Shown one piece after another: positions 1-64,000 of a stretch of 64,000 bases of DNA. The notes under the pieces are model-generated. The model was not told where the DNA came from, searched no databases, and worked only from the letters and a program-made list of their open reading frames with translations. A program made the translations under genes and the position numbers. The DNA comes from Gammaproteobacteria bacterium (GTDB lineage Bacteria > Pseudomonadota > Gammaproteobacteria > Steroidobacterales > Steroidobacteraceae): positions 1-64,000 of the forward strand of contig DAHXNE010000017.1 of assembly GCA_027366635.1 (NCBI GenBank), read 5' to 3'. Position 1 is the stretch's first letter. Every line of letters begins with the position of its first letter.

Positions 1-134
1 ATCCGAGACGCGGTTCGGTTCAACCGAGCCAGGCAAGTCCGACCGCTGAGAAGCGCGAACTGGATGGAAGGTCCCTCGGGACCGAGGCCATGCGCGTGCT
101 GTCAGGAACAGCAGAGTGCAGGGTCAAGTCTGGG
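1..134. repeat. Structured dispersed repeat, copy A (may begin before the window)
   Basis: This stretch matches 51182-51313 in the same orientation at about 80 percent identity by hand alignment, with one 2-base gap. Identical blocks include AGGCAAGTCCGACCGC (31-46), GAAGCGCGAAC (50-60), GGATGGAAGGTC (62-73) and GTGCTGTCAGGA (96-107). Three short hairpins can be drawn: 16-26, GGTCC/GGACC at 70-83, and TGCTGT/ACAGCA at 97-113. It lies just past the stop of yicC. The family is not recognised; a fragment of a group II intron or another structured mobile RNA is possible but unproven. Confidence 0.7.
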
Positions 135-151
135 TGCCAAACAGGGTTCGG

Positions 152-1015
152 TCATTCCGAATTTTGCACCTGCTCGCGCATCTGCTCGATCAGCACCTTC
201 ATGTCGACGGCGGTGCGGGTGGTCTCCAGGTCCTGCGACTTCGACGACAGCGTGTTGGCCTCGCGGTTCAGCTCCTGCATCAGGAAGTCCAGCCGCCGGC
301 CCGCGGGCTCATTGCCGGCCAGTACCCGCCGGATCTCCGTGACATGCCCGCTCAGGCGCTCGAGCTCTTCATCCACGTCCAGCCGCTGCAGCAACAGCGC
401 GATCTCCTGCTCGAGGCGGTCCTGATCGGCGCTGGCGGCCAACTCCTTGATGCGATCGCGCATTTTCGCGGACAACCGTGCTTGGACCTCCGGCAGCCGC
501 GCCTGCACCTGCTTCACCAGAGCAGCGAGGCTCTCGCAGCGCTGCTCGAGAACCGCGCGCAGCTTCTCGCCCTCGCGGGCGCGAGCGGCGCATAAGTCGC
601 CGATCGCGGCGTCGAACAATTCGCGTGCCGCAGTGAGCAACTCCTCGCCGGCGGTGGTCTGATCCTTCAGAACCCCGGGCCAGCGCAGCACCTCGAGCAG
701 GTTGACCGAGCCGAGCGGAATGACCCGTTGCAGCTCATCGAGCCGCGAGTTCAGCCGCTCGAGCGCGGGGGTGTCCACATCGAGGGTCATCGCCGCGGCT
801 TGCGCCGGGCGGTAAGTGATCGTGCAGTCGAGCTTGCCGCGGCGCAACGCCTGCCCCAGGCGCTGGCGCAGATCGCCCTCCACCGAGCGCAGCTCCTCGG
901 GCAGGCGGAAGCCGCTCTCGAGGAAGCGGTGATTGACGCTGCGCAGCTCGCACACCAGGGTCCCCCAGGGGCCGGAGAGCTCGCGTCGGGCGAAGCCTGT
1001 CATACTGGAAATCAT
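152..1015 (-). CDS. yicC: YicC/YloC-family endoribonuclease
   Basis: 287 aa, the normal family length. The N-terminus MISSMTGFARRE is the family signature (M-x-x-S-M-T-x-F-A-R), followed by the 'E(L)RSVNHRFLE' type segment, and the conserved C-terminal part ends in a VDMKVLIEQMREQVQN-type helix. Members are reported as endoribonucleases that act in mRNA turnover. The start at 1015 gives the full signature; an internal ATG at 1003 would cut it. The gene is divergent from the phosphatase gene with 76 bp between. In many gammaproteobacteria yicC sits beside rph and gmk, as here. Confidence 0.93.
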   Translation of the reverse strand: MISSMTGFARRELSGPWGTLVCELRSVNHRFLESGFRLPEELRSVEGDLRQRLGQALRRGKLDCTITYRPAQAAAMTLDVDTPALERLNSRLDELQRVIPLGSVNLLEVLRWPGVLKDQTTAGEELLTAARELFDAAIGDLCAARAREGEKLRAVLEQRCESLAALVKQVQARLPEVQARLSAKMRDRIKELAASADQDRLEQEIALLLQRLDVDEELERLSGHVTEIRRVLAGNEPAGRRLDFLMQELNREANTLSSKSQDLETTRTAVDMKVLIEQMREQVQNSE

Positions 1016-1091
1016 CTGGTTAACGCTACGCTCCCGGCACGGTAGGGTGATATAAAGCTGCCCGAACTTTAGCAGATATAAAGGGTTTCGC

Positions 1092-1844
1092 TTGCGGATC
1101 GACCACGCCGAAGTCAGCCTGCAGGGCGGACGGGGAGAGAATCAGGATCGGGTGGCCGTCGCGGCGGGCGAGCACGCGGCGCTGCTGATCGTCGCCGACG
1201 GAATGGGCGGTTACGCCGACGGTGCGCGCGCCGCGCAGATCGCCCGGCAGACCGTGCTCGATGCGTTCTCGCACAGCCCGCAGCCGTTGTTTGATCCCCT
1301 CGGCTTTCTGCACCTGACGCTGGGGCGCGCCCACGAGGAAGTCGTCAAGCTCGGTGCGCAGGCACCAATCGATCAACGACCGCGGGCGACTTGCGCGCTG
1401 TGCCTGATTCAGCAAGGCGGCGCCTGGTGGGCCCATGTCGGTGACAGCCGGATCTATCATTTCCGCGACGGACAACTCGTCGGCCGCAGCCGCGATCACA
1501 GTCACGTGGAGGGGCTGCTGCGCGAGGGGCTGATCACCGCCGAGCAGGCGCAGGCGCATCCCATGCGCAATTTCGTCGAGTGCTGCCTGGGCGGCGGGGC
1601 GATTCTGCCGGACATGGCGATCACCCGCCGCCGGCCGCTCGAGCCCGGTGATGCGCTGCTCGTGTGCACCGACGGACTGTGGGGACCGTTGAAGGACGAG
1701 GAAATCGCCGCGGCGCTGTGCGCTTCCGGAAACCCGATACGCGAGAAGCTCGTGAAGCTCGCTCGCCGCGCGGTCAAGCGCGCCGGACCAGGAAGCGACA
1801 ATACCTCGGTGGCGGCATTACAGTGGTTCGGAGAGACGGAATGA
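1092..1844 (+). CDS. PP2C-family serine/threonine protein phosphatase
   Basis: 250 aa, a single catalytic PPM/PP2C domain with no membrane segment. Metal-binding motifs are present in order: ENQDR near residue 17, [11 protein letters not shown] (about 35-45), [17 protein letters not shown] and GSDNTSVA near the C-terminus. These supply the aspartates for the two-metal centre that hydrolyses phospho-Ser/Thr. The start is a TTG at 1092, chosen because the RIDHAEVS opening strand follows directly. The stop overlaps the rph ATG by 4 bp, so the two are co-translated. No Ser/Thr kinase gene lies in the window, so the substrate is unknown. Confidence 0.9.
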
Positions 1845-2581
1845 CCGTGGACAGAGGCAGCTTCACCCGAGCGGGCGGACGCGCCCCCGATCAATTGCGG
1901 CCCGTGACTTTCACCCGCCGCTTCGCCAAGCACGCCGAGGGGTCGGTGCTGGTGGAATTCGGCGACACACAGGTGCTGTGCACCGCCAGCGTCGAGGACT
2001 CGGTGCCGCCATTCTTGCGCGGCAAAGGCCAGGGCTGGATCACCGCCGAATACGGCATGCTGCCGCGCTCGACGCATACACGCTCGGCCCGCGAGGCCGC
2101 GCGCGGCAAGCAAACCGGACGCACACATGAGATCCAGCGGTTGATCGGCCGCTCGCTGCGGGCGGCCGTCGATCTGAAGGCGCTCGGCGAGCGCACGGTC
2201 ACGATCGATTGTGACGTGCTCCAGGCCGACGGCGGGACCCGGACCGCCTCGATCGCCGGGGGCTACGTCGCCCTCGCGCAAGCCTGTCGCGGTCTGCTGC
2301 GCAGGCGGTCGATCGCGGCCGATCCGCTGCATGGTCAGGTGGCGGCGATCTCCGTCGGCATCGTGGGCGGTGTGCCCGTGCTGGATCTGGACTACCAGGA
2401 GGACTCTCACGCTGAAGTCGATATGAACGTCGTCATGAACGACGGTGGGGCGTTCATCGAGCTGCAGGGCACGGCGGAGGGCCATGCGTTTCGCCGCCAC
2501 GAGCTTGATGCGATGCTGGCGCTCGCCGCGGGCGGCATCGAGCAGCTTTTCCCGCTGCAGACCGGGGCGGTCGGGGCATGA
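1841..2581 (+). CDS. rph: Ribonuclease PH
   Basis: 246 aa, full length for the family. It is a phosphorolytic 3'-5' exoribonuclease that trims tRNA precursor 3' ends. Visible hallmarks are the R-P-V-x-F-T-R-x-F N-terminus, [19 protein letters not shown], the [15 protein letters not shown]-type active-site loop, [31 protein letters not shown] and [15 protein letters not shown]. The start at 1841 overlaps the upstream phosphatase stop (ATGA). An earlier in-frame extension to 1664 would run through the phosphatase gene and is not used. Confidence 0.97.
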
Positions 2582-2653
2582 GCCGCGAAGTCCCGATCTC
2601 CGGGAGCGTCGCGCGCGTTGGGCGCGGGTTTCGTTGAGCCCAACGCGTCGCGT

Positions 2654-3883
2654 ATGAAGATCGTCCTTGCCAGCGGTAACCTGGGCAAGCTGCGCGAGCT
2701 GCGCGAATTGCTTGGGCCGCTCGGCATCATGGTCACACCCCAGGCCGCGTTTGGCCTGACTACGCCACCGGAGACAGGTAGCACATTTCGTGAGAATGCA
2801 CTGCTGAAGGCCCGGTATGCGGCCCGGCAGACGGGGCTGGCGGCGCTGGCCGACGATTCCGGCATCGAGGTTGAGGCGTTGCAGGGCCGTCCCGGAGTGT
2901 ACTCGGCGCGCTATGCGGGTGAGCGGGCGAGCGACGAGGCCAATCTGCGCAAGCTCCTGGCAGAACTCGACGGGGTGCCCGAAAGCGACCGCGGGGCGTG
3001 TTACCGATGTGTCGTGGCGCTCGTGCGCGGCCCGGATGATCCCGATCCGCTGATTGCCGAAGGGACTTGGGAAGGTCGCATTGCGCGGGCACCGCGTGGT
3101 ACCGGCGGCTTCGGCTACGACCCGATCTTCGTGCCCCGGGACTCGGCACTGACCGCGGCGGAGCTCTCGGCGGCGGATAAGAACGCGGTGAGCCACCGCG
3201 GCCAAGCCTTGCGAGCGCTGGTTATCCGGGCCGGGGCGCTGCTTGCGCACGCGCCCGGCCTCGGATCCAACCAGCGCGGCCGATTGTTCATCCTTGCGGC
3301 TCCGTCCGGTGCGGGAAAGACCACGCTGGTCCATGCGCTGCTCACGCGCCGGCCTGATCTGCGGCTCTCGATATCACATACGACCCGGCCGAAGCGGGCC
3401 ACCGAGGTCGATGGACGCGAATATCACTTCGTGAGCGTCGAGCAATTCAGGCACATGGTGCACGAGGGCCGGTTTCTCGAGCACGCCCAAGTCTTCGACA
3501 ACTACTACGGTACCGCGCGTGCGCCCGTCGAGGCGCGCCTGGCCGCCGGCGGCGACTTGGTCCTGGAGATCGATTGGCAGGGTGCTCGTCAGGTACGCCG
3601 GGCGCTCCCGGAGTGCCTTACGATCTTTGTGCTACCGCCGTCGCGTGCCGCCCTCGAGCAGCGGTTGCGCGGCCGAGGTACAGACTCCGGCGAGGTCATC
3701 GCCCGCCGTCTGAGCGATGCCGTGAGTGACATGACCCATTGGGGCGAGTTCGACTACATCGTGGTGAACGATCACTTCGGGCAAGCCGTGGACAACCTGG
3801 TGCGGATCATCGACGGACAGGGCGGCCCGCTGGCGGCCTCCCGGCCGGGCCTCGAGCCGCTCCTCGCCCAGCTGCTGGCCTGA
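2654..3883 (+). CDS. Fused dITP/XTP pyrophosphatase (RdgB/HAM1) and guanylate kinase
   Basis: 409 aa in one uninterrupted frame. Residues 1 to about 200 are a complete RdgB/HAM1 domain, which removes non-canonical purine NTPs: [55 protein letters not shown] and a terminal [11 protein letters not shown]. After about 15 residues of linker, residues 209-409 are a complete guanylate kinase (GMP to GDP): P-loop [10 protein letters not shown] at 217-226, [24 protein letters not shown] and [11 protein letters not shown]. No stop, start or ribosome site separates them. The start at 2654 matches the RdgB N-terminus; a 12-codon upstream extension is possible. The two are normally separate genes, so this is either a true fusion or a local sequence error that removed a stop. 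Confidence 0.9.
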
Positions 3884-3962
3884 ACCCCTGCGATTGCCGT
3901 ATAGTAGTGGTCCTTTCGCGCGCTCGCCGCGCCCGTCAACCCATCATCACCGAAGTACCGCC

Positions 3963-4253
3963 ATGGCCCGCATCACCGTCGAAGACTGCCTGCAGAACGT
4001 GGATAACTTGTTCCAGCTGGTGATTCTGGCCGCGCAGCGTGCCCGGCGACTCGCCAATGGTGCCGAGCCGACCCTGCCGCTGGAGAACGATAAGCCCACG
4101 GTCCTCGCGCTGCGCGAGATCGCCGCGGGCAACGTCACGGTCGAGATGCTTCGCGAGCCCGAGCCGCCGGCCGAGCAGCCGCCTTCGGCGGCGCCGGAAT
4201 TGGATATGCAGACGGCCTTCCGCGCGCCGCAGTTCGGGCTGGGCGAGCACTAG
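3963..4253 (+). CDS. rpoZ: RNA polymerase omega subunit
   Basis: 96 aa. The N-terminus [15 protein letters not shown] and the segments RARRLANG and [16 protein letters not shown]-type are the omega signature; omega binds the beta-prime C-terminal region and helps assemble RNA polymerase. The C-terminal third is Pro/Glu/Ala rich and variable. The ATG at 3963 was chosen over an upstream in-frame start at 3894 because the conserved N-terminus begins there. It lies between gmk and spoT, the usual gammaproteobacterial order. Confidence 0.96.
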
Positions 4254-4278
4254 CCACGGAGCGGGCGCGCGCCGTGAT

Positions 4279-6498
4279 ATGGAATATGCGTCTTCCCTTC
4301 TCGGGTTGCTTCCCGGCGGAAGGCGTACCCCGGGGCTGAAGGAATTGCTCGCCACCGTGGGCGGCTATCTGCCGCCGGAGCAGGTGGCGCGTATCCGCGA
4401 GGCGGCCGAATTCGGGGCATCGGCCCATCAGGGTCAGAAGCGCCGCTCGGGCGAGCCATTCATCGCCCATCCGGTGGCCACCGCGGCGATCCTGGCCGAC
4501 CTGCGCCTGGACGCCGATACCCTCGTCGCGGCGATCCTGCACGATGTCATCGAGGACACCCCGACCCCCAAGGATCAGCTTGCTGCCTGTTTCGGCGCGG
4601 ACGTGGCCGAGCTCGTCGATGGGGTGACCAAGCTCGACGCGATTCAGTTCAAGAGCCGCGAGGAAGCGCAGGCGGAATCGTTTCGCAAGATGCTGCTGGC
4701 GATGGTGCGCGACCTGCGCGTCATCCTGGTCAAGCTCGCCGATCGCACGCACAACATGCGCACGATCCAGGCGATGCCGCCGCACCGCCGGCGGGCGATC
4801 GCGCGCGAGACCTTGGAGATCTACGCGCCGATCGCTGAGCGGCTGGGCCTGTACAACCTGAAGCTCGAGCTCGAAGAACTCGGGTTCCGCGCGCTGTATC
4901 CGCGCCGCTACCGCGTGCTGGAGCATACCCTGCGCAAGGCGCGGGGCAATCAGAAGGAGTTTCTGAAGAAAATCGAGCGGCAACTGTCCGCGGCCCTCGC
5001 CAAGCACGGCATCCCGGCCCGCGTGGAGATGCGCGAGAAACATCTGTACAGCATCTACAAGAAAATGTTGCGCAAGCGCACCTCGCTTGCCGAGATCGTC
5101 GATGTCTACGGTCTGCGCATCATTGTCGATGAGCTCGACACCTGTTACCGCACCATCGGCGTGGTGCACTCGGTGTTCCGGCCGATGCCCGGACGCTTCA
5201 AGGACTACATCGCCATCCCGCGGGTCAACGGCTATCAGTCGTTGCATACTACACTGTTCGGCCCCAACGCCGTGCCGATCGAGGTTCAGATCCGCACCGA
5301 GGAGATGGACCGCGTCGCGGAGTCGGGCATCGCCGCGCACTGGAAGTACAAGACGGGGGAGATGGCCGGCTCGGTCCAGCAGGAACGCGCGCGCGAGTGG
5401 CTCTCCGGTCTGGTGGCGCTGCAGGACGACGGTAACTCCGAGGAGTTCCTCGAGAGCGTCAAGGTCGATCTGTACCCCGACAAGGTGTATGTGTTCACCC
5501 CGAAGGGCAGGATTCTCCGGCTCCCCAGCGGCGCGACCGTGGTCGATTTCGCCTACGCGGTTCACACCGACGTCGGCAACCGCTGCGTCGCCGCCAAGGT
5601 GGATCGGCGGCTCACACCGCTGCGCACGGTACTGCGCAACGGTCAGACGGTGGAGATCATCACCGCCAAGGGCGCGGTGCCCAATCCGGCCTGGGTAGGC
5701 TTCGTGGTCACGGCCAAGGCGCGCAGCGCCATGCGTCATTACCTGAAAGGTCTGCGCCGCACCGAGGCGATCGCGCTCGGCCAGCGGCTGCTGGCCCAGG
5801 CGCTCGCGGAGTCTCACCTGTCGCTCGAGGATGTCGCCGCCGAGGCGCGCGCGGCGGCGCTCGCGGAGCTCGGCATGCACGACCTGAACGAGCTGTACGA
5901 GAAGATCGCGCTCGGCGAGCGGCTCGCGCCGCTGGTGGCGCGCCGCTTGCTGCCGACGGCCGCCGAGCCGGGCGCCTCGATGCCCGTGCCGCTGGCGATC
6001 GCCGGCACCGAGGGCCTGCTGGTCAGTTATGCGCGCTGCTGCTTCCCGCTGCCCAATGATCCGGTGTTCGCGTTTCTCTCCAGTGGCCGCGGCGTGGTGA
6101 TCCACCGCGATCGGTGCGTCAACGTCGAGGACTACCGCAAGCATCCCGAGAAATGGCTGCCGGTGAGCTGGCAGAACGCTCCGGAACGGCTGTTCAGCTC
6201 CGAGATCCGGGTCGATGTCGTCAACCGCACCGGTGTGCTCGCGCACGTCGCCGCCGCGATCGCCAGTGCCGACACGAACATCCATCACGTCTCGATCGAG
6301 GAGCAGGAAGGCGATGCCTCGATTCTGACTTTCGAGCTGAAGGTGCGTGACCGCAAACAGCTCGCGCGCGTCATGCGAGTCATCCGCCGCCTGCCGGACG
6401 TCACCCGGGTCAGCCGCACGATCGCCGCGCACGCGCGCGACGAACGTTCCGACAGCGACGAGCTCGACGAATCGGATTCGAGTTCCCACACTGATTGA
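4279..6498 (+). CDS. spoT: Bifunctional (p)ppGpp synthetase/hydrolase SpoT
   Basis: 739 aa. Domains in order: an HD hydrolase ([36 protein letters not shown]), a RelA/SpoT synthetase ([53 protein letters not shown]), a TGS domain ([22 protein letters not shown]) and a C-terminal ACT domain ([17 protein letters not shown]). The intact HD motif in HDVIED separates it from the hydrolase-dead RelA type. The ATG at 4279 gives a standard N-terminus. The 25-bp gap to rpoZ supports co-transcription. Confidence 0.96.
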
Positions 6499-6506
6499 GG
6501 ATCCGC

Positions 6507-6890
6507 ATGAGCCACAGCATCATTCATACCGACGAGGCGCCACCGGCGATCGGCACGTATTCCCAGGCGGTGCGTGCCGGCGACACGGTGTATCTCTCCG
6601 GCCAGATACCGCTCGATCCGCTCACCAAGGAGCTGGTCGGCGGGGGCATCGAGGCGGAGATCCGCCGGGTGTTCGACAATCTCGGCGCGGTGGCCCATGC
6701 GGCCGGCGGCACGCTGGCGCAGGCGGTCAAGGTCAACATCTATCTGACCGATCTCGCGCATTTCGCCAAGGTTAACGAGATCATGGCGCAGTACTTCCCG
6801 CAACCGTACCCGGCGCGGGCCGCGGTCGGTGTGGCGCAACTGCCGCGCGGCGCGCGTGTCGAGGCGGAGTGCATTCTGCATCTTGGCTGA
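6507..6890 (+). CDS. ridA: RidA-family enamine/imine deaminase
   Basis: 127 aa, the normal size. Hallmarks are [20 protein letters not shown], the F-D-N-L segment, [22 protein letters not shown] and the C-terminal [22 protein letters not shown], whose Arg binds the substrate carboxylate. RidA hydrolyses reactive 2-aminoacrylate and related enamines made by PLP enzymes such as threonine dehydratase (ilvA is at 48392). The ATG at 6507 follows a GAGG ribosome site with 6 bp spacing, 8 bp after the spoT stop. Confidence 0.95.
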
Positions 6891-8982
6891 GGCTCGGGGC
6901 AAAAGCGCTGCGAGCGAACAGCGGCCGGTCACGGCGCTGCGCGGGGTCGGCGCGCAGCTCGCCGAGCGGTTGCTCCGCCTGGGCGTTGCGCAGGTGCAGG
7001 ACCTGCTGTTCGTTCTGCCGGTGCGTTATGACGATCGCACCACCCTGAGGAAGATCGGCGAGTTGTCGCCCGGAATGCGCGCCCTCGTGCAGGGGGAGAT
7101 TCAGCTCACCGAAGTGGCCTATCGCCGTCGCCGGCAGCTGCTGACCCGCCTCTCGGACGGATCGGGATTTCTGACTCTGCGGTTCTTCCACTTCTCGCAG
7201 ATGCAACAGAACGGTCTGGCACGCGGCACGCTGTTGCGCTGCTTCGGAGAAATCCGGCGCGGACCGCAGGGTCTGGAGATCGTCCACCCGGAGTATCGGC
7301 GCATTGCCGCGGCGTCCGAGGCGGTGGAGGAAACCCTGACGCCCCTGTATCCACTCACGGAAGGGGTGACTCAGGGGCGGTTACGCGCCCTGATCACGCA
7401 GGCGCTCGCTGAGCTCGACGCCGCGGGCGTGCACGATTGGCTGCCGGGCGAAGTGACGGAGAATCTGGCCCTGCCGTCGCTGCGCGACGCGCTGCGTTAC
7501 GTACACCGGCCGCCGCGCGATGCCAAGCTCGCGGAGCTGTCCGCGGGGCGCCATCCGGCGCAGCGACGGCTGGCGTTCGAGGAGTTGCTGGCCCATCAAT
7601 CGAGCCTGCGGCTGTTGAAGCGGGCGGCCAAGACCGATCCGGCCTCTGCGCTTGCGGACGAGCAAGGACTCGAGGCGCGGTTACTGGCCTCGCTGCCGTT
7701 CCCGTTGACCGGTGCGCAGGCGCGCGCACTGGCCGAAGTCGACGCGGATCTGTGTGCCGAGCGGCCGATGGTGCGGTTGGTGCAAGGTGATGTCGGCTGC
7801 GGCAAGACGGTGGTGGCCGCGCTCGCCGCGGCTCGCGCCGCCGGCAGCGGCGCGCAGGCGGCACTGATGGCCCCGACAGAACTGCTGGCCGAGCAGCATG
7901 CCCGCAACTTCCGCGCTTGGTTCGAGCCGCTTGGTCTGCCCGTGGCGTTGCTGTCGGGCACTCAGCCGGCGCGTACGCGGCGCAGCGCGCTCGAGGCCGT
8001 CGCGTCCGGCGAGGTGCGCCTCGCTGTGGGGACTCACGCGCTCTTCCAGGAAGGGATCGCGTTCTCGAATCTCGCACTGGTGATCGTCGACGAACAGCAC
8101 CGTTTCGGTGTTCAGCAGCGTCTGCGCCTGCAGGAGAAGGGGCGGGCGCAAGGCCGCTTTGCGCATCAGTTGATTATGACCGCCACGCCGATTCCCCGCA
8201 CGCTGGCGATGACCGCGTACGCCGATCTCGACGTCTCGGTGATCGACGCATTGCCGCCCGGACGCACACCGGTGCAAACGGTGGTGGTCCCCGAGCAGCG
8301 GCGCGATGAGGTGGTGGCGCGAGTCGCGCAGGCCTGTCGCTCTGGACGGCAGGTCTACTGGGTCTGCCCGCTCATCGAGGAGTCCGAGGAGCTGCGCTCC
8401 CAGGCGGCGGAGGAGACCGCCGCGGTGTTGGCTGAAGCGCTGCCCGAGGTGCGTGTCGGGCTGGTCCATGGCCGCCTGTCCTCGGCAAAGAAGGACGAGG
8501 CGATGCTGACGTTCCAGGCCGGGCGCGTGCAGCTGCTGGTGGCTACCACCGTCATCGAGGTGGGAGTCGATGTGGCGAACGCCACGCTGATGGTGATCGA
8601 GAACGCCGAGCGCATGGGGCTGGCCCAGTTGCATCAGTTGCGTGGACGGGTCGGGCGCGGTGCGGCCGCAAGCACCTGCGTGCTGCTCTATCGGGCGCCC
8701 CTGTCGCACTTGGCGCGTCAGCGCCTGCAGGTCATGCGCCGCACCAACGACGGATTCGAGATCGCCAGGCGCGACCTGGAGCTGCGCGGTCCCGGCGAGC
8801 TGCTCGGCACGCGCCAGACAGGACTGGCGCAGTTGCGCGTGGCGGATCTGATGCGCGATGCGGATCTGCTGCCGCGTGTGCAGGCGGCGGCGGAGGTGCT
8901 GCTCGCGCGTTATCCGGATACTATCGCGGCGCTCTCGGCGCGCTGGATCGCGGGGGGCGAGCAATACGGGAGAGTCGGGTAA
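6883..8982 (+). CDS. recG: ATP-dependent DNA helicase RecG
   Basis: 699 aa from a TTG at 6883 that overlaps the ridA end by 8 bp. RecG remodels stalled forks and branched DNA. The wedge/OB region comes first ([28 protein letters not shown]). Then the superfamily 2 motor: [15 protein letters not shown] (motif I), [11 protein letters not shown] (Ia), [13 protein letters not shown] (II), [15 protein letters not shown] (III), [15 protein letters not shown] (V) and QLRGRVGRG (VI). The start is uncertain by a few codons, since upstream in-frame sequence continues within ridA without homology. Confidence 0.95.
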
Positions 8983-8985
8983 GCG

Positions 8986-9912
8986 ATGTCGGCTACCATC
9001 GATCAGATCGGATCACCGCCGCGCGGCGAGGCACCCTGGTATCACCGGCTGGCGCGGCGGCTGCAGGAGTATGGCCGGTTGGCGCGGCTCGACCGGCCGA
9101 TCGGCACCTGGCTGCTGCTGTGGCCGGCATTGTGGGCATTGTGGATCGCCGGCGCCGGGCGGCCGCGCCCGATGGTCCTCGGGATTTTCGTGCTCGGCGT
9201 GTTCGTCATGCGCGCCGCGGGCTGCATCATCAACGACTTCGCCGATCGCGACATCGACCCGCAAGTCAAGCGCACGCGTGAGCGGCCGCTGGCGGCGCGC
9301 AGGGTGTCCCCAAAGGAGGCGCTGACGCTGTTCGTGGCGCTGATGCTGCTGGCGTTGTGGCTGGTGACACGGCTGAACCGCCTCACCATCGAGCTGGCGG
9401 CGATCGGCGCGGTGCTCACCGCTTCCTATCCGTTCGTGAAGCGCTTCTTTCCGCTGCCGCAGCTGTATCTCGGTGTGTCGTTCGGCGGCTGGAGCATTCC
9501 GATGGCATTTGCGGCGCAGCGCGCCATGGTGCCGCGGCTCGCCTGGGTGCTGTATATCGCCGGCGTGTTATGGGCGGTGATCTACGACACCATGTACGCC
9601 ATGGTCGATCGCGACGACGACCGCAAGATCGGCATCCAATCGAGCGCCCTGCTGTTCGCGGATCTCGATCGGCTGCTGATCGGGGTGTTGCAGGTGATGA
9701 TGCTGGCGGCGCTGGCGCTGCTGGGACGGGATCTTCGTTTCGGCCGCTGGTACGACGGCGGTCTGCTGGTCGCAGCGCTGCTGTTCGCCTATCAGCAATG
9801 GCTGATCCGCAAGCGCGAGCCGCGCGCGTGTCTGCGGGCCTTTCTGAACAACAATTACGTCGGCTTGGCGATTTTCGTCGGCCTGGCGTTGCACTACGTG
9901 TACGCGCGCTGA
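8986..9912 (+). CDS. ubiA: 4-Hydroxybenzoate polyprenyltransferase
   Basis: 308 aa integral membrane protein with about eight hydrophobic segments. It attaches a polyprenyl chain to 4-hydroxybenzoate in ubiquinone synthesis. Both aspartate-rich motifs that bind Mg and the prenyl diphosphate are present: NDFADRDID with the following [12 protein letters not shown], and [18 protein letters not shown]. The gene starts 3 bp after recG, and its 3' end faces the ClC gene with only 13 bp between. The second prenyltransferase of the window (cyoE, 17042) has the heme-type signature instead. Confidence 0.94.
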
Positions 9913-9925
9913 GCGGCCCGCCCGG

Positions 9926-11236
9926 CTACTGCTGCAAAAGTCGCGCCCGCAGGGAGTCGTAGATCGGCTCGTCACCGAGCAGCGTCGGCACGAGCATCGC
10001 GGTGAAGCACGCCACCATCATCGGCAGCAGCATCGAGACGTTGCCGGTCATCTCGGTTACCAACACGATGCCGGTGATCGGGGCACGCACGATCCCGGTG
10101 AACAGCGCGGCCATCGCGACCAGCGCGAACCCCATCGGCTGGATGGCCATACCCGGCAGCGCGAGCGCGCACAGCTTGCCGATCCACAGTCCGAGCACGG
10201 CGCCGAGAACGAGCAGTGGAGCGAACAATCCGCCGGGAGTCCGCACGCCGTAGGAGCAGGAGATCATGGCGAGGCGCAGCAGGTAGATGCCGGGAAGAAT
10301 CGCCAGTGTGCCGATCCCGTCGAGCGCACTCTGGGTGAGCGGATCGCCGCCGCCGACCATCGCCGGGGCAAACCAGGCGACTGCGGCGATTGCCGCTCCT
10401 ACCAGCGCGGCGCGCACCTCTATGGGCCAGGCGGCGAAGCGGTCCGATGTGCTCAATCCCCACAGCAGCGTCCGGTTGTAGGACACGCCGGCGAAACCTG
10501 CGGCGACCCCCAGCAGCAGAAACAGCGGCTGGTGCGAAAAGCTCGGTGCCGCCAGGGCGTGTACCGTGAAGTCCGGCTGATTGCCGAGGATCAGGCGCTG
10601 GACCCAGATCGCCGCGGCGGACGCCGCGATCGCCGCGATCGCGATGCGCGGCTCGAAGCGCTTGACCAACTCTTCGAGCACGAAAACAGCGCCCGCGATG
10701 GGGGCGTTGAATGCAGTGGCGAGTCCCGCTCCCGCGCCTGCCGCCAGCAGAACCCGGCAATCCGCCCAATTGCGCCGGAACCACCTTCCGGCGTGATACG
10801 CGATGCTGGCGCCCATCTGGATACTCGGCCCCTCACGCCCGAGCGCGAGGCCGGAGCCGATGGCGAGCACCCCGCCGGCGAACTTCACTGGAATCAGATT
10901 CGCCGACGGCGGTGTCAGCTCCCGGTTCAACTCGGCTTCGACCTGCGGAATCCCGCTGCCCGAGGCATGCGGCGCAAAGCGCCGTACCATCCAGGCGGCC
11001 AACGCGGCGCCGAACGCGAGCAGCGCCAACAGCAGTACGAACCCGCCGAAGCTCCAGCCATGCAACCAAACGATCGCCTGGCCGCGCAGCCGGTCCGCGG
11101 CCTCGAGCGCGAGCCGGAACAGCGCCCCGATCAGTCCGGCGCCGATTCCTCCGAGCACGGCGACCACCGACAGCACGAGCAGGTTGCCCGGCGGTTCCTG
11201 CTGCGGCTCATCCTTTTGCTTCGAACTGTCTGTCAT
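9926..11236 (-). CDS. ClC-type chloride channel / H+-Cl- antiporter
   Basis: 436 aa, about ten or more hydrophobic helices. Selectivity-filter motifs are present: GSGIPQVE, GREGPSIQMG with the gating glutamate, and the GGLFAPLLVLG-type segment. The LEELVKRF segment carries glutamates where the proton-path glutamate of bacterial exchangers lies, so an antiporter is more likely than a channel. No C-terminal CBS domain is present. The ATG at 11236 (MTDSSKQ) was chosen over an extension to 11320, which adds 28 non-conserved residues. It is convergent with ubiA. Confidence 0.92.
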   Translation of the reverse strand: MTDSSKQKDEPQQEPPGNLLVLSVVAVLGGIGAGLIGALFRLALEAADRLRGQAIVWLHGWSFGGFVLLLALLAFGAALAAWMVRRFAPHASGSGIPQVEAELNRELTPPSANLIPVKFAGGVLAIGSGLALGREGPSIQMGASIAYHAGRWFRRNWADCRVLLAAGAGAGLATAFNAPIAGAVFVLEELVKRFEPRIAIAAIAASAAAIWVQRLILGNQPDFTVHALAAPSFSHQPLFLLLGVAAGFAGVSYNRTLLWGLSTSDRFAAWPIEVRAALVGAAIAAVAWFAPAMVGGGDPLTQSALDGIGTLAILPGIYLLRLAMISCSYGVRTPGGLFAPLLVLGAVLGLWIGKLCALALPGMAIQPMGFALVAMAALFTGIVRAPITGIVLVTEMTGNVSMLLPMMVACFTAMLVPTLLGDEPIYDSLRARLLQQ

Positions 11237-11644
11237 GGGCTGCCCTCGGGTCCAGATCGTCGGGAAGACGCCGGGCTCCGCCACCGGCGGGAACGAGCCT
11301 AAAAGCACTTCGGCATGCATGCCGAAGACTCGACGGCGCGCAATTTTGCCGCCGCATCGCCCGCAGTCTCAAGCGCTTCGCGCCGCAGAATATCGCGTGC
11401 GCGACGCGGATGGAAATTCCAGTGTCGCCGCTGCAAACGGCGGACTCCAAGAGCGGCGGTCATCGCTTCGATGCCCCTGCGCGAGACTGCGCGGCAGTAC
11501 AGGATCCACGCATTTGCGACCGTGCCGGACACGAGGCCGCGCGCCCGCTCTGCGGGCCGAGCGGCCCGACTGCCGGCCCGCGGCCGAAGTCTCTGTAGGC
11601 AGAGCGCCGTGAATTGAGTAGAGTTCCACCGGGGTGGTGCCGCG
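11237..11644. other. 408-bp intergenic region between the ClC and dgkA genes
   Basis: No convincing gene is seen. A minus-strand open frame of 77 codons (11299-11532, GTG start) has a mixed codon pattern and no recognised domain. The region contains a perfect 20-bp palindrome (11308-11327, listed separately) and must hold the divergent promoters of the flanking genes. Confidence 0.5.
11308..11327. promoter_or_regulatory. Perfect 20-bp palindrome upstream of the ClC gene
   Basis: CTTCGGCATGCATGCCGAAG is a perfect inverted repeat with no spacer, 72 bp upstream of the ClC start. The lack of a loop and of a T-run argues against a terminator; a dimeric repressor site is a fair guess. No regulator gene is adjacent. 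Confidence 0.4.
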
Positions 11645-12043
11645 ATGACGACCCGACGGGCTGCGGCCGATACGTACTTGAGCGATCAGAAAAACCAATC
11701 GTTTGTCCGTCGCCTTGGCTTCGCGCTGGCCGGCTTGGGGCATGCCGTGCGGATCGAGCGCAGCCTGCGCACCCAGGCTGTCGCCTTCGGGCTGGTCGTG
11801 GCCGCGCTGATCGTGCTGCGACCCGGGCCCCTGTGGTGGGCGGTCGTGATGCTGGCCAGTGCCGGGGTGCTGGCGGCGGAACTGTTCAACACCGCGCTCG
11901 AGGCGCTGGCCGATCATCTGCATCCCGAGCAACATCCGCACATCCGCATCGTCAAGGATTGCGCGGCGGCCGCCGTGCTGGTCGCGACGTTCGGCGCCCT
12001 GGCGGTGGGCATCGCGCTCGCAGTGCATCTGCTGTGGCGCTGA
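11645..12043 (+). CDS. dgkA: Diacylglycerol kinase (DgkA type)
   Basis: 132 aa, a small three-helix membrane enzyme that phosphorylates diacylglycerol released during membrane-derived glycan synthesis. The family signature [15 protein letters not shown] (E-x-x-N-T-A-x-E) holds the catalytic Glu and Asn, and the N-terminal amphipathic part [20 protein letters not shown] is typical. Hydrophobic stretches lie at about 48-60, 63-80 and 107-130. The gene stands alone, followed by 142 bp before bioB. Confidence 0.94.
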
Positions 12044-12185
12044 CCGACGCGGCCGGGATGCCGGCGCACGAGCTGTGGTTACGTTTTGCGCAATCGTCGA
12101 CTGGGATGCGGTCTGCAGGTTGACATTCGCTCCCCGCGCCGCGACCATGACTGCATCGCAAATCGTTCCACCGCCCGGAGCGCTC

Positions 12186-13220
12186 ATGAGTTCATCCCAC
12201 GCCGTTCGCGGCGCGATTCGCCACGATTGGACACTGCCTGAGGTCGAGGCGCTGTTCGCGTTGCCGCTGATCGATCTGCTGCTGCAGGCCCAGCAGGTGC
12301 ACCGGGCGCATCACGAGCCGAACACGGTGCAGATGAGCACGCTGCTGTCGATCAAAACTGGCGCCTGTCCCGAGGATTGCGCGTATTGCCCGCAGAGCGT
12401 GCGCTACGAGACGGGCGTGCAGCGTGACGCGCTGATGGAGATTGGAGCCGTGCGCGAGTGCGCCGAGCGCGCCAAGGCCGCCGGCGCGACACGCTTCTGC
12501 ATGGGCGCGGCGTACCGCTCGCCGAAGGCCCGCGAGCTTCAGGCCATCGTCGCGATGGTGCGCGAGGTCCGCTCGCTCGGGCTCGAGACCTGTGCGACGC
12601 TCGGCATGCTGACGCCGGATCAGGCCCGCACGCTGAAGGATGCCGGTCTGGATTACTACAACCACAACCTCGACACGTCGGCCGAGTTTTACGGCGAGAT
12701 CATCAGCACGCGGACCTATCGAGACCGGCTCGACACCCTCGAGGCGGTGCGCGCGGCGGGCCTGAAGGTTTGCTGCGGCGGCATCCTCGGCATGGGCGAG
12801 ACGCTGGCCGACCGCGCCAACCTGCTGCGCACGCTCGCCAATCTGCCGGAGCATCCCGAGAGCGTGCCGATCAACCAACTCGTGCCGGTACCGGGCACGC
12901 CGCTGGCCGAGCGCGCCCCGCCGGATGCGTTCGAGTTCATCCGGGCGATCGCGGTGGCGCGCCTGCTGCTGCCGCGCGCGCACGTGCGTCTCTCGGCCGG
13001 TCGCGACGCCATGAGTGATGAGATGCAGGCGCTGTGTTTCATGGCCGGCGCCAACTCCATCTTCTACGGCGAGAAGCTGCTCACCACGGGCAACCCCGAT
13101 GTCGCGCGGGATCGGCGGCTCTTTGAGCGGCTCGGACTGCGTGCCGAGGCTGTCGCAACCGAGGAGCAGGCGCCGCGGCGTGCCGCGGCTCACCTGTCCC
13201 ATGCAGAGACAACCGCTTGA
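12186..13220 (+). CDS. bioB: Biotin synthase
   Basis: 344 aa radical-SAM enzyme that inserts sulfur into dethiobiotin. The 4Fe-4S cluster motif [13 protein letters not shown] (C-x3-C-x2-C) is present, with [27 protein letters not shown] and VRLSAGR, which supplies the Arg ligand of the 2Fe-2S cluster. The ATG at 12186 has a GGAG site 5 bp upstream; the alternative ATG at 12147 has none. First gene of a bioBFHCD run. Its 3' end overlaps bioF by 20 bp. Confidence 0.96.
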
Positions 13221-14394
13221 GCCGCTGCTCGAGCGGCTCGAGCGTGCCGATCTGCGCCGCCGCCGGCGCACGATCGAACGTCTGGCGGCGCCGGGCAGCC
13301 GCGCCGAACTGATCGTCGCGGGCCGCCGTCTCGTCGATTTCAGCAGCAATGATTACCTGGGCCTCGCCGCGCATCCGGAGCCGGCCGCGGCCATGGCCGA
13401 ATGTGCCGCGCGCTGCGGAGCCGGCACCGGCGCCTCGCACCTGATCAGCGGACACGGCGCCGAGCACGCGGCGCTCGAGGAGGAGCTGGCGGCATACACC
13501 GGCCGCGAGCGCGCGTTGTTGTTCTCGACCGGTTACATGGCCAACCTCAGTGTACTCGGCGCGCTCGCGGACCGAGGCGAGACAGTGCTGCTCGATCGAC
13601 TGAGTCACGCTTCGCTCATCGACGGGGCGTTGCTTTCCGGCGCCCGGCTCAGGCGCTTCGCGCATGCCGATGTTGCTGCGGCCGAGCACTGCCTGGGCGT
13701 CGGCCCGGAGCCGGTAACCGTACTCGCTACCGATGGCGTGTTCAGCATGGACGGTGACGTGGCGCCGCTAACGGCGCTTGCGCGTCTCGCGCAGGCGCGC
13801 AACGTATGGTTCGTTGTCGACGATGCCCATGGTCTGGGCGTGGTGGGGCCGACAGGCAGGGGTGCCGTGGAAATGCACGGTCTCTCGGCCGACGCTGTCC
13901 CCGTGTTGGTCGGGACGCTGGGTAAGGCATTCGGGTCGTTCGGCGCGTTCGTCGCCGGTAGCGCCGCCCTCATCGAGCTGCTCGTGCAGAAGGCTCGGCC
14001 GTACGTCTACACGACCGCCTTGCCACAGCCGATTGCCGCCGCTACGCGTGCCGCGCTACGCGTCGCGCAGCGTGAGCCTTGGCGCCGGGAAAGGGCGCTC
14101 GCCCTCACGGCGCGCTTCCGGGCCGCTGCCGCCAGCGCCGGCGTGCCGCTGGCCGAGTCGAGCACGCCCATTCAGCCGATTCGCTGCGGCGGCGCGCGCG
14201 CGGCGTTGGAGGCTCAGCGGGCGCTGGTCGAGGCGGGCTTCTGGGTGGTGGCGATTCGCGCTCCGACGGTGCCGGCTGGTCAGGAACGGCTCCGTGTCAC
14301 GCTGAGCGCGGCTCACCACGAGAATCAGGTCGATGCACTGGTCGAGGCCCTGGCACGGATTTGGGCGCAGGTACGGCCGGAGGCGTGCGCATGA
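13201..14394 (+). CDS. bioF: 8-Amino-7-oxononanoate synthase
   Basis: 397 aa PLP enzyme that condenses pimeloyl-ACP with alanine. Motifs seen: [11 protein letters not shown], the glycine-rich [21 protein letters not shown] and [12 protein letters not shown] with the PLP lysine. The ATG at 13201 lies inside the end of bioB (20-bp overlap), and its own stop overlaps bioH by 4 bp. The length is close to the usual 385-400 aa. Confidence 0.96.
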
Positions 14395-15188
14395 GCGCAC
14401 TTCATCTGGAGATTCGCGGCCACGGCGCACCGTTGGTGCTGCTGCATGGCTGGGGATTGAACGTGCGCGTGTGGGATGCGTTGGCGCCGGCCCTCGAGGT
14501 GCACCGCCAGCTGGTTGCCGTCGACCTGCCCGGCCACGGACGCAGCCCCTGGCGGCCCGACCGCGCCGACCTGAGCGCGCAGCTCGACTGGATCGGGCGC
14601 ACGGTCGCGGCGCGCATCGGCCCCGCGCCTTACGCACTGCTCGGCTGGTCGCTGGGCGCCCAGTTGGCGCTGCGGTGGGCCGCGCAGTTACCCGCGGACC
14701 TGCATCCGCCGACGCATCTGGTCTTGATTGCCGCCACCCCACGCTTTACGGCTGGCCCCGATTGGCCGCATGGCACCCCGGAGGCGCGGCTGTTGCGTAT
14801 GGCCGAGGGTCTCCAGAGCGACTATAGGCAGACCGTGAGCGACTTTCTCGAGCTGCAGGTGCGTGGCAGCGCTGCCGGTGAGGCGGTGCTCGAACGGCTG
14901 CGCGCGGCGTTGTTCACCCACGGCGAGGCTGTCCCAGAGGCGCTCACCGCTGATCTCGCGTTGCTGCGTACGACGGATTTGCGCGGTGGGCTCGGAGAGA
15001 TCGATACCCCGACGCTCGTGCTCGCCGGTCAGTATGACCGGGTCGTACCCCCCACGGCTTCCCGGGCGCTGGCGGCGGCGATGCCGCATGCGAGTCTGGT
15101 CGAAATCCACCGCGGCGCGCATGCGCCGTTTCTCTCTCACACCGCCGAAGTCGCGGCACTGCTTGCGCAGTTTCTGACCCCGACATGA
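14391..15188 (+). CDS. bioH: Pimeloyl-ACP methyl ester esterase
   Basis: 265 aa alpha/beta hydrolase. It releases pimeloyl-ACP from its methyl ester, ending the BioC-protected elongation. The nucleophile elbow is GWSLGAQ, the acid lies in GQYDRVVPP and the histidine in RGAHAPFLSH; the oxyanion HGWG motif is near the N-terminus. Its place between bioF and bioC, with 4-bp overlaps on both sides, fixes the assignment within a very large family. Confidence 0.93.
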   Translation: MSALHLEIRGHGAPLVLLHGWGLNVRVWDALAPALEVHRQLVAVDLPGHGRSPWRPDRADLSAQLDWIGRTVAARIGPAPYALLGWSLGAQLALRWAAQLPADLHPPTHLVLIAATPRFTAGPDWPHGTPEARLLRMAEGLQSDYRQTVSDFLELQVRGSAAGEAVLERLRAALFTHGEAVPEALTADLALLRTTDLRGGLGEIDTPTLVLAGQYDRVVPPTASRALAAAMPHASLVEIHRGAHAPFLSHTAEVAALLAQFLTPT

Positions 15189-16120
15189 ATGAGCCGAACC
15201 CGTTCGAGCTCGAGCGTGCCAGCGTGCGTGAGGCGTTCGATCGCGCCGGCTTGCGCTACGAGGCCGCCGCGCTCCTGCAGGCCAGGGTCGCCGAGGAGCT
15301 GCTGGCGCGCCTGGCGCCTTTCGCGTTCGCTCCCGATGTGGTGCTCGACCTCGGCGCGGGAACCGGCCGCGCGACCCGGCGGCTGAAGCGGCTCTACCGG
15401 CGTGCGTGTGTCGTGGCGCTCGATCTGTCGCCCGGAATGCTTCAACAGGCGGCGCGCCATCAAACGCTGCTACGTCGCTTCAAGCGCGTGTGTGCCGATG
15501 CCGCCCGTCTGCCGCTGGTGGCGCAGAGCGTCGATGTGATTTTCAGCAACCTGATGCTGCAGTGGTGCGATCCGCCGGACGAGGCGTTCGCGGAGGCGCG
15601 CCGCGTGCTCAAGCCGCGCGGTTTCTTTGCGTTCAGCACCTTTGGTCCGGACACGTTGCGGGAGCTGCGCACGGCATGGGGTGAGGACGGCCGTACGCAC
15701 GTCAACCGTTTCTTGGACATGCACGACGTCGGCGACGCGCTGATGCGTGTGGGATTCAGCGAGCCGGTGTTGGACGTGGAGCGCGTGACCGTGACCTACC
15801 AGGATGCGCTCACACTCATGCGCGATTTGAAGGCCATCGGGGCGCACAACGTCACCGCAGGCCGTGCCCGCTCCCTGACCGGCAAGAATCGTCTGCGCGG
15901 CACGTTGGAGCGCTACGAGACATACCGGCGCGACGGGCGGCTGCCGGCGACTTACGAGGTCATCTATGGGGCGGCATGGGCCGGCCGCGAGCGGGACGAA
16001 CACCTGTCCCCGCCGGGAGCGCCGCCACCACGCATGGACGGCGGCGCTGGTCTTGCGCCCGCGCCTGCCGGCGAAGTACGGGTCCCACTGTCGCGCATCC
16101 GTCGCAGGAAGCGATCATGA
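15185..16120 (+). CDS. bioC: Malonyl-ACP O-methyltransferase
   Basis: 311 aa SAM-dependent methyltransferase that primes biotin synthesis by methylating malonyl-ACP. SAM motif I is VVLDLGAGTGRATRRL, followed by VVALDLSPGML. BioC-type features are SNLMLQWCD, FSTFGPDTLRELR and the C-terminal YEVIYGAAWA, then a Pro-rich and basic tail ending SRIRRRKRS. It overlaps bioH and bioD by 4 bp each. Confidence 0.94.
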   Translation: MNEPNPFELERASVREAFDRAGLRYEAAALLQARVAEELLARLAPFAFAPDVVLDLGAGTGRATRRLKRLYRRACVVALDLSPGMLQQAARHQTLLRRFKRVCADAARLPLVAQSVDVIFSNLMLQWCDPPDEAFAEARRVLKPRGFFAFSTFGPDTLRELRTAWGEDGRTHVNRFLDMHDVGDALMRVGFSEPVLDVERVTVTYQDALTLMRDLKAIGAHNVTAGRARSLTGKNRLRGTLERYETYRRDGRLPATYEVIYGAAWAGRERDEHLSPPGAPPPRMDGGAGLAPAPAGEVRVPLSRIRRRKRS

Positions 16121-16800
16121 ACGCACGGGGGTATTTCGTGACCGGCACCGACACCGGCGTCGGGAAAACGCTGTTCTCGGCGGCCCTGACGCGCGCGTTG
16201 GCCCGCAGCGGAGTGCGGGTCGCGGTGATGAAGCCCGTCGCTTCGGGCGCAGTGCGCACCGCGGATGGTCTGCGCAGCGAGGATGCGCTGGCGCTCATGG
16301 CCGAAGCCAGCGTCACGGCGCCCTATGAGACCGTGAATCCATACTGTTTCCCGCCGCCCATCTCCCCGCACATTGCGGCGGCCCAGGCCAACCTGCAGAT
16401 CGACTTGGACGTGCTGCGGGCCCGTTACGCCGAGCTCGTCGCAACGGCCGACTGTGTCATCGTCGAGGGCGCCGGCGGCTGGCTCGCGCCCATTACCACC
16501 ACGGAGAGCATGGCCGATATCGCCCGCGTCCTCGCGGTGCCCGTGATTCTCGTGGTGGGCATGCGCCTGGGCTGCCTGAATCACGCCTTGCTGACGTACG
16601 AGTCCATCGCTGCCCGCGCGGCAAACTTCGCCGGATGGGTGGCGAACGGCGTCGACCCGGCGATGGAATGCGCCGCCGAGAATCGCCGGACACTGTGCGC
16701 CCGGCTCGGCGAGCCGCTGGCGCAGATCCCGGCGCTGGAGCGCGCGGACGCGCTGCCGGATCTCAGCGCGGCGGCCGCCCGGCTGCTGCTGCGGTCTTGA
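16117..16800 (+). CDS. bioD: Dethiobiotin synthetase
   Basis: 227 aa. It closes the ureido ring of biotin using ATP and CO2. The P-loop GTDTGVGKT is at residues 9-17, with KPVASG and [13 protein letters not shown] typical of the family. The ATG at 16117 overlaps the bioC stop and follows an AGGA site. bioA, the remaining late-step gene, is not in the window. Confidence 0.95.
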
Positions 16801-17041
16801 ATCATGCCGCGCGGCGCAATCGGGGTCCCTGGCGGCCGCAGCCGGGGTGATGGCTCGTTCTGAGCCTGCGCCGCCCGGCGAGCTGATCGCGGCCGCCCTG
16901 GGCGCCATGTGCGCACCTGATGCGATACGATACTTGCCATGTTCGAGAGAGTATTCCCGTGATCCGCCCCTCCCGCAAACGCCGCCTGCCCGGATTCCCG
17001 CTGTCCGCCCCGCCGCGGGGCGCCACAGGTGGAGCGCGCGC

Positions 17042-17968
17042 GTGAACACTCGCCCGTCCGCGCTGGCCCGCCCCGCGCCCGTGCTCTGGCGCCGGTATTT
17101 GGAGCTGACCAAGCCCCGGATCGTCGCGCTGATCACCTTTACGGCTCTGGTCGGGACGTTGTTGGCAAGCCCCGGCTGGCCGCCGCTGCGCGCCGCGCTG
17201 TGGGGCACGCTCGGGATTGCGCTCGCTGCCGCATGCGCCGCGGCCATCAATCACGTGCTCGACCGGCGGATCGACGAGCAGATGTCGCGCACGCGCTCGC
17301 GGCCCTTGCCGCGCGGAGAGCTCACCGAGCGCAACGCCTTGATGTTCGCCACCGCGCTCGGCGTGCTCGCCATGATCATCCTGTCGTTGCTGGTCAATCC
17401 GCTGACCGCCGTGCTGACGTTCTTCTCGCTGATCGGCTATGCCGTGATCTACACCGCCTGGCTCAAGCGCGCCACGTCGCAGAACATCGTGATCGGCGGG
17501 GCTGCGGGCGCTGCGCCGCCGGTGCTCGGCTGGGCCGCGGTGACCAATACGGTCGATCCGCATGCGTTGCTGCTGTTCCTCATCATCTTCGTGTGGACGC
17601 CGCCGCATTTCTGGTCGCTGGCCATCGCGCGCAAGGACGAGTACGCGCGCGCCGGCATTCCGATGCTGCCGGTCACGCATGGCGTGGAATATACGCGGCT
17701 ACAGGTGCTGCTCTACTCGGTGCTGCTGGTGGTCGTGACACTGTTGCCGTTCATCATCGGCATGAGCGGGCTGATCTATTTGGTCGCGGCGCTGGCGCTC
17801 GGGGCGCGCTTTCTCTATTACGCCTGGCGCTTGAAGTTCACGCGGCGGCCGGAGCTGCCAATGCGCCTGTTCCGCTATTCCATCAGCTATCTGATGTGGC
17901 TGTTTGCGGCGCTGCTGATCGATCATTACCTGCCGACGACACGGTTGCTGGCGCTGGTTCGCGCTTAA
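17042..17968 (+). CDS. cyoE: Protoheme IX farnesyltransferase
   Basis: 308 aa membrane prenyltransferase that makes heme O for terminal oxidases. The signature segments are [31 protein letters not shown] and the second motif with [13 protein letters not shown] and [12 protein letters not shown]. About eight hydrophobic helices follow. The GTG at 17042 has a GGTGGAG site upstream. The open frame extends back to 16847, but that part is low-complexity and non-hydrophobic. No oxidase subunit genes are adjacent. Its last 86 bp overlap a convergent gene. Confidence 0.93.
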
Positions 17969-18389
17969 GCAGGATCTCCCACGAGGACAGCTGCCGGGCG
18001 CCGAGCAGCAGCGCGCCCGAGGCTTGATAGTGCTCAGGGTCGACCCGGGCGTAGTGCTCGGCGCCGTGGTAGCCATTGGCCTCGGACTGATAGATCGATA
18101 CGATGCACCGCTCGAGCAGGCAGAACGTGCCCTGGAGCTTTCCGAGCGCGGCGTTTTCCGAGATCCACCGCAGGCAGGCGCCTTTCTTCGCGGGCGGCTC
18201 GATCGAGTAGGCGTTGCGGAACTCCACGGGTGGGGAGCCCAGGACCCTGAGCGACCCGGCTATCAGCCAGCAGTCGCTCTGGTGCGTTACCTCCGTGTGC
18301 CATTGCGCCGGCAGCGGCTCGCCATCCTCGCGCCAGAAGGTGCCGGTGCCGGTCCAGACGCCAGGCTCGAGCAGATAAGTGTGGTTCAT
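17883..18389 (-). CDS. Conserved-looking protein of unknown function
   Basis: 168 aa, no signal peptide or membrane segment. The core reads as a compact beta-rich domain with many aromatic residues ([38 protein letters not shown]), which suggests a lipocalin- or DUF-like fold, but I do not recognise the family. The last 29 codons overlap the 3' end of cyoE on the other strand, so the C-terminal Ser/Ala-rich tail may be non-conserved. It lies 31 bp after the lacI-type gene on the same strand and may be co-transcribed with it. Confidence 0.6.
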
Positions 18390-18420
18390 CCGGGGCGGTT
18401 CTCCAGGGGTCGGAACGGGC

Positions 18421-19554
18421 TCACCGCGCGCCGTGGGCCGCCGCGGCGCCGCCGCTCGAATCGCGGATCACCAGGCGCGGCGAGAGGATCATGCTCTCGG
18501 CCGCCCGTCCCTCGATCTGGTTGATCAGGCTCTGCACCAGAGTCTCGCCGGCGCGCTTGGTGTCTTGCGACACGGTGGTCAGCGAGGGGCGGGTAACCGC
18601 GCCCATGGGTATGCCGTCGAAGCCCACTACCGCGATGTCCTCTGGAACGCGCCGACCGGCGGCCGTGAGCGCTCCCATGGCGCCAATGGCGATCAAGTCG
18701 CTGGCACCGAATACGGCATCGAATTCCACGCCTCGCTCGAGCAGTCTGTGCAGTCCGGTCGCGCCGGAAACCTCGGTCGAGACGGCCGACACTTGCAGGC
18801 GCCGATCGGCGCCCACGCCGGCATCGTCCAGTGCCGCGCAATAGCCGCGGTATCGGTCGGCCATTTCCGGCGCCGAAGGCTCGATTTCGCCGATGAAGGC
18901 GATGCGTCGGCGACCGAGGCCGATGAGGTGCTCGGCGGCAAGCCGGCCGCCTGCGACGTTGTCGCAGCCGACCGAAACGCCGGGATGATCCGGCAGTACC
19001 TGGCCCCAACGCACCAGATGCGCGCCATGCTCGATCAGCGTCTCGAGGCGCTCGCGATAGGCCATGTAATCGCCGTAGCCGAGCAGGATGATGCCGTCGG
19101 CTTTGTGGCTGTCCTCGTAATCGGCCAGCCAATCTCGCAGCAAGTCCTGGAAGGAGACGAGCAGATCGTAGCCCCGGCGCGAGCAGGTGCGGATGATAGA
19201 GCCCAACATCGGATGGAAAAACGGATTGATCGACGAGTCATCCGTGGTGGGATCCTCGAAGAACAACAGCGCCAGCGTCCCGGCGTGCTTGCGGCGCAGG
19301 CTCGATGCGTTCTTGTCGACGTGGTAGTTGAGTTGGCGGGCCACCTCGAGAATGCGCTCGCGCGTGGCGGGGGAGACCATCGGATCGCCGCGCAGCGCCC
19401 GCGATACGGTCGATTGCGACACGCCCGCCAGGTGGGCGATGTCGATCGAATTGGCCGGATGACGTCTGTCGGGGGTGCGCAACAACTCGGTTTGCGCGGG
19501 AGTGCCGGGCGAGGCGAGTTCAGTTCTTTGCACAGCGCACAAGGCAATTCCCAC
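18421..19554 (-). CDS. LacI-family transcriptional repressor of the maltodextrin locus
   Basis: 377 aa. The helix-turn-helix SIDIAHLAGVSQSTVSRALRG begins at about residue 36, followed by the hinge helix region (ILEVARQLNYHVDKNASSLR) and a periplasmic-binding-protein-like sugar sensor (GGRLAAEHLIGLGRRRIAFIG, VVGFDGIPMG, RPSLTTVSQD). The start is unsure: the GTG at 19554 leaves about 35 extra residues before the HTH, so an internal TTG or GTG may be used. It lies downstream of the GH13 gene on the same strand and most likely controls the sugar genes through the repeated site at 21380, 21452 and 26307. Confidence 0.9.
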   Translation of the reverse strand: MGIALCAVQRTELASPGTPAQTELLRTPDRRHPANSIDIAHLAGVSQSTVSRALRGDPMVSPATRERILEVARQLNYHVDKNASSLRRKHAGTLALLFFEDPTTDDSSINPFFHPMLGSIIRTCSRRGYDLLVSFQDLLRDWLADYEDSHKADGIILLGYGDYMAYRERLETLIEHGAHLVRWGQVLPDHPGVSVGCDNVAGGRLAAEHLIGLGRRRIAFIGEIEPSAPEMADRYRGYCAALDDAGVGADRRLQVSAVSTEVSGATGLHRLLERGVEFDAVFGASDLIAIGAMGALTAAGRRVPEDIAVVGFDGIPMGAVTRPSLTTVSQDTKRAGETLVQSLINQIEGRAAESMILSPRLVIRDSSGGAAAAHGAR

Positions 19555-19690
19555 GGCCTGTCGGCCGCCCCCCGGTCATCGACACGATTCGTCGGCACCT
19601 AGTCTAAGGCAAGAGTACGAACGACCGTAAGGTTAAATCGTTGCGCTCCGGCAACACAAGCCTCGGGCCTTTCGGAACCGGCAAAGAAGA

Positions 19691-21307
19691 TCAGGTGACT
19701 TCGGCGAAGATGACGCCGTAGCCGGGCACTTCCATCTCGTGTCCCTCCATGCGTCCGCTGGCCAGCCCGTGACCTTCGAGCAGCCGGGTCTGTCCGGATA
19801 CCGGCAGGCGCGCGCGCTGCGGCTCGGCCGAGAGATTGAACACCGCTAACACGGTCACACCGTCCAGCCTGCGCTGAAACGCGAGAACCGGCTCGCGCAC
19901 GTCTAGGAAGCGGATCTTGCCCGAGCGCAGCGCCGGCTGCTCGCGGCGCCAGCGCAGGAAGTGACGCAAGCGGTTGAGCGGGGAATCCGCCTCGCTCTCC
20001 TGGCGCGACACCGCCAGCGGCAGATGCTCGTCCGCAACGGGAAGCCAGGGGATGCCGGTGCTGAAGCCCCCGCCGGGACTGTCGCGCCACGGCATGGGAG
20101 TGCGGCAGCCGTCACGACCCTTGAAATTGGGCCAGAACGCGATGCCGAACGGATCGCGTAGCGCCGCGTAGGGCACCTCCACCTCCGGCAGACCCAGCTC
20201 CTCGCCCTGATAGATGCACACCGAGCCGCGCAGCGAGCAGACCATGGCGCTCAGCAGCGTCGCCAGCCGAGGCGAGGCATTCGCCCCTCCCCAGCGGGTC
20301 AACACCCGGACCACGTCGTGATTGGAGAGCGTCCAGCAGGGCCAGCCGTGCGGCATCTGCTGTTCGAGCGCCTGAACCGTCTGGCGAATGTGCGCGGCGC
20401 TATTCTGATCGGTCAGCAGCTCGAAAGAGTAGGCCATATGCAGCCGGGTCTCGCCCACGTATTGCGCCATGGTCGCGAACGAGTCCTCAGCCGAGATCTC
20501 TCCCAGCGAGACGACGCCCGGGTAGTCATCTAACAGCTGCCGCACGCGCTCCAGAAACACCAGGTTTTCAGGCTGTGTATTGTTGTACCAATGATACTGA
20601 TAGGCGTAGGGATTGTCCGGGCTGAAGCCGCGACCGGTACGCTGCTGCTTCGGCTTGGGCGGATTGTCGCGCAGCAGCCGATCGTGGAAACAGAAATTGA
20701 TCGCATCGAGCCGCAGACCGTCGATACCCCGGTCGAGCCAGAACCTGAGATTCTCCAGCACCGCCGCCTGGACCTGCGGATTGTGGAAGTTCAGGTCGGG
20801 CTGCGCGTCGAGGAAATTGTGCAGGTAGTACTGACGACGGCGCGGCTCCCAGCGCCACGCCGGTCCGCCGAACACCGACTGCCAATTGTTCGGCGGCGAG
20901 CCGTCCGCGCGCGCATCGGCCCAGACGTACCAGTCGGAGCGGGGATTGTCGCGGTCCGAGCGGCTCTCCAGAAACCAGGGATGCTCGGCCGAGGTGTGAC
21001 TGATCACTTGGTCGATCATCACTTTCAGCCCGCGCCGATGCGCCTCCTCGACGACGTGGTCGAAGTCCGCAAGCGTGCCGAACATCGGGTCGACCGCGCG
21101 ATAGTCCGACACGTCGTAGCCGAAGTCCGCCATCGGCGAGCGATAAAATGGCGAGATCCAGATGCAATCGACCCCAAGGCTCGCCACGTAGTCGAGCTGC
21201 TGCGCGACGCCCGGCAGATCGCCGACCCCATCGCCATTGCTGTCCCGGAAACTGCGCAGGTAGATCTCATAGATCACCGCTCCCTGCCACCATCTGTTAT
21301 TAGTCAT
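19691..21307 (-). CDS. GH13 alpha-glucosidase, cytoplasmic
   Basis: 538 aa with no signal peptide. The N-terminus WWQGAVIYEIYLRSFRDSNGDG-type opening is typical of alpha-glucosidase/oligo-1,6-glucosidase enzymes (GH13 subfamily 23/31 style). Catalytic residues are D201 (GIDGLRLDAINF), E270 (SLGEISAE) and D331 (LSNHDVVRV). It should cut imported maltose and malto-oligosaccharides to glucose. The ATG at 21307 starts the conserved domain; an upstream in-frame ATG at 21331 is possible. It is divergent from the TonB receptor across a 309-bp control region. Confidence 0.94.
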   Translation of the reverse strand: MTNNRWWQGAVIYEIYLRSFRDSNGDGVGDLPGVAQQLDYVASLGVDCIWISPFYRSPMADFGYDVSDYRAVDPMFGTLADFDHVVEEAHRRGLKVMIDQVISHTSAEHPWFLESRSDRDNPRSDWYVWADARADGSPPNNWQSVFGGPAWRWEPRRRQYYLHNFLDAQPDLNFHNPQVQAAVLENLRFWLDRGIDGLRLDAINFCFHDRLLRDNPPKPKQQRTGRGFSPDNPYAYQYHWYNNTQPENLVFLERVRQLLDDYPGVVSLGEISAEDSFATMAQYVGETRLHMAYSFELLTDQNSAAHIRQTVQALEQQMPHGWPCWTLSNHDVVRVLTRWGGANASPRLATLLSAMVCSLRGSVCIYQGEELGLPEVEVPYAALRDPFGIAFWPNFKGRDGCRTPMPWRDSPGGGFSTGIPWLPVADEHLPLAVSRQESEADSPLNRLRHFLRWRREQPALRSGKIRFLDVREPVLAFQRRLDGVTVLAVFNLSAEPQRARLPVSGQTRLLEGHGLASGRMEGHEMEVPGYGVIFAEVT

Positions 21308-21379
21308 GCTTATGATCCGGCTGTCCTTCATCTTACTCTGACACAGATGGGCGCCGCCGTGGTGCCGCGCCACCGCGCC

Positions 21380-21394
21380 GCATACGTATTCATG
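21380..21394 (-). promoter_or_regulatory. Candidate LacI-type operator 1
   Basis: Read on the minus strand this is CATGAATACGTATGC, identical over 15 bp to 26307-26321. The core ATACGTAT is a perfect palindrome with the central CG typical of LacI-family operators. It lies 73 bp upstream of the GH13 start. Assignment to the adjacent repressor is inferred. Confidence 0.6.
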
Positions 21395-21451
21395 TCGCGC
21401 CACTTTGGTTGATGTCCCGAGCGCCGCTCGGTGCGGCGCGCCGGGCGAAAG

Positions 21452-21466
21452 TATGAATACGTATGC
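21452..21466 (+). promoter_or_regulatory. Candidate LacI-type operator 2
   Basis: TATGAATACGTATGC differs from operators 1 and 3 only in its first base. It lies 151 bp upstream of the TonB receptor start, on the receptor side of the divergent region. Confidence 0.6.
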
Positions 21467-21616
21467 GGTCGCTTGCTTTCGATCTGACTGATACCAATCA
21501 TTCGACTGGCGGTTCTGTCGCGGTAGTCGGGGGAGTGCGTCGTCGTGCCCGGCTCGGCGCCGGACAGAAACTCGGTTGGATCGCAATCAGCATATCTGCT
21601 CCTTGGGGGGGTTCTC

Positions 21617-24565
21617 GTGATTACCAGACGCAAGCGCAATATCCTTGAAATAGCAGTGGCCACCGCCTGCTTCGGCGCCGCGACCGTCGCCGCCGTCATG
21701 CCGGTCACCGCCGTCGCCGCGCCGCAAAACGCGCCTGCGCCTACGACGGCCAGCAAAAAACTGGTCAGCAAGCAAGTGGTTAACCAACGCCTGCTCAAGC
21801 CGGTGAAGATCAACGGTTACATCAGCAGCATCGAGAACGCGATCGCGATCCAGAAGAACTCGAACTCCATCGTGGAGGCGATTTCGGCGCAGGACATCGG
21901 CCGCCTGCCGGCGACAAGCATTGCGTCGGCGCTGGAGCAATTGCCCGGCGTCTCGGTGCAGATGGTGGGCGGCGAGCCGCAGGCGGTGAACTTCCACGGC
22001 CTCGGCGAGGACTTCAGCACGGCATTGGTCAATGGTGTCGAGCAGGTCACCACCGCGGAAAATCGCGGCGTCCACCTCAACCAGTATCCGCCCGGCTGGT
22101 TCAGGGCCATCAAACTGTACGCAAGCCCGAAAGCCGATCTGATCGGTCAAGGCATGGCCGCGACGCTGGATATGCAGACCTGGAAGCCGCTCGACGAGCC
22201 AGGGCCGAGAGGTGCGGTCAACATGGATTACACCTGGCTCACTCCCGGGGATCTCATGCCGGGCCCTGGCGTCAACGACAAGGGCTACGACGTCAATGGC
22301 ATGTACATGACCCAGTTCGACCACCACAAGCTTGGTGTCATGGCGGGCGTGGACGTGTCTGTCCAGCCTGAGAAACGGCTGCGTGAGGCGCCGTACGGAT
22401 TCGCAACCGGTGCGGCCGGTACCGCTGCTGCCGGCGATCTTTTGCCAGGCGGCGTGAAAGGTTACAACTATTCGGCGCTGCGCAAGCGAGAGTCGGTCAT
22501 TACGACCATCCAATACCGCCCGAACAGCGTCTATGACACCGATCTGACTTTAACCTACGAGCGTTACCACAAAACGACTCAGCGCAAGGGCCTCGAGATC
22601 CAGCTGGCCGATAACAGCGTGACACAGCTGACGTCACTCGGACCGGTGGTCAACGGATTTGTCGAAAGTGGCACGTACGCCGATGTCTATCCGGTGATTC
22701 GCAACGATTACAACAACCACCACGACCGCGTATACAACCTGGATTGGCAAAACAGACTAAAATTTCCCGATAACTGGATCGGCGAGTTCCAGGCCAGCTA
22801 CAACAGCGCGATGCGCATCTATGGCAAGCTCGAGAGCTATGCGGGCTTCGGCTACGATGGGCCGGCGAATGAAAGCACAGTCCCGCCGACGACCGTCAAT
22901 TTTCGCTATGCGCCGGACGGCCAGCTGCTGCTCAGCTCGCCGCAGGATTTCGCGTCACCCTCGATCGTGCTCACCGACCCGCAGGGGTGGGGCGCAGGGG
23001 CCGGTCTGGTGCAGCAGGGCTTCCTCAACCAACTGCACAACGACGAATACCTCGCGAACTTCAAGCTGAGCGCGCGCCACTATTTCGCGAGTGGGCCCAT
23101 TTCCAGCATGAACGTCGGCGTCGACTACTCGCACCACCACAAGAACCTCACCCTGTCTCAGTATTACGCCGTGCTGCCGGGCAGTTGCTACATCTTCAGC
23201 AGCACCTGCACGCCCACCGAAACCGCGCCGATTCCTGCGAGCGCCTCGGAAGGCTCGGTGGACGCAATGAGCTTCGAGGGCCTCGGGCCGCAGGTCGCAT
23301 ACAACCCGTGGGCACTGCTGTCCAGCGGCGCCGATCTGTTCTACCCAACAACGGACTCGAATACCGGGGCGCTGGGGCCGCCGGATTGGACGCTGCACGA
23401 AGACGATACCTATGGTTTTCTTCAATTCAACATCCACACTTCGCTTGGGCCGGATGTCGGTTTGCGTGGGAACTTCGGCGTTCAGTTGGCTCATACGGTC
23501 CAGGAGTCTCGGGGCTCGCGCATTGCCCCGCCGGCCACTCCGGGAGGGCCATCGATCCTGATTCCTATGGCCGGTGGTACGTCATACACGCGTTATCTAC
23601 CGAGCCTGAATCTCGTATTCTCCTTCCCGCATAACTATGACGCCCGCCTCGGTATCGCGCGGACCATGGCTCGGCCGCTCATGACCGATATGGCCGACAG
23701 TCTGGCAGTCGGCACCGACACCTCGTACCTGACCAGCACGGACCCGAGTCAAGCGTATTTCAGCGGCGGCGGCGGTAACCCAGCCCTGTTGCCGACAATG
23801 GCGACCAACTACAACCTGAGTCTGGAGAAATATTTTTCAGGATCAGACTATCACTGCACGCCGGGGGAGCGGGCCGAGAATTCCTCCCTGTGCCTGACCG
23901 GAGGCGCTGGCTTCGTGCAGTTGTCGGGTTTTTATCTCAGCTTGAGCGATTACATCAACGAATCGGCGGCGACGCTCTACAATTTCGCGCCATTCGTCGA
24001 TACGTACCTGACTCCAGCGCAGCAGCAGGACTTGGGTACGACGTATGGTACGCTGACTATTCCGAATAATGACGGCTCCGGCCACATCTATGGCGGTCAG
24101 CTCGCCACCAACCTCCCGTTCGGCGACCTGACGCACTGGCTGGGTGGCTTCGGCGTGGAAGCGAGCGCGACCCTGACGCACAGCACCGTGTACTATGCAG
24201 GCGACCCGCAGCCGGTGACGGTGCTGGGTCTTGCCAAATGGGTCCAGAATTACACGCTGTACTATGCGTACCGCGGCTTCCAGGCGGACGTGAACTTCAA
24301 CTCGCGTACCAAGGCGCTTGCTGAAATCTACGGCATCAGCGAAACTCGTCAGGCGGACATGCAAAGGGCGCAGCACTGGATCAGTGCGCAGGTGAGTTAT
24401 GAATTCAGCCAGGGCATGCTCAACGGGCTGACCTTGATCGCCTCGGGACAGAACCTCGGCAACGAGGTGCAGGAGGAATATCAGGGCAACGACCCCCAGA
24501 ATCTCATCCGCTGGGAGGAGTATGGACGTACCTTCAACGTGGGCTTCTCCTATCGGTTTGACTGA
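21617..24565 (+). CDS. TonB-dependent outer-membrane receptor for oligosaccharide uptake
   Basis: 982 aa. The N-terminus has a basic start, a hydrophobic core and an A-x-A-type site near residue 35, as expected for a Sec signal peptide. The plug domain spans roughly 60-180 (SIVEAISAQDIGRLPATSIASALEQLPGV-type opening, then FHGLGEDFSTALVNGVEQ), and the rest is a beta-barrel that ends GFSYRFD. The long loops and size fit the oligosaccharide receptors of proteobacterial sugar loci, and the gene context makes maltodextrin the likely ligand. The GTG at 21617 follows a G-rich ribosome site. It is the only TonB receptor in the window. Confidence 0.92.
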   Translation: MITRRKRNILEIAVATACFGAATVAAVMPVTAVAAPQNAPAPTTASKKLVSKQVVNQRLLKPVKINGYISSIENAIAIQKNSNSIVEAISAQDIGRLPATSIASALEQLPGVSVQMVGGEPQAVNFHGLGEDFSTALVNGVEQVTTAENRGVHLNQYPPGWFRAIKLYASPKADLIGQGMAATLDMQTWKPLDEPGPRGAVNMDYTWLTPGDLMPGPGVNDKGYDVNGMYMTQFDHHKLGVMAGVDVSVQPEKRLREAPYGFATGAAGTAAAGDLLPGGVKGYNYSALRKRESVITTIQYRPNSVYDTDLTLTYERYHKTTQRKGLEIQLADNSVTQLTSLGPVVNGFVESGTYADVYPVIRNDYNNHHDRVYNLDWQNRLKFPDNWIGEFQASYNSAMRIYGKLESYAGFGYDGPANESTVPPTTVNFRYAPDGQLLLSSPQDFASPSIVLTDPQGWGAGAGLVQQGFLNQLHNDEYLANFKLSARHYFASGPISSMNVGVDYSHHHKNLTLSQYYAVLPGSCYIFSSTCTPTETAPIPASASEGSVDAMSFEGLGPQVAYNPWALLSSGADLFYPTTDSNTGALGPPDWTLHEDDTYGFLQFNIHTSLGPDVGLRGNFGVQLAHTVQESRGSRIAPPATPGGPSILIPMAGGTSYTRYLPSLNLVFSFPHNYDARLGIARTMARPLMTDMADSLAVGTDTSYLTSTDPSQAYFSGGGGNPALLPTMATNYNLSLEKYFSGSDYHCTPGERAENSSLCLTGGAGFVQLSGFYLSLSDYINESAATLYNFAPFVDTYLTPAQQQDLGTTYGTLTIPNNDGSGHIYGGQLATNLPFGDLTHWLGGFGVEASATLTHSTVYYAGDPQPVTVLGLAKWVQNYTLYYAYRGFQADVNFNSRTKALAEIYGISETRQADMQRAQHWISAQVSYEFSQGMLNGLTLIASGQNLGNEVQEEYQGNDPQNLIRWEEYGRTFNVGFSYRFD

Positions 24566-24662
24566 GGGCCAGTTCGTGTAAACCGGCATGTCTGAGCGAG
24601 CATGCACGATACGTGAGGCTCCGTCTGCAGTAGAACGACGCCACCACGGTCCCAGCCGTAAG

Positions 24663-24688
24663 GCCCGGCCGGAGCGATCCGGCCGGGC
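24663..24688 (+). terminator. Terminator-like hairpin after the TonB receptor gene
   Basis: An 11-bp perfect stem (GCCCGGCCGGA / TCCGGCCGGGC) with a GCGA tetraloop, followed by the pyrimidine-rich GCCTCTCTT. It lies 97 bp after the receptor stop and 84 bp before the halogenase start, so it should lower but need not abolish read-through. Confidence 0.7.
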
Positions 24689-24772
24689 GCCTCTCTTGCA
24701 AACTACCCGATGCGCAAGGGGCTTGGGCTGCGCCGCCTGCGCCGATCCAGTGCGGCGCGCCGGAGGTGCATT

Positions 24773-26311
24773 GTGAGTGAACAGCCCGTTCGGCGCGTCG
24801 TCATCGTGGGCGGAGGCACGGCCGGCTGGATGAGCGCGGCGGTGCTGGTCCGGACCATGGCCGCGAGCCTCGAGGTCCGGGTCGTCGAATCGGAGTCGAT
24901 CGGCATCATCGGGGTCGGCGAGGCCACGATCCCGCAAATCCGCAACATCAACACTTTCCTCGGCATCGACGAGGACGCGATGCTGCGGGCGACCAGCGGT
25001 ACGTTCAAGCTCGGAATCGAATTCAACGACTGGCTGCGCGTCGGGCATTCCTATCTGCACGCCTTCGGCGCGGTTGGGCTGCCGCTCGGACCGCTGCCGT
25101 TCCAGCATTATTGGCTGCGCAGCCGTGCCGACCCGGCGACGCCGGATCTGTGGGCCTATTCGCTGAATGCCGTGGCGGCCCGGGCGCACCGCATGTCGAG
25201 GGTCGGTCAGATCGGCCGTACGCCGATCAGCGGGCTGCGCTACGCATTCCATTTCGATGCAGCCCGCTACGCGCGCATGCTGCGCGAATACGCCGAGCAG
25301 CACGGCGTGATGCGCACCGAAGGCAAGGTCGTCGACGTCAAATTGCGTGGCGGCGACGGATTCATCGAGTCGCTGATCCTCGACTGCGGCGAGCGGATCG
25401 AGGGCGATCTGTTCATCGATTGCTCGGGATTCCGCGCGCTACTGATCGAAGGCGCGCTGCACAGCGGTTTTGATGATTGGCGGCATTGGCTGCCGTGCGA
25501 TCGGGCGGTGACAGCCAGGGCAGAAAACGGCGCCGCACTGCGTCCGTTCACGCAGGCCACGGCGCGCCCCGCGGGCTGGCAGTGGCGTATCCCCCAACAG
25601 GAGCGCAGCGGTAACGGCCACGTTTACTGTAGCGAATTCATGAGCGACGATGAGGCGACGGCCATCCTGCTGGCCAATCTCGAGGGCCGCGCTCGCGGCG
25701 AGCCGCGGATCATCCGCTTCGCCACCGGCGTACGGCGCCGCCCGTGGCTGCGCAACTGCATTGCCCTCGGACTCGCCGCCGGCTTCATCGAGCCACTCGA
25801 GTCGACCGCGATTCATCTGGTCCAATCGGGCATCAGTCGGCTGCTCGCCTTGTTTCCCGATGCCGGCTGTGACGTTGGGCTCGCTGCTGAATACAATCGC
25901 AAGACGTGCGAGGAATACGAGCAGGTGCGCGACTTCCTGGTGCTGCATTACCGCGCGACCGAGCGGCGCGACACGCCTTTCTGGCGGCACTGTGCGGCGC
26001 TGCCGGCGCCGCCGGGGCTGGCCCGCAAGCTCGAGATCTTCCGGGCGACCGCCCAGATTTTCCGCGAGGGCGAGGAGCTGTTCACCGAGCAGTCCTGGCT
26101 GCAGGTGATGATCGGCCAGGGCATCCTGCCGCGGCGCCATCATCCCGCCGCGGACGGCGTGTCCGCTGCGCAGCTCGACGATTTCTTGTCCAACATCCGT
26201 ACCGTGATTCACACGGCGGTCGGGCGCATGATCAGCCATGAGCAGTTCATAGCGGAGCATTGCGCCGCGGCCGCGAATCGAATCGTACCGGTCGATCCGC
26301 AGCTGTCATGA
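24773..26311 (+). CDS. Tryptophan-halogenase-like flavin-dependent enzyme
   Basis: 512 aa. The FAD motif VIVGGGTAGWMSAA is at 10-23. The flavin-dependent halogenase motif GWQWRIP (W-x-W-x-I-P) is present, which in the family excludes monooxygenase activity. K79 (TFKLGIEF) and E343-S344 (IEPLESTAIHL) sit where the catalytic Lys79 and Glu346-Ser347 of PrnA-type tryptophan halogenases lie, so the active site looks intact. The GTG at 24773 has CGGAGG 6 bp upstream. Similar genes recur in TonB-receptor sugar loci of Xanthomonas- and Caulobacter-like bacteria, where their substrate is unknown; halogenation of free tryptophan is not implied by this context. Confidence 0.88.
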   Translation: MSEQPVRRVVIVGGGTAGWMSAAVLVRTMAASLEVRVVESESIGIIGVGEATIPQIRNINTFLGIDEDAMLRATSGTFKLGIEFNDWLRVGHSYLHAFGAVGLPLGPLPFQHYWLRSRADPATPDLWAYSLNAVAARAHRMSRVGQIGRTPISGLRYAFHFDAARYARMLREYAEQHGVMRTEGKVVDVKLRGGDGFIESLILDCGERIEGDLFIDCSGFRALLIEGALHSGFDDWRHWLPCDRAVTARAENGAALRPFTQATARPAGWQWRIPQQERSGNGHVYCSEFMSDDEATAILLANLEGRARGEPRIIRFATGVRRRPWLRNCIALGLAAGFIEPLESTAIHLVQSGISRLLALFPDAGCDVGLAAEYNRKTCEEYEQVRDFLVLHYRATERRDTPFWRHCAALPAPPGLARKLEIFRATAQIFREGEELFTEQSWLQVMIGQGILPRRHHPAADGVSAAQLDDFLSNIRTVIHTAVGRMISHEQFIAEHCAAAANRIVPVDPQLS

Positions 26312-26321
26312 ATACGTATGC
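26307..26321 (+). promoter_or_regulatory. Candidate LacI-type operator 3
   Basis: CATGAATACGTATGC overlaps the stop codon of the halogenase gene and lies 176 bp upstream of the GH31 start. It is identical to operator 1. It implies a separate regulated promoter for GH31 and the genes after it. Confidence 0.6.
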
Positions 26322-26496
26322 GAAACGTTGCCAGGATGGCGGCTGCGTCGCATTCTCAACGACCTGATTCGGGGGGGGGCACGGCAGGCAAGGCTCGGCG
26401 CGCTCTCGCCACGTTACCTGGATGAGGCTTCAGTCCCAAGCAACAGTCAGCCGCGCATGGGCGCCGTGCGCGCCGCCGCCGGGGGAATGCAACGAC

Positions 26497-28884
26497 ATGA
26501 AATCAGGATATCGACGCGCCGCCATCCTGGCGGCAGGACTGCTCAGCATGTGCGCCGGTGCCGGCGCCCACGCCGCCGGTACGGTCGTCAAGGCGTTGCC
26601 GACGGGAGTCGTCGTGAAGTACGCCGGCGGGACGCTGGATCTCGATCTCGTGCGGGCCAATGTCCTGCGTGTGCACTTCCTGCCGTACGGACATGCCACG
26701 CCGCCGGCGTTGGTGATTTCCCCGCGGGCTCCGCGGGCCGCGGCCACCCGGGTCACAATCCACCAGCAGGGCGACCAAGTGGTCCTGCAAAGCGAGCGCA
26801 TGCGGGTGATCTTCAATCGCCGCGCCGGTACGCTCAGCGTCTACCGCCCTGGCGCGTCGGCATCAGTTCTGACTCAGCATGGCTTGAGGCTCCTCGGCCG
26901 GGACACCTTGGCGGTGGGCTTCCGGCCGCGCAACGCCGCGTTGTACGGCGTGCATGGCTTCAATTCCTTTCAATCGGCGCGGTCGGGCATGTTGCGCATG
27001 GGTCGACAGTTCGCCACCGCGGGCTGGGAGGGTGACGCCGGAGCGCCCCTCGTATGGAGCACCTCGGGATTCGCGCTGCTGGTCGACAGTCAGAAGACGC
27101 TGTTCGATCTCGGCCACGGCTTCATCAAGGTGCTGCATGAAACCCGTCCCGATCTCGACTATTACCTGATCCTCGGAAATCCGTCGCGGATCTTCTCCAC
27201 GCTGGATGTGCTGACGGGTCACGCGCCGATGTTCCCCAAATGGTCGTTCGGCTTCATCAACAGCCAGTGGGGGATCAACCAAGGAGAACTGCTGCGCATC
27301 GTCCACCAATACCGCAAGCTGCATATCCCGATCAACGCTTTTGCGCTCGACTTCGACTGGAAAGCCTGGGGTCAGAACAATTACGGCGAATTCCGCTGGA
27401 ACACCAAGAAATTTCCCGCTGGTCCGAGCGGCAAGCTGGGCCGCGAACTCGCCGCAGAAGGTATTCACCTCATCGGCATCATGAAGCCGAGAATCTTCCT
27501 GGACACCGTCGAAGGGCGTTACTGCACCCAGCATCACCTGTTCCTCCCGGGTGAGAAGCCGAGCCTGGACTATTGGGCGCACAAGCCGACCAAGACGCTC
27601 GACTTCGAGAAGGCGGCGACCCGGAAATTCTTCTTCAACGCGACGCTGCGGCACAGCTTTGCCAGCGGCATCGTTGGCTGGTGGAACGACGAGGCCGACG
27701 AGACCGGCAATGACCGGCAATTCTTCAACATGGAGCGCGCGCTGTACGACGGCCAGCGCAAGTACTTCCCCAAGCAACGCGTCTGGTCGCTGAACCGCAA
27801 TTTCTGGCTCGGCGCGCAACGCTATGCCTACGGCCTGTGGTCAGGGGACATCAAGAGCGGGTTCAAGAGCATGGCCGCGCAGCGCCAGCGGATGCTGAGC
27901 GCCATCGACGTCGGCGAAATGTGGTGGGGCATGGACGGCGGCGGCTTCAGTGGGCATCCCTCCGGGCAGAATTACGCGCGCTGGCTCGAGTTCGACGCCT
28001 TTGCGCCGATCACCCGGGTTCACGGCAGCTACCTGCAGCGCCGGCAGCCGTGGCTCTACGGTCAGACGGCGGCTCGGGCCGCCACCCACGCCCTCGATCT
28101 GCGCTACCGCCTATTCCCCTATATCTACTCCCTGGCCTGGAACGAACATCGCACGGGAATCGGTCTGGTTCGCCCGCTGTACTTCCTGTGGCCGCATGAC
28201 CCGCACGTGCGCAATGACTACAGTGCGTGGATGTTCGGACCGTCGCTGCTGGTCTCGCCGGTGGTCGGCCGCAACCAGCGTGTCAAGAACCTCTACCTGC
28301 CACCCGGTACCTGGACCAATTTCTTCACCGGCAAGCTCTACCACGGCAATCAGGTCATCACTCTGGCGCTCGACCACAAAACGTTCGCGGACATCCCGCT
28401 GTTCGTCCGCCAGGGCGCGATCATCCCGATGCAACCCCTCATGGAATACATCGGGCAGCATCCCGTGACTCAGGCGACGGTGGAGGTGTTCCCGGCCAAA
28501 CGGGCCACCCACTTCGACTATTACGATGACGATGGCGAGACCTACGCCTATGAGCACGGCGACTACTTCGTGCAGCGCCTCGGCGCCCAGGCGCGTGGCC
28601 CCACCGTCAGTCTCACTGTCGGCGCGGTGCGCGGCACATACAAACCCGCGCTTCGCCGCTACCTGTTCGTCGTGCACCAAGTCGAGGCCCGGACAGTGAG
28701 CATCGATGGGCACTTGCTGCACCCGGCGGCCAAGCGCGCGGCGCTCGCCGGATGCAGATCCGCCTGTTGGGCACGTGGCCACAATGAGGCCGGACCCCTG
28801 ACTTTCGTCGACCTGACGGCCGGCCGGCCCTACCGCGTGAGCATCGAGACCGTCAGCCGCGCGGGCAGCGGGGATCCAAACTAA
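26497..28884 (+). CDS. GH31 alpha-glucosidase/alpha-xylosidase-type, exported
   Basis: 795 aa. The signal peptide MKSGYRRAAILAAGLLSMC continues to an A-H-A cleavage site near residue 25. The N-terminal beta-sandwich leads into the GH31 barrel: ALDFDWKAWG, nucleophile D398 in GWWNDEADE, acid/base D451 in LWSGDIKSGF, and MDGGGFSGHP. A C-terminal beta domain follows (FDYYDDDGETYAYEHGDY). The family contains alpha-glucosidases, alpha-xylosidases and related transglycosidases; the maltodextrin context favours alpha-glucosidase. The ATG at 26497 follows GGGGG. Probable periplasmic location. Confidence 0.93.
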   Translation: MKSGYRRAAILAAGLLSMCAGAGAHAAGTVVKALPTGVVVKYAGGTLDLDLVRANVLRVHFLPYGHATPPALVISPRAPRAAATRVTIHQQGDQVVLQSERMRVIFNRRAGTLSVYRPGASASVLTQHGLRLLGRDTLAVGFRPRNAALYGVHGFNSFQSARSGMLRMGRQFATAGWEGDAGAPLVWSTSGFALLVDSQKTLFDLGHGFIKVLHETRPDLDYYLILGNPSRIFSTLDVLTGHAPMFPKWSFGFINSQWGINQGELLRIVHQYRKLHIPINAFALDFDWKAWGQNNYGEFRWNTKKFPAGPSGKLGRELAAEGIHLIGIMKPRIFLDTVEGRYCTQHHLFLPGEKPSLDYWAHKPTKTLDFEKAATRKFFFNATLRHSFASGIVGWWNDEADETGNDRQFFNMERALYDGQRKYFPKQRVWSLNRNFWLGAQRYAYGLWSGDIKSGFKSMAAQRQRMLSAIDVGEMWWGMDGGGFSGHPSGQNYARWLEFDAFAPITRVHGSYLQRRQPWLYGQTAARAATHALDLRYRLFPYIYSLAWNEHRTGIGLVRPLYFLWPHDPHVRNDYSAWMFGPSLLVSPVVGRNQRVKNLYLPPGTWTNFFTGKLYHGNQVITLALDHKTFADIPLFVRQGAIIPMQPLMEYIGQHPVTQATVEVFPAKRATHFDYYDDDGETYAYEHGDYFVQRLGAQARGPTVSLTVGAVRGTYKPALRRYLFVVHQVEARTVSIDGHLLHPAAKRAALAGCRSACWARGHNEAGPLTFVDLTAGRPYRVSIETVSRAGSGDPN

Positions 28885-28964
28885 ACGAAGCGCCGTACGC
28901 GGCCGACCCGGCCGTGTCCGCGGCGATGCGGGCTGTTGCGCGTGTCTATGCAGAGTGGAGCAAT

Positions 28965-31037
28965 ATGGTGAATGACCTGACCAGAACACAGGCGAACGAT
29001 CCAAGAATCGCTTGCTTTACACGCGCGGCCAGGCTTGCGCCGATGTTCGCGACCGCACTGCTGGCCATCGGCGCGCACGCGGCGTTCGCGCGCACTCCTG
29101 CGCGCCGCGCCGCCCGAGCGTCGGCGATCATCAAGGCGGATCTGTTCTCGGATCAGGGCACGATGTACGACAGCAACCAGGAGCCGAGCGCGACGCAGCC
29201 GGTGACCGTGATGCTGCGCACCGGGCACGATAACGTCACCAGCGCGACGATCAAGTACTACGACAGTGGCGATCACGCATTTCATTACGTGCGCATGCGC
29301 AAGCGTGCCACCGATCCAACCGGACGATTCGACTATTGGCAGGGCACGATCCCGGCGGGTCCCGCCGAGAAGTATTACCGGTTCCGGGTGACAAACGGAG
29401 CGCAGACCCTGTGGTACAACGCCGCCGGTGCGAGCACGACTCAGCCGGCGGTTGGCGATTTCTTCATCATTCCGGGATTTCGCACGCCGAACTGGATGAA
29501 GAATGGCGTCATGTACGAGATCTTCGTCGACAGTTTCTACGACGGCGATCCCAGGATTCGGGTCAAGAGCAATCAATACAGGTTTCTCGGCTGTGCGGCC
29601 GAACATCATGCTTGGGGAACCACCACCCGGCCGTGGGTTCGCGGCTGTGGCCAGTATGTCTTCTTTGGCGGCGACCTGGCGGGCATCGAGCAGAAACTCG
29701 GCTACATAAAAAATACCCTGGGCGCGAACATTCTGTATCTCACTCCGATCTTCCAGGCGCCGACCAATCATAAATACGACACGACCAATTATTACAAGGT
29801 GGATCCGTCGTTCGGCACGGCGCGGACGCTGGAGAAACTGATCCACGCCGTGCACGGCGACAAAAACGGTCCAAGGGGCTACATCATTCTCGACGGCGTG
29901 TTCAATCATACCGGCGGCTCAAACTGCTGGTTTGGCCGGTACCGGTACGATCATATCTCGTGCAAGGTCATCGGCGCGTACCAGTCGCGCTCCAGCCCGT
30001 ACTACTCCTGGTACACTTTTCAACACTGGCCGAACCAGTATTCGAGCTTCGAGAACATGGTTCCCGATATGCCGAAGCTGAACTACGGGGCAACGGGCTC
30101 GCCGGTTCGCGAACAGATTTACGCAGCAGCGCATTCAGTGGTGCAGACCTACCTGAAACCGCCTTTTGGAATCGACGGTTGGCGGCTTGACTCGGCGCAG
30201 ATGCTCGACGCGAACGGTGGTCGCGGCAGTGACGCGACCAATCATCAGATCATGCGGCAATTGCGCGCCGCGGTGTTGTCGGTCAATCCGCACGCCGAGA
30301 TCCTGGGCGAGTATTGGGGAAATCCCGCGCCGTGGCTGGACCACGGCAACCAGTGGGACGGAACGATGAACTACAATGGTTTCACCAATCCACTCTCGGA
30401 ATGGATGTGCGGGGTCAACGAAAGCGGTAAGCCGGGGTCCCTCGACGTCAGGCAATTTTCGGCCTGGCTGCATCGGGCGCGTGCCGCGTTGCCCGTGGCG
30501 GCCCAGGAGACCATGACCAACGAACTCGGCACCCATGACACTCCGAGATTCGCGACCCGGTGTGGTGGCGTGCTGGCCAGAAGCGAGCTGGCCATGGTCT
30601 TCCAGTTCACCTACGTCGGGACGCCGACCATCTACTACGGTGATGAGTACGGGATGCGCAGTCCGCCGGGCTTCGACAATCGGCGTACCTTTGAATGGTC
30701 GAAGGCGACGCGACGCGATCCGCCGGTCGCTCTGGCGCACAAGCTCATCATGATCCGTCATCGTTACGCTGCGCTGCGTACCGGATCGTTCATCACCCTG
30801 CTAAAGGACAACCGACAGGATGTCTACGCCTTCGGCCGATTCGATCGCAAACACCGGATCGCCGTGGTGCTGAATGCGTCCGGTCGGCCGCAAACCGTGA
30901 CGGTACCGGTCTGGCAGCTGAGCGACGCGAACGGATCGAAGGTCAGTGACTTGCTGAACAGCACTGCCTATCGAGTGACGGACGGGGTCGTGCGGATTAC
31001 CCTCTCCGGCTATCACGGAGCGATACTCGAACAATAG
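28965..31037 (+). CDS. GH13 alpha-amylase/neopullulanase-type enzyme, exported
   Basis: 690 aa. The N-terminus has a long basic region, a hydrophobic stretch and an A-F-A site near residue 44, so export is likely. Residues about 50-165 form an immunoglobulin-like domain as in neopullulanases and cyclomaltodextrinases, then the GH13 barrel: DGVFNHTGG (region I), GIDGWRLDSAQM with nucleophile D409, EILGEYWG with E449 and LGTHDTPR with D525. It should break longer malto-oligosaccharides or cyclodextrins in the periplasm. The ATG at 28965 has GGAG 4 bp upstream; an earlier in-frame start at 28914 would put the hydrophobic segment too deep. Confidence 0.92.
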   Translation: MVNDLTRTQANDPRIACFTRAARLAPMFATALLAIGAHAAFARTPARRAARASAIIKADLFSDQGTMYDSNQEPSATQPVTVMLRTGHDNVTSATIKYYDSGDHAFHYVRMRKRATDPTGRFDYWQGTIPAGPAEKYYRFRVTNGAQTLWYNAAGASTTQPAVGDFFIIPGFRTPNWMKNGVMYEIFVDSFYDGDPRIRVKSNQYRFLGCAAEHHAWGTTTRPWVRGCGQYVFFGGDLAGIEQKLGYIKNTLGANILYLTPIFQAPTNHKYDTTNYYKVDPSFGTARTLEKLIHAVHGDKNGPRGYIILDGVFNHTGGSNCWFGRYRYDHISCKVIGAYQSRSSPYYSWYTFQHWPNQYSSFENMVPDMPKLNYGATGSPVREQIYAAAHSVVQTYLKPPFGIDGWRLDSAQMLDANGGRGSDATNHQIMRQLRAAVLSVNPHAEILGEYWGNPAPWLDHGNQWDGTMNYNGFTNPLSEWMCGVNESGKPGSLDVRQFSAWLHRARAALPVAAQETMTNELGTHDTPRFATRCGGVLARSELAMVFQFTYVGTPTIYYGDEYGMRSPPGFDNRRTFEWSKATRRDPPVALAHKLIMIRHRYAALRTGSFITLLKDNRQDVYAFGRFDRKHRIAVVLNASGRPQTVTVPVWQLSDANGSKVSDLLNSTAYRVTDGVVRITLSGYHGAILEQ

Positions 31038-31118
31038 CGGGTGGCCCCGCGCATCTTGCATCGACCGTGATATTGTTGCGCTGACGGTCTTGGTCGACGA
31101 CGAAGTGGTTTTCGAGCA

Positions 31119-33377
31119 ATGCATCATCATGCTGGAACGGCCCGAAAGGCGTGGGTTGTAGGGGGCGCGCTGGCGTGCTTCGCCGCGCTAGGCGCGCTGT
31201 ATGCGCCAACGGGCGCCGCGGCGGTCGCGCCGGCGACATTCGGGTCATGGCATTCGACGCTCCGTTGGCAGGGGCGGGAGGCGCGCATAACGCGCTTGGC
31301 GGACGGCGCCTATCTGCTGCGGTCTCCGGCCAGAACGCGCACTATCCGGCGACAGGCCGACCGGACGCGCACCGCGAGCATGCTGTTCGACGCACTGTTT
31401 GCCATGGCGCAAGCGGATTTGCGCAAGGACTCGGTGCGCGCCATCCGCGATCCGGCCTTCAAACACGGCAAACCCATCTTGTGCCGCTGCTTCATCGCGG
31501 GCAAGAAATGGCCGTTCACCTGGACACGCGATGTGTCGTATTCGACCGACCTGGCGTTGTGGCGGTTCGCTCCGACACGCGCCCGCACCTCGCTGCTGTT
31601 CAAGCTCTCACCGGCTCGCGGTGCCGGCGTGCGGCCCGGGCTGTACGTCATGGAGGATACCGGCTCGGGCGGCAGCTGGCCGGTCAGCACGGATCGCGTG
31701 GTCTGGTTTCTCGGGGCGCGCCATCTGCTCGGCAATGCGCGCTTCGCCGCACAGGTCTACCGGGGGCTGAAGGATACCCTGCGGCAGGATCGTCGCTACA
31801 CCTTCGATCCCGCCGTCGGCCTGTATCGGGGCGAGACTTCTTTCCTCGACTGGCGCCAGCAGTCGTATCCGGAGTGGACCGCCCACAACGTGGTGTTCAT
31901 CGCGCAGTCCTATGCGCTCTCGACCAACGTGCTGCATTACGATGCTCTGCGGCTGGCGGCGTCCCTGGCCGGTCAGCACGGGCAACCGGCTCTCTCGCGC
32001 CGCTATCGCCAGCAGGCGACGGCGCTGAAGCAGGCCATCAACCGTCGCTTCTGGCAGCCGGATCGGGATCTGTACATGAGCTACATCGGCGGCCGTGTCC
32101 GCCCGGCGCCCTACGACGCCTACGATCTGCTCGGGCTCGATCTGGCGATCATCAGCGGCGTGGCCGATCCGGCCCGTGCACGGCTCATACTCTCTCACTA
32201 TCCGATCTGGCCGGCCGGGAACCCCGTGATCTGGCCCGAACGGCGCGATCAACCCATCTATCACAACAGCGCGATCTGGCCGTTCGTGAGCGCGTACACC
32301 TTGTGGGCGGCGCGCCGGGTCGAGGACGGGCCGCTGATCGCGCGCGAGGTGCGGTCGCTGATGCGCGGCGCGGCGTTGAGTGGCTCCAACATGGAGAATT
32401 TCACCCTGCTGACGCAATCGACGCACGTGCCGGGCCGGCTCGGGGGCCCGGTGGTCGACTCGCGACGGCAGCTCTGGTCGGTGGCCGGCTATCTCGATAT
32501 GGTGGTGCGCGGGGTTTTCGGCCTGCGCGATGACGGCAGCGTCCGACCCGAGCTGCCGGTCTCGCTCGTTCCGATGCTCTTCGGCCGCCGGCGCGAGATC
32601 AGCCTGACCCTGGGCGCGAGGCGCATCGAGCTCGAGCGACCGCGACACATCACCGGAAATCTGCTCGTTGCCGGATCGCTCAGCCGGCAGGGGCATTTGA
32701 CGCGGGTGCGGCTGGTCGGGCGCCAGGTGACCGCGCCGCCGCTTCGAACGCATGCGCCGATGTATCTGCCGCCGACGCCGCCGGCACCCGTGGTCAAGGC
32801 CGCCAGCGATCACTGGCTCGTACAGTCGCGGGCCGCGGGCTTTTTGTACCTCAATGGCCGCCGCATCGGCTCGATCATCCGACGCAGACGGATCGTTCAG
32901 GTCGACGGTCTGCAGTGCTTCAGCGTGACGGCCCGGGGACCGACGGGTCTGCAGTCTCTGCACAGCCGTAATACCTGCGTCGGCCCGGTGAGTACCGTGC
33001 TGTCATCCTGGCCGCGCCATTGGGTCGCGCCGCGCTCCGGGTCCTACCTGGCGTGGGTCGACTATGACAATCCGAATGGTCCAATCAGCACTGGGATCAC
33101 CGCGGCGGTGCGGCGCATGGTCATCCGCTGCGGCCGCGCCGCCCGGCGGGTCCGGCCCCTGGTCATGCCCCAAAGCGATGGTGTGCAGGCCTCCACGGTG
33201 GTCCACTTCCAGGCCCGCGCCGGAGCACGCTGCACGTTCCGGCTGGTCGGTGGCTTCAACATGAGCAATCTGACGCATTATGCCTACTACACCGGCGGGG
33301 CGGGCGGGCCCGCCGGGCCGCTCGACAGCGCGCAGATCTACGCACTGCGCATCGCGCCGCTCGGCCCCACGTCATGA
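31119..33377 (+). CDS. Exported six-hairpin (alpha/alpha)6 glycosidase, family not assigned
   Basis: 752 aa. A signal peptide (basic start, hydrophobic core 12-35, A-V-A site) is followed by an (alpha/alpha)6-barrel type protein: KKWPFTWTRDVSYSTDLALW, ETSFLDWRQQSYPEW, YHNSAIWPFVSAYTLWAA and DSRRQLWSVAGYLDMV. These resemble the wall motifs of GH15 and related six-hairpin enzymes, so hydrolysis of terminal alpha-glucosyl units is plausible, but I cannot name a GH family. The last 250 residues form a separate beta-rich, Arg-rich domain with paired cysteines (LQCFSV, NTCVG, IRCGRAA, RCTFRL). The stop overlaps the MFS start by 4 bp. Confidence 0.75.
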   Translation: MHHHAGTARKAWVVGGALACFAALGALYAPTGAAAVAPATFGSWHSTLRWQGREARITRLADGAYLLRSPARTRTIRRQADRTRTASMLFDALFAMAQADLRKDSVRAIRDPAFKHGKPILCRCFIAGKKWPFTWTRDVSYSTDLALWRFAPTRARTSLLFKLSPARGAGVRPGLYVMEDTGSGGSWPVSTDRVVWFLGARHLLGNARFAAQVYRGLKDTLRQDRRYTFDPAVGLYRGETSFLDWRQQSYPEWTAHNVVFIAQSYALSTNVLHYDALRLAASLAGQHGQPALSRRYRQQATALKQAINRRFWQPDRDLYMSYIGGRVRPAPYDAYDLLGLDLAIISGVADPARARLILSHYPIWPAGNPVIWPERRDQPIYHNSAIWPFVSAYTLWAARRVEDGPLIAREVRSLMRGAALSGSNMENFTLLTQSTHVPGRLGGPVVDSRRQLWSVAGYLDMVVRGVFGLRDDGSVRPELPVSLVPMLFGRRREISLTLGARRIELERPRHITGNLLVAGSLSRQGHLTRVRLVGRQVTAPPLRTHAPMYLPPTPPAPVVKAASDHWLVQSRAAGFLYLNGRRIGSIIRRRRIVQVDGLQCFSVTARGPTGLQSLHSRNTCVGPVSTVLSSWPRHWVAPRSGSYLAWVDYDNPNGPISTGITAAVRRMVIRCGRAARRVRPLVMPQSDGVQASTVVHFQARAGARCTFRLVGGFNMSNLTHYAYYTGGAGGPAGPLDSAQIYALRIAPLGPTS

Positions 33378-34873
33378 GCGGTAAGCCCGAGCTCTCGTTC
33401 CGGCAAATCTGGAACATGTCCCTCGGGTTTCTCGGTATCCAGTTCGCCTTCGGGCTGCAGACCGCCAACGTCAGCCGCATCTTCCAGACCCTCGGGGCCG
33501 ACATGCAGCAGATCCCCGTGCTCTGGGTGGCCGCCCCGATCACCGGTTTGTTGATGCAGCCGATGATCGGCTACGCCTCGGATCACACTTGGGGTCGCTT
33601 CGGCCGGCGGCGCCCGTATTTCCTCGGCGGCGCGATTCTCACGACTCTGGCGCTGGTGGCGATGCCGAACTCCCCCGCGCTGTGGGTGGCGGCGGTGATG
33701 TTGTGGCTGATGAACGCATCGGTCAACATTTCGATGGAGCCATTTCGCGCGTTCGTCGCCGATCAGCTGCCGACCTCGCAGAGGCCCCTGGGGTTTGCGC
33801 TGCAGAGCTTTTTCATCGGTGTCGGTGGAGTGCTCTCCTCGATCCTGCCATGGGTGCTGGCTCGCTTTGGCGTTGCCAATGTGGCGCCGGCCGGGCAGAT
33901 TCCGGACACCGTGCGCATCGCATTCTATGCCGGGGGTGCGGTGATGCTGGCAGCCGTGGCATGGACCGTGTTCACCACGCGCGAATATCCGCCCGAGCGG
34001 CTGCACAGTTTCAGCGATTCGCTGCCGGCGCATGCGGACGCCGATGTGTCTGGCGCCTGGCGGCCGGGGCTGGCGCTGCTCGTGGTGGGCGCCACCGGCG
34101 TGTTCGTCATCTGGCATCTCTCCCTCGACGCGCAGTTGTACCTGCTGGCCGGGGGTCTGGCCGTGGCCGGCGCACTCTATTTGTGGTTGAGCCGCACGCG
34201 CTCTCGGGGCGTAACGCGCCAGGTCATGACCGACCTGTACGGCATGCCGGGCCCGATGCGGCGTCTGGCTTGGGTGCAGTTCTTCTCCTGGTTCGCGATG
34301 TTCGCCCTGTGGCTGTACGCCACGCCGGCGGTGACTTCGGTGCAGTTCGGCAGCAGTAATCCACTGTCGGCGGCGTATAACGCGGGCGCCAATTGGGCGG
34401 ATGTGCTCGCGGGCGCGTACAGTGGCTTTGCCGTCCTGGCGGCTCTGGTGATCCCGCTGATGGTGCGAGCCGCGGGCCTGCGCTGGAGCCACGTGATCAA
34501 CCTCGCGGCGGCGGCGCTGGGGTTGATCTCTTTCGTCTGGATCCGCAATCCCGACTGGCTGCTGCTGTCGATGCTCGGAGTGGGCTTCGGCTGGGCGTCG
34601 ATCCTGTCGCTCCCTTACACGCTGCTTGCGGACAACCTGCCGGCCGAGAAGATGGGCGTGTACATGGGCATGTTCAACTTCTTCATCACCATTCCCCAGA
34701 TTCTGGCGGCGAGCGTGCTCGGGGTGCTGCTGCACGCGTTCTTTGAAAATCAGCCGGTGTACGGCCTGGTGCTCGGCGGAGTCAGCCTCCTGATCGCGGG
34801 CCTGTGCACGTTGCGCGTTGCCGAGCCGGGCGCCGGAGCGCTGGCCGCGCGCGTGCCGGCCCAACTGACCTGA
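33374..34873 (+). CDS. MFS sugar permease (MalA/SLC45-like)
   Basis: 499 aa with about twelve hydrophobic helices. The N-terminal WNMSLGFLGIQFAFGLQ and the loop GYASDHTWGRFGRRRPYF (D-x-x-x-x-R-x-G-R-R-R-P) are the hallmarks of the disaccharide permease group found in TonB-linked maltose loci. It probably brings maltose or short maltodextrins across the inner membrane by proton symport. It is translationally coupled to the glycosidase gene by a 4-bp overlap and ends the sugar locus. Confidence 0.92.
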   Translation: MSGKPELSFRQIWNMSLGFLGIQFAFGLQTANVSRIFQTLGADMQQIPVLWVAAPITGLLMQPMIGYASDHTWGRFGRRRPYFLGGAILTTLALVAMPNSPALWVAAVMLWLMNASVNISMEPFRAFVADQLPTSQRPLGFALQSFFIGVGGVLSSILPWVLARFGVANVAPAGQIPDTVRIAFYAGGAVMLAAVAWTVFTTREYPPERLHSFSDSLPAHADADVSGAWRPGLALLVVGATGVFVIWHLSLDAQLYLLAGGLAVAGALYLWLSRTRSRGVTRQVMTDLYGMPGPMRRLAWVQFFSWFAMFALWLYATPAVTSVQFGSSNPLSAAYNAGANWADVLAGAYSGFAVLAALVIPLMVRAAGLRWSHVINLAAAALGLISFVWIRNPDWLLLSMLGVGFGWASILSLPYTLLADNLPAEKMGVYMGMFNFFITIPQILAASVLGVLLHAFFENQPVYGLVLGGVSLLIAGLCTLRVAEPGAGALAARVPAQLT

Positions 34874-34998
34874 TGTCCTGAGAATTCGTATGCCCCCGAA
34901 CGGCAAGGGGCTTGGGCACCCCGCCGGGCGGTGAATCGGCACATTTCGCGCGGATTCGCCTGGGCCCCGCGCGCCCGCTGATCGGTTATGCTCCCGCC

Positions 34999-35781
34999 AT
35001 GCTGATCGAGCGCATCTGGACGGGCAACGCCTACCGAAACTTCCACTATCTGGTGGCCTGCCCCGAAACCGGCGAGGCGCTCGCCATCGATCCGCTCGAA
35101 TGGCGGCTGTGCCTGGCCGCGGCGCGCCAGCGCGGCTGGACGATCACCCAGATCCTCAATACCCATGAGCACCGCGACCACACCGGGGGCAATGCGGGGC
35201 TGGTGAGCGCCACAGGCGCCAAGTTGCTGGCCCATGCCGCGGCGCACATCGACGGCATCGATCGCGGGCTCGCGGCCGGCGAGATGATCCGCGTCGGCCG
35301 GCTCGACCTCGAATGCCTGGACACACCGGGACACACGCTCGCGCACGTGTGCCTGCTCGCGCATGGTGATCGTCCGGCACTGTTCAGCGGCGACACGCTG
35401 TTCAACGCCGGGGCGGGCAACTGCCACAACGGTGGCGACCCGGAGCGTCTCTACGAGACTTTCAGCGCAATCCTGGCCCGGTTGCCGGATCAGACCCGAG
35501 TCTACCCGGGCCACGAATATCTGTCGCGCAATCTCGCGTTCACCCTCGACCGGGAGCCGGACAATGATGCGGCGCGAACGCTGCTGACCGCCGTGCGCTC
35601 GGTCGAGCCCGGCGACGTGCCGGTGACCACGCTCGCCGACGAGAAGCAGATCAACACCTTCCTGCGGCTCGACAGCCCCACGCTGATCGAGCGGCTTCGC
35701 GCAACAGCTGCGGATCTCGGCGCCCAGCCGAGCGCGCGCGCGGTCTTTATCAGACTGCGCGAGCTGCGTAACCGCTGGTAG
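34999..35781 (+). CDS. gloB: Hydroxyacylglutathione hydrolase (glyoxalase II)
   Basis: 260 aa metallo-beta-lactamase-fold enzyme. The metal ligands are in NTHEHRDHTGG (H-x-H-x-D-H), the DTPGHTLAH histidine, FSGDTLFNAG and the YPGHEY histidine. It splits S-lactoylglutathione to lactate and glutathione. The C-terminal helical domain carries the glutathione-binding residues (TFLRLDSPTL). The ATG at 34999 was chosen over an upstream frame start at 34912. It is followed 15 bp later by uvrD. Confidence 0.95.
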   Translation: MLIERIWTGNAYRNFHYLVACPETGEALAIDPLEWRLCLAAARQRGWTITQILNTHEHRDHTGGNAGLVSATGAKLLAHAAAHIDGIDRGLAAGEMIRVGRLDLECLDTPGHTLAHVCLLAHGDRPALFSGDTLFNAGAGNCHNGGDPERLYETFSAILARLPDQTRVYPGHEYLSRNLAFTLDREPDNDAARTLLTAVRSVEPGDVPVTTLADEKQINTFLRLDSPTLIERLRATAADLGAQPSARAVFIRLRELRNRW

Positions 35782-35796
35782 TACAATGCCCCGCCC

Positions 35797-38016
35797 ATGA
35801 GTGCCGATCCGATCCTCGAGCCCCTGAACACGGCCCAGCGCGCCGCCGTGACCGCACCCCTCGGCCCGGTGCTGGTGCTGGCCGGCGCGGGCAGCGGCAA
35901 GACGCGCGTGCTGACCCACCGTATCGCGTGGCTGATCCGCGCGCACGATGTCTCACCTCATTCGATCCTGGCGGTGACCTTCACCAACAAGGCGGCCGGC
36001 GAGATGCGCACGCGCGTCGAGGGTCTGCTCGGCATGCCGCCCGGGGTGTTGTGGATCGGCACGTTCCATGGCATCGCGCACCGCCTGTTGCGGCGGCACT
36101 GGCGCGAGGCGGGGCTCGTCGAGAGCTTCCAGATCCTCGACGCCGAAGACCAGCAGCGCCTGATCAAGAAACTGCTCAAGGCCGAGCAGCTCGACGAGAC
36201 TCGCTGGGCGCCGCGCGAGGTCCAGTGGTTCATCAATTCGAACAAGGACGAGGGTCGCCGGCCGCGCAGCCTCAAGGCTGGCAACGATCCGACTCGTGCG
36301 CAGATGATCCGGCTGTACACGTTGTACGAAGAGGCGTGTGCGCGCAGCGGGCTCGTTGATTTCGCCGAGCTGCTGCTGCGCTCGTTCGAGCTCTGGCGCG
36401 ATCAGCCGGCGATCCTGCAGCACTACCGCCAGCGCTTCCGCCACGTGTTGGTCGACGAGTTCCAGGATACGAACACCATTCAATATGCCTGGCTGAAGCT
36501 GCTGGTCGGCTCGGAATCATGTCCGTTCGTCGTCGGTGACGACGACCAATCGGTCTACGGCTGGCGCGGCGCGCGCGTGGAGAACCTGCAGCAGTTCGGG
36601 CGTGACTTCCCTGCCGTCAGTCTGTTTCGCCTGGAGCAAAATTACCGCTCCACCGGTGCAATCCTCGCGGCCGCGAACGGACTGATCGCCAATAATGCCG
36701 GGCGGCTCGGTAAAACGCTGTGGACGAACGGCGCGCAGGGCGAGCCGATCCGGTTGTACGCCGCCTTCAACGAGCGCGACGAGGCCGAGTTCGTCTGCCA
36801 GCGCATCCGCGAGCACTTGGCGCACGGCGGAGCACATCGCGACGCCGCCGTCCTGTACCGCTCGAACGCGCAGTCGCGCGTATTCGAGGAAATCTTCCTC
36901 AGCGCCCGTATGCCCTATCGCGTGTACGGCGGTCTGCGATTCTTCGAGCGCGCCGAGATCAAAGATGCGCTCGCGTATTTGCGGCTGATCGTCAATCGCC
37001 GCGACGACGCCTCGTTCGAGCGGGTGGTGAACCTGCCGACCCGGGGCATCGGCGCCAAGAGTCTCGACACCGTGCGTGCCGCGGCGCGCACGGCCGGAAT
37101 CCCTCTGTGGGAAGCCACGGGCGCATGCCTCGGCGAAGCCCTGGGAGCACGGGCGTCGGCGGCGATGCGCGGATTCATGGAGCTGATCGAGCGGCTCGCC
37201 GTGGAAGTCGCCGGGCTCGCCCTGCATGAGCAGGTCGACCGCATGCTCGCCGCGACCGGCTTGATCGAGTTCCACCGGCGTGACAACGCCGACCGGGGTG
37301 AGGCGCGCGTCGAAAACCTGGAGGAATTGGTCAGTGCGGCCCGGGGCTTCGGCGGCGAGCGCCTTGAGACCGAACTGCCGCCGCTCGAGGCGTTTCTCGC
37401 CCACGTGACCCTCGAGTCCGGCGAAGGACAGGCGGATGCATGGGAGGACTGTGTGCAGATGATGACGCTGCACACGGCGAAAGGCCTGGAATTCCCCATC
37501 GTGTTCCTGTGCGGCATGGAGGACGGGCTGTTTCCTCACCAGCGCTCGATCGCAAATCTCGACGGGCTGGAGGAAGAGCGCCGACTTTGTTACGTCGGCA
37601 TGACCCGGGCGATGCGCCAGCTGTATCTCACGTACGCGGAGCAGCGGCGGCTGCACGGTATCGACAGCTTCAGCCAACCGTCGCGGTTCATCAAGGAAAC
37701 GCCGGAGGACCTCATCGAGGAAGTCCGGCCGCGCCTGCAGGTACGCCGACCGGTGGCGCCGGGCCGGTTTGCCCGGGCCACGGGCGCCGAGCAGGCGGCA
37801 CCGCACCGCCACGCCGAATACTCCTCCGCCAGGCTTCGTGACCCGCCGCCAGCGCCCGGGATGCGGCTCGGGGCCCGCGTCCGGCACGGCAAGTTCGGCG
37901 AAGGCGTGATCCTGACCCTCGAGGGCTCCGGCCCGCAGGCGCGCGTGCAGGTGAACTTCGAGCGTCAGGGTCCGAAGTGGCTGGTGATGCAGTACGCCAA
38001 ACTCGAACCGCTATGA
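35797..38016 (+). CDS. uvrD: DNA helicase II (UvrD)
   Basis: 739 aa superfamily 1A helicase for mismatch and nucleotide excision repair. Motifs: the Q motif LNTAQRAAV, Walker A GAGSGKTRVLTHR, AVTFTNKAAGEM, IGTFHGIAHRLLR, LVDEFQDTN (II), GDDDQSVYGWRGA (III), LEQNYRS (IV), LHTAKGLEFPIVFLCGMEDGLFP (V) and EEERRLCYVGMTRA (VI). The C-terminal HGKFGEGVI segment forms a Tudor-like domain that binds RNA polymerase in UvrD. It is longer than Rep, which supports UvrD. The stop overlaps trkA by 4 bp. Confidence 0.95.
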   Translation: MSADPILEPLNTAQRAAVTAPLGPVLVLAGAGSGKTRVLTHRIAWLIRAHDVSPHSILAVTFTNKAAGEMRTRVEGLLGMPPGVLWIGTFHGIAHRLLRRHWREAGLVESFQILDAEDQQRLIKKLLKAEQLDETRWAPREVQWFINSNKDEGRRPRSLKAGNDPTRAQMIRLYTLYEEACARSGLVDFAELLLRSFELWRDQPAILQHYRQRFRHVLVDEFQDTNTIQYAWLKLLVGSESCPFVVGDDDQSVYGWRGARVENLQQFGRDFPAVSLFRLEQNYRSTGAILAAANGLIANNAGRLGKTLWTNGAQGEPIRLYAAFNERDEAEFVCQRIREHLAHGGAHRDAAVLYRSNAQSRVFEEIFLSARMPYRVYGGLRFFERAEIKDALAYLRLIVNRRDDASFERVVNLPTRGIGAKSLDTVRAAARTAGIPLWEATGACLGEALGARASAAMRGFMELIERLAVEVAGLALHEQVDRMLAATGLIEFHRRDNADRGEARVENLEELVSAARGFGGERLETELPPLEAFLAHVTLESGEGQADAWEDCVQMMTLHTAKGLEFPIVFLCGMEDGLFPHQRSIANLDGLEEERRLCYVGMTRAMRQLYLTYAEQRRLHGIDSFSQPSRFIKETPEDLIEEVRPRLQVRRPVAPGRFARATGAEQAAPHRHAEYSSARLRDPPPAPGMRLGARVRHGKFGEGVILTLEGSGPQARVQVNFERQGPKWLVMQYAKLEPL

Positions 38017-39383
38017 AGATCCTGATTCTAGGGGCCGGTCAGGTGGGCCGCACCGTGGCGCGGCATTTCTCGCGCGAAGAAGCCAATGACGTTACCGTTG
38101 TCGACAATGACGTTGATGTCCTGCGTGATATCCAGGACCGTCTTGACGTGCACACCATAGCGGGCAACGCGGCTCATCCTAACGTGCTGGAAGCCGCCGG
38201 TGCCGGCGAGGCGGACCTGCTGGTCGCGCTCACGAACAGCGATGAAGTCAACATGATGGCCTGTGAGGTCGCGTTCCGGTTGTTCCGCACGCCAACCAAG
38301 ATTGCCCGTATTCGCTCGCCCGAGTACACCTCCCGTCCTGAGCTGTTCAGCGAGCAGGCGATCGCCGTCGATGTGTTCATCAGTCCGGAGCAGCTCGTGA
38401 CCGAGTATCTCGCGCGGCTGATCCAGAACCCCGGAGCGCTGCAGGTGCTGGACTTCGCCGCCGGCAGACTGTGCCTCGCCGCGGTGCATGCCGGGCAGGG
38501 AGGGCCGCTGGTCGGCCACGCGCTGCGCGTCCTGGGCGAACATCTCAAAGATACGGAGACGCGGGTCGTGGCGATCTATCGCGGTGGCCGCAATGTCGTT
38601 CCCGACGGCGATACGATCATTCAGGCCGACGACGAGGTATTTTTCCTCGCGGCTCGCGATGACGTGCGGCGCGTCATCGGTGAGCTGCGCGCGGATGATT
38701 CGCACGCGCGCCGCGTGCTCATCGCCGGTGGCGGCAACATCGGGCGGCTGTTGGCGCAGTCGCTCGAGCGGTCCGCGCAGGTCAAGCTGATCGAGCATGA
38801 TCCGGAGCGCGCGCGCCGGGCGTCCGAACAGCTCGAGAACACCATCGTGTTGGCCGGAGACGCGGCCGACGAGGAGCTGCTCATCGAGGAGAACATCGAC
38901 AGCACCGATGTGTTCGCCGCGATCACCAACTCGGAAGAGGCCAATATCCTCTCGGCGATGCTCGCCAAGCGGCTCGGCGCGACCAGGGTCGTGGCGCTGG
39001 TGAACAGGCCATCCTACGCGGATCTCATTGAGAGCGGCAGCATCGATGTGGCGATCGTGCCGCAGAACATCACCATCGGCTCTCTGCTTGCGCACGTGCG
39101 GCGCGGCGACGTGGTGCGGGTGCATTCACTGCGGCACGGCGCCGCGGAAGCGATCGAGGCGGTCGCGCGCGGCGAGCAGCACAACTCGCGGGTGGTCGGG
39201 CGGACGGTGCAAGAGATCGAGCTACCGGAAGGGGCGGCGATCGGAGCGATCGTGCGCGGCGAGGAAGTGATCATGGCGCATCACGATGCGCGCGTGCAGT
39301 CGAACGATCACCTGATCGTGTTCCTCGCCGACCGGCGTCACATCGACGCGGTCGAGCGCTTGTTCACGCGGGTTGCTCCCTAA
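38013..39383 (+). CDS. trkA: Trk potassium uptake NAD-binding subunit
   Basis: 456 aa peripheral membrane protein with two RCK-N Rossmann domains (ILGAGQVGRTVA at about residue 5 and IAGGGNIGRLLA near 235), each followed by an RCK-C domain. It gates the TrkH K+ channel in response to nucleotides. The ATG overlaps the uvrD stop. trkH follows after 11 bp, giving a two-gene potassium module. Confidence 0.96.
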   Translation: MKILILGAGQVGRTVARHFSREEANDVTVVDNDVDVLRDIQDRLDVHTIAGNAAHPNVLEAAGAGEADLLVALTNSDEVNMMACEVAFRLFRTPTKIARIRSPEYTSRPELFSEQAIAVDVFISPEQLVTEYLARLIQNPGALQVLDFAAGRLCLAAVHAGQGGPLVGHALRVLGEHLKDTETRVVAIYRGGRNVVPDGDTIIQADDEVFFLAARDDVRRVIGELRADDSHARRVLIAGGGNIGRLLAQSLERSAQVKLIEHDPERARRASEQLENTIVLAGDAADEELLIEENIDSTDVFAAITNSEEANILSAMLAKRLGATRVVALVNRPSYADLIESGSIDVAIVPQNITIGSLLAHVRRGDVVRVHSLRHGAAEAIEAVARGEQHNSRVVGRTVQEIELPEGAAIGAIVRGEEVIMAHHDARVQSNDHLIVFLADRRHIDAVERLFTRVAP

Positions 39384-39394
39384 ACGCGCAGCGC

Positions 39395-40846
39395 ATGCTC
39401 GGCATCGTCTATTTTCTGGGGCTGATCCTCTCCGCGTTCGGTCTGGTCTACCTGCTGCCCATCGCCTGCTCGCTCGCCACGGGCGATGGTCTGTGGCCGA
39501 CGTTCCTGATATGTGCCGCCTTGACTGTATGCGTGGGCACGGCGGTCGCGGCGCTCACGTTTCGGTTTCGCCGCGAGTTGAAGCCGCGCGACGGCTTCAT
39601 GCTGCTGACGCTCGGTTGGATTCTGATCGCCGTCGTGGCGACCCTGCCGCTGCTGATGGCGATGCCGGGGCTTACCTTCAGTCGCGCGCTGTTCGAGACC
39701 ATGTCGGGACTGACGACCACCGGCTCCACGGTGCTCACCGGGCTGGGTTCGCTTGCGCCGTCGCTGAATTTCTGGCGCTGCTCGCTCATCTGGGTGGGCG
39801 GCCTGGCGGTGATCGTGGTGGCCATGGGCGTGATGCCACTGCTCGGAATCGGCGGCATGCAGTTGCACAAAGCCGACGCGCCCGGTCCGGTGAAGGACCA
39901 GAAGCTCGAGCCGCGCATCACCGAGGCGGCGCGCTCGGTGTGGCTGGTCTATGTGCTGCTCACCGTCGCCGGCATCGCCGGCCTGCGCCTCAGCGGCATG
40001 AACTGGTTCGACGCGATCTGTAACGCATTCTCGGCGGTCTCGCTCGGCGGATTCTCGACGCATGATGCCAGCATCGGCTATTTCCATTCGGCGGCGGTGG
40101 ATCTGGTGCTGATGGGCCTGATGTTGGCGGCCTCGATAAATTTCACGCGCCACTTCGTCGCCCTGCGCCGCCTGACCCTCGCGCCCTACCGCAATGATCC
40201 GGAATTCAAAGCGATGGCCATCGTGCTGTCGTGCAGCGTGTTCGGCATCGCGGTGTTGCTGACGGTCGATCACGTGTTCCCGACCTTCAATACCGCGCTG
40301 CGCTACTCTGCCTTCAATGTCATCTCGATGGCGACCACGACCGGTTGGGTGACGGTGCGCAACGGCTTCAGCCGCTGGCCGGTGTTCGCGCCGATCTGGA
40401 TGCTGTTTCTATCCGGCATCGTGTGCAGCACCGGCACGGCCGGCGGCGGTATCAAGATGTTTCGCACTCTGGTGTTGTCTCGCCAGGCGGAACGGGAACT
40501 TAAATTGCTGGTACATCCCAGCGGCGTCGCGCCGGTTCGCGTCGGCGGCCGGCCCATCCCCGAGCGGATCGCCGACGCGGTGCTGGCCTTCATTTTTCTC
40601 TATTTCATGGCGGTCGCGCTGTTGGTGTTCGCCATGCTGCTCACCGGCATGGGCTTCTCTCCCGCCTTCCGTGTGGTCGTGGCGTGTATCAACAATACCG
40701 CCTACGGCTTGCCCGGTCAGGCGGCGTGGACCCTGCACGGGCTCGGTACGGCGCAGATCTGGATCTGCACCACCGCGATGCTGCTCGGGAGGCTGGAGAT
40801 CTTCAGCGTCATCGTGCTGTTCACGCGCACCTTCTGGCGCAAGTGA
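39395..40846 (+). CDS. trkH: Trk/Ktr potassium uptake membrane subunit
   Basis: 483 aa polytopic protein with repeated M1-P-M2 pore units. Selectivity-loop segments can be seen at MSGLTTTGSTVLTG, FSAVSLGGFSTHD, ISMATTTGWV and INNTAYGLPGQ. It forms the K+-conducting pore with TrkA. Its end faces pyrF with only 13 bp between. Confidence 0.95.
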   Translation: MLGIVYFLGLILSAFGLVYLLPIACSLATGDGLWPTFLICAALTVCVGTAVAALTFRFRRELKPRDGFMLLTLGWILIAVVATLPLLMAMPGLTFSRALFETMSGLTTTGSTVLTGLGSLAPSLNFWRCSLIWVGGLAVIVVAMGVMPLLGIGGMQLHKADAPGPVKDQKLEPRITEAARSVWLVYVLLTVAGIAGLRLSGMNWFDAICNAFSAVSLGGFSTHDASIGYFHSAAVDLVLMGLMLAASINFTRHFVALRRLTLAPYRNDPEFKAMAIVLSCSVFGIAVLLTVDHVFPTFNTALRYSAFNVISMATTTGWVTVRNGFSRWPVFAPIWMLFLSGIVCSTGTAGGGIKMFRTLVLSRQAERELKLLVHPSGVAPVRVGGRPIPERIADAVLAFIFLYFMAVALLVFAMLLTGMGFSPAFRVVVACINNTAYGLPGQAAWTLHGLGTAQIWICTTAMLLGRLEIFSVIVLFTRTFWRK

Positions 40847-40859
40847 TCACGCTCGTGGC

Positions 40860-41696
40860 TCAGCGCGCCGCCTGCGAGCGATGCGCGTTGATCTGCGCGC
40901 GCAGCGTCTCGGCCGCCGTACGCGCGGCCACCGCAAAATCCTCGCCCCTCGAGGCGTACAAGATTCCCCGCGAGGAGTTGACGATCAGGCCGGTGCCGGC
41001 GGTAGTCTGGCCGTTGCGCACCGCGGCCGCCACGTCGCCTCCCTGCGCGCCCACTCCCGGCACCAGCAGCGGCATTGTGCCGACCAGGGCGCGTACCTGC
41101 GCGAGTTCCTTCGGATAGGTTGCGCCGACCACCAGCAGGCAGTTGCCGCGTGTGTTCCATTGGCGCGCCGCGAGTTCCGCCACGACGTGATAGAGCCGGC
41201 GCCCACCGTCGCCCACCGGCAGATCCTGCAGGTCCCGGGCGCCGGAATTCGAGGTCCGGCACAGTACGATCACGCCCCGGTCGGCGCGCTTGAGAAACGG
41301 CTCGAGGGAGTCCGCGCCGAGGTACGGATTGACCGTGACGGCGTCGGCCTCGTATCGCTCGAAGGCCTCGATCGCATAGCGCTCGGCGGTATTGCCGACG
41401 TCGCCCCGTTTGGCGTCGAGGATCACCGGTACGTCGGGGTAGGCGGTGTGGATGTACTCGACGGTGCGCTGCAGCTGATCCTCGGCCTCGTAAGCGGCGT
41501 AATGCGCGAACTGCGGCTTGAACGCACAGGCGAGATCGGCAGTGGCGTCGATGATCGCCTTGTTGAACTGAAAGATGGGCGAGGCGTGCGCCGCAATGTG
41601 TTGCGGAAAGCGCTCGATCTCAGGGTCGAGCCCCACGCACAGCAGCGAGTCACTGCGCGCCCAGCTGCGCTCGAGCCGCTCGATGAAGGCGCTCAT
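40860..41696 (-). CDS. pyrF: Orotidine 5'-phosphate decarboxylase, long (type 2) form
   Basis: 278 aa. The catalytic motif [18 protein letters not shown] (D-x-K-x-x-D) identifies the longer type 2 decarboxylase rather than the roughly 230-aa E. coli form. It makes UMP, the last step of pyrimidine synthesis. Phosphate-binding [11 protein letters not shown] and the [10 protein letters not shown] end are also present. It overlaps the mnmG stop by 4 bp, so mnmG and pyrF are translated together. Confidence 0.93.
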
Positions 41697-43618
41697 GCGA
41701 CGCGCGAGCCGGCGCCCGGAGGATGCTTCTTCAGATGCACCAGGAGCAGGGAAAGCGCGGCCGGCGTCACGCCGGGCACGCGGCCGGCCTGTCCGAGTGT
41801 CGTCGGGCGGTATTCGTTCAGCCGCGCCCGCACTTCGTGCGACAGTCCGGCGATCTGGGCGTAATCGATGTCGTCGGGCAATCGGGTCTCCTCATTGCGG
41901 CGCTGCCGCGCCACCTCTTCGAGCTGACGCTCGATGTAGCCGGCGTATTTCGCCAGCGCCTCGATTCGCACGCTGAGCTGCGCGGCGATGCGGTCGTCGG
42001 CCGGTTCCTCCGCGGGGGCGTCTTGCGCGGGCGGTGCGGCGATCTGCAGCAGTGTGTCGTAAGCGACCTCGGGCCGGCGCAGCAGCTCGAATGCCGTCAC
42101 GTCGCGCGCCAAAGATGTCCCCAGCACACGCGCGGCCCATTGCGCGTCGAGTTCGGCCGGATGGATGCGCCGCGCCCGCAGGCGTTCGACCTCGCCCTCG
42201 ACGCGCCTCTGCTTGGCCTCGAAAAAACGCCAACGCGCATCGTCGACCAGCCCCAGGGCTCGGCCGATCGGCGTCAGCCGCGCATCGGCATTGTCTTCGC
42301 GCAGCAGCAACCGGTGTTCGGCCCGGCTGGTGAACATCCGGTACGGCTCGCGCGTCCCGCGCGTCACCAGATCATCCACCAGGACGCCAAGATAGCCGTC
42401 GCTGCGCCCGGGAATCCACGCTTGCACTTCGCGCAGCGCGAGCGCGGCATTGATACCGGCGAGCAGGCCTTGCGCGGCGGCCTCCTCGTAACCGGTCGTG
42501 CCATTGATCTGTCCGGCGAAGTACAGGCCGCGCAGTGCGCGCGTCTCGAGCGAGGGGCGCAGATCCCGGGGATCGAAGAAGTCATACTCGATGGCGTAGC
42601 CGGGCCGCGTCACATGGGCGTTCTCGAAGCCCGGAATGCTGCGCACCAGAGCAGTCTGCACGTCGAACGGCAGGCTGGTGGAGATGCCGTTGGGGTAAAT
42701 CTCGTGCGTCGTCAGTCCCTCGGGCTCGACGAATATCTGATGCGAGGGGCGGTCGGCGAAGCGTGCGACCTTGTCTTCGATCGATGGACAGTAGCGCGGG
42801 CCCACGCCTTCGATCAGGCCGGTGAACATCGGTGAGCGATCGCTCGCCGCGCGGATGATGGCGTGGGTGTGCTCGGTCGTGTGGGTGATGTGGCAGGGCA
42901 CCTGTGCCGGATGCTCGGTCGGGCGGCCCAGGAAGGAGAAGACCGGCAGCGGCTGGTCACTGTGCTGCACGGTCATCACGCTGTAATCGATGGTGCGTCC
43001 GTCCAGACGCGGCGGCGTACCCGTCTTCAGCCGACCGACCCGCAGCGATAACTCGCGTAGGCGCGCCGCCAGGCGGTTCGACGGCGCGTCGCCTGCCCGG
43101 CCGCCCGCGTGGTTATCGAGTCCGACGTGAATGCGTCCGCCGAGGAATGTGCCCACCGTCAACACCACGCGCGGCGCCTCGAACACGATGCCGGTCGCGG
43201 TGACGACCCCGCGGACGGATTCGCCCTCGAGCAGCAGATCGGCCACCTCCTGTTGAAAGACCGAAAGTCTCGGTTCCGCCTCGATCAGCGCGCGGATCGC
43301 CTGCTTGTACAGCTGGCGGTCGGCCTGCGCGCGGGTGGCGCGCACCGCGGGCCCCTTGCTGCCGTTGAGCGTGCGAAACTGGATACCGGCACGGTCGGTC
43401 GCGCGGGCCATCGCGCCGCCGAGCGCATCGATCTCGCGCACCAGGTGGCCTTTGCCGATACCCCCGACCGCCGGGTTGCAGCTCATCTGCCCCAACGTCT
43501 CGATGTTCTGCGTCAGCAGCAGCGTGCGCGCGCCCATGCGCGCGGCCGCCAGGGCCGCCTCCGTGCCGGCGTGCCCGCCACCGATCACGATGACTTGGTA
43601 CGTCTGAGTGAATCGCAT
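41693..43618 (-). CDS. mnmG: tRNA uridine-34 5-carboxymethylaminomethyl enzyme, FAD subunit
   Basis: 641 aa. The FAD motif [21 protein letters not shown] is at residues 9-29, followed by [25 protein letters not shown] and [18 protein letters not shown], all signature regions of MnmG/GidA. With MnmE it modifies the wobble uridine of several tRNAs. The C-terminal helical domain ([12 protein letters not shown]) is present. The gene is divergent from the secreted hydrolase. mnmE and the usual rsmG/parAB neighbours are not nearby. Confidence 0.96.
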
Positions 43619-43683
43619 TGGCGTAGTGTAGTGCAGGCTCGGGGCCGGTCCAAACGGTGCGGCCGCAGCCCGTGTATTACATT

Positions 43684-45183
43684 ATGATGTGTGCCGTGGT
43701 GCGAACTGGATCGCGATTTACGACCCTGGCTGTGCTTGCCGCGAGCGCACTGGCCTGGGCGGCTCCGGCGGCGGCACATCTGGCGCTTACGCCGTGCGAG
43801 CTGCGCTCGAGCGGCGATCTAATGCTGGTCAAGGCCGAGTGCGGCCGGCTGCCGGTGCTGGAGAATCCGGCCGATCCGCGCGGCCGGCGGATCGATCTGG
43901 CCGTGGCCGTGGTGCCGGCGGTGCGCACCGTGCCGCGACCCGATCCGCTGTTCATCCTGGCCGGTGGCCCCGGAGAGGCCGCCACCACGTTCTATGCGAG
44001 CGTCGCGCCCGCCTTCGCCGTGATTCATCGCGACCGCGACATCGTGCTGGTCGATCAGCGCGGTACCGGGGGTTCGAACCCGCTCGATTGCCCACAGAGC
44101 CGGCGCGGCCGGCACGCTGACGCGGGGCCGCCGACTCGCGCGCAGATCGTCACGGCCACTGAGCAGTGTCTGCGCCTGCTGCGTAAGCACGCCCACGTAC
44201 GCGATTACACCACCGATCTGGCCGTGGGCGATCTGAACCGCGTGCGTATCGCGCTCGGGTACCGCAAGATCGATCTGTATGGCTCATCTTATGGCACCGT
44301 GGTCGCGCAGGAGTACCTGCGGCGCTTCCCGCGCCACGTGCGCAGCATGATTCTCGACGGCGTGGTGCCGCCGCAGGTGCCGATCGGCGCGCTGAGCGCG
44401 CTCAGCGCACAGCGCGCCATCGACCGCATTTTCGCCGAGTGCGACGCCGCGACCGATTGCCGGGCCCGCTTCGGCAATCCGCTCGTCACCTACCGCCATG
44501 TCAGGGCCACGCTCGCGGCGCATCCGGTCGAGGTGACCGTGCCGGATCCGACCCGCGGAACGCCGGTCGCGTTGCGCCTGGGCACCTACCAACTCGGGCA
44601 GGTGCTGCGGCTGGCCAGCTATACCCCGGCGCTCGCGGCGCTCCTGCCGCTCGATCTGCAGGCCGCGGCAGCCGGAAATTACCGGCCGCTGGCCGGGCAA
44701 TACCTGTTCATCGACCGGGTGTACAGCCACGCCATCGCCGTGGGCATGAACAATACCGTGGTCTGTTCCGAGGACGAGCCTTTCTATCATGTCACCGCGC
44801 GGCAGCGCGCCGCGATGCGCCGAACTTTTCTCGGCACAGCGCCGCTACAGGAGCTGACAACGGTCTGCAAACTCTGGCCGAAAGGGCCGGTAGCCGCTGA
44901 CTTTCACGCTCCGCTACACTCGGATGTGCCCGTGCTGCTACTTTCGGGCGGCAATGATCCGATTACCCCGCCGCGGTATGCGCGGCTGGTCGCGCGAGGC
45001 TATCCGCACAGCCTCAGTGTCGTGGTGCCGGACGGCGGCCACGGTCAGTTGATGGATCCTTGCATGGACAAGGTGATGGCGCAATTCGTGCGGCGCGCCT
45101 CGGTGGTGGGACTGAATGTGGCGTGCGTTCATGCGGTGCGTCCCATGCCTTTTTTCCTGACTCTCAATGGGCCCGGGCCGTGA
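43684..45183 (+). CDS. Exported alpha/beta hydrolase with TAP-like C-terminal domain
   Basis: 499 aa. A signal peptide (basic start, core LAVLAASALAWAAPAAA) precedes the hydrolase domain. Nucleophile elbow GSSYGTVVAQEY, acid in LLSGGNDPITPP, histidine in PDGGHGQLMDP. This matches the tripeptidyl aminopeptidase/proline iminopeptidase-like group, so a periplasmic or secreted peptidase is likely. Start choices include ATG 43684, ATG 43687 and an upstream GTG at 43657; none has a clear ribosome site. Confidence 0.88.
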   Translation: MMCAVVRTGSRFTTLAVLAASALAWAAPAAAHLALTPCELRSSGDLMLVKAECGRLPVLENPADPRGRRIDLAVAVVPAVRTVPRPDPLFILAGGPGEAATTFYASVAPAFAVIHRDRDIVLVDQRGTGGSNPLDCPQSRRGRHADAGPPTRAQIVTATEQCLRLLRKHAHVRDYTTDLAVGDLNRVRIALGYRKIDLYGSSYGTVVAQEYLRRFPRHVRSMILDGVVPPQVPIGALSALSAQRAIDRIFAECDAATDCRARFGNPLVTYRHVRATLAAHPVEVTVPDPTRGTPVALRLGTYQLGQVLRLASYTPALAALLPLDLQAAAAGNYRPLAGQYLFIDRVYSHAIAVGMNNTVVCSEDEPFYHVTARQRAAMRRTFLGTAPLQELTTVCKLWPKGPVAADFHAPLHSDVPVLLLSGGNDPITPPRYARLVARGYPHSLSVVVPDGGHGQLMDPCMDKVMAQFVRRASVVGLNVACVHAVRPMPFFLTLNGPGP

Positions 45184-45196
45184 ACGCCACGCCGGC

Positions 45197-45934
45197 ATGA
45201 TCGAGGCCCGCGCACTCAGCAAGCGCTTCGGCGCGCTCACCGCGATCGACGGCGTGTCGCTGCGGGCGGCCGATGGCAGCATCACCGGGCTGCTCGGGCC
45301 GAACGGCGCGGGCAAGTCGACCACGTTGCGTATCCTGTACACCGTGTTGAGGCCTGACGGCGGGGAAGCGTGGATCGACGGCACAAGCGTCCTCGCCCAG
45401 CCGCTCGAGGCGCGCCGGCGCATGGGGGTGCTTCCGCATGGCGCCGGAGTGTATCCGAACCTGACGGCGCGCGAGAACATCGAGTACTTCGGGGCACTGC
45501 ACGGACTGTCACGCGCCGTGTGCCGTTCGCGCGCGGCGCAACTCATCGCGCGGCTGGAGATGGCGTCGTTCGCCGATCGTCCGGCCAAGGGGTTTTCTCA
45601 GGGCGAGCGTGTCAAGACCGCGCTCGCGCGCGCGCTGGTGCATCAGCCGCGTAACGTGCTGCTCGATGAGCCGACCAACGGGCTGGATGTCATGGCCGTG
45701 CGCACGTTGCGCCGGCTGCTCGGCGAGCTGCGCGACGAGGGCCGCTGCATCTTGTTCTCGAGCCACGTCATGCCGGAAGTGGCTGCGCTATGCGATCACG
45801 TGATCGTCATTGCCGGCGGCAGGGTCGTCGTCCAAGCCGGGCTCGAGGAGCTCAAGGCGCGCGCCGGCACGGCCTCGCTCGAGGAGGCGTTCGTGCGGTT
45901 GATCGATCCGGACGGCGCGGGGGACGGTCCGTGA
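45197..45934 (+). CDS. ABC exporter ATP-binding protein (NatA type)
   Basis: 245 aa. Walker A GPNGAGKSTT at about 40-49, signature FSQGERVKTALARAL, Walker B NVLLDEPTNGLD and the H-loop SSHVMPEV. The pattern GVLPHGAGVYPNLTARENI and the direct pairing with a NatB-like permease place it with sodium or drug exporters. The ATG at 45197 is 13 bp after the hydrolase stop. The GTGA overlap with the permease gene shows coupling. Confidence 0.93.
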   Translation: MIEARALSKRFGALTAIDGVSLRAADGSITGLLGPNGAGKSTTLRILYTVLRPDGGEAWIDGTSVLAQPLEARRRMGVLPHGAGVYPNLTARENIEYFGALHGLSRAVCRSRAAQLIARLEMASFADRPAKGFSQGERVKTALARALVHQPRNVLLDEPTNGLDVMAVRTLRRLLGELRDEGRCILFSSHVMPEVAALCDHVIVIAGGRVVVQAGLEELKARAGTASLEEAFVRLIDPDGAGDGP

Positions 45935-47106
45935 AGTCGATCTGGCTCGTCTTGCGCAAGGAGTTGCGCGAGACGCTGCGCGACCGACGCTCCCTGTTCA
46001 CGACGCTCGTCGTCGGGCCGCTGTTGATGCCGGCGCTGATCGGCACGGTCATCTTCATGGCCATCCGCCATGGCGGCGCGGTCCATACCGGACCGATCAC
46101 GCTCACCGTCGCCCACGCCGAGCGTGCGCCGCGGCTGCTGGACTTCCTGCGGCAATACCAGGTGCGCGTCCGGCCAGTCAATGCCGATCGCGCCCGCGCG
46201 CGCCGTATGCTCGAGCGGCAGCAGGGTCCGTTGCTTTACGTGCCGCGCGACTTCGGTGCGCGACTGGCGGCCGGCAAGCCAGCCCCGCTGCGCCTCTACG
46301 CCAACGAATCCAACCGCAGCGTGCAGGGCAAGGTCGAGCGCCTGAGCAGCTTGATCGGGCTCTACGGCGGGACGATCGCGCGGCTGCGCCTGGTGGCCCG
46401 CGGACTCGACCCGCAGCTGCTTGCGCCCATCGCGCTGCACCCGATCGACACCTCGACGCCGCAGAGCCGGGCGGCGCTGACGCTCGGGATGTTGAGCTAC
46501 GCCATTGTGTTCACGATGTTGATGAGCGGGCTGTACATCGCGATCGACACCACCGCCGGGGAGCGCGAGCGCGGCTCGCTCGAACCGCTGCTGACGGTGC
46601 CGGTCGAGCGCGAGCACTTGGTGTACGGCAAGATGCTGGCCGCGTGTGTCATGATGCTCGTATCGCTGATTCTCACGGTGGCGGCGTTCGCCGTGACCCT
46701 GCGGCACATAGGACTGGCCCGGCTCGGCATGAGCGCAAACTTCGGGCCCGGCGTCGCGGCCGGTATCGTGTTCGGCTGTCTGCCGCTGATTCCCGCCGGC
46801 GCGGCCCTGATGACCCTGGTGGCTTCCTACACGCGCAGCTACCGTGAGGCACAGACCTACGTGGGGCTGGTGCTGCTGGTGCCCACGCTACCGCTCATTT
46901 TCGCGAGCATTCTGGGGTTGCAGCCGCGCGCGGCGCTGATGGCGGTGCCCTCGCTCAGCCAACATTTCATCATCATGAGTCTGCTGCGCGGACAGCCCCT
47001 GCCGGGCGGCTATGTGGCGATTTCCGCGGCCGTGAGCCTGGCGCTGGGGGCTGTGCTGGTGTATCTCGCCGGCCGTCTGTACCGGCGAGAGCGCCTGCTC
47101 GGCTGA
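45931..47106 (+). CDS. ABC exporter permease (NatB type)
   Basis: 391 aa. A membrane helix near the N-terminus (residues about 22-45) is followed by a large periplasmic domain (50-185) and a block of five to six helices in the C-terminal half, as in ABC-2 permeases. The ERERGSLEPLLTVPVERE coupling segment is typical of NatB. GTG start at 45931 overlapping the ATPase stop. The substrate cannot be read from the sequence. Confidence 0.9.
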   Translation: MKSIWLVLRKELRETLRDRRSLFTTLVVGPLLMPALIGTVIFMAIRHGGAVHTGPITLTVAHAERAPRLLDFLRQYQVRVRPVNADRARARRMLERQQGPLLYVPRDFGARLAAGKPAPLRLYANESNRSVQGKVERLSSLIGLYGGTIARLRLVARGLDPQLLAPIALHPIDTSTPQSRAALTLGMLSYAIVFTMLMSGLYIAIDTTAGERERGSLEPLLTVPVEREHLVYGKMLAACVMMLVSLILTVAAFAVTLRHIGLARLGMSANFGPGVAAGIVFGCLPLIPAGAALMTLVASYTRSYREAQTYVGLVLLVPTLPLIFASILGLQPRAALMAVPSLSQHFIIMSLLRGQPLPGGYVAISAAVSLALGAVLVYLAGRLYRRERLLG

Positions 47107-47133
47107 ATGCATCGACTGAAAGGAGGCCGAACG

Positions 47134-47847
47134 ATGAAGCGTCTGATCCCACTGGTCCTTGTCGTTGTGCCGGCAGTCGCCTGGGCGAGCACCGGTGCGC
47201 CCGTCCGGCCGCTGACAACTCTGCGCGTCGCGGCGGAGGCGACCGCCTCGCAATTGCCTGACCGGGTATACCTGGATGTGGGCGTCAAGACCGAATCGCG
47301 CCACCCCCGAGCCGCCGCAACCCGCAATGCGGACGTCACCTCCAGTGTGCTTGCGGCTGTGCGGCGCGCCGCGGGTCCCGGCACGGTGCTGACGACGTCC
47401 AATTACTCGGTCGTACCGCAGTATCGATACTCCAACGCCGGCCGCCCGCCGACACTCACGGGCTACGAGGTGAGTAACGTCGTGCGGATTCGTCTGAATG
47501 ATCTGAAGCGTGTCGCGGCTGTGATTGATGCAGCGGCCGCAGCGGGCGCCAACCTTCAGCTAAACCTTCACTTTGGGTTACGTGACCCGCAGGCCGCCCG
47601 CCTGCGTGCGCTGGCTCGCGCGGCACGGCGGGCGCGCGCGGCGGCGCGTGCGCTTGCCGCAGCGCTCGGGCTGCGGATCGTGCGCATCGCGTCCGTTCGA
47701 GAGACGGGCGCCATGGTTCCCCCAAGCCCAAGCCCGCGATTCGACCAGCAAGCGGTTCGCATGCAGCCCAGGTCGACGCCCATTGAGTGGGGCGCCATTC
47801 ACGTAACGGCCGGCGTCAGTCTGAAAGTGGTGGCCGCGCCTCGGTAG
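47134..47847 (+). CDS. Exported SIMPL-domain protein
   Basis: 237 aa. A signal peptide (MKRLIPLVLVVVPAVAWAS) leads into a SIMPL domain: LRVAAEATASQLPDRVYLDVGVKTE, then TSNYSVVPQYRY, GYEVSNVVRIRL and LGLRIVRIASVRETG. Such proteins are exported, and some bacterial members form oligomeric rings; their role is poorly known. The ATG at 47134 follows a strong AAAGGAGG site. Confidence 0.88.
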   Translation: MKRLIPLVLVVVPAVAWASTGAPVRPLTTLRVAAEATASQLPDRVYLDVGVKTESRHPRAAATRNADVTSSVLAAVRRAAGPGTVLTTSNYSVVPQYRYSNAGRPPTLTGYEVSNVVRIRLNDLKRVAAVIDAAAAAGANLQLNLHFGLRDPQAARLRALARAARRARAAARALAAALGLRIVRIASVRETGAMVPPSPSPRFDQQAVRMQPRSTPIEWGAIHVTAGVSLKVVAAPR

Positions 47848-47912
47848 GGGTACCCTCGGGGCAATATGAACCCACCGCTGGCACGCAGCGGCGTGCCCGA
47901 GAGGAGGCGGAA

Positions 47913-48341
47913 ATGACCACGGTAAGTCACCTGCTCGCCAGCAAGAAATCAGAACTCTTCACGATCGGATCGGATGTGCCCGTGCTCGAAGCCGTGCGCA
48001 CGATGGCAGAGCACGGCGTCGGCGCGCTGCTGGTGATGCGCGGCGATGCGCTGGCCGGCATCGTCTCGGAGCGCGATTATGCGCGCAAGGTTGTGCTACT
48101 CGGGCGTGCCTCGGCCGACACCCCGGTCGCGCAGATCATGAGCTCGCCCGTGGTGACCGTTTCACCCGACACCAATGTGCAGCGTTGCATGGTCTTGATG
48201 ACGGAGCGGCGTATCCGCCACCTGCCGGTGGTGGAGAGCGGCCGCGTGATCGGCGTGGTCTCCATCGGCGATCTGGTCAAGTCGCTCATCCAGGAACAGC
48301 AGCGGACCATCGAGCAGCTCGAGAGCTACATTCACGGCTAG
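47913..48341 (+). CDS. CBS-domain pair protein
   Basis: 142 aa consisting only of two CBS motifs: VLEAVRTMAEHGVGALLVM with GIVSERDYARKVVL, and VAQIMSSPVVTVSPDTNVQRCMVLM with RIRHLPVVESGRVIGVVSIGDLVK. Such stand-alone pairs bind adenine nucleotides or NAD and act as energy sensors, but the target is not known here. ATG at 47913 after GAGGAGG. It is convergent with ilvA; a small CACGC/GCGTG hairpin (48342-48355) lies right after the stop. Confidence 0.9.
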   Translation: MTTVSHLLASKKSELFTIGSDVPVLEAVRTMAEHGVGALLVMRGDALAGIVSERDYARKVVLLGRASADTPVAQIMSSPVVTVSPDTNVQRCMVLMTERRIRHLPVVESGRVIGVVSIGDLVKSLIQEQQRTIEQLESYIHG

Positions 48342-48391
48342 CACGCGCGAGCGTGGTGCGCCGCGACAGCGCTGAGCCCCGACCGGTCGCC

Positions 48392-49909
48392 TCACGCGCC
48401 GAGAAACATCCGGTAGGCCGGATTGACCGTCTCGTCCGCGTACTCGTAATGCAGCGCGTTCAGATGCTGCAGGAATTCGCCGCGCTCGGCGCTCGGCACC
48501 TGGATGCCCGCCAGGACCCGGCCGTAGTCCGTGCCCTGGTTGCGATAATGGAACAGGCTGATGTTCCAACGTGAGCCGATGGCGTCGAGGAACCGCAACA
48601 GCGCGCCCGGGCGCTCGGGAAACTCGAAACGGTACAGCAGCTCATCGCGCAGGCCGCGGGCGCGGCCGCCGATCATGTAGCGCACGTGCAGCTTGGCCGT
48701 TTCGTTCTCGCTCATGTCGGTGACGGTATAGCCGCCGCCGCAAAGGGCGTGGATGACTTCATCCTTCTCGCTGCGGCCATGCGCGAGTCCGAAGCTGACG
48801 AACACGTGCGCGACGTCGCCGCTTTCGTAGCGATAGTTGAATTCAGTGATGCTGCGCCGGCCGAGGAGCTGGCAAAACTGCCGGAAGCTCCCGGGCCGCT
48901 CGGGAATGGTAACCGCGAGCAGCGCTTCGCGCTCCCCGCCGAGATCGGCGCGCTCCGCCACGTGCCGCAGCCGATCGAAATTGATGTTGGCGCCGCTGTT
49001 GATGGCCGCCAGCCGCTTGCCGTGCCAGTGCTCGCGGGCGACCACCTTCTTCAGGCCCGCGACCGCGAGTGCCCCGGCCGGCTCGACGATCGAGCGCGTA
49101 TCCTCGAATACATCCTGGATGGCGGCGCAGATCTCGTCGTTGTCGAGCAGCACGACCTCGTCGACATACTGCCGACACAGCGCGAAGGTCTCCTCGCCCA
49201 CACGCTTGACGGCCACGCCGTCGGCGAAGATCCCGACTCTCTCGAGTGTTACGCGCTGTCCGGCCTTCAGCGACTCATACATGCATGCGGCGTCTTGCGG
49301 TTCCACGCCCACGATCCGAATGCCTGGGTAGAGATACTTCAGGTAGACGGACATTCCGGCAATGAGACCGCCGCCGCCGACTGGCACGAACACCGCGTCC
49401 AAATGCCCACCAGTCTGGCGCGCCAGTTCCACGGCGATCGTGCCCTGGCCCGCGATCACGTCGGGATCGTCGAATGGGTGGACGAACACCATGTTGCGCT
49501 CGCGGGCCAGCACGAGCGCGTGCTCGAACGCCGAATCGTAATCGTCGCCGTGCAGCACCACCTCGCCGCCGAGGTCGTCGACCGCCTGAGTCTTGATCCG
49601 GGGGGTCGTCTGCGGCATCACGATCACGGCCTTGATCTGGCGCCGACGCGCCGCGAGCGCCACGCCCTGGGCGTGGTTGCCGGCCGAGGCGCATACCACG
49701 CCGCGGCTGGCCGCCGTGGCCGATAGCTTCGCGATGCGGTTGTATGCCCCGCGCAGCTTGAAGGAGAACACCGGCTGGAGATCCTCGCGCTTCAGCAGCA
49801 CCTGATTGTCGATGCGACGCGACAGGCGCGGCGCGGGGTCCAGGGGCGATTCGATGGCGACGTCGTAGACGCGCGCCTTGAGGATCTGCTCGATGTAGGG
49901 GCTGACCAT
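48392..49909 (-). CDS. ilvA: Threonine dehydratase, biosynthetic
   Basis: 505 aa PLP enzyme that deaminates threonine to 2-oxobutanoate, the first step to isoleucine. The PLP lysine is in FSFKLRGAYNRI near residue 50; the phosphate loop GGGGLIAG lies near 190. Two C-terminal ACT-like regulatory domains (LAVTIPERPGSFRQFC and YRFEFPERPGALLRFLD) mark the feedback-inhibited biosynthetic form. RidA (6507) deals with its reactive by-product. It lies 6 bp downstream of the degenerate hydrolase gene on the same strand. Confidence 0.96.
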   Translation of the reverse strand: MVSPYIEQILKARVYDVAIESPLDPAPRLSRRIDNQVLLKREDLQPVFSFKLRGAYNRIAKLSATAASRGVVCASAGNHAQGVALAARRRQIKAVIVMPQTTPRIKTQAVDDLGGEVVLHGDDYDSAFEHALVLARERNMVFVHPFDDPDVIAGQGTIAVELARQTGGHLDAVFVPVGGGGLIAGMSVYLKYLYPGIRIVGVEPQDAACMYESLKAGQRVTLERVGIFADGVAVKRVGEETFALCRQYVDEVVLLDNDEICAAIQDVFEDTRSIVEPAGALAVAGLKKVVAREHWHGKRLAAINSGANINFDRLRHVAERADLGGEREALLAVTIPERPGSFRQFCQLLGRRSITEFNYRYESGDVAHVFVSFGLAHGRSEKDEVIHALCGGGYTVTDMSENETAKLHVRYMIGGRARGLRDELLYRFEFPERPGALLRFLDAIGSRWNISLFHYRNQGTDYGRVLAGIQVPSAERGEFLQHLNALHYEYADETVNPAYRMFLGA

Positions 49910-49915
49910 GAGTGC

Positions 49916-50728
49916 TCAGGCGTTGAGGAAGTCCTGGATGGCGGCGGCGATCGACTGCGGTGCGGATTCGAACAGCGCCACGCCGCCGGGCAGCGGTCGG
50001 CGCGAGCGCGCGGGCAGATCCTCGATCAGCGCGCCGAAGCCACGCGGCCACTCGCTGGAGTGCAGCAGGAGCAGCGGCTGCACGATCTGACGTAGCCGCT
50101 CGCGCAGCGGATATTCCCGCTCAGCGGCGGCCGCGGCGGCGGCCTGCGCGCCATTGAGCAAGCGCTCGGCGCAGGCGGCAAAGGCACTTGCGAGCGGCGC
50201 GCCGGGGCCGCAGTCCGCGCGCGCGCCGGCCCAGGCATGCAGGACGTAGGCCTCGGCTAGACTGGGCGATTGTGGCCGGTCGCCCGTATCGGCGCTGGCT
50301 AGTGCGGCGATGACCACGCGCCTGACGGCGGGTCGCGTTGCGGCGAGTTCCAGGGCGACCAGGGCGCCGAAGCCGCAGCCGATGACGTCGATCTGGCGCA
50401 GGCGCATCATGTCGATGAAATCCCCGATCGCTGCGGCGTGCTCGGCGACCGACAGGGGCGTCGGCGCGTCCGAGGCGCCGAATCCCGGCAGGTCAGGAGC
50501 GAACGCCGAGCGGTTTTCGCCTAACCGGGACAGCACGCCGGCGAACATGCGGGCCGAGAACGGCGCGGCATGCAGCGCCAGCACTGGTGTGCCCTCCTCG
50601 AAGCCGCCGCCGGCCGGTATTGCCTGATGAACGTGCAATTGACCGTAGCGGCACTCGAAATAGCCGCGTCTGATGCGTGCCGCCGCGAGGGCGGCTGGCT
50701 GAGGCGGAGTCATCGTACGTTTTGCCAT
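49916..50728 (-). CDS. Alpha/beta-hydrolase-fold protein lacking the usual catalytic residues
   Basis: 270 aa. The fold is clear: VLALHAAPFSARMF, FAPDLPGFGASDAP, ALVALELAATRPAVRRVVIAAL. But the nucleophile elbow reads G117-C-G-F-G121, with Gly119 where Ser is expected. The acid strand is LLLLHSSEWPRG, without the usual G-x-x-D, and no G-H motif follows near the C-terminus (ALFESAPQSIAAAI). A non-enzymatic role, or a cysteine-based site using C118, is possible. The ATG at 50728 (MAKRTM) was chosen; the open frame extends to 50983 without homology. It is 6 bp upstream of ilvA. Confidence 0.8.
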   Translation of the reverse strand: MAKRTMTPPQPAALAAARIRRGYFECRYGQLHVHQAIPAGGGFEEGTPVLALHAAPFSARMFAGVLSRLGENRSAFAPDLPGFGASDAPTPLSVAEHAAAIGDFIDMMRLRQIDVIGCGFGALVALELAATRPAVRRVVIAALASADTGDRPQSPSLAEAYVLHAWAGARADCGPGAPLASAFAACAERLLNGAQAAAAAAAEREYPLRERLRQIVQPLLLLHSSEWPRGFGALIEDLPARSRRPLPGGVALFESAPQSIAAAIQDFLNA

Positions 50729-51181
50729 AGTGTAAGTCCCAATTGTGCCCGAGGCGGCAACCATGATTAAGCTATTTCGATAGCCATAAAAACCGTGCGA
50801 GGTTGTTCCGGCGCTCGGGGTCTGTAAAGTCATCGCAGCACGCAACGATGGGTTCAACGTCGGGCAAACTGGTCGTGCTCGAGTCCGGTTCGAGGGAGAC
50901 GTGCGTGTCTGACGGCTGGGTCGTGTTGGCGCTGCATGCCGGGTAGTCGCCAATGCCCACCGCGCTCGGTCGGCTTGAGCCACTGCGGATGAGCGCCTGC
51001 TTCGCGCTGAAACGCACCGGGACGTGAGCGACCCCGACGGTTTAAATCGCCGCGCAGTGGGGTGGCCGCCGGCAGGTGCGGTTTCACCCAGGCCTTGCGT
51101 CGGCTCACCAAGCTGTACATAAGATCAGCTCTATAAAGGCCTCTACCGCCCAGAGAGTGGGACGTAAAGCGCGTGGAGCGG
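50729..51181. other. Intergenic region with no recognised gene
   Basis: Open frames on both strands here show no recognisable domain, and their codon use is mixed. The stretch GTACATAAGATCAGCTCTATAAAG near 51114 is more AT-rich than its surroundings. It is followed directly by repeat copy B, so the region may be the remains of an inserted element. Confidence 0.4.
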
Positions 51182-51313
51182 ATCCGTGACGCCGCCCGGC
51201 CCAGCCGAGCGAGGCAAGTCCGACCGCAAAGAAGCGCGAACCGGATGGAAGGTCGCGGGACCGAGGTCAGGTGTGTGCTGTCAGGAGCAACTCAATGCAG
51301 GGCCAAGCCTGGG
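51182..51313. repeat. Structured dispersed repeat, copy B
   Basis: Second copy of the element at 1-134. Offset is constant (51181) up to the GGTC hairpin and 51179 after it, showing a single 2-base deletion inside the loop. The hairpins are kept: GGTC-GCGG-GACC at 51251-51262 and TGCT/AGCA at 51276-51289. One stem pair changes from T-A in copy A (bases 19 and 23) to C-G here, a compensatory change. The copy lies between the start of the alpha/beta hydrolase gene and the end of the VOC gene. Confidence 0.7.
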
Positions 51314-51400
51314 CTCTAATGAAGGATGCACTTGCCTGGTGCGCAGCCAGCCGGCTGACCTGCCGCGAAGGTATCGTCGAGCGCTTCGGCAACCGGCTGA

Positions 51401-52597
51401 TCAAAGCCTGAGGAGCCCCCGACGCGCCCTGGCGCGAGCGCGGCGGATCGTGGCCTTCGCTTTACCGGCCGGCCGTTTGCCGCCGGGACGTTTGTTGACG
51501 GCCGTCTTGTGTGCCGTGGATCCGCGGCTTGTCGGTTTGGCGGCGTGCTGTTTACGGGCCGGGCGGCGCTTGGCGGCCGATTTGCGCGTAGCGGACCGGC
51601 GCTCGGCCGCCCGGGCGATCGGTCTGGCGGTGCTGCGTTTGCTGGGAGTCTTGGTCCGCGCTGCCGTTGTGCGGCGCGCGGCTTTCTTGGCGGGAGCCTT
51701 CCGGACGGATGATTTTCCGGCCGTGCCCGCCGACTTTTTCGCCGGCGCGGTCGTGGTCGGAGCCTTCCGTGGGCGCGCAGGCCGCCGGCTACGGGTGGCA
51801 AGCGGGGTCGTGCCCGCCCCCGGTGCGGCGCTGGACCGCTCGTGCAGCGCGATGGCACCGCCCTGCGGATCTAGAATGTGCGCGACGCGGTCCCCGCCTG
51901 GCACGACATGCGGCTCGAGCGCGACGCGGCCACCGTATGCTCTGACTGCCGTGATCGTCTCGTCCAGGGATCGCACCTGCACGTAGCTCAGCCAATGAGG
52001 TGGCTTGGAGGGATCCTGCATGACATACATGCCGCCGATCGGCATGCCGGCGTGCTCGATGACCTGATACCGGCCGCCGGCGCCCATCTCGTGCACCGGC
52101 CCGCGGGTCCAGCCGAACAGTTGCGCATAGAATGCGAGCGCGCCCTGCGGGTCGAGCGTGGCGAGTTCGTGCCAGGAGAAATGCCCGGCGGGCTCGGTCT
52201 GCGCGCCTCCCGGCGTGGGCATCGCCGGTGCGAATACCGCAAACGCCGCGCCCTGGGGATCGGACAGCACAGCGAAGCGTCCGATACCGGGGATGTCGGT
52301 CGGGGCTTTGAGGAGTTTGCCGCCGAGCCGCTGAGCCGCCTCGGCGGTCGCGTCGACGTCGGAGGCGCCGAGGTAAACCAGCCAGTTCGGCGGCGTGCGC
52401 TGCTCGCGCGCCGCATCGGGCTGGCGCATCAGTCCCGCGACGCTCCATCGACCGCTCAGGCACAGCGTATAGCCTGGTACGGTGGAGTCCTCGCTGCTCC
52501 AGGGCAACACGCGGGCGTAGAAGTTCACCGCACCCTGAGTGTTCGGCGTCATTAACTCGTGCCAGATGAACTTGCCTCGAATGTCGGTTTGATTCAT
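51401..52597 (-). CDS. Double VOC (glyoxalase-fold) protein with a histone-H1-like basic tail
   Basis: 398 aa. Two vicinal-oxygen-chelate domains occupy about 8-122 (GKFIWHELMTPNTQGAVNFY, FAVLSDPQGAAFAVF) and 135-255 (GHFSWHELATLDPQGALAFY, HILDPQGGAIALHE), as in the two-domain proteins related to the CFP-30 antigen family. From about residue 260 the chain is almost only Lys, Arg, Ala, Thr, Pro and Ser, with repeated K/R-S/T-A and A-K-K units, like bacterial histone-H1/HU-tail proteins. The tail is in the same frame and ends with RRGLLRL at the stop. The ATG at 52597 begins the first domain. Confidence 0.87.
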   Translation of the reverse strand: MNQTDIRGKFIWHELMTPNTQGAVNFYARVLPWSSEDSTVPGYTLCLSGRWSVAGLMRQPDAAREQRTPPNWLVYLGASDVDATAEAAQRLGGKLLKAPTDIPGIGRFAVLSDPQGAAFAVFAPAMPTPGGAQTEPAGHFSWHELATLDPQGALAFYAQLFGWTRGPVHEMGAGGRYQVIEHAGMPIGGMYVMQDPSKPPHWLSYVQVRSLDETITAVRAYGGRVALEPHVVPGGDRVAHILDPQGGAIALHERSSAAPGAGTTPLATRSRRPARPRKAPTTTAPAKKSAGTAGKSSVRKAPAKKAARRTTAARTKTPSKRSTARPIARAAERRSATRKSAAKRRPARKQHAAKPTSRGSTAHKTAVNKRPGGKRPAGKAKATIRRARARARRGLLRL

Positions 52598-52716
52598 GGC
52601 CGGCTCCCCGTGGGTAAATCGAGCTGTGTCGCGGTTGGTGTGATTGAGCGGCACTGGTAACGGCGGCATTGTGCGCCGACACGCGCCGTACTTCCAGGTT
52701 GGTCTCGCCGTCAGAG

Positions 52717-53181
52717 CTACGGCGGGTCGGGTATAGCGAGCATTGTGCCGAGGGCCACGAATGCCCCCTCGAACCGGCCGGCCGTCCGTCCGAGACAGCG
52801 CAGGTCGGTGCCGAGAGTCAATCGCGCGCGGCCGTGCCGCTGCAGCATGGTGAGGAAGCGCTGCCACGACACGGCGTCGGCGAAATGACATTCGGCTTCG
52901 AAATCCGCGCGGATCGGTTGCAGGTAATCCATGCGGCTGCGCTGGATCAGCGTCTGGGTCTGCAGGCCCGCCGCGGCCAGGCGCATGTGCAGCAGACCCC
53001 AGGCAGTCAGGATCGCGACGGCGGCGGCGCTGCCGCCAAATACCGTGCCGATGTGATTGATATTCGGGTCGAGCGGGGCCGTCAGCCGGACACACTCGGG
53101 GGTCGCCTCGAGCACGCGTACGCCCAGAGCCGCCGACAGCGGAATCCGTGTGTGTAGATAGCGCTCCAGGGGCTCGGCCAC
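52717..53181 (-). CDS. YiiD-type C-terminal hotdog thioesterase domain protein
   Basis: 154 aa. It corresponds to the putative thioesterase domain found at the C-terminus of YiiD: LTAPLDPNINHIGTVFGGS, SRMDYLQPIRADFEAECHF, and RARLTLGTDLRCLGR. A hotdog fold acting on acyl-thioesters is likely; the substrate is not known. The start is a GTG at 53181. It lies 23 bp after the VOC gene at 53205 in the ilvB run. Confidence 0.85.
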   Translation of the reverse strand: MAEPLERYLHTRIPLSAALGVRVLEATPECVRLTAPLDPNINHIGTVFGGSAAAVAILTAWGLLHMRLAAAGLQTQTLIQRSRMDYLQPIRADFEAECHFADAVSWQRFLTMLQRHGRARLTLGTDLRCLGRTAGRFEGAFVALGTMLAIPDPP

Positions 53182-53204
53182 CGCCCGCTCCGCGTCGCCG
53201 GCGG

Positions 53205-53627
53205 CTACCAGCTGCCGGTGTTCGGCATCGATGTCCAGGGCTCGGCCGGCGCCAGCGGTGCGCCGCGCTGCAGCAGCTCGATCGAGATCTGATCCGGTGA
53301 GCGCACGAACGCCATGCGTCCGTCGCGCGGCGGCCGGTTGATCGTCACGCCGTGGTGCTGCAGTCGCTCGCAGGTGGCATAGATGTCATCGACAGCGTAG
53401 GCGAGATGGCCGAAGTTACGTCCGCCGGTGTAGGTCTGCGGGTCCCAGTTGTACGTCAGTTCCACCTGCGCCGACTCGTCGCCCGGGGCCGCCAGGAATA
53501 CCAGAGTGTAGCGCCCCTGCGGATAGTCCTTGCGCGACAGCTCGGTCAAGCCCAGCGCGTCGCGGTAGAAGCGCAGCGAGGCGTCCAGATCGGTAACGCG
53601 CACCATGGTATGCAGATATTTCACCAT
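53205..53627 (-). CDS. Glyoxalase I-like VOC protein
   Basis: 140 aa single-domain VOC protein. The N-terminus KYLHTMVRVTDLDASLRFYRDALG and the segments RYTLVFLAAPGD, QVELTYNWDPQTYTGGRNFGHLAYAVDDIY and FVRSPDQISIELLQ closely follow lactoylglutathione lyase (GloA), with His and Glu metal ligands in place. A GloA role beside GloB (34999) is reasonable. It starts 6 bp after the ilvB stop with AAGGAG at the junction. Confidence 0.9.
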   Translation of the reverse strand: MVKYLHTMVRVTDLDASLRFYRDALGLTELSRKDYPQGRYTLVFLAAPGDESAQVELTYNWDPQTYTGGRNFGHLAYAVDDIYATCERLQHHGVTINRPPRDGRMAFVRSPDQISIELLQRGAPLAPAEPWTSMPNTGSW

Positions 53628-53633
53628 CGCTCC

Positions 53634-55481
53634 TTAGAACATCTCGGACGGTCCCGGCGGCTTGATGTCAACTTTGTGGCGCGAGGCGATGAACTCGCCG
53701 GTGATCATCTCCTCGTAGCTCTGGCCGGGGCCGACCATCGGGTACACGCCCGCGTCCGGGTCGATCATCACCTCGAGAAAGGCCGGGCCGTTGAATCGCA
53801 GGAATTCCTCGATCACGCGCGGCACGTCCTGCTTTTGCTCCAGGCGCACGGCGTAGGGAAAGCCGTCAGCCTGCGCGGCGCGAACGAAGTCCTTCTTGTG
53901 CAGCGAGCGGTCGCTCGCCGAAAGCCGCCCTTTGAAGAAGAGCTTCTGCCACTGTTTGACCATGCCGTCGCCGAAATTGTTGAGCACGACGATCTTGATC
54001 GGCAGACCGTAGGTGGTGACGGTCTCGAGCTCGCCGAGGTTCATGCGGATGCTGGAATCGCCGTCGATGTCCACCACCAGTGCCTTGGGATGCGCCAGCT
54101 GCGCGCCGATCGCCGCGGGTAGCCCGAAGCCCATCGTGCCCATGCTGCCGGAGGTGAGCCAGAGCCGGGGGCGGCGGAAATCGCAGTACTGCGCCGCCCA
54201 CATCTGGTGCTGGCCGACTCCGGTGGTGATGATGGCCTCGCCGCCGGTCACGGCGTTGATGTGCTCGATGACCGAGTACGGCTGGATGAGCGGGCTCGCC
54301 CGGTCGTAATTCATCGCGTGGCGGCGCTTCAGCTCGGCCAGGTGCGCATGCCAGGGTGCGAGGTCCGACTTGAACCCCGCGCGCAGCCCGTGCTCGGTAA
54401 GGGCGCGCAGCGCCTCGGACAGCAGCCCTACGTGGCTCCATTGGACGCGCTTGACCTTGTTGATTTCCGCCCGATCAATGTCCAGATGCGCGATGTGGCG
54501 TGCACCGCGCGCGAACGTGGCGGGTACGCCCGCGACCCGGTCGTCGAAGCGCGAACCGATGGCGATGAGGAAATCGCAGTCGTCGACCGTGTAGTTGGCG
54601 AACGCGGTTCCATGCATGCCCAGCATGCGCATCGCGAGCGAATGCCTGGTGTCGATGGCGCCGATGCCCATCAGCGTGGTCACCACAGGAATGCCGAATG
54701 TGGTGGCGAACGCGGTCAACGCCTCGGACGCATTGCCGTGGATCACGCCTCCGCCGGCGTAAATCAACGGGCGGCGCGATTCCCCGAGCATCTCGAAGAA
54801 GCGGGTCGCATCGCGGGGATCGAGTTCCCGCCCGGCCAGCTCCTGCATTCGCCGGCGATACCCGGGGATGGGTAGTGAGCCGCCGCCCTCGAAAACGCCT
54901 TCCCAGTTCTGAACGTCCTTCGGCACGTCGACCACGACCGGGCCGGGCCGGCCGGTGCGTGCCAGCTCGAATGCCGTGCGCATGGTGGCCTCGAGCCGTT
55001 GTGGCTCGGTGACCAGGAATACGTGCTTCGCGACCGAGCCCATGATCGTAGTGACCGGCGCTTCCTGAAATGCATCGGTCCCGATCGAGGCGCGGGCCAC
55101 CTGTCCGCAAATGACCACGATGGGCACGGAATCGGCCATGCAATCGCGCACCGGCGTGACCGTGTTCGTCGCACCGGGACCCGAGGTCACCAGGCACACC
55201 CCGACCCGGCCGGTGGCGCGGGCGAAGCCGGCCGCCATGAAGCCCGCTCCTTGTTCGTTGGCCGGCACGATCAGCGGGATCTGCCGGCCACCGTTGCGCT
55301 GCTGCGTCTCGTTGTACAGGAACACGGCGTCATAGGTGGGCAAAATAGCGCCGCCGCTGTAGCCGAAAATCGCCTCGACGCCCTCGTCCGCCAGCACTTG
55401 CACGATCATCCGGGCCCCGGACAGCTTCTGGCCGGCGAGCGGGTGAGCACTGCGGGACGGTGCGGGGGCGGACTCGGTCAT
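53634..55481 (-). CDS. ilvB: Acetolactate synthase, large catalytic subunit
   Basis: 615 aa thiamine-diphosphate enzyme. It makes acetolactate and acetohydroxybutyrate for valine, leucine and isoleucine. The catalytic glutamate is in VPANEQGAGFMAAGFAR, followed by VTSGPGATNTVTPV; the ThDP motif is DIDGDSSIRMNLGELETV (G-D-x...N) near residue 480. FAD-binding and central domains are present (GIPVVTTLMGIGAID). The small subunit gene lies upstream on the opposite strand instead of downstream. First gene of a minus-strand run of four. Confidence 0.95.
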   Translation of the reverse strand: MTESAPAPSRSAHPLAGQKLSGARMIVQVLADEGVEAIFGYSGGAILPTYDAVFLYNETQQRNGGRQIPLIVPANEQGAGFMAAGFARATGRVGVCLVTSGPGATNTVTPVRDCMADSVPIVVICGQVARASIGTDAFQEAPVTTIMGSVAKHVFLVTEPQRLEATMRTAFELARTGRPGPVVVDVPKDVQNWEGVFEGGGSLPIPGYRRRMQELAGRELDPRDATRFFEMLGESRRPLIYAGGGVIHGNASEALTAFATTFGIPVVTTLMGIGAIDTRHSLAMRMLGMHGTAFANYTVDDCDFLIAIGSRFDDRVAGVPATFARGARHIAHLDIDRAEINKVKRVQWSHVGLLSEALRALTEHGLRAGFKSDLAPWHAHLAELKRRHAMNYDRASPLIQPYSVIEHINAVTGGEAIITTGVGQHQMWAAQYCDFRRPRLWLTSGSMGTMGFGLPAAIGAQLAHPKALVVDIDGDSSIRMNLGELETVTTYGLPIKIVVLNNFGDGMVKQWQKLFFKGRLSASDRSLHKKDFVRAAQADGFPYAVRLEQKQDVPRVIEEFLRFNGPAFLEVMIDPDAGVYPMVGPGQSYEEMITGEFIASRHKVDIKPPGPSEMF

Positions 55482-55701
55482 AGGGGTGCTCTCATGTGGG
55501 GCGGCAACGTTCCGAAAAGGGGAGATCCGGCGAGACTATCAGGTCGGTCCCGGGGCTGAAAGTCGCCGGTGCGCCACGGATCATAGCGGTGCCTCGGCGG
55601 TCGCAGGGCGGGGGCGGCTCGCCCACCGCTCCGCGTGCGACTCGTCCGAGCGGGCGCGATCCATTATCCTCCCGAGTGTCCCCGCTCTTGCCCGAGGATG
55701 C
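55482..55701. promoter_or_regulatory. Shared divergent promoter region of ilvB and ilvH
   Basis: 220 bp with no gene. Both promoters must lie here. No leucine- or valine-rich leader peptide was seen that would point to attenuation. A binding site for a shared regulator is expected but not identified. Confidence 0.4.
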
Positions 55702-56202
55702 ATGCGCCACATCATTGCCATTCTGCTGCAAAACGAAGCCGGTGCCCTGAGCCGGGTTGCGGGCATGTTCGCTTCGCGCGGCTACAACATCGAGTCGCTG
55801 GCGGTCGCGGCGACCGACGATCCGACCGTCTCGCGCCTGACGCTGGTGACCGAAGGCTCGGACGCCGTGATCCAACAAATTGTCAACCAGCTCAACAAGC
55901 TGGTCGACGTGGTCAACGTTCAGGACATGACTCGGGGCGAGCACCTCGAGCGTGAGCTGATACTGCTGAAGCTCAAGGTGCGCCCCGAGCAGATCGATGC
56001 GGTGAGGGGCCACGTGGTGCGCTCGGGAGGTCGGGTGCTCGATCCGGCCGCCGACGGATTCATCGTGGAGCTGACCGCCAGCGAGGCGGAGATCAACGCG
56101 TTCACCACGGAACTTGCCCGCGGGGCGGAACTGCTCGAGGTGGTCCGCAGCGGCGCACTGGGCATCGAGCGCAACCAGCGCCCTATGCGCGTGGTGCGCT
56201 GA
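55702..56202 (+). CDS. ilvH: Acetolactate synthase, small regulatory subunit
   Basis: 166 aa. The N-terminal ACT domain begins MRHIIAILLQNEAGALSRVAGMF and holds the valine-binding region (RGYNIESLAVAATDDPTVSRLT); the second half (RELILLKLKVRPEQIDAVR, VVRSGALGIER) activates the large subunit. ATG at 55702 after CCGAGGA. It is divergent from ilvB with 220 bp between, so the two subunits need separate promoters. It is convergent with glnB. Confidence 0.95.
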   Translation: MRHIIAILLQNEAGALSRVAGMFASRGYNIESLAVAATDDPTVSRLTLVTEGSDAVIQQIVNQLNKLVDVVNVQDMTRGEHLERELILLKLKVRPEQIDAVRGHVVRSGGRVLDPAADGFIVELTASEAEINAFTTELARGAELLEVVRSGALGIERNQRPMRVVR

Positions 56203-56221
56203 GCGCTCCGGCGCCGGTGGA

Positions 56222-56587
<366 letters not shown>

Positions 56588-56693
56588 TTAGCGTAGCGTG
56601 CCACAGCGCGAGGCGTCTCGGGTGTGTCGGCGAATCTGCAGCTTTCGTGCCATGCGGCGAATGCGACTAAGCGTTTGAGTGTATAGGGTTTTT

Positions 56694-56709
56694 GAACCCC
56701 GAGGGGTTC
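56694..56709. promoter_or_regulatory. Inverted repeat between glnB and the ferredoxin reductase gene
   Basis: GAACCCCGAGGGGTTC, two 7-bp arms around GA. It may be a regulator site or part of a hairpin. It sits just upstream of a possible sigma-54 promoter. Confidence 0.3.
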
Positions 56710-56712
56710 GGG

Positions 56713-56727
56713 TGGCACTATTTTGGC
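56713..56727 (+). promoter_or_regulatory. Possible sigma-54 promoter for the ferredoxin reductase gene
   Basis: TGGCACTATTTTGGC keeps the invariant GG of the -24 element and GC of the -12 element at the right spacing; the -12 element differs from TTGC at one base. The gene start lies 66 bp downstream. Its place beside a PII gene is suggestive, but one match this short can arise by chance. Confidence 0.3.
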
Positions 56728-56792
56728 CCGCCGGTTGTGCCCGCCTGCCCGGTCGTGGTGCGGCTCGGGCCGAAACTCCGTAAGCTCGGCGC

Positions 56793-58016
56793 ATGACCGG
56801 GCAGGTCGTCATCGTAGGAGCCGGGCAGGCTGCCGTCCAGGCCATCGATGTGCTGCGCAGGCAGCACTTTGACGGCGGGATCAGCTTGATCGGCGCGGAG
56901 GCATCGCCGCCATACCAGCGGCCGCCGTTGTCGAAGGGCTATCTGGCCGGCACGCTGGCCTCCGAGCGGCTGTTGCTTCGGCCGCGGACGTTTTACGAGC
57001 AGCGGGCCGTCACGACGTTCTTCGGGCGGCGCGTCGAGGAAATCGTCCGCCGCGAGCGGCGTGTGCGGCTCGATGACGGCCGCACTATCCCGTACGATGC
57101 CCTTCTGCTCGCCACCGGCAGCCGTGCGCGGCCGCTTGCCCTGCCGGGTGCGGATCTCGATCCCGTGCTGACCCTCAGGACGGCCGCCGACGCCGACCGG
57201 ATTCGTGCCGCATGCGCCGCGGGCGGCAGAGTGGTCATTGTGGGCGGCGGCTATATCGGACTGGAGGTCGCCGCAACCTTGAGGGAGCAGGGCGCGGCAG
57301 TGACGGTGCTGGAGCTCGGCGGGCGCGTGCTGAGCCGTGTCGCTTGTCCGTCGGTGTCCGCGTTTTATACCGCCGAGCATGAACGGCGGGGCGTGCGGAT
57401 CGTTTGCGGCGCGCGCGTTCGCGAGATCGTTGCGCACGAGGGCCAAAATCGGGTCCGCGCCGTGATCACAGACGACGGCGAGTCCCATTCTGCCGATGTG
57501 GTCGTGATCGGCGTCGGCGCCGAGCCGGTGATCGAGCTGGCCGCGGCCGCGGGCCTGGCCTGCGGCGACGGCATCGAAGTGGACGAGTACTGCCGGACGT
57601 CTGACCCGTCAATCTATGCCGCGGGCGACTGCACCCATCATCCCAGTCTGCATTACGGACGGAAGCTGCGCCTCGAGTCGGTCGACAATGCATTCGAGCA
57701 GGGCGCGAGCGCCGCCCTTAACCTAATGGGTCGACCAACGCCGCACGACAAAGTGCCCTGGTTCTGGTCCGACCAGTATGACCTGAAACTCGTCATCGTC
57801 GGCATCGGTGCGGACCACGATGACATCGTGTTGCGCGGCGATCCGGCCCGGCGCGCCTTCAGTGCCTGCTACCTGCGCGGCGGAGAGTTGATCGCACTCG
57901 AGAGCGTCAACACACCGCGGGATCAGCTGGCGGCGCGCAGGCTGATTGCCGCGCGGGCCCGGCCCGATCCACAACGGCTGGCCGATCCGGCCCGGCCGCT
58001 GCAGGACGCCTGCTGA
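56793..58016 (+). CDS. FAD/NAD-dependent ferredoxin reductase (rhodocoxin/putidaredoxin reductase type)
   Basis: 407 aa. FAD motif VIVGAGQAAVQAID at residues 5-18, NAD motif VIVGGGYIGLEVAATL near 150, and the late FAD motif IYAAGDCTHH near 275. SPPYQRPPLSKGYL and VDNAFEQGASAALNLMG are typical of the reductases that feed electrons to 2Fe-2S ferredoxins for P450 or dioxygenase systems. No ferredoxin, P450 or oxygenase gene is in the window, so the partner is unknown. Confidence 0.9.
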   Translation: MTGQVVIVGAGQAAVQAIDVLRRQHFDGGISLIGAEASPPYQRPPLSKGYLAGTLASERLLLRPRTFYEQRAVTTFFGRRVEEIVRRERRVRLDDGRTIPYDALLLATGSRARPLALPGADLDPVLTLRTAADADRIRAACAAGGRVVIVGGGYIGLEVAATLREQGAAVTVLELGGRVLSRVACPSVSAFYTAEHERRGVRIVCGARVREIVAHEGQNRVRAVITDDGESHSADVVVIGVGAEPVIELAAAAGLACGDGIEVDEYCRTSDPSIYAAGDCTHHPSLHYGRKLRLESVDNAFEQGASAALNLMGRPTPHDKVPWFWSDQYDLKLVIVGIGADHDDIVLRGDPARRAFSACYLRGGELIALESVNTPRDQLAARRLIAARARPDPQRLADPARPLQDAC

Positions 58017-58133
58017 GTGCCGGGCCTGTGCTGGGGAGATTTTCGCGGCCGCTGCTCAATCGCCCCAGTCGTTGAGCGCCACCGCGCGGCCATCATCCTG
58101 TCCGAGCGGGCCTGGCGGGGTCTGCCCCGGGGA

Positions 58134-58874
58134 TCAAATCGGCCGGTAACGAAAGCGCGCCACCAGCCGATGCTGGTCGCAGGGATAGATCAGCCGTACG
58201 TGCGTGATGCGCTGCGTGTCGCGCCAGGTGTTGCGCTCGATGGTCAGACAGGCCGTGCCGCGGCGGATGGCCAGATACCGAGCCACCGCGGCATCGGCAT
58301 TGAGCGCCGCGATCCGGTGCTCGGCCTCGGTCCAGGGAATGCGCCGCAGGAGCCAGCGGCCCGGCGAGATGCCCGCGAACCGCTCGGCGCGTGCCTCGGG
58401 CACGGCCTGCAGGTTGATCAATCGCTCCTCGAGCGCATGCGGCCGGCCGGCGGCCAGATGCAACCCCGTGAGCGCCAGCACCGGCGTGCCTGCCGGGATA
58501 CCGAGGGCGGCCACGTCGGCGGCATTGGCGCGGCGGGTCCGCCGCCCGAGGGATTGGTACGCGTAGGCCACGCCCTCGGCCACCAGCTCGGCCTCGATGT
58601 CGTGGATCTCGAGCACTGACTCCTGCGGCCGCGGCGTGTTGACTACCGTGCCGGCGCGCCGTCGCCGCGTCACGAGCCGCTGATCCGCGAGCGCCCCGAG
58701 GGCCCGGCCGATGGTCATGCGGGCGCAGCCGAAGCTGCGGGCCAGCTCGTGTTCCGACGGCAGACGGTGTCCGGGCGGCCACTGCCCCTGGACAATCTTT
58801 TGGCGCAGCGACTCGTAGATCTCGCGATAGCGGGGAACGGCACCCGAGGTGCGACTGTTCGGGTCACGCCTCAT
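58134..58874 (-). CDS. hutC: Histidine utilization repressor, GntR/HutC family
   Basis: 246 aa. An N-terminal GntR winged helix (YREIYESLRQKIVQGQWPPG, LPSEHELARSFGCARMTIGRAL) is joined to a UTRA effector domain (VLALTGLHLAAGRPHALEERLI, CLTIERNTWR). HutC proteins release DNA when urocanate binds. The ATG at 58874 overlaps the hutF stop by 11 bp, so hutF and hutC are one transcript and the repressor is likely self-controlled. Confidence 0.93.
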   Translation of the reverse strand: MRRDPNSRTSGAVPRYREIYESLRQKIVQGQWPPGHRLPSEHELARSFGCARMTIGRALGALADQRLVTRRRRAGTVVNTPRPQESVLEIHDIEAELVAEGVAYAYQSLGRRTRRANAADVAALGIPAGTPVLALTGLHLAAGRPHALEERLINLQAVPEARAERFAGISPGRWLLRRIPWTEAEHRIAALNADAAVARYLAIRRGTACLTIERNTWRDTQRITHVRLIYPCDQHRLVARFRYRPI

Positions 58875-60234
58875 GAAACAGCTTGCGCAGCGTACGACGG
58901 TATGCCGCGTCAATCCGGGCGCGCTCCTTGTGGCGCCCGCTTTCCACGACGATGCGGCCGCCGGCAACGACATCTCGTATCAATGATCGGCCTTGGGCGA
59001 AGATCCACGTGTCCAGAACGGCATCCGGCGCCCTCCCGGCCAGATCCGGATGATCGGCGTCGAGCACCAGGAAGTCCGCGCGGCGGCCTGGTGCGATTGC
59101 GCCCACCGGCAGGCCAAGCGCCTGGGCTCCGCCGGCGAGCGCTTCCTGGTAGAGGCTCGCGCCCGTAGAGGGCTGATCGGGGCCGGCGAGCACGTTGCGC
59201 CGCCGGCGCAGCAGGCGCTGCGCGTATTCCAATTGCCGCAGTTCCCCGGCCGCATCCAACCGGATGTGCGAGTCCGTGCCGATGCCCCAGCGTCCCTGCG
59301 CCGCGCGATAGTCTGGGGCCGGGAAAATGCCGTCACCCAGATCGGCTTCCGTCACCGGACACAGGCCCGCGACCGCGCCGCAGCCGGCCAGGTCCGATGT
59401 CTCCCCGGGGGTCAGATGCGTTGCATGCACGACACACCAGCGTGTATCGACGCCGGCATGTTGGAGCAGCCACTGGACCGGACGCGCGCCGGTGAACGCC
59501 AGGCAATTTTCCACTTCCGCCACCTGCTCGGCGGCGTGGATGTGGACGGGGCCCTCGCGGAAGCGATCGAGCAGGGCTGTCAGGTGCCCGGCCGTCACCG
59601 CTCTGAGCGAGTGCGGCGCGATGCCGACATTGCGGCCGGGGGATGGGGGGATCCCCGCGCGTACCGCCGCGACGATCCGCCCGAAGGTCGCCAGATCAGT
59701 GATGAAACGCTGCTGGCCGGGCGCCGGTGGCGCCCCGCCGAACTGGCTGGACTCGTAGAAAACCGGCAGCATGGTGAGGCCGATCCCGGTCATGTCGGCC
59801 GCCGCCGCGTGGCGCAGTGCGAGTTCCGCCGGGTTGGCGTACAGCCCGCCCTGGGGCGAGCGATGCAGATAGTGAAACTCCCCGACGCAGGTGAATCCCG
59901 CCTCGAGCAGGTCCGCGTAGGCATACGCGGCGATCGACTCGAGATCGTCCGGCTCGAGGCGCGCCAGAAAGCGGTACATCACCTCGCGCCACGACCAGAA
60001 ATCGTCCGTGCCGCTCGGACCGCGGCGCTCGGCGAGCCCGGCCATGGCGCGCTGGAAGGCGTGGCTGTGCACATTCGGCAGGCCGGGAAGGCCGAGCCGC
60101 AGCCGCACATCGTGCGGCCCGGCCGCCACGCCGGCCGTGACGGCGGTGATCAGCTCTGCGCGCACCTCGACCCGCACGCCGTCTTGCCAGCCGGCCGGCA
60201 GCCATGCGCTCTCGAAGAAGAATGTCCGGTCCAT
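58864..60234 (-). CDS. hutF: Formimidoylglutamate deiminase
   Basis: 456 aa amidohydrolase-superfamily enzyme that turns N-formimino-L-glutamate into N-formyl-L-glutamate and ammonia. Metal ligands are in GLPNVHSHAFQRAMAG (H-x-H), IAPHSLRAV, HIHAAEQ and GTDSHIRLDA. The N-terminal AWLPAGWQDGVRVEV strand is typical. It is divergent from hutI with 84 bp between and pairs with hutG for the five-step pathway. Confidence 0.94.
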   Translation of the reverse strand: MDRTFFFESAWLPAGWQDGVRVEVRAELITAVTAGVAAGPHDVRLRLGLPGLPNVHSHAFQRAMAGLAERRGPSGTDDFWSWREVMYRFLARLEPDDLESIAAYAYADLLEAGFTCVGEFHYLHRSPQGGLYANPAELALRHAAAADMTGIGLTMLPVFYESSQFGGAPPAPGQQRFITDLATFGRIVAAVRAGIPPSPGRNVGIAPHSLRAVTAGHLTALLDRFREGPVHIHAAEQVAEVENCLAFTGARPVQWLLQHAGVDTRWCVVHATHLTPGETSDLAGCGAVAGLCPVTEADLGDGIFPAPDYRAAQGRWGIGTDSHIRLDAAGELRQLEYAQRLLRRRRNVLAGPDQPSTGASLYQEALAGGAQALGLPVGAIAPGRRADFLVLDADHPDLAGRAPDAVLDTWIFAQGRSLIRDVVAGGRIVVESGRHKERARIDAAYRRTLRKLFHEA

Positions 60235-60273
60235 CCGCTCTGTATTCCGGACGTGTCAGTGGTTTCTGAATAA

Positions 60274-60299
60274 GTCTAGGCATATTATTATTTGTCTAG
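60274..60299. promoter_or_regulatory. Candidate HutC operator between hutF and hutI
   Basis: GTCTAG occurs at 60274-60279 and again at 60294-60299, exactly 20 bp (two helical turns) apart, in an AT-rich stretch unlike its surroundings. The central TATTAT (60283-60288) resembles a -10 box, so a bound repressor would cover the promoter. HutC/GntR relatives such as DasR recognise GTCTAGAC-type palindromes, which supports the guess. Confidence 0.5.
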
Positions 60300-60318
60300 T
60301 CGAAATAGAAGGCCGCCT

Positions 60319-61517
60319 GTGCGATTCGACCGAATCTGGCGCCACGCCACGCTCGCGACCCTCGCGCCGCAACGTCCGGGCATGGGGTTGATTGAAAGCG
60401 CCGCGCTGGCGGTGGCGAACGGGCGCATCGCCTTCGCGGGCCCGATGAGCGAGCTGCCCGCCGCGGCGCGCGCCCCGGAGCAGATCGATCTGGGCGGACG
60501 CCTGGTCACCCCGGGGCTGATCGACTGTCATACCCACATCGTGTTCGGCGGAGAGCGCAGCGCGGAGTTCGAGTTGCGCCTGGCGGGCGCGGACTATGCA
60601 AGTATCGCGCGGGCCGGCGGCGGGATCCTTTCGACCGTGCGGGCCACTCGCGCCGCAGCGGACGAAACGTTGCTGATCACAGCCACGGAGCGGCTGCAGG
60701 CGTTGATGGACGAGGGCGTCACCACCGTCGAGATCAAGTCCGGTTATGGGCTCGATGTGCCGACCGAGCTGCGTATGCTGCGCGTTGCGCGCTTCCTCGG
60801 ACGGCGGTTGCCGCTCGGGGTGGTCACCACTTTGCTTGCCGCGCACACCCTGCCGCCCGACACCGATCGCGCCGCGTATCTGTCCGAGATCACCGGCGAG
60901 CTGATCCCGCGTGCCTCGGCCGAGAGGTTGGCCGATGCCGTCGACGGCTTCTGCGAGCACATCGCGTTTACCGCGACGGAAATCCGCGCGGTGTTCCAGG
61001 CCGCGCGCGCGCATGGCCTGCCGGTGAAGCTGCATGCCGATCAGCTTTCCGACGGGGGCGGCGCGGCGCTCGCAGCCGAGTTCGACGCGCTGTCCGCTGA
61101 TCACCTGGAGTGGACCGGCGAGGCGGGTGTCGCCGCGATGGCACGCGCGGGCACGGTGGCGGTGCTGTTGCCCGGTGCGTTTCACTATCTGCGCGAGCGG
61201 CGGATCCCGCCGGTGGCGGCCTTGCGCCGCGCCGGCGTACCCCTGGCGTTGGCAACGGACTGCAACCCCGGTACCGCTCCGGTGCTGTCGCTTCTGACGG
61301 TCATGAACCTTGCTGCCGTGCAGTTCGGCCTGAGTGTGGAAGAGACGGTTGCAGGGGTCACGCGCGAGGCGGCGCGCGCACTCGGGAGGCTGAGCGACAT
61401 CGGTACCCTGGAGGTCGGTAAGCGGGCGGATCTGGCCATCTGGAACGTTGACCGGCCGGCCGAGTTGGTCTATTGGCTCGGGCGCAATCCCCTGCAGGGG
61501 CGCATCTGGGGTGGCAG

Positions 61518-61521
<4 letters not shown>
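60319..61521 (+). CDS. hutI: Imidazolonepropionase
   Basis: 400 aa amidohydrolase that opens imidazolone propionate to formiminoglutamate. Metal ligands in [14 protein letters not shown] (H-x-H), [18 protein letters not shown] and [21 protein letters not shown] is a family signature. The GTG at 60319 has AGAAGG upstream and gives the usual length; a TTG at 60292 lies within the proposed operator. It overlaps hutH by 4 bp. Confidence 0.95.
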
Positions 61522-63049
<1,528 letters not shown>

Positions 63050-63053
<4 letters not shown>

Positions 63054-63889
63054 GCATGGCGGCGCAATGGCTCGAGATCCGCCGCGGCGAATTGCCGCTG
63101 GTGGTCAGCTTCCCGCACACCGGTATCGATCTGCCCGGTGCGCTCGCGCCGCGCCTCGTCTCGCCGTGGCTGGCGCGCAAGGATGCCGACTGGTACGTGG
63201 AGCGCCTTTATGCCATGACCCTCGAGCTCGGCGCGACCACCGTGCGCACCACGATCAGCCGGACCGTGATCGACGTCAACCGCGATCCGTCCGGTGCCTC
63301 GTTGTATCCCGGACGATCGACGACGGCATTGTGCCCGACCGAGACCTTCGACGGCGAGCCACTGTACCGCCCGGGTCAGGCGCCGGACGATGGGGAGATT
63401 GCCGAGCGGCGCGCGCAATTCTTCGCGCCCTACCATGCGGCGCTCGCGGAGGAAATCGAACGACTACGCGAGCGCCATGGCCGAGTGGTGCTCTACGACG
63501 CGCATGCGATCCGCTCGCGCGTGCCGCGGCTGTTCCGCGGCGAGCTGCCGCACCTGAATATCGGTACCAACCGCGGCGCCAGTTGCGCCGCGGCGCTCAC
63601 CCGCTTGATCGAGCAGGCCTGTGAGCATCCGCGCTTCAGCCGCGTCACCGACGGCCGCTTCGTGGGCGGCTGGACCACGCGCCATTACGGCGCTCCGCCT
63701 CGTAACGTGCATGCGGTGCAGATGGAGCTCGCCTGCCGCGGCTATCTCGACGAGCCGGCCCTGCCGGCTGCAGAGAACTGGCCGCCGCCCTTCGAGCCCG
63801 AACGCGCCGCGGCGCTCGGCGCCGTGCTGCACCGGGCGCTGGCGGCCTGCTTGGACTTCGCCCTCCGTGCTACGGGAGCCGACCCATGA
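63050..63889 (+). CDS. hutG: N-formylglutamate amidohydrolase
   Basis: 279 aa. The family N-terminus [57 protein letters not shown] and GGWTTRHYG match the FGase family, which frees formate and glutamate. This is the deformylase used with HutF, not the ureohydrolase-type HutG. It overlaps hutU by 4 bp. Confidence 0.94.
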
Positions 63890-64000
63890 GCGCAGAACCT
63901 CCGACCCATACCCGCCTCGACACCACGCGGGTCATCCGTGCCCCGACGGGAACCCGGCTTACCGCCAGGAGTTGGCTCACCGAGGCGCCGCTACGCATGC
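63886..64000 (+). CDS. hutU: Urocanate hydratase, N-terminal fragment cut by the window end
   Basis: Only the first 38 codons are visible. They include RVIRAPTGTRLTARSWLTEA, the conserved N-terminus of urocanase, which converts urocanate to imidazolone propionate using NAD. The ATG overlaps the hutG stop. The truncation is due to the window edge, not to a broken gene. Confidence 0.9.
   Translation, partial: MSAEPPTHTRLDTTRVIRAPTGTRLTARSWLTEAPLRM

Follow-up and report, generated by a model that had tools for sequence, protein, structure and literature searches.

A BrvH/Xcc4156-type halogenase recurrently paired with a TonB-dependent receptor in sugar-uptake loci

Introduction

BrvH and Xcc4156 are flavin-dependent halogenases of the kind considered here. 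According to the available portions of the two papers, both enzymes halogenate free indole and its derivatives, and both combine an open site with a failure to use free tryptophan (PMC5945002, PMC7336383). These portions treat BrvH-type halogenases as biocatalysts whose natural substrates are unknown, and the authors of both propose a peptide substrate, as for MibH (PMC5945002, PMC7336383). The low indole activity of BrvH was taken by its authors, in the part of their paper available, to mean that indole is not the natural substrate (PMC5945002).

Here we describe a 64,000-nucleotide stretch of a Steroidobacteraceae genome (the window), in which such a halogenase gene lies directly downstream of a TonB-dependent receptor (TBDR) gene within a LacI-type alpha-glucan locus. 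A search of the open-access PMC literature found no description of a receptor-halogenase linkage. The notable part is the stable partnership of the halogenase with a receptor class, not the kind of enzyme itself.

Results

The halogenase gene and its product

The halogenase is encoded by an open frame of 512 residues with a GTG start (Table 1). A longer, ATG-started frame from position 24,710 is less likely to be the gene, because the GGAGGTG ribosome-binding site precedes the GTG codon. The product matches PF04820 with 605 bits (cut-off 21; E 1e-181) over profile positions 1-456 of 458. Compared with each of eight orthologues, the gene shows dN/dS values of 0.14-0.21 and is therefore a gene under purifying selection, not a chance open frame. 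These values, together with the co-occurrence with the receptor and the adjacency counts given below, rule out a pseudogene.

Both by sequence (phmmer) and by fold (structural alignment), the halogenase is nearer BrvH/Xcc4156 than the free-tryptophan halogenases, and on its sequence we assign it as a further member of the BrvH/Xcc4156 kind. An AlphaFold2 model calculated from 16 aligned relatives (mean pLDDT 78.6, pTM 0.82) spans the whole fold, with pLDDT below 50 at residues 44-52 and 260-281. No signal peptide is apparent in the protein.

The first-pass annotation had described the catalytic residues as intact and the enzyme as standing in a sugar locus, and both statements hold. The GxGxxG motif, K79, the E343-S344 pair and the WxWxIP motif are all present, and they are invariant in 16 locus-linked relatives. 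Among 234 distinct halogenase sequences, K79 is kept in 229 and E343 in 226. Four further residues are also widely retained in this set, namely H96 (230), F98 (221), W404 (233) and W442 (216), which we take to form an aromatic cage by analogy with RebH and PyrH. On this analogy, an indole-sized cage appears to be conserved across the halogenases. Judging from its residues and its relatives, the window enzyme should be active, and its chemistry is very likely halogenation.

Five distinct full-length paralogues (listed in Table 1) have lost both Lys79 and Glu343 and carry Ser/Thr and other residues instead. They stand in tandem arrays with copies that look active, in the vicinity of receptors, and two of them (L133 and L159) match PF04820 over nearly the full profile. 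They are possibly pseudo-enzymes or partner subunits.

Table 1 Features of the window locus, and halogenase paralogues lacking Lys79/Glu343 in other loci
Feature	Position	Strand	Basis or remark
LacI-family regulator	18421..19554	-	
GH13 enzyme	19691..21586	-	ORF as listed; true start further in
Operator-like word ATGAATACGTATGC	21380..21393	-	GH13 side of divergent promoter region
Operator-like word ATGAATACGTATGC	21453..21466	+	receptor side
TBDR, TIGR01782 (TonB-Xanth-Caul)	21617..24565	+	GTG start (predicted)
GC-rich perfect hairpin between receptor and halogenase	24664..24687	+	no T-run; not called a terminator by scan
GGAGGTG ribosome-binding site of halogenase	24762..24768	+	sequence
Flavin-dependent halogenase (PF04820, BrvH/Xcc4156 type)	24773..26311	+	GTG start; Pfam, phmmer, structural alignment
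Catalytic Lys79 codon	25007..25009	+	sequence, alignment
WQWRIP motif (W269-Q-W271-R-I273-P274)	25577..25594	+	sequence, alignment
Glu343-Ser344 codons	25799..25804	+	sequence, alignment
Operator-like word ATGAATACGTATGC	26308..26321	+	at halogenase stop, ahead of GH31
GH31 alpha-glucosidase-like enzyme	26422..28884	+	
GH13 neopullulanase/cyclomaltodextrinase-like (maltodextrin glucosidase/cyclomaltodextrinase kind)	28914..31037	+	
Six-hairpin glycoside hydrolase	31119..33377	+	weak family match
MFS sugar transporter	33374..34873	+	
Paralogue without Lys79/Glu343	L168:6718-8469	+	
Paralogue without Lys79/Glu343	L159:6920-8470	+	
Paralogue without Lys79/Glu343	L257:7757-9319	+	
Paralogue without Lys79/Glu343	L260:2667-5009	-	
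Paralogue without Lys79/Glu343	L133:8512-10008	+	

The alpha-glucan locus and its operator-like words

The halogenase is surrounded by a LacI regulator, two GH13 enzymes, a GH31 enzyme, a further glycoside hydrolase, the TBDR and an MFS transporter, arranged in the order LacI, GH13, TBDR, halogenase, GH31, GH13, GH, MFS and then uvrD. None of the annotated neighbours of the window halogenase is a biosynthetic gene.

A 14-base word with a palindromic core, ATGAATACGTATGC, has exactly three exact copies in the 3.03-Mb genome. All three are located in this locus, where they flank the TBDR-halogenase unit on both sides. One copy falls inside the 5' end of the listed GH13 frame, and the true start of that gene therefore lies further in. 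In the orthologous loci L087-L090, L092 and L106 the word is found at both matching places; it is found at one place in L086 and L093, whose loci are cut by contig ends, and with mismatches in L091. More distant loci (L108-L111 and L113, including those of Fulvimonas and Rhodanobacter) also carry it, in front of the receptor gene. We infer that ATGAATACGTATGC is a putative LacI operator.

The gap between receptor and halogenase has a median of 122.5 bases over 110 pairs. Of the 96 distinct gaps that are 60 bases or longer, 49 contain an 8-bp GC-rich hairpin, compared with 0-3 in ten mononucleotide shuffles. The window gap taken as a whole folds barely better than its shuffles (z -1.33). In six close loci a TGCTAGCAT-like element stands ahead of the halogenase, and this element is absent from the window; a promoter of its own is thus possible for the halogenase in some loci, but not in general.

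Recurrence of the receptor-halogenase pair

Relatives of the halogenase (E <= 1e-60) are present in 46 of 120 genomes sampled from the family, and the richest genomes hold at least 12, a figure that is a lower bound. Close orthologues of the halogenase (72-79% identity) occur in nine of the 120 genomes, the window's own included, and orthologues of the receptor (54-73%) occur in the same nine; among the eight orthologues the halogenase is the better conserved of the two proteins. In addition, three weaker receptor matches (in G106, G035 and G010) also adjoin a halogenase by their coordinates. In one genome (G080), a receptor fragment of 264 residues lies where a contig ends.

The first-pass annotation had remarked that such pairings recur in TonB sugar loci, a remark that can now be given in numbers. 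A TBDR lies within 4 kb of 142 of the 159 halogenase genes that have at least 4 kb on both sides, in loci chosen by halogenase similarity and incompletely de-duplicated, so that certain contigs seem to be represented by both a named and an unnamed locus. The receptor is upstream on the same strand in 101 of these 142 pairs. It lies within 500 bases of the halogenase in 94 loci, and in 80 of them it is again upstream on the same strand. Among the 17 remaining halogenases, two have a neighbouring TBDR of another class.

Whole genomes give a similar picture. In 16 of them, 78 of 117 halogenases (one being a partial match) are within 5 kb of a TIGR01782 receptor. The expected number is 3.4 for the 138 receptors kept, from which low-scoring or partial rows and second gene pieces had been dropped or merged by hand, and it rises to 19.4 of 117 when every first-look TBDR candidate counts. 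For six of these genomes (G106, G115, G044, G010, G119 and G003) at most 31 receptor candidates each were scored, which makes their receptor numbers minimum values. The ten genomes with all candidates scored were therefore also counted separately; in them 34 of 57 halogenases are near a receptor, with 1.2 or 5.6 expected.

The pairing extends beyond the family. A receptor is found within 4 kb in 69 of 80 named loci, which are the best 80 of 585 confirmed candidates and not a random sample; by class, these are 31 of 35 in Alphaproteobacteria, 11 of 13 in Betaproteobacteria, 22 of 26 in Gammaproteobacteria and five of six unplaced. The pairs occur in alpha-glucan, GH3, GH30 and GH97 loci.

A contrasting case is a clade halogenase at L095:9154-10671(-), which is flanked by genes for an aspartate kinase/decarboxylase and an M24 peptidase, with no receptor seen nearby. 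Likewise, no TBDR was present among the neighbour genes examined in two loci of the window's own genome (L011 and L012).

Several other halogenase genes were observed. A second, convergent halogenase, 53-59% identical to that of the window, stands beside the first in L086, L087, L089, L090, L091 and L093; the window, L088 and L092 lack it. A paralogue in the window's genome (L014:9369-10709(+)) is split over several frames, as a broken gene or an assembly error; its neighbours are a TonB-type outer-membrane receptor gene on one side and GH125/GH39 genes on the other. A divergent halogenase-like gene (L015:7906-10208(-)) is located directly upstream of a chorismatase-like gene, possibly in an aryl-polyene pigment cluster, a setting that we assume to be linked to xanthomonadin.

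Stability of the pair and comparison of receptors

A tree of 172 receptors (115 with a linked halogenase, 57 without) shows 14 changes of linkage, compared with 43-54 in 100 shuffles. In 483 of 825 within-genome comparisons, the best partner according to the halogenase is also the best according to the receptor, whereas 500 shuffles gave a mean of 307 and a maximum of 409. These patterns argue that receptor and halogenase have been passed on together across distantly related taxa. Block inheritance of the locus would give the same congruence, and the result therefore speaks for stability and not for contact between the two proteins.

The linked and unlinked receptors were also compared column by column, with 28 linked receptors of a second class excluded. 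In this loose alignment of 3230 columns, no tryptophan column is general to the 115 linked receptors relative to the 57 unlinked ones. The best tryptophan column is occupied in 0.70 of the linked and 0.28 of the unlinked receptors, and the window receptor has Asp there. The strongest difference between the two groups is a plug-domain Ser (0.72 versus 0.11). Paired contrasts on the receptor tree rest on very few informative pairs and do not settle the tryptophan column. A shared receptor tryptophan was thus not retained as the target, on evidence that this loose alignment leaves weak either way.

Other families in these neighbourhoods

Three further families cluster around these genes. In the 16 genomes, 24 of 27 SapC, 25 of 35 Cupin_8 and 8 of 12 DUF6445 genes, as counted from Pfam searches, have a halogenase or a TIGR01782 receptor no more than 5 kb away; for each family the genes kept would give fewer than one, an expectation that is low because only kept receptors were counted. 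Home-made DUF6445 and Cupin_8 profiles, into which some antisense ORFs had entered, were set aside. In G010:C1:3344293-3351963, a receptor, a halogenase, SapC, Cupin_8 and a second halogenase form one run, and similar runs are present in L080, L082 and L250. Of these families, the window locus has the halogenase alone.

One SapC protein (L077:11082-11828(-)) gave a confident AlphaFold2 model (pLDDT 94.7), which found no convincing match in a comparison against the PDB only (best Foldseek E 0.24; no structure reached a VIA Z of 2). The idea that SapC is a recognisable oxygenase is not borne out by this structure comparison. Sequence searches of SapC and DUF6445 against the PDB returned nothing useful.

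Discussion

The sugar itself is probably not the substrate of the halogenase, because the sugar varies between loci while the receptor class and the aromatic cage stay constant. We consider the best explanation, at a probability of roughly 40%, to be that the enzyme halogenates a peptide or protein tied to the receptor system on one of its aromatic side chains. The preference for such a target follows from the constant cage and the changing sugar, together with the open site of BrvH and Xcc4156, their rejection of free tryptophan and the peptide substrate proposed in the available text on them. The receptor, or a peptide associated with it, is a target that the first-pass annotation had not considered.

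Under this explanation, maltodextrin would lift a LacI-type repressor and so allow joint synthesis of receptor and halogenase; with a hairpin lying between their genes, less of the halogenase may be made than of the receptor. A general reductase would supply free FADH2, which would react with O2 and halide, with bromide presumably preferred by analogy with relatives. The resulting hypohalite would travel to Lys79 and to an aromatic ring, which the H96/F98/W404/W442 cage would keep in place. This ring would be that of an indole or some other aromatic side chain, carried by a peptide or protein of the receptor branch; candidates are a small peptide, a partner protein and the precursor of the receptor. 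Since the enzyme lacks an apparent signal peptide and the destination of the receptor is the outer membrane, the modification would have to take place before export, a constraint that counts against this explanation.

Several observations count against this explanation. No tryptophan is general to the receptors, and the peptide halogenase MibH aligns to the model with Z 30.2, below the Z 32-36 of the free-tryptophan halogenases. The halogenase is more conserved than its receptor among the eight orthologues, and the congruence of the pair would equally arise if the locus were inherited as a block. In addition, some clade halogenases have no TBDR nearby, and BrvH and Xcc4156 act on free indole according to the available text, both of which weigh against a target tied to the receptor.

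The last two points, together with the conserved indole-sized cage, favour a serious rival explanation: the halogenase may make a small halogenated aromatic (an indole or another metabolite) for signalling, protection or export, and may merely be co-expressed with sugar uptake. We nevertheless consider this somewhat less likely than a peptide or protein target. The low activity of BrvH on indole, as read by its authors in the available part of their paper, argues against indole as the natural substrate (PMC5945002). Moreover, the neighbourhood of the window halogenase holds no annotated biosynthetic gene, and a small product leaves unexplained why so many of the paralogues in a single genome, which may hold at least 12, adjoin a receptor of their own.

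Modification of an imported ligand, or of an aromatic group linked to the sugar, would fit the position of the gene in an uptake locus whose receptor is specific to that locus. However, alpha-glucans carry no aromatic group, and several glycan types are served by one conserved cage, which makes this explanation improbable. The sugar-linked aromatic compound suggested in the first-pass annotation accordingly finds no support, as alpha-glucan, GH3, GH30 and GH97 contexts share that same cage. For its suggestion that a TonB ligand is modified, the observations speak neither for nor against. A redox function with no halogen, also suggested there, is disfavoured to the point of being very improbable. 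Flavin chemistry in the absence of substrate does yield peroxide or hypohalite, and five of the 234 distinct paralogues persist in receptor-linked arrays without Lys79. Against this role stand the near-universal retention of Lys79, Glu343 and the aromatic cage and the low dN/dS of the gene. Finally, although these organisms are rich in receptors and up to 19.4 of 117 adjacencies would be expected at the most generous count, a chance neighbourhood with no functional link is scarcely credible, being contradicted by the 78 observed, by the strict co-occurrence in nine genomes and by the conserved order and strand.

Halogenation of a receptor-linked peptide or protein could be part of something wider. 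The TBDRs of many proteobacteria might be served by dedicated modifying enzymes encoded alongside them, namely BrvH-type halogenases, joined in certain operons by SapC and Cupin_8 proteins. The halogenase would then brominate an aromatic residue, either in the precursor of the receptor or in a peptide associated with it, amounting to a widespread and unrecognised halogenation of envelope proteins. We regard this broad form as rather unlikely.

With the halogenase tied to one outer-membrane receptor class, the receptor system, and no longer metabolism at large, becomes the place to look for its substrate. The TBDR-halogenase locus also offers a clean genetic test, with one operon, one inducer and one knockout. 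If the target is a protein, a new kind of surface-protein modification would exist in bacteria that consume plant or algal sugars; if it is a small molecule, the production of halometabolites would be tied to sugar uptake. Either way, genomes with at least 12 such halogenases need explaining.

Comparison with known systems

The maltodextrin TBDR loci of MalA (Caulobacter) and XCC2469 (Xanthomonas) group a regulator, a TBDR, alpha-glucan enzymes and a sugar transporter, as described in the available part of the corresponding paper (PMC1790865). The window locus has the full MalA-type set, consisting of a LacI regulator, a TBDR, alpha-glucan hydrolases and an inner-membrane sugar transporter, and differs in its halogenase; the word halogenase does not appear in that paper (PMC1790865).

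MibH, the peptide tryptophan halogenase (5uao), shares the fold of the window enzyme with 26% identity and is a working model for a peptide substrate. Its gene presumably belongs to a lanthipeptide cluster and does not lie beside a receptor. The free-tryptophan halogenases PrnA, RebH and PyrH have the fold, the FAD site and the Lys/Glu pair in common with the window halogenase, at 28-34% identity in structural alignments. The longer substrate loop of RebH would not be shared if the alignment with BrvH holds. According to the available text, BrvH lacks the long-loop residues that hold the amino and carboxyl groups of free tryptophan, and the alignment of the window halogenase with BrvH is ungapped over residues 413-499, the region of the short substrate loop of BrvH.

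BrvH of Brevundimonas (6frl) matches the window halogenase with a phmmer E of 1.6e-138 and the model with Z 38.1; a difference, as far as the available text goes, lies at the second halide-site position, which is Ser352 in BrvH and Ala346 here. The word TonB does not appear in the text of the BrvH and Xcc4156 papers (PMC5945002, PMC7336383). Xcc4156 of Xanthomonas campestris (6y1w; phmmer E 7.9e-152, Z 38.4) has the same catalytic residues. The closest solved structure is the "tryptophan halogenase" of Pseudoalteromonas sp. L11 (9luq), for which a search of the open-access PMC literature gave no paper and which matches with a phmmer E of 1.2e-160 and aligns to the AlphaFold2 model with Z 38.7 and 43% identity over 481 residues.
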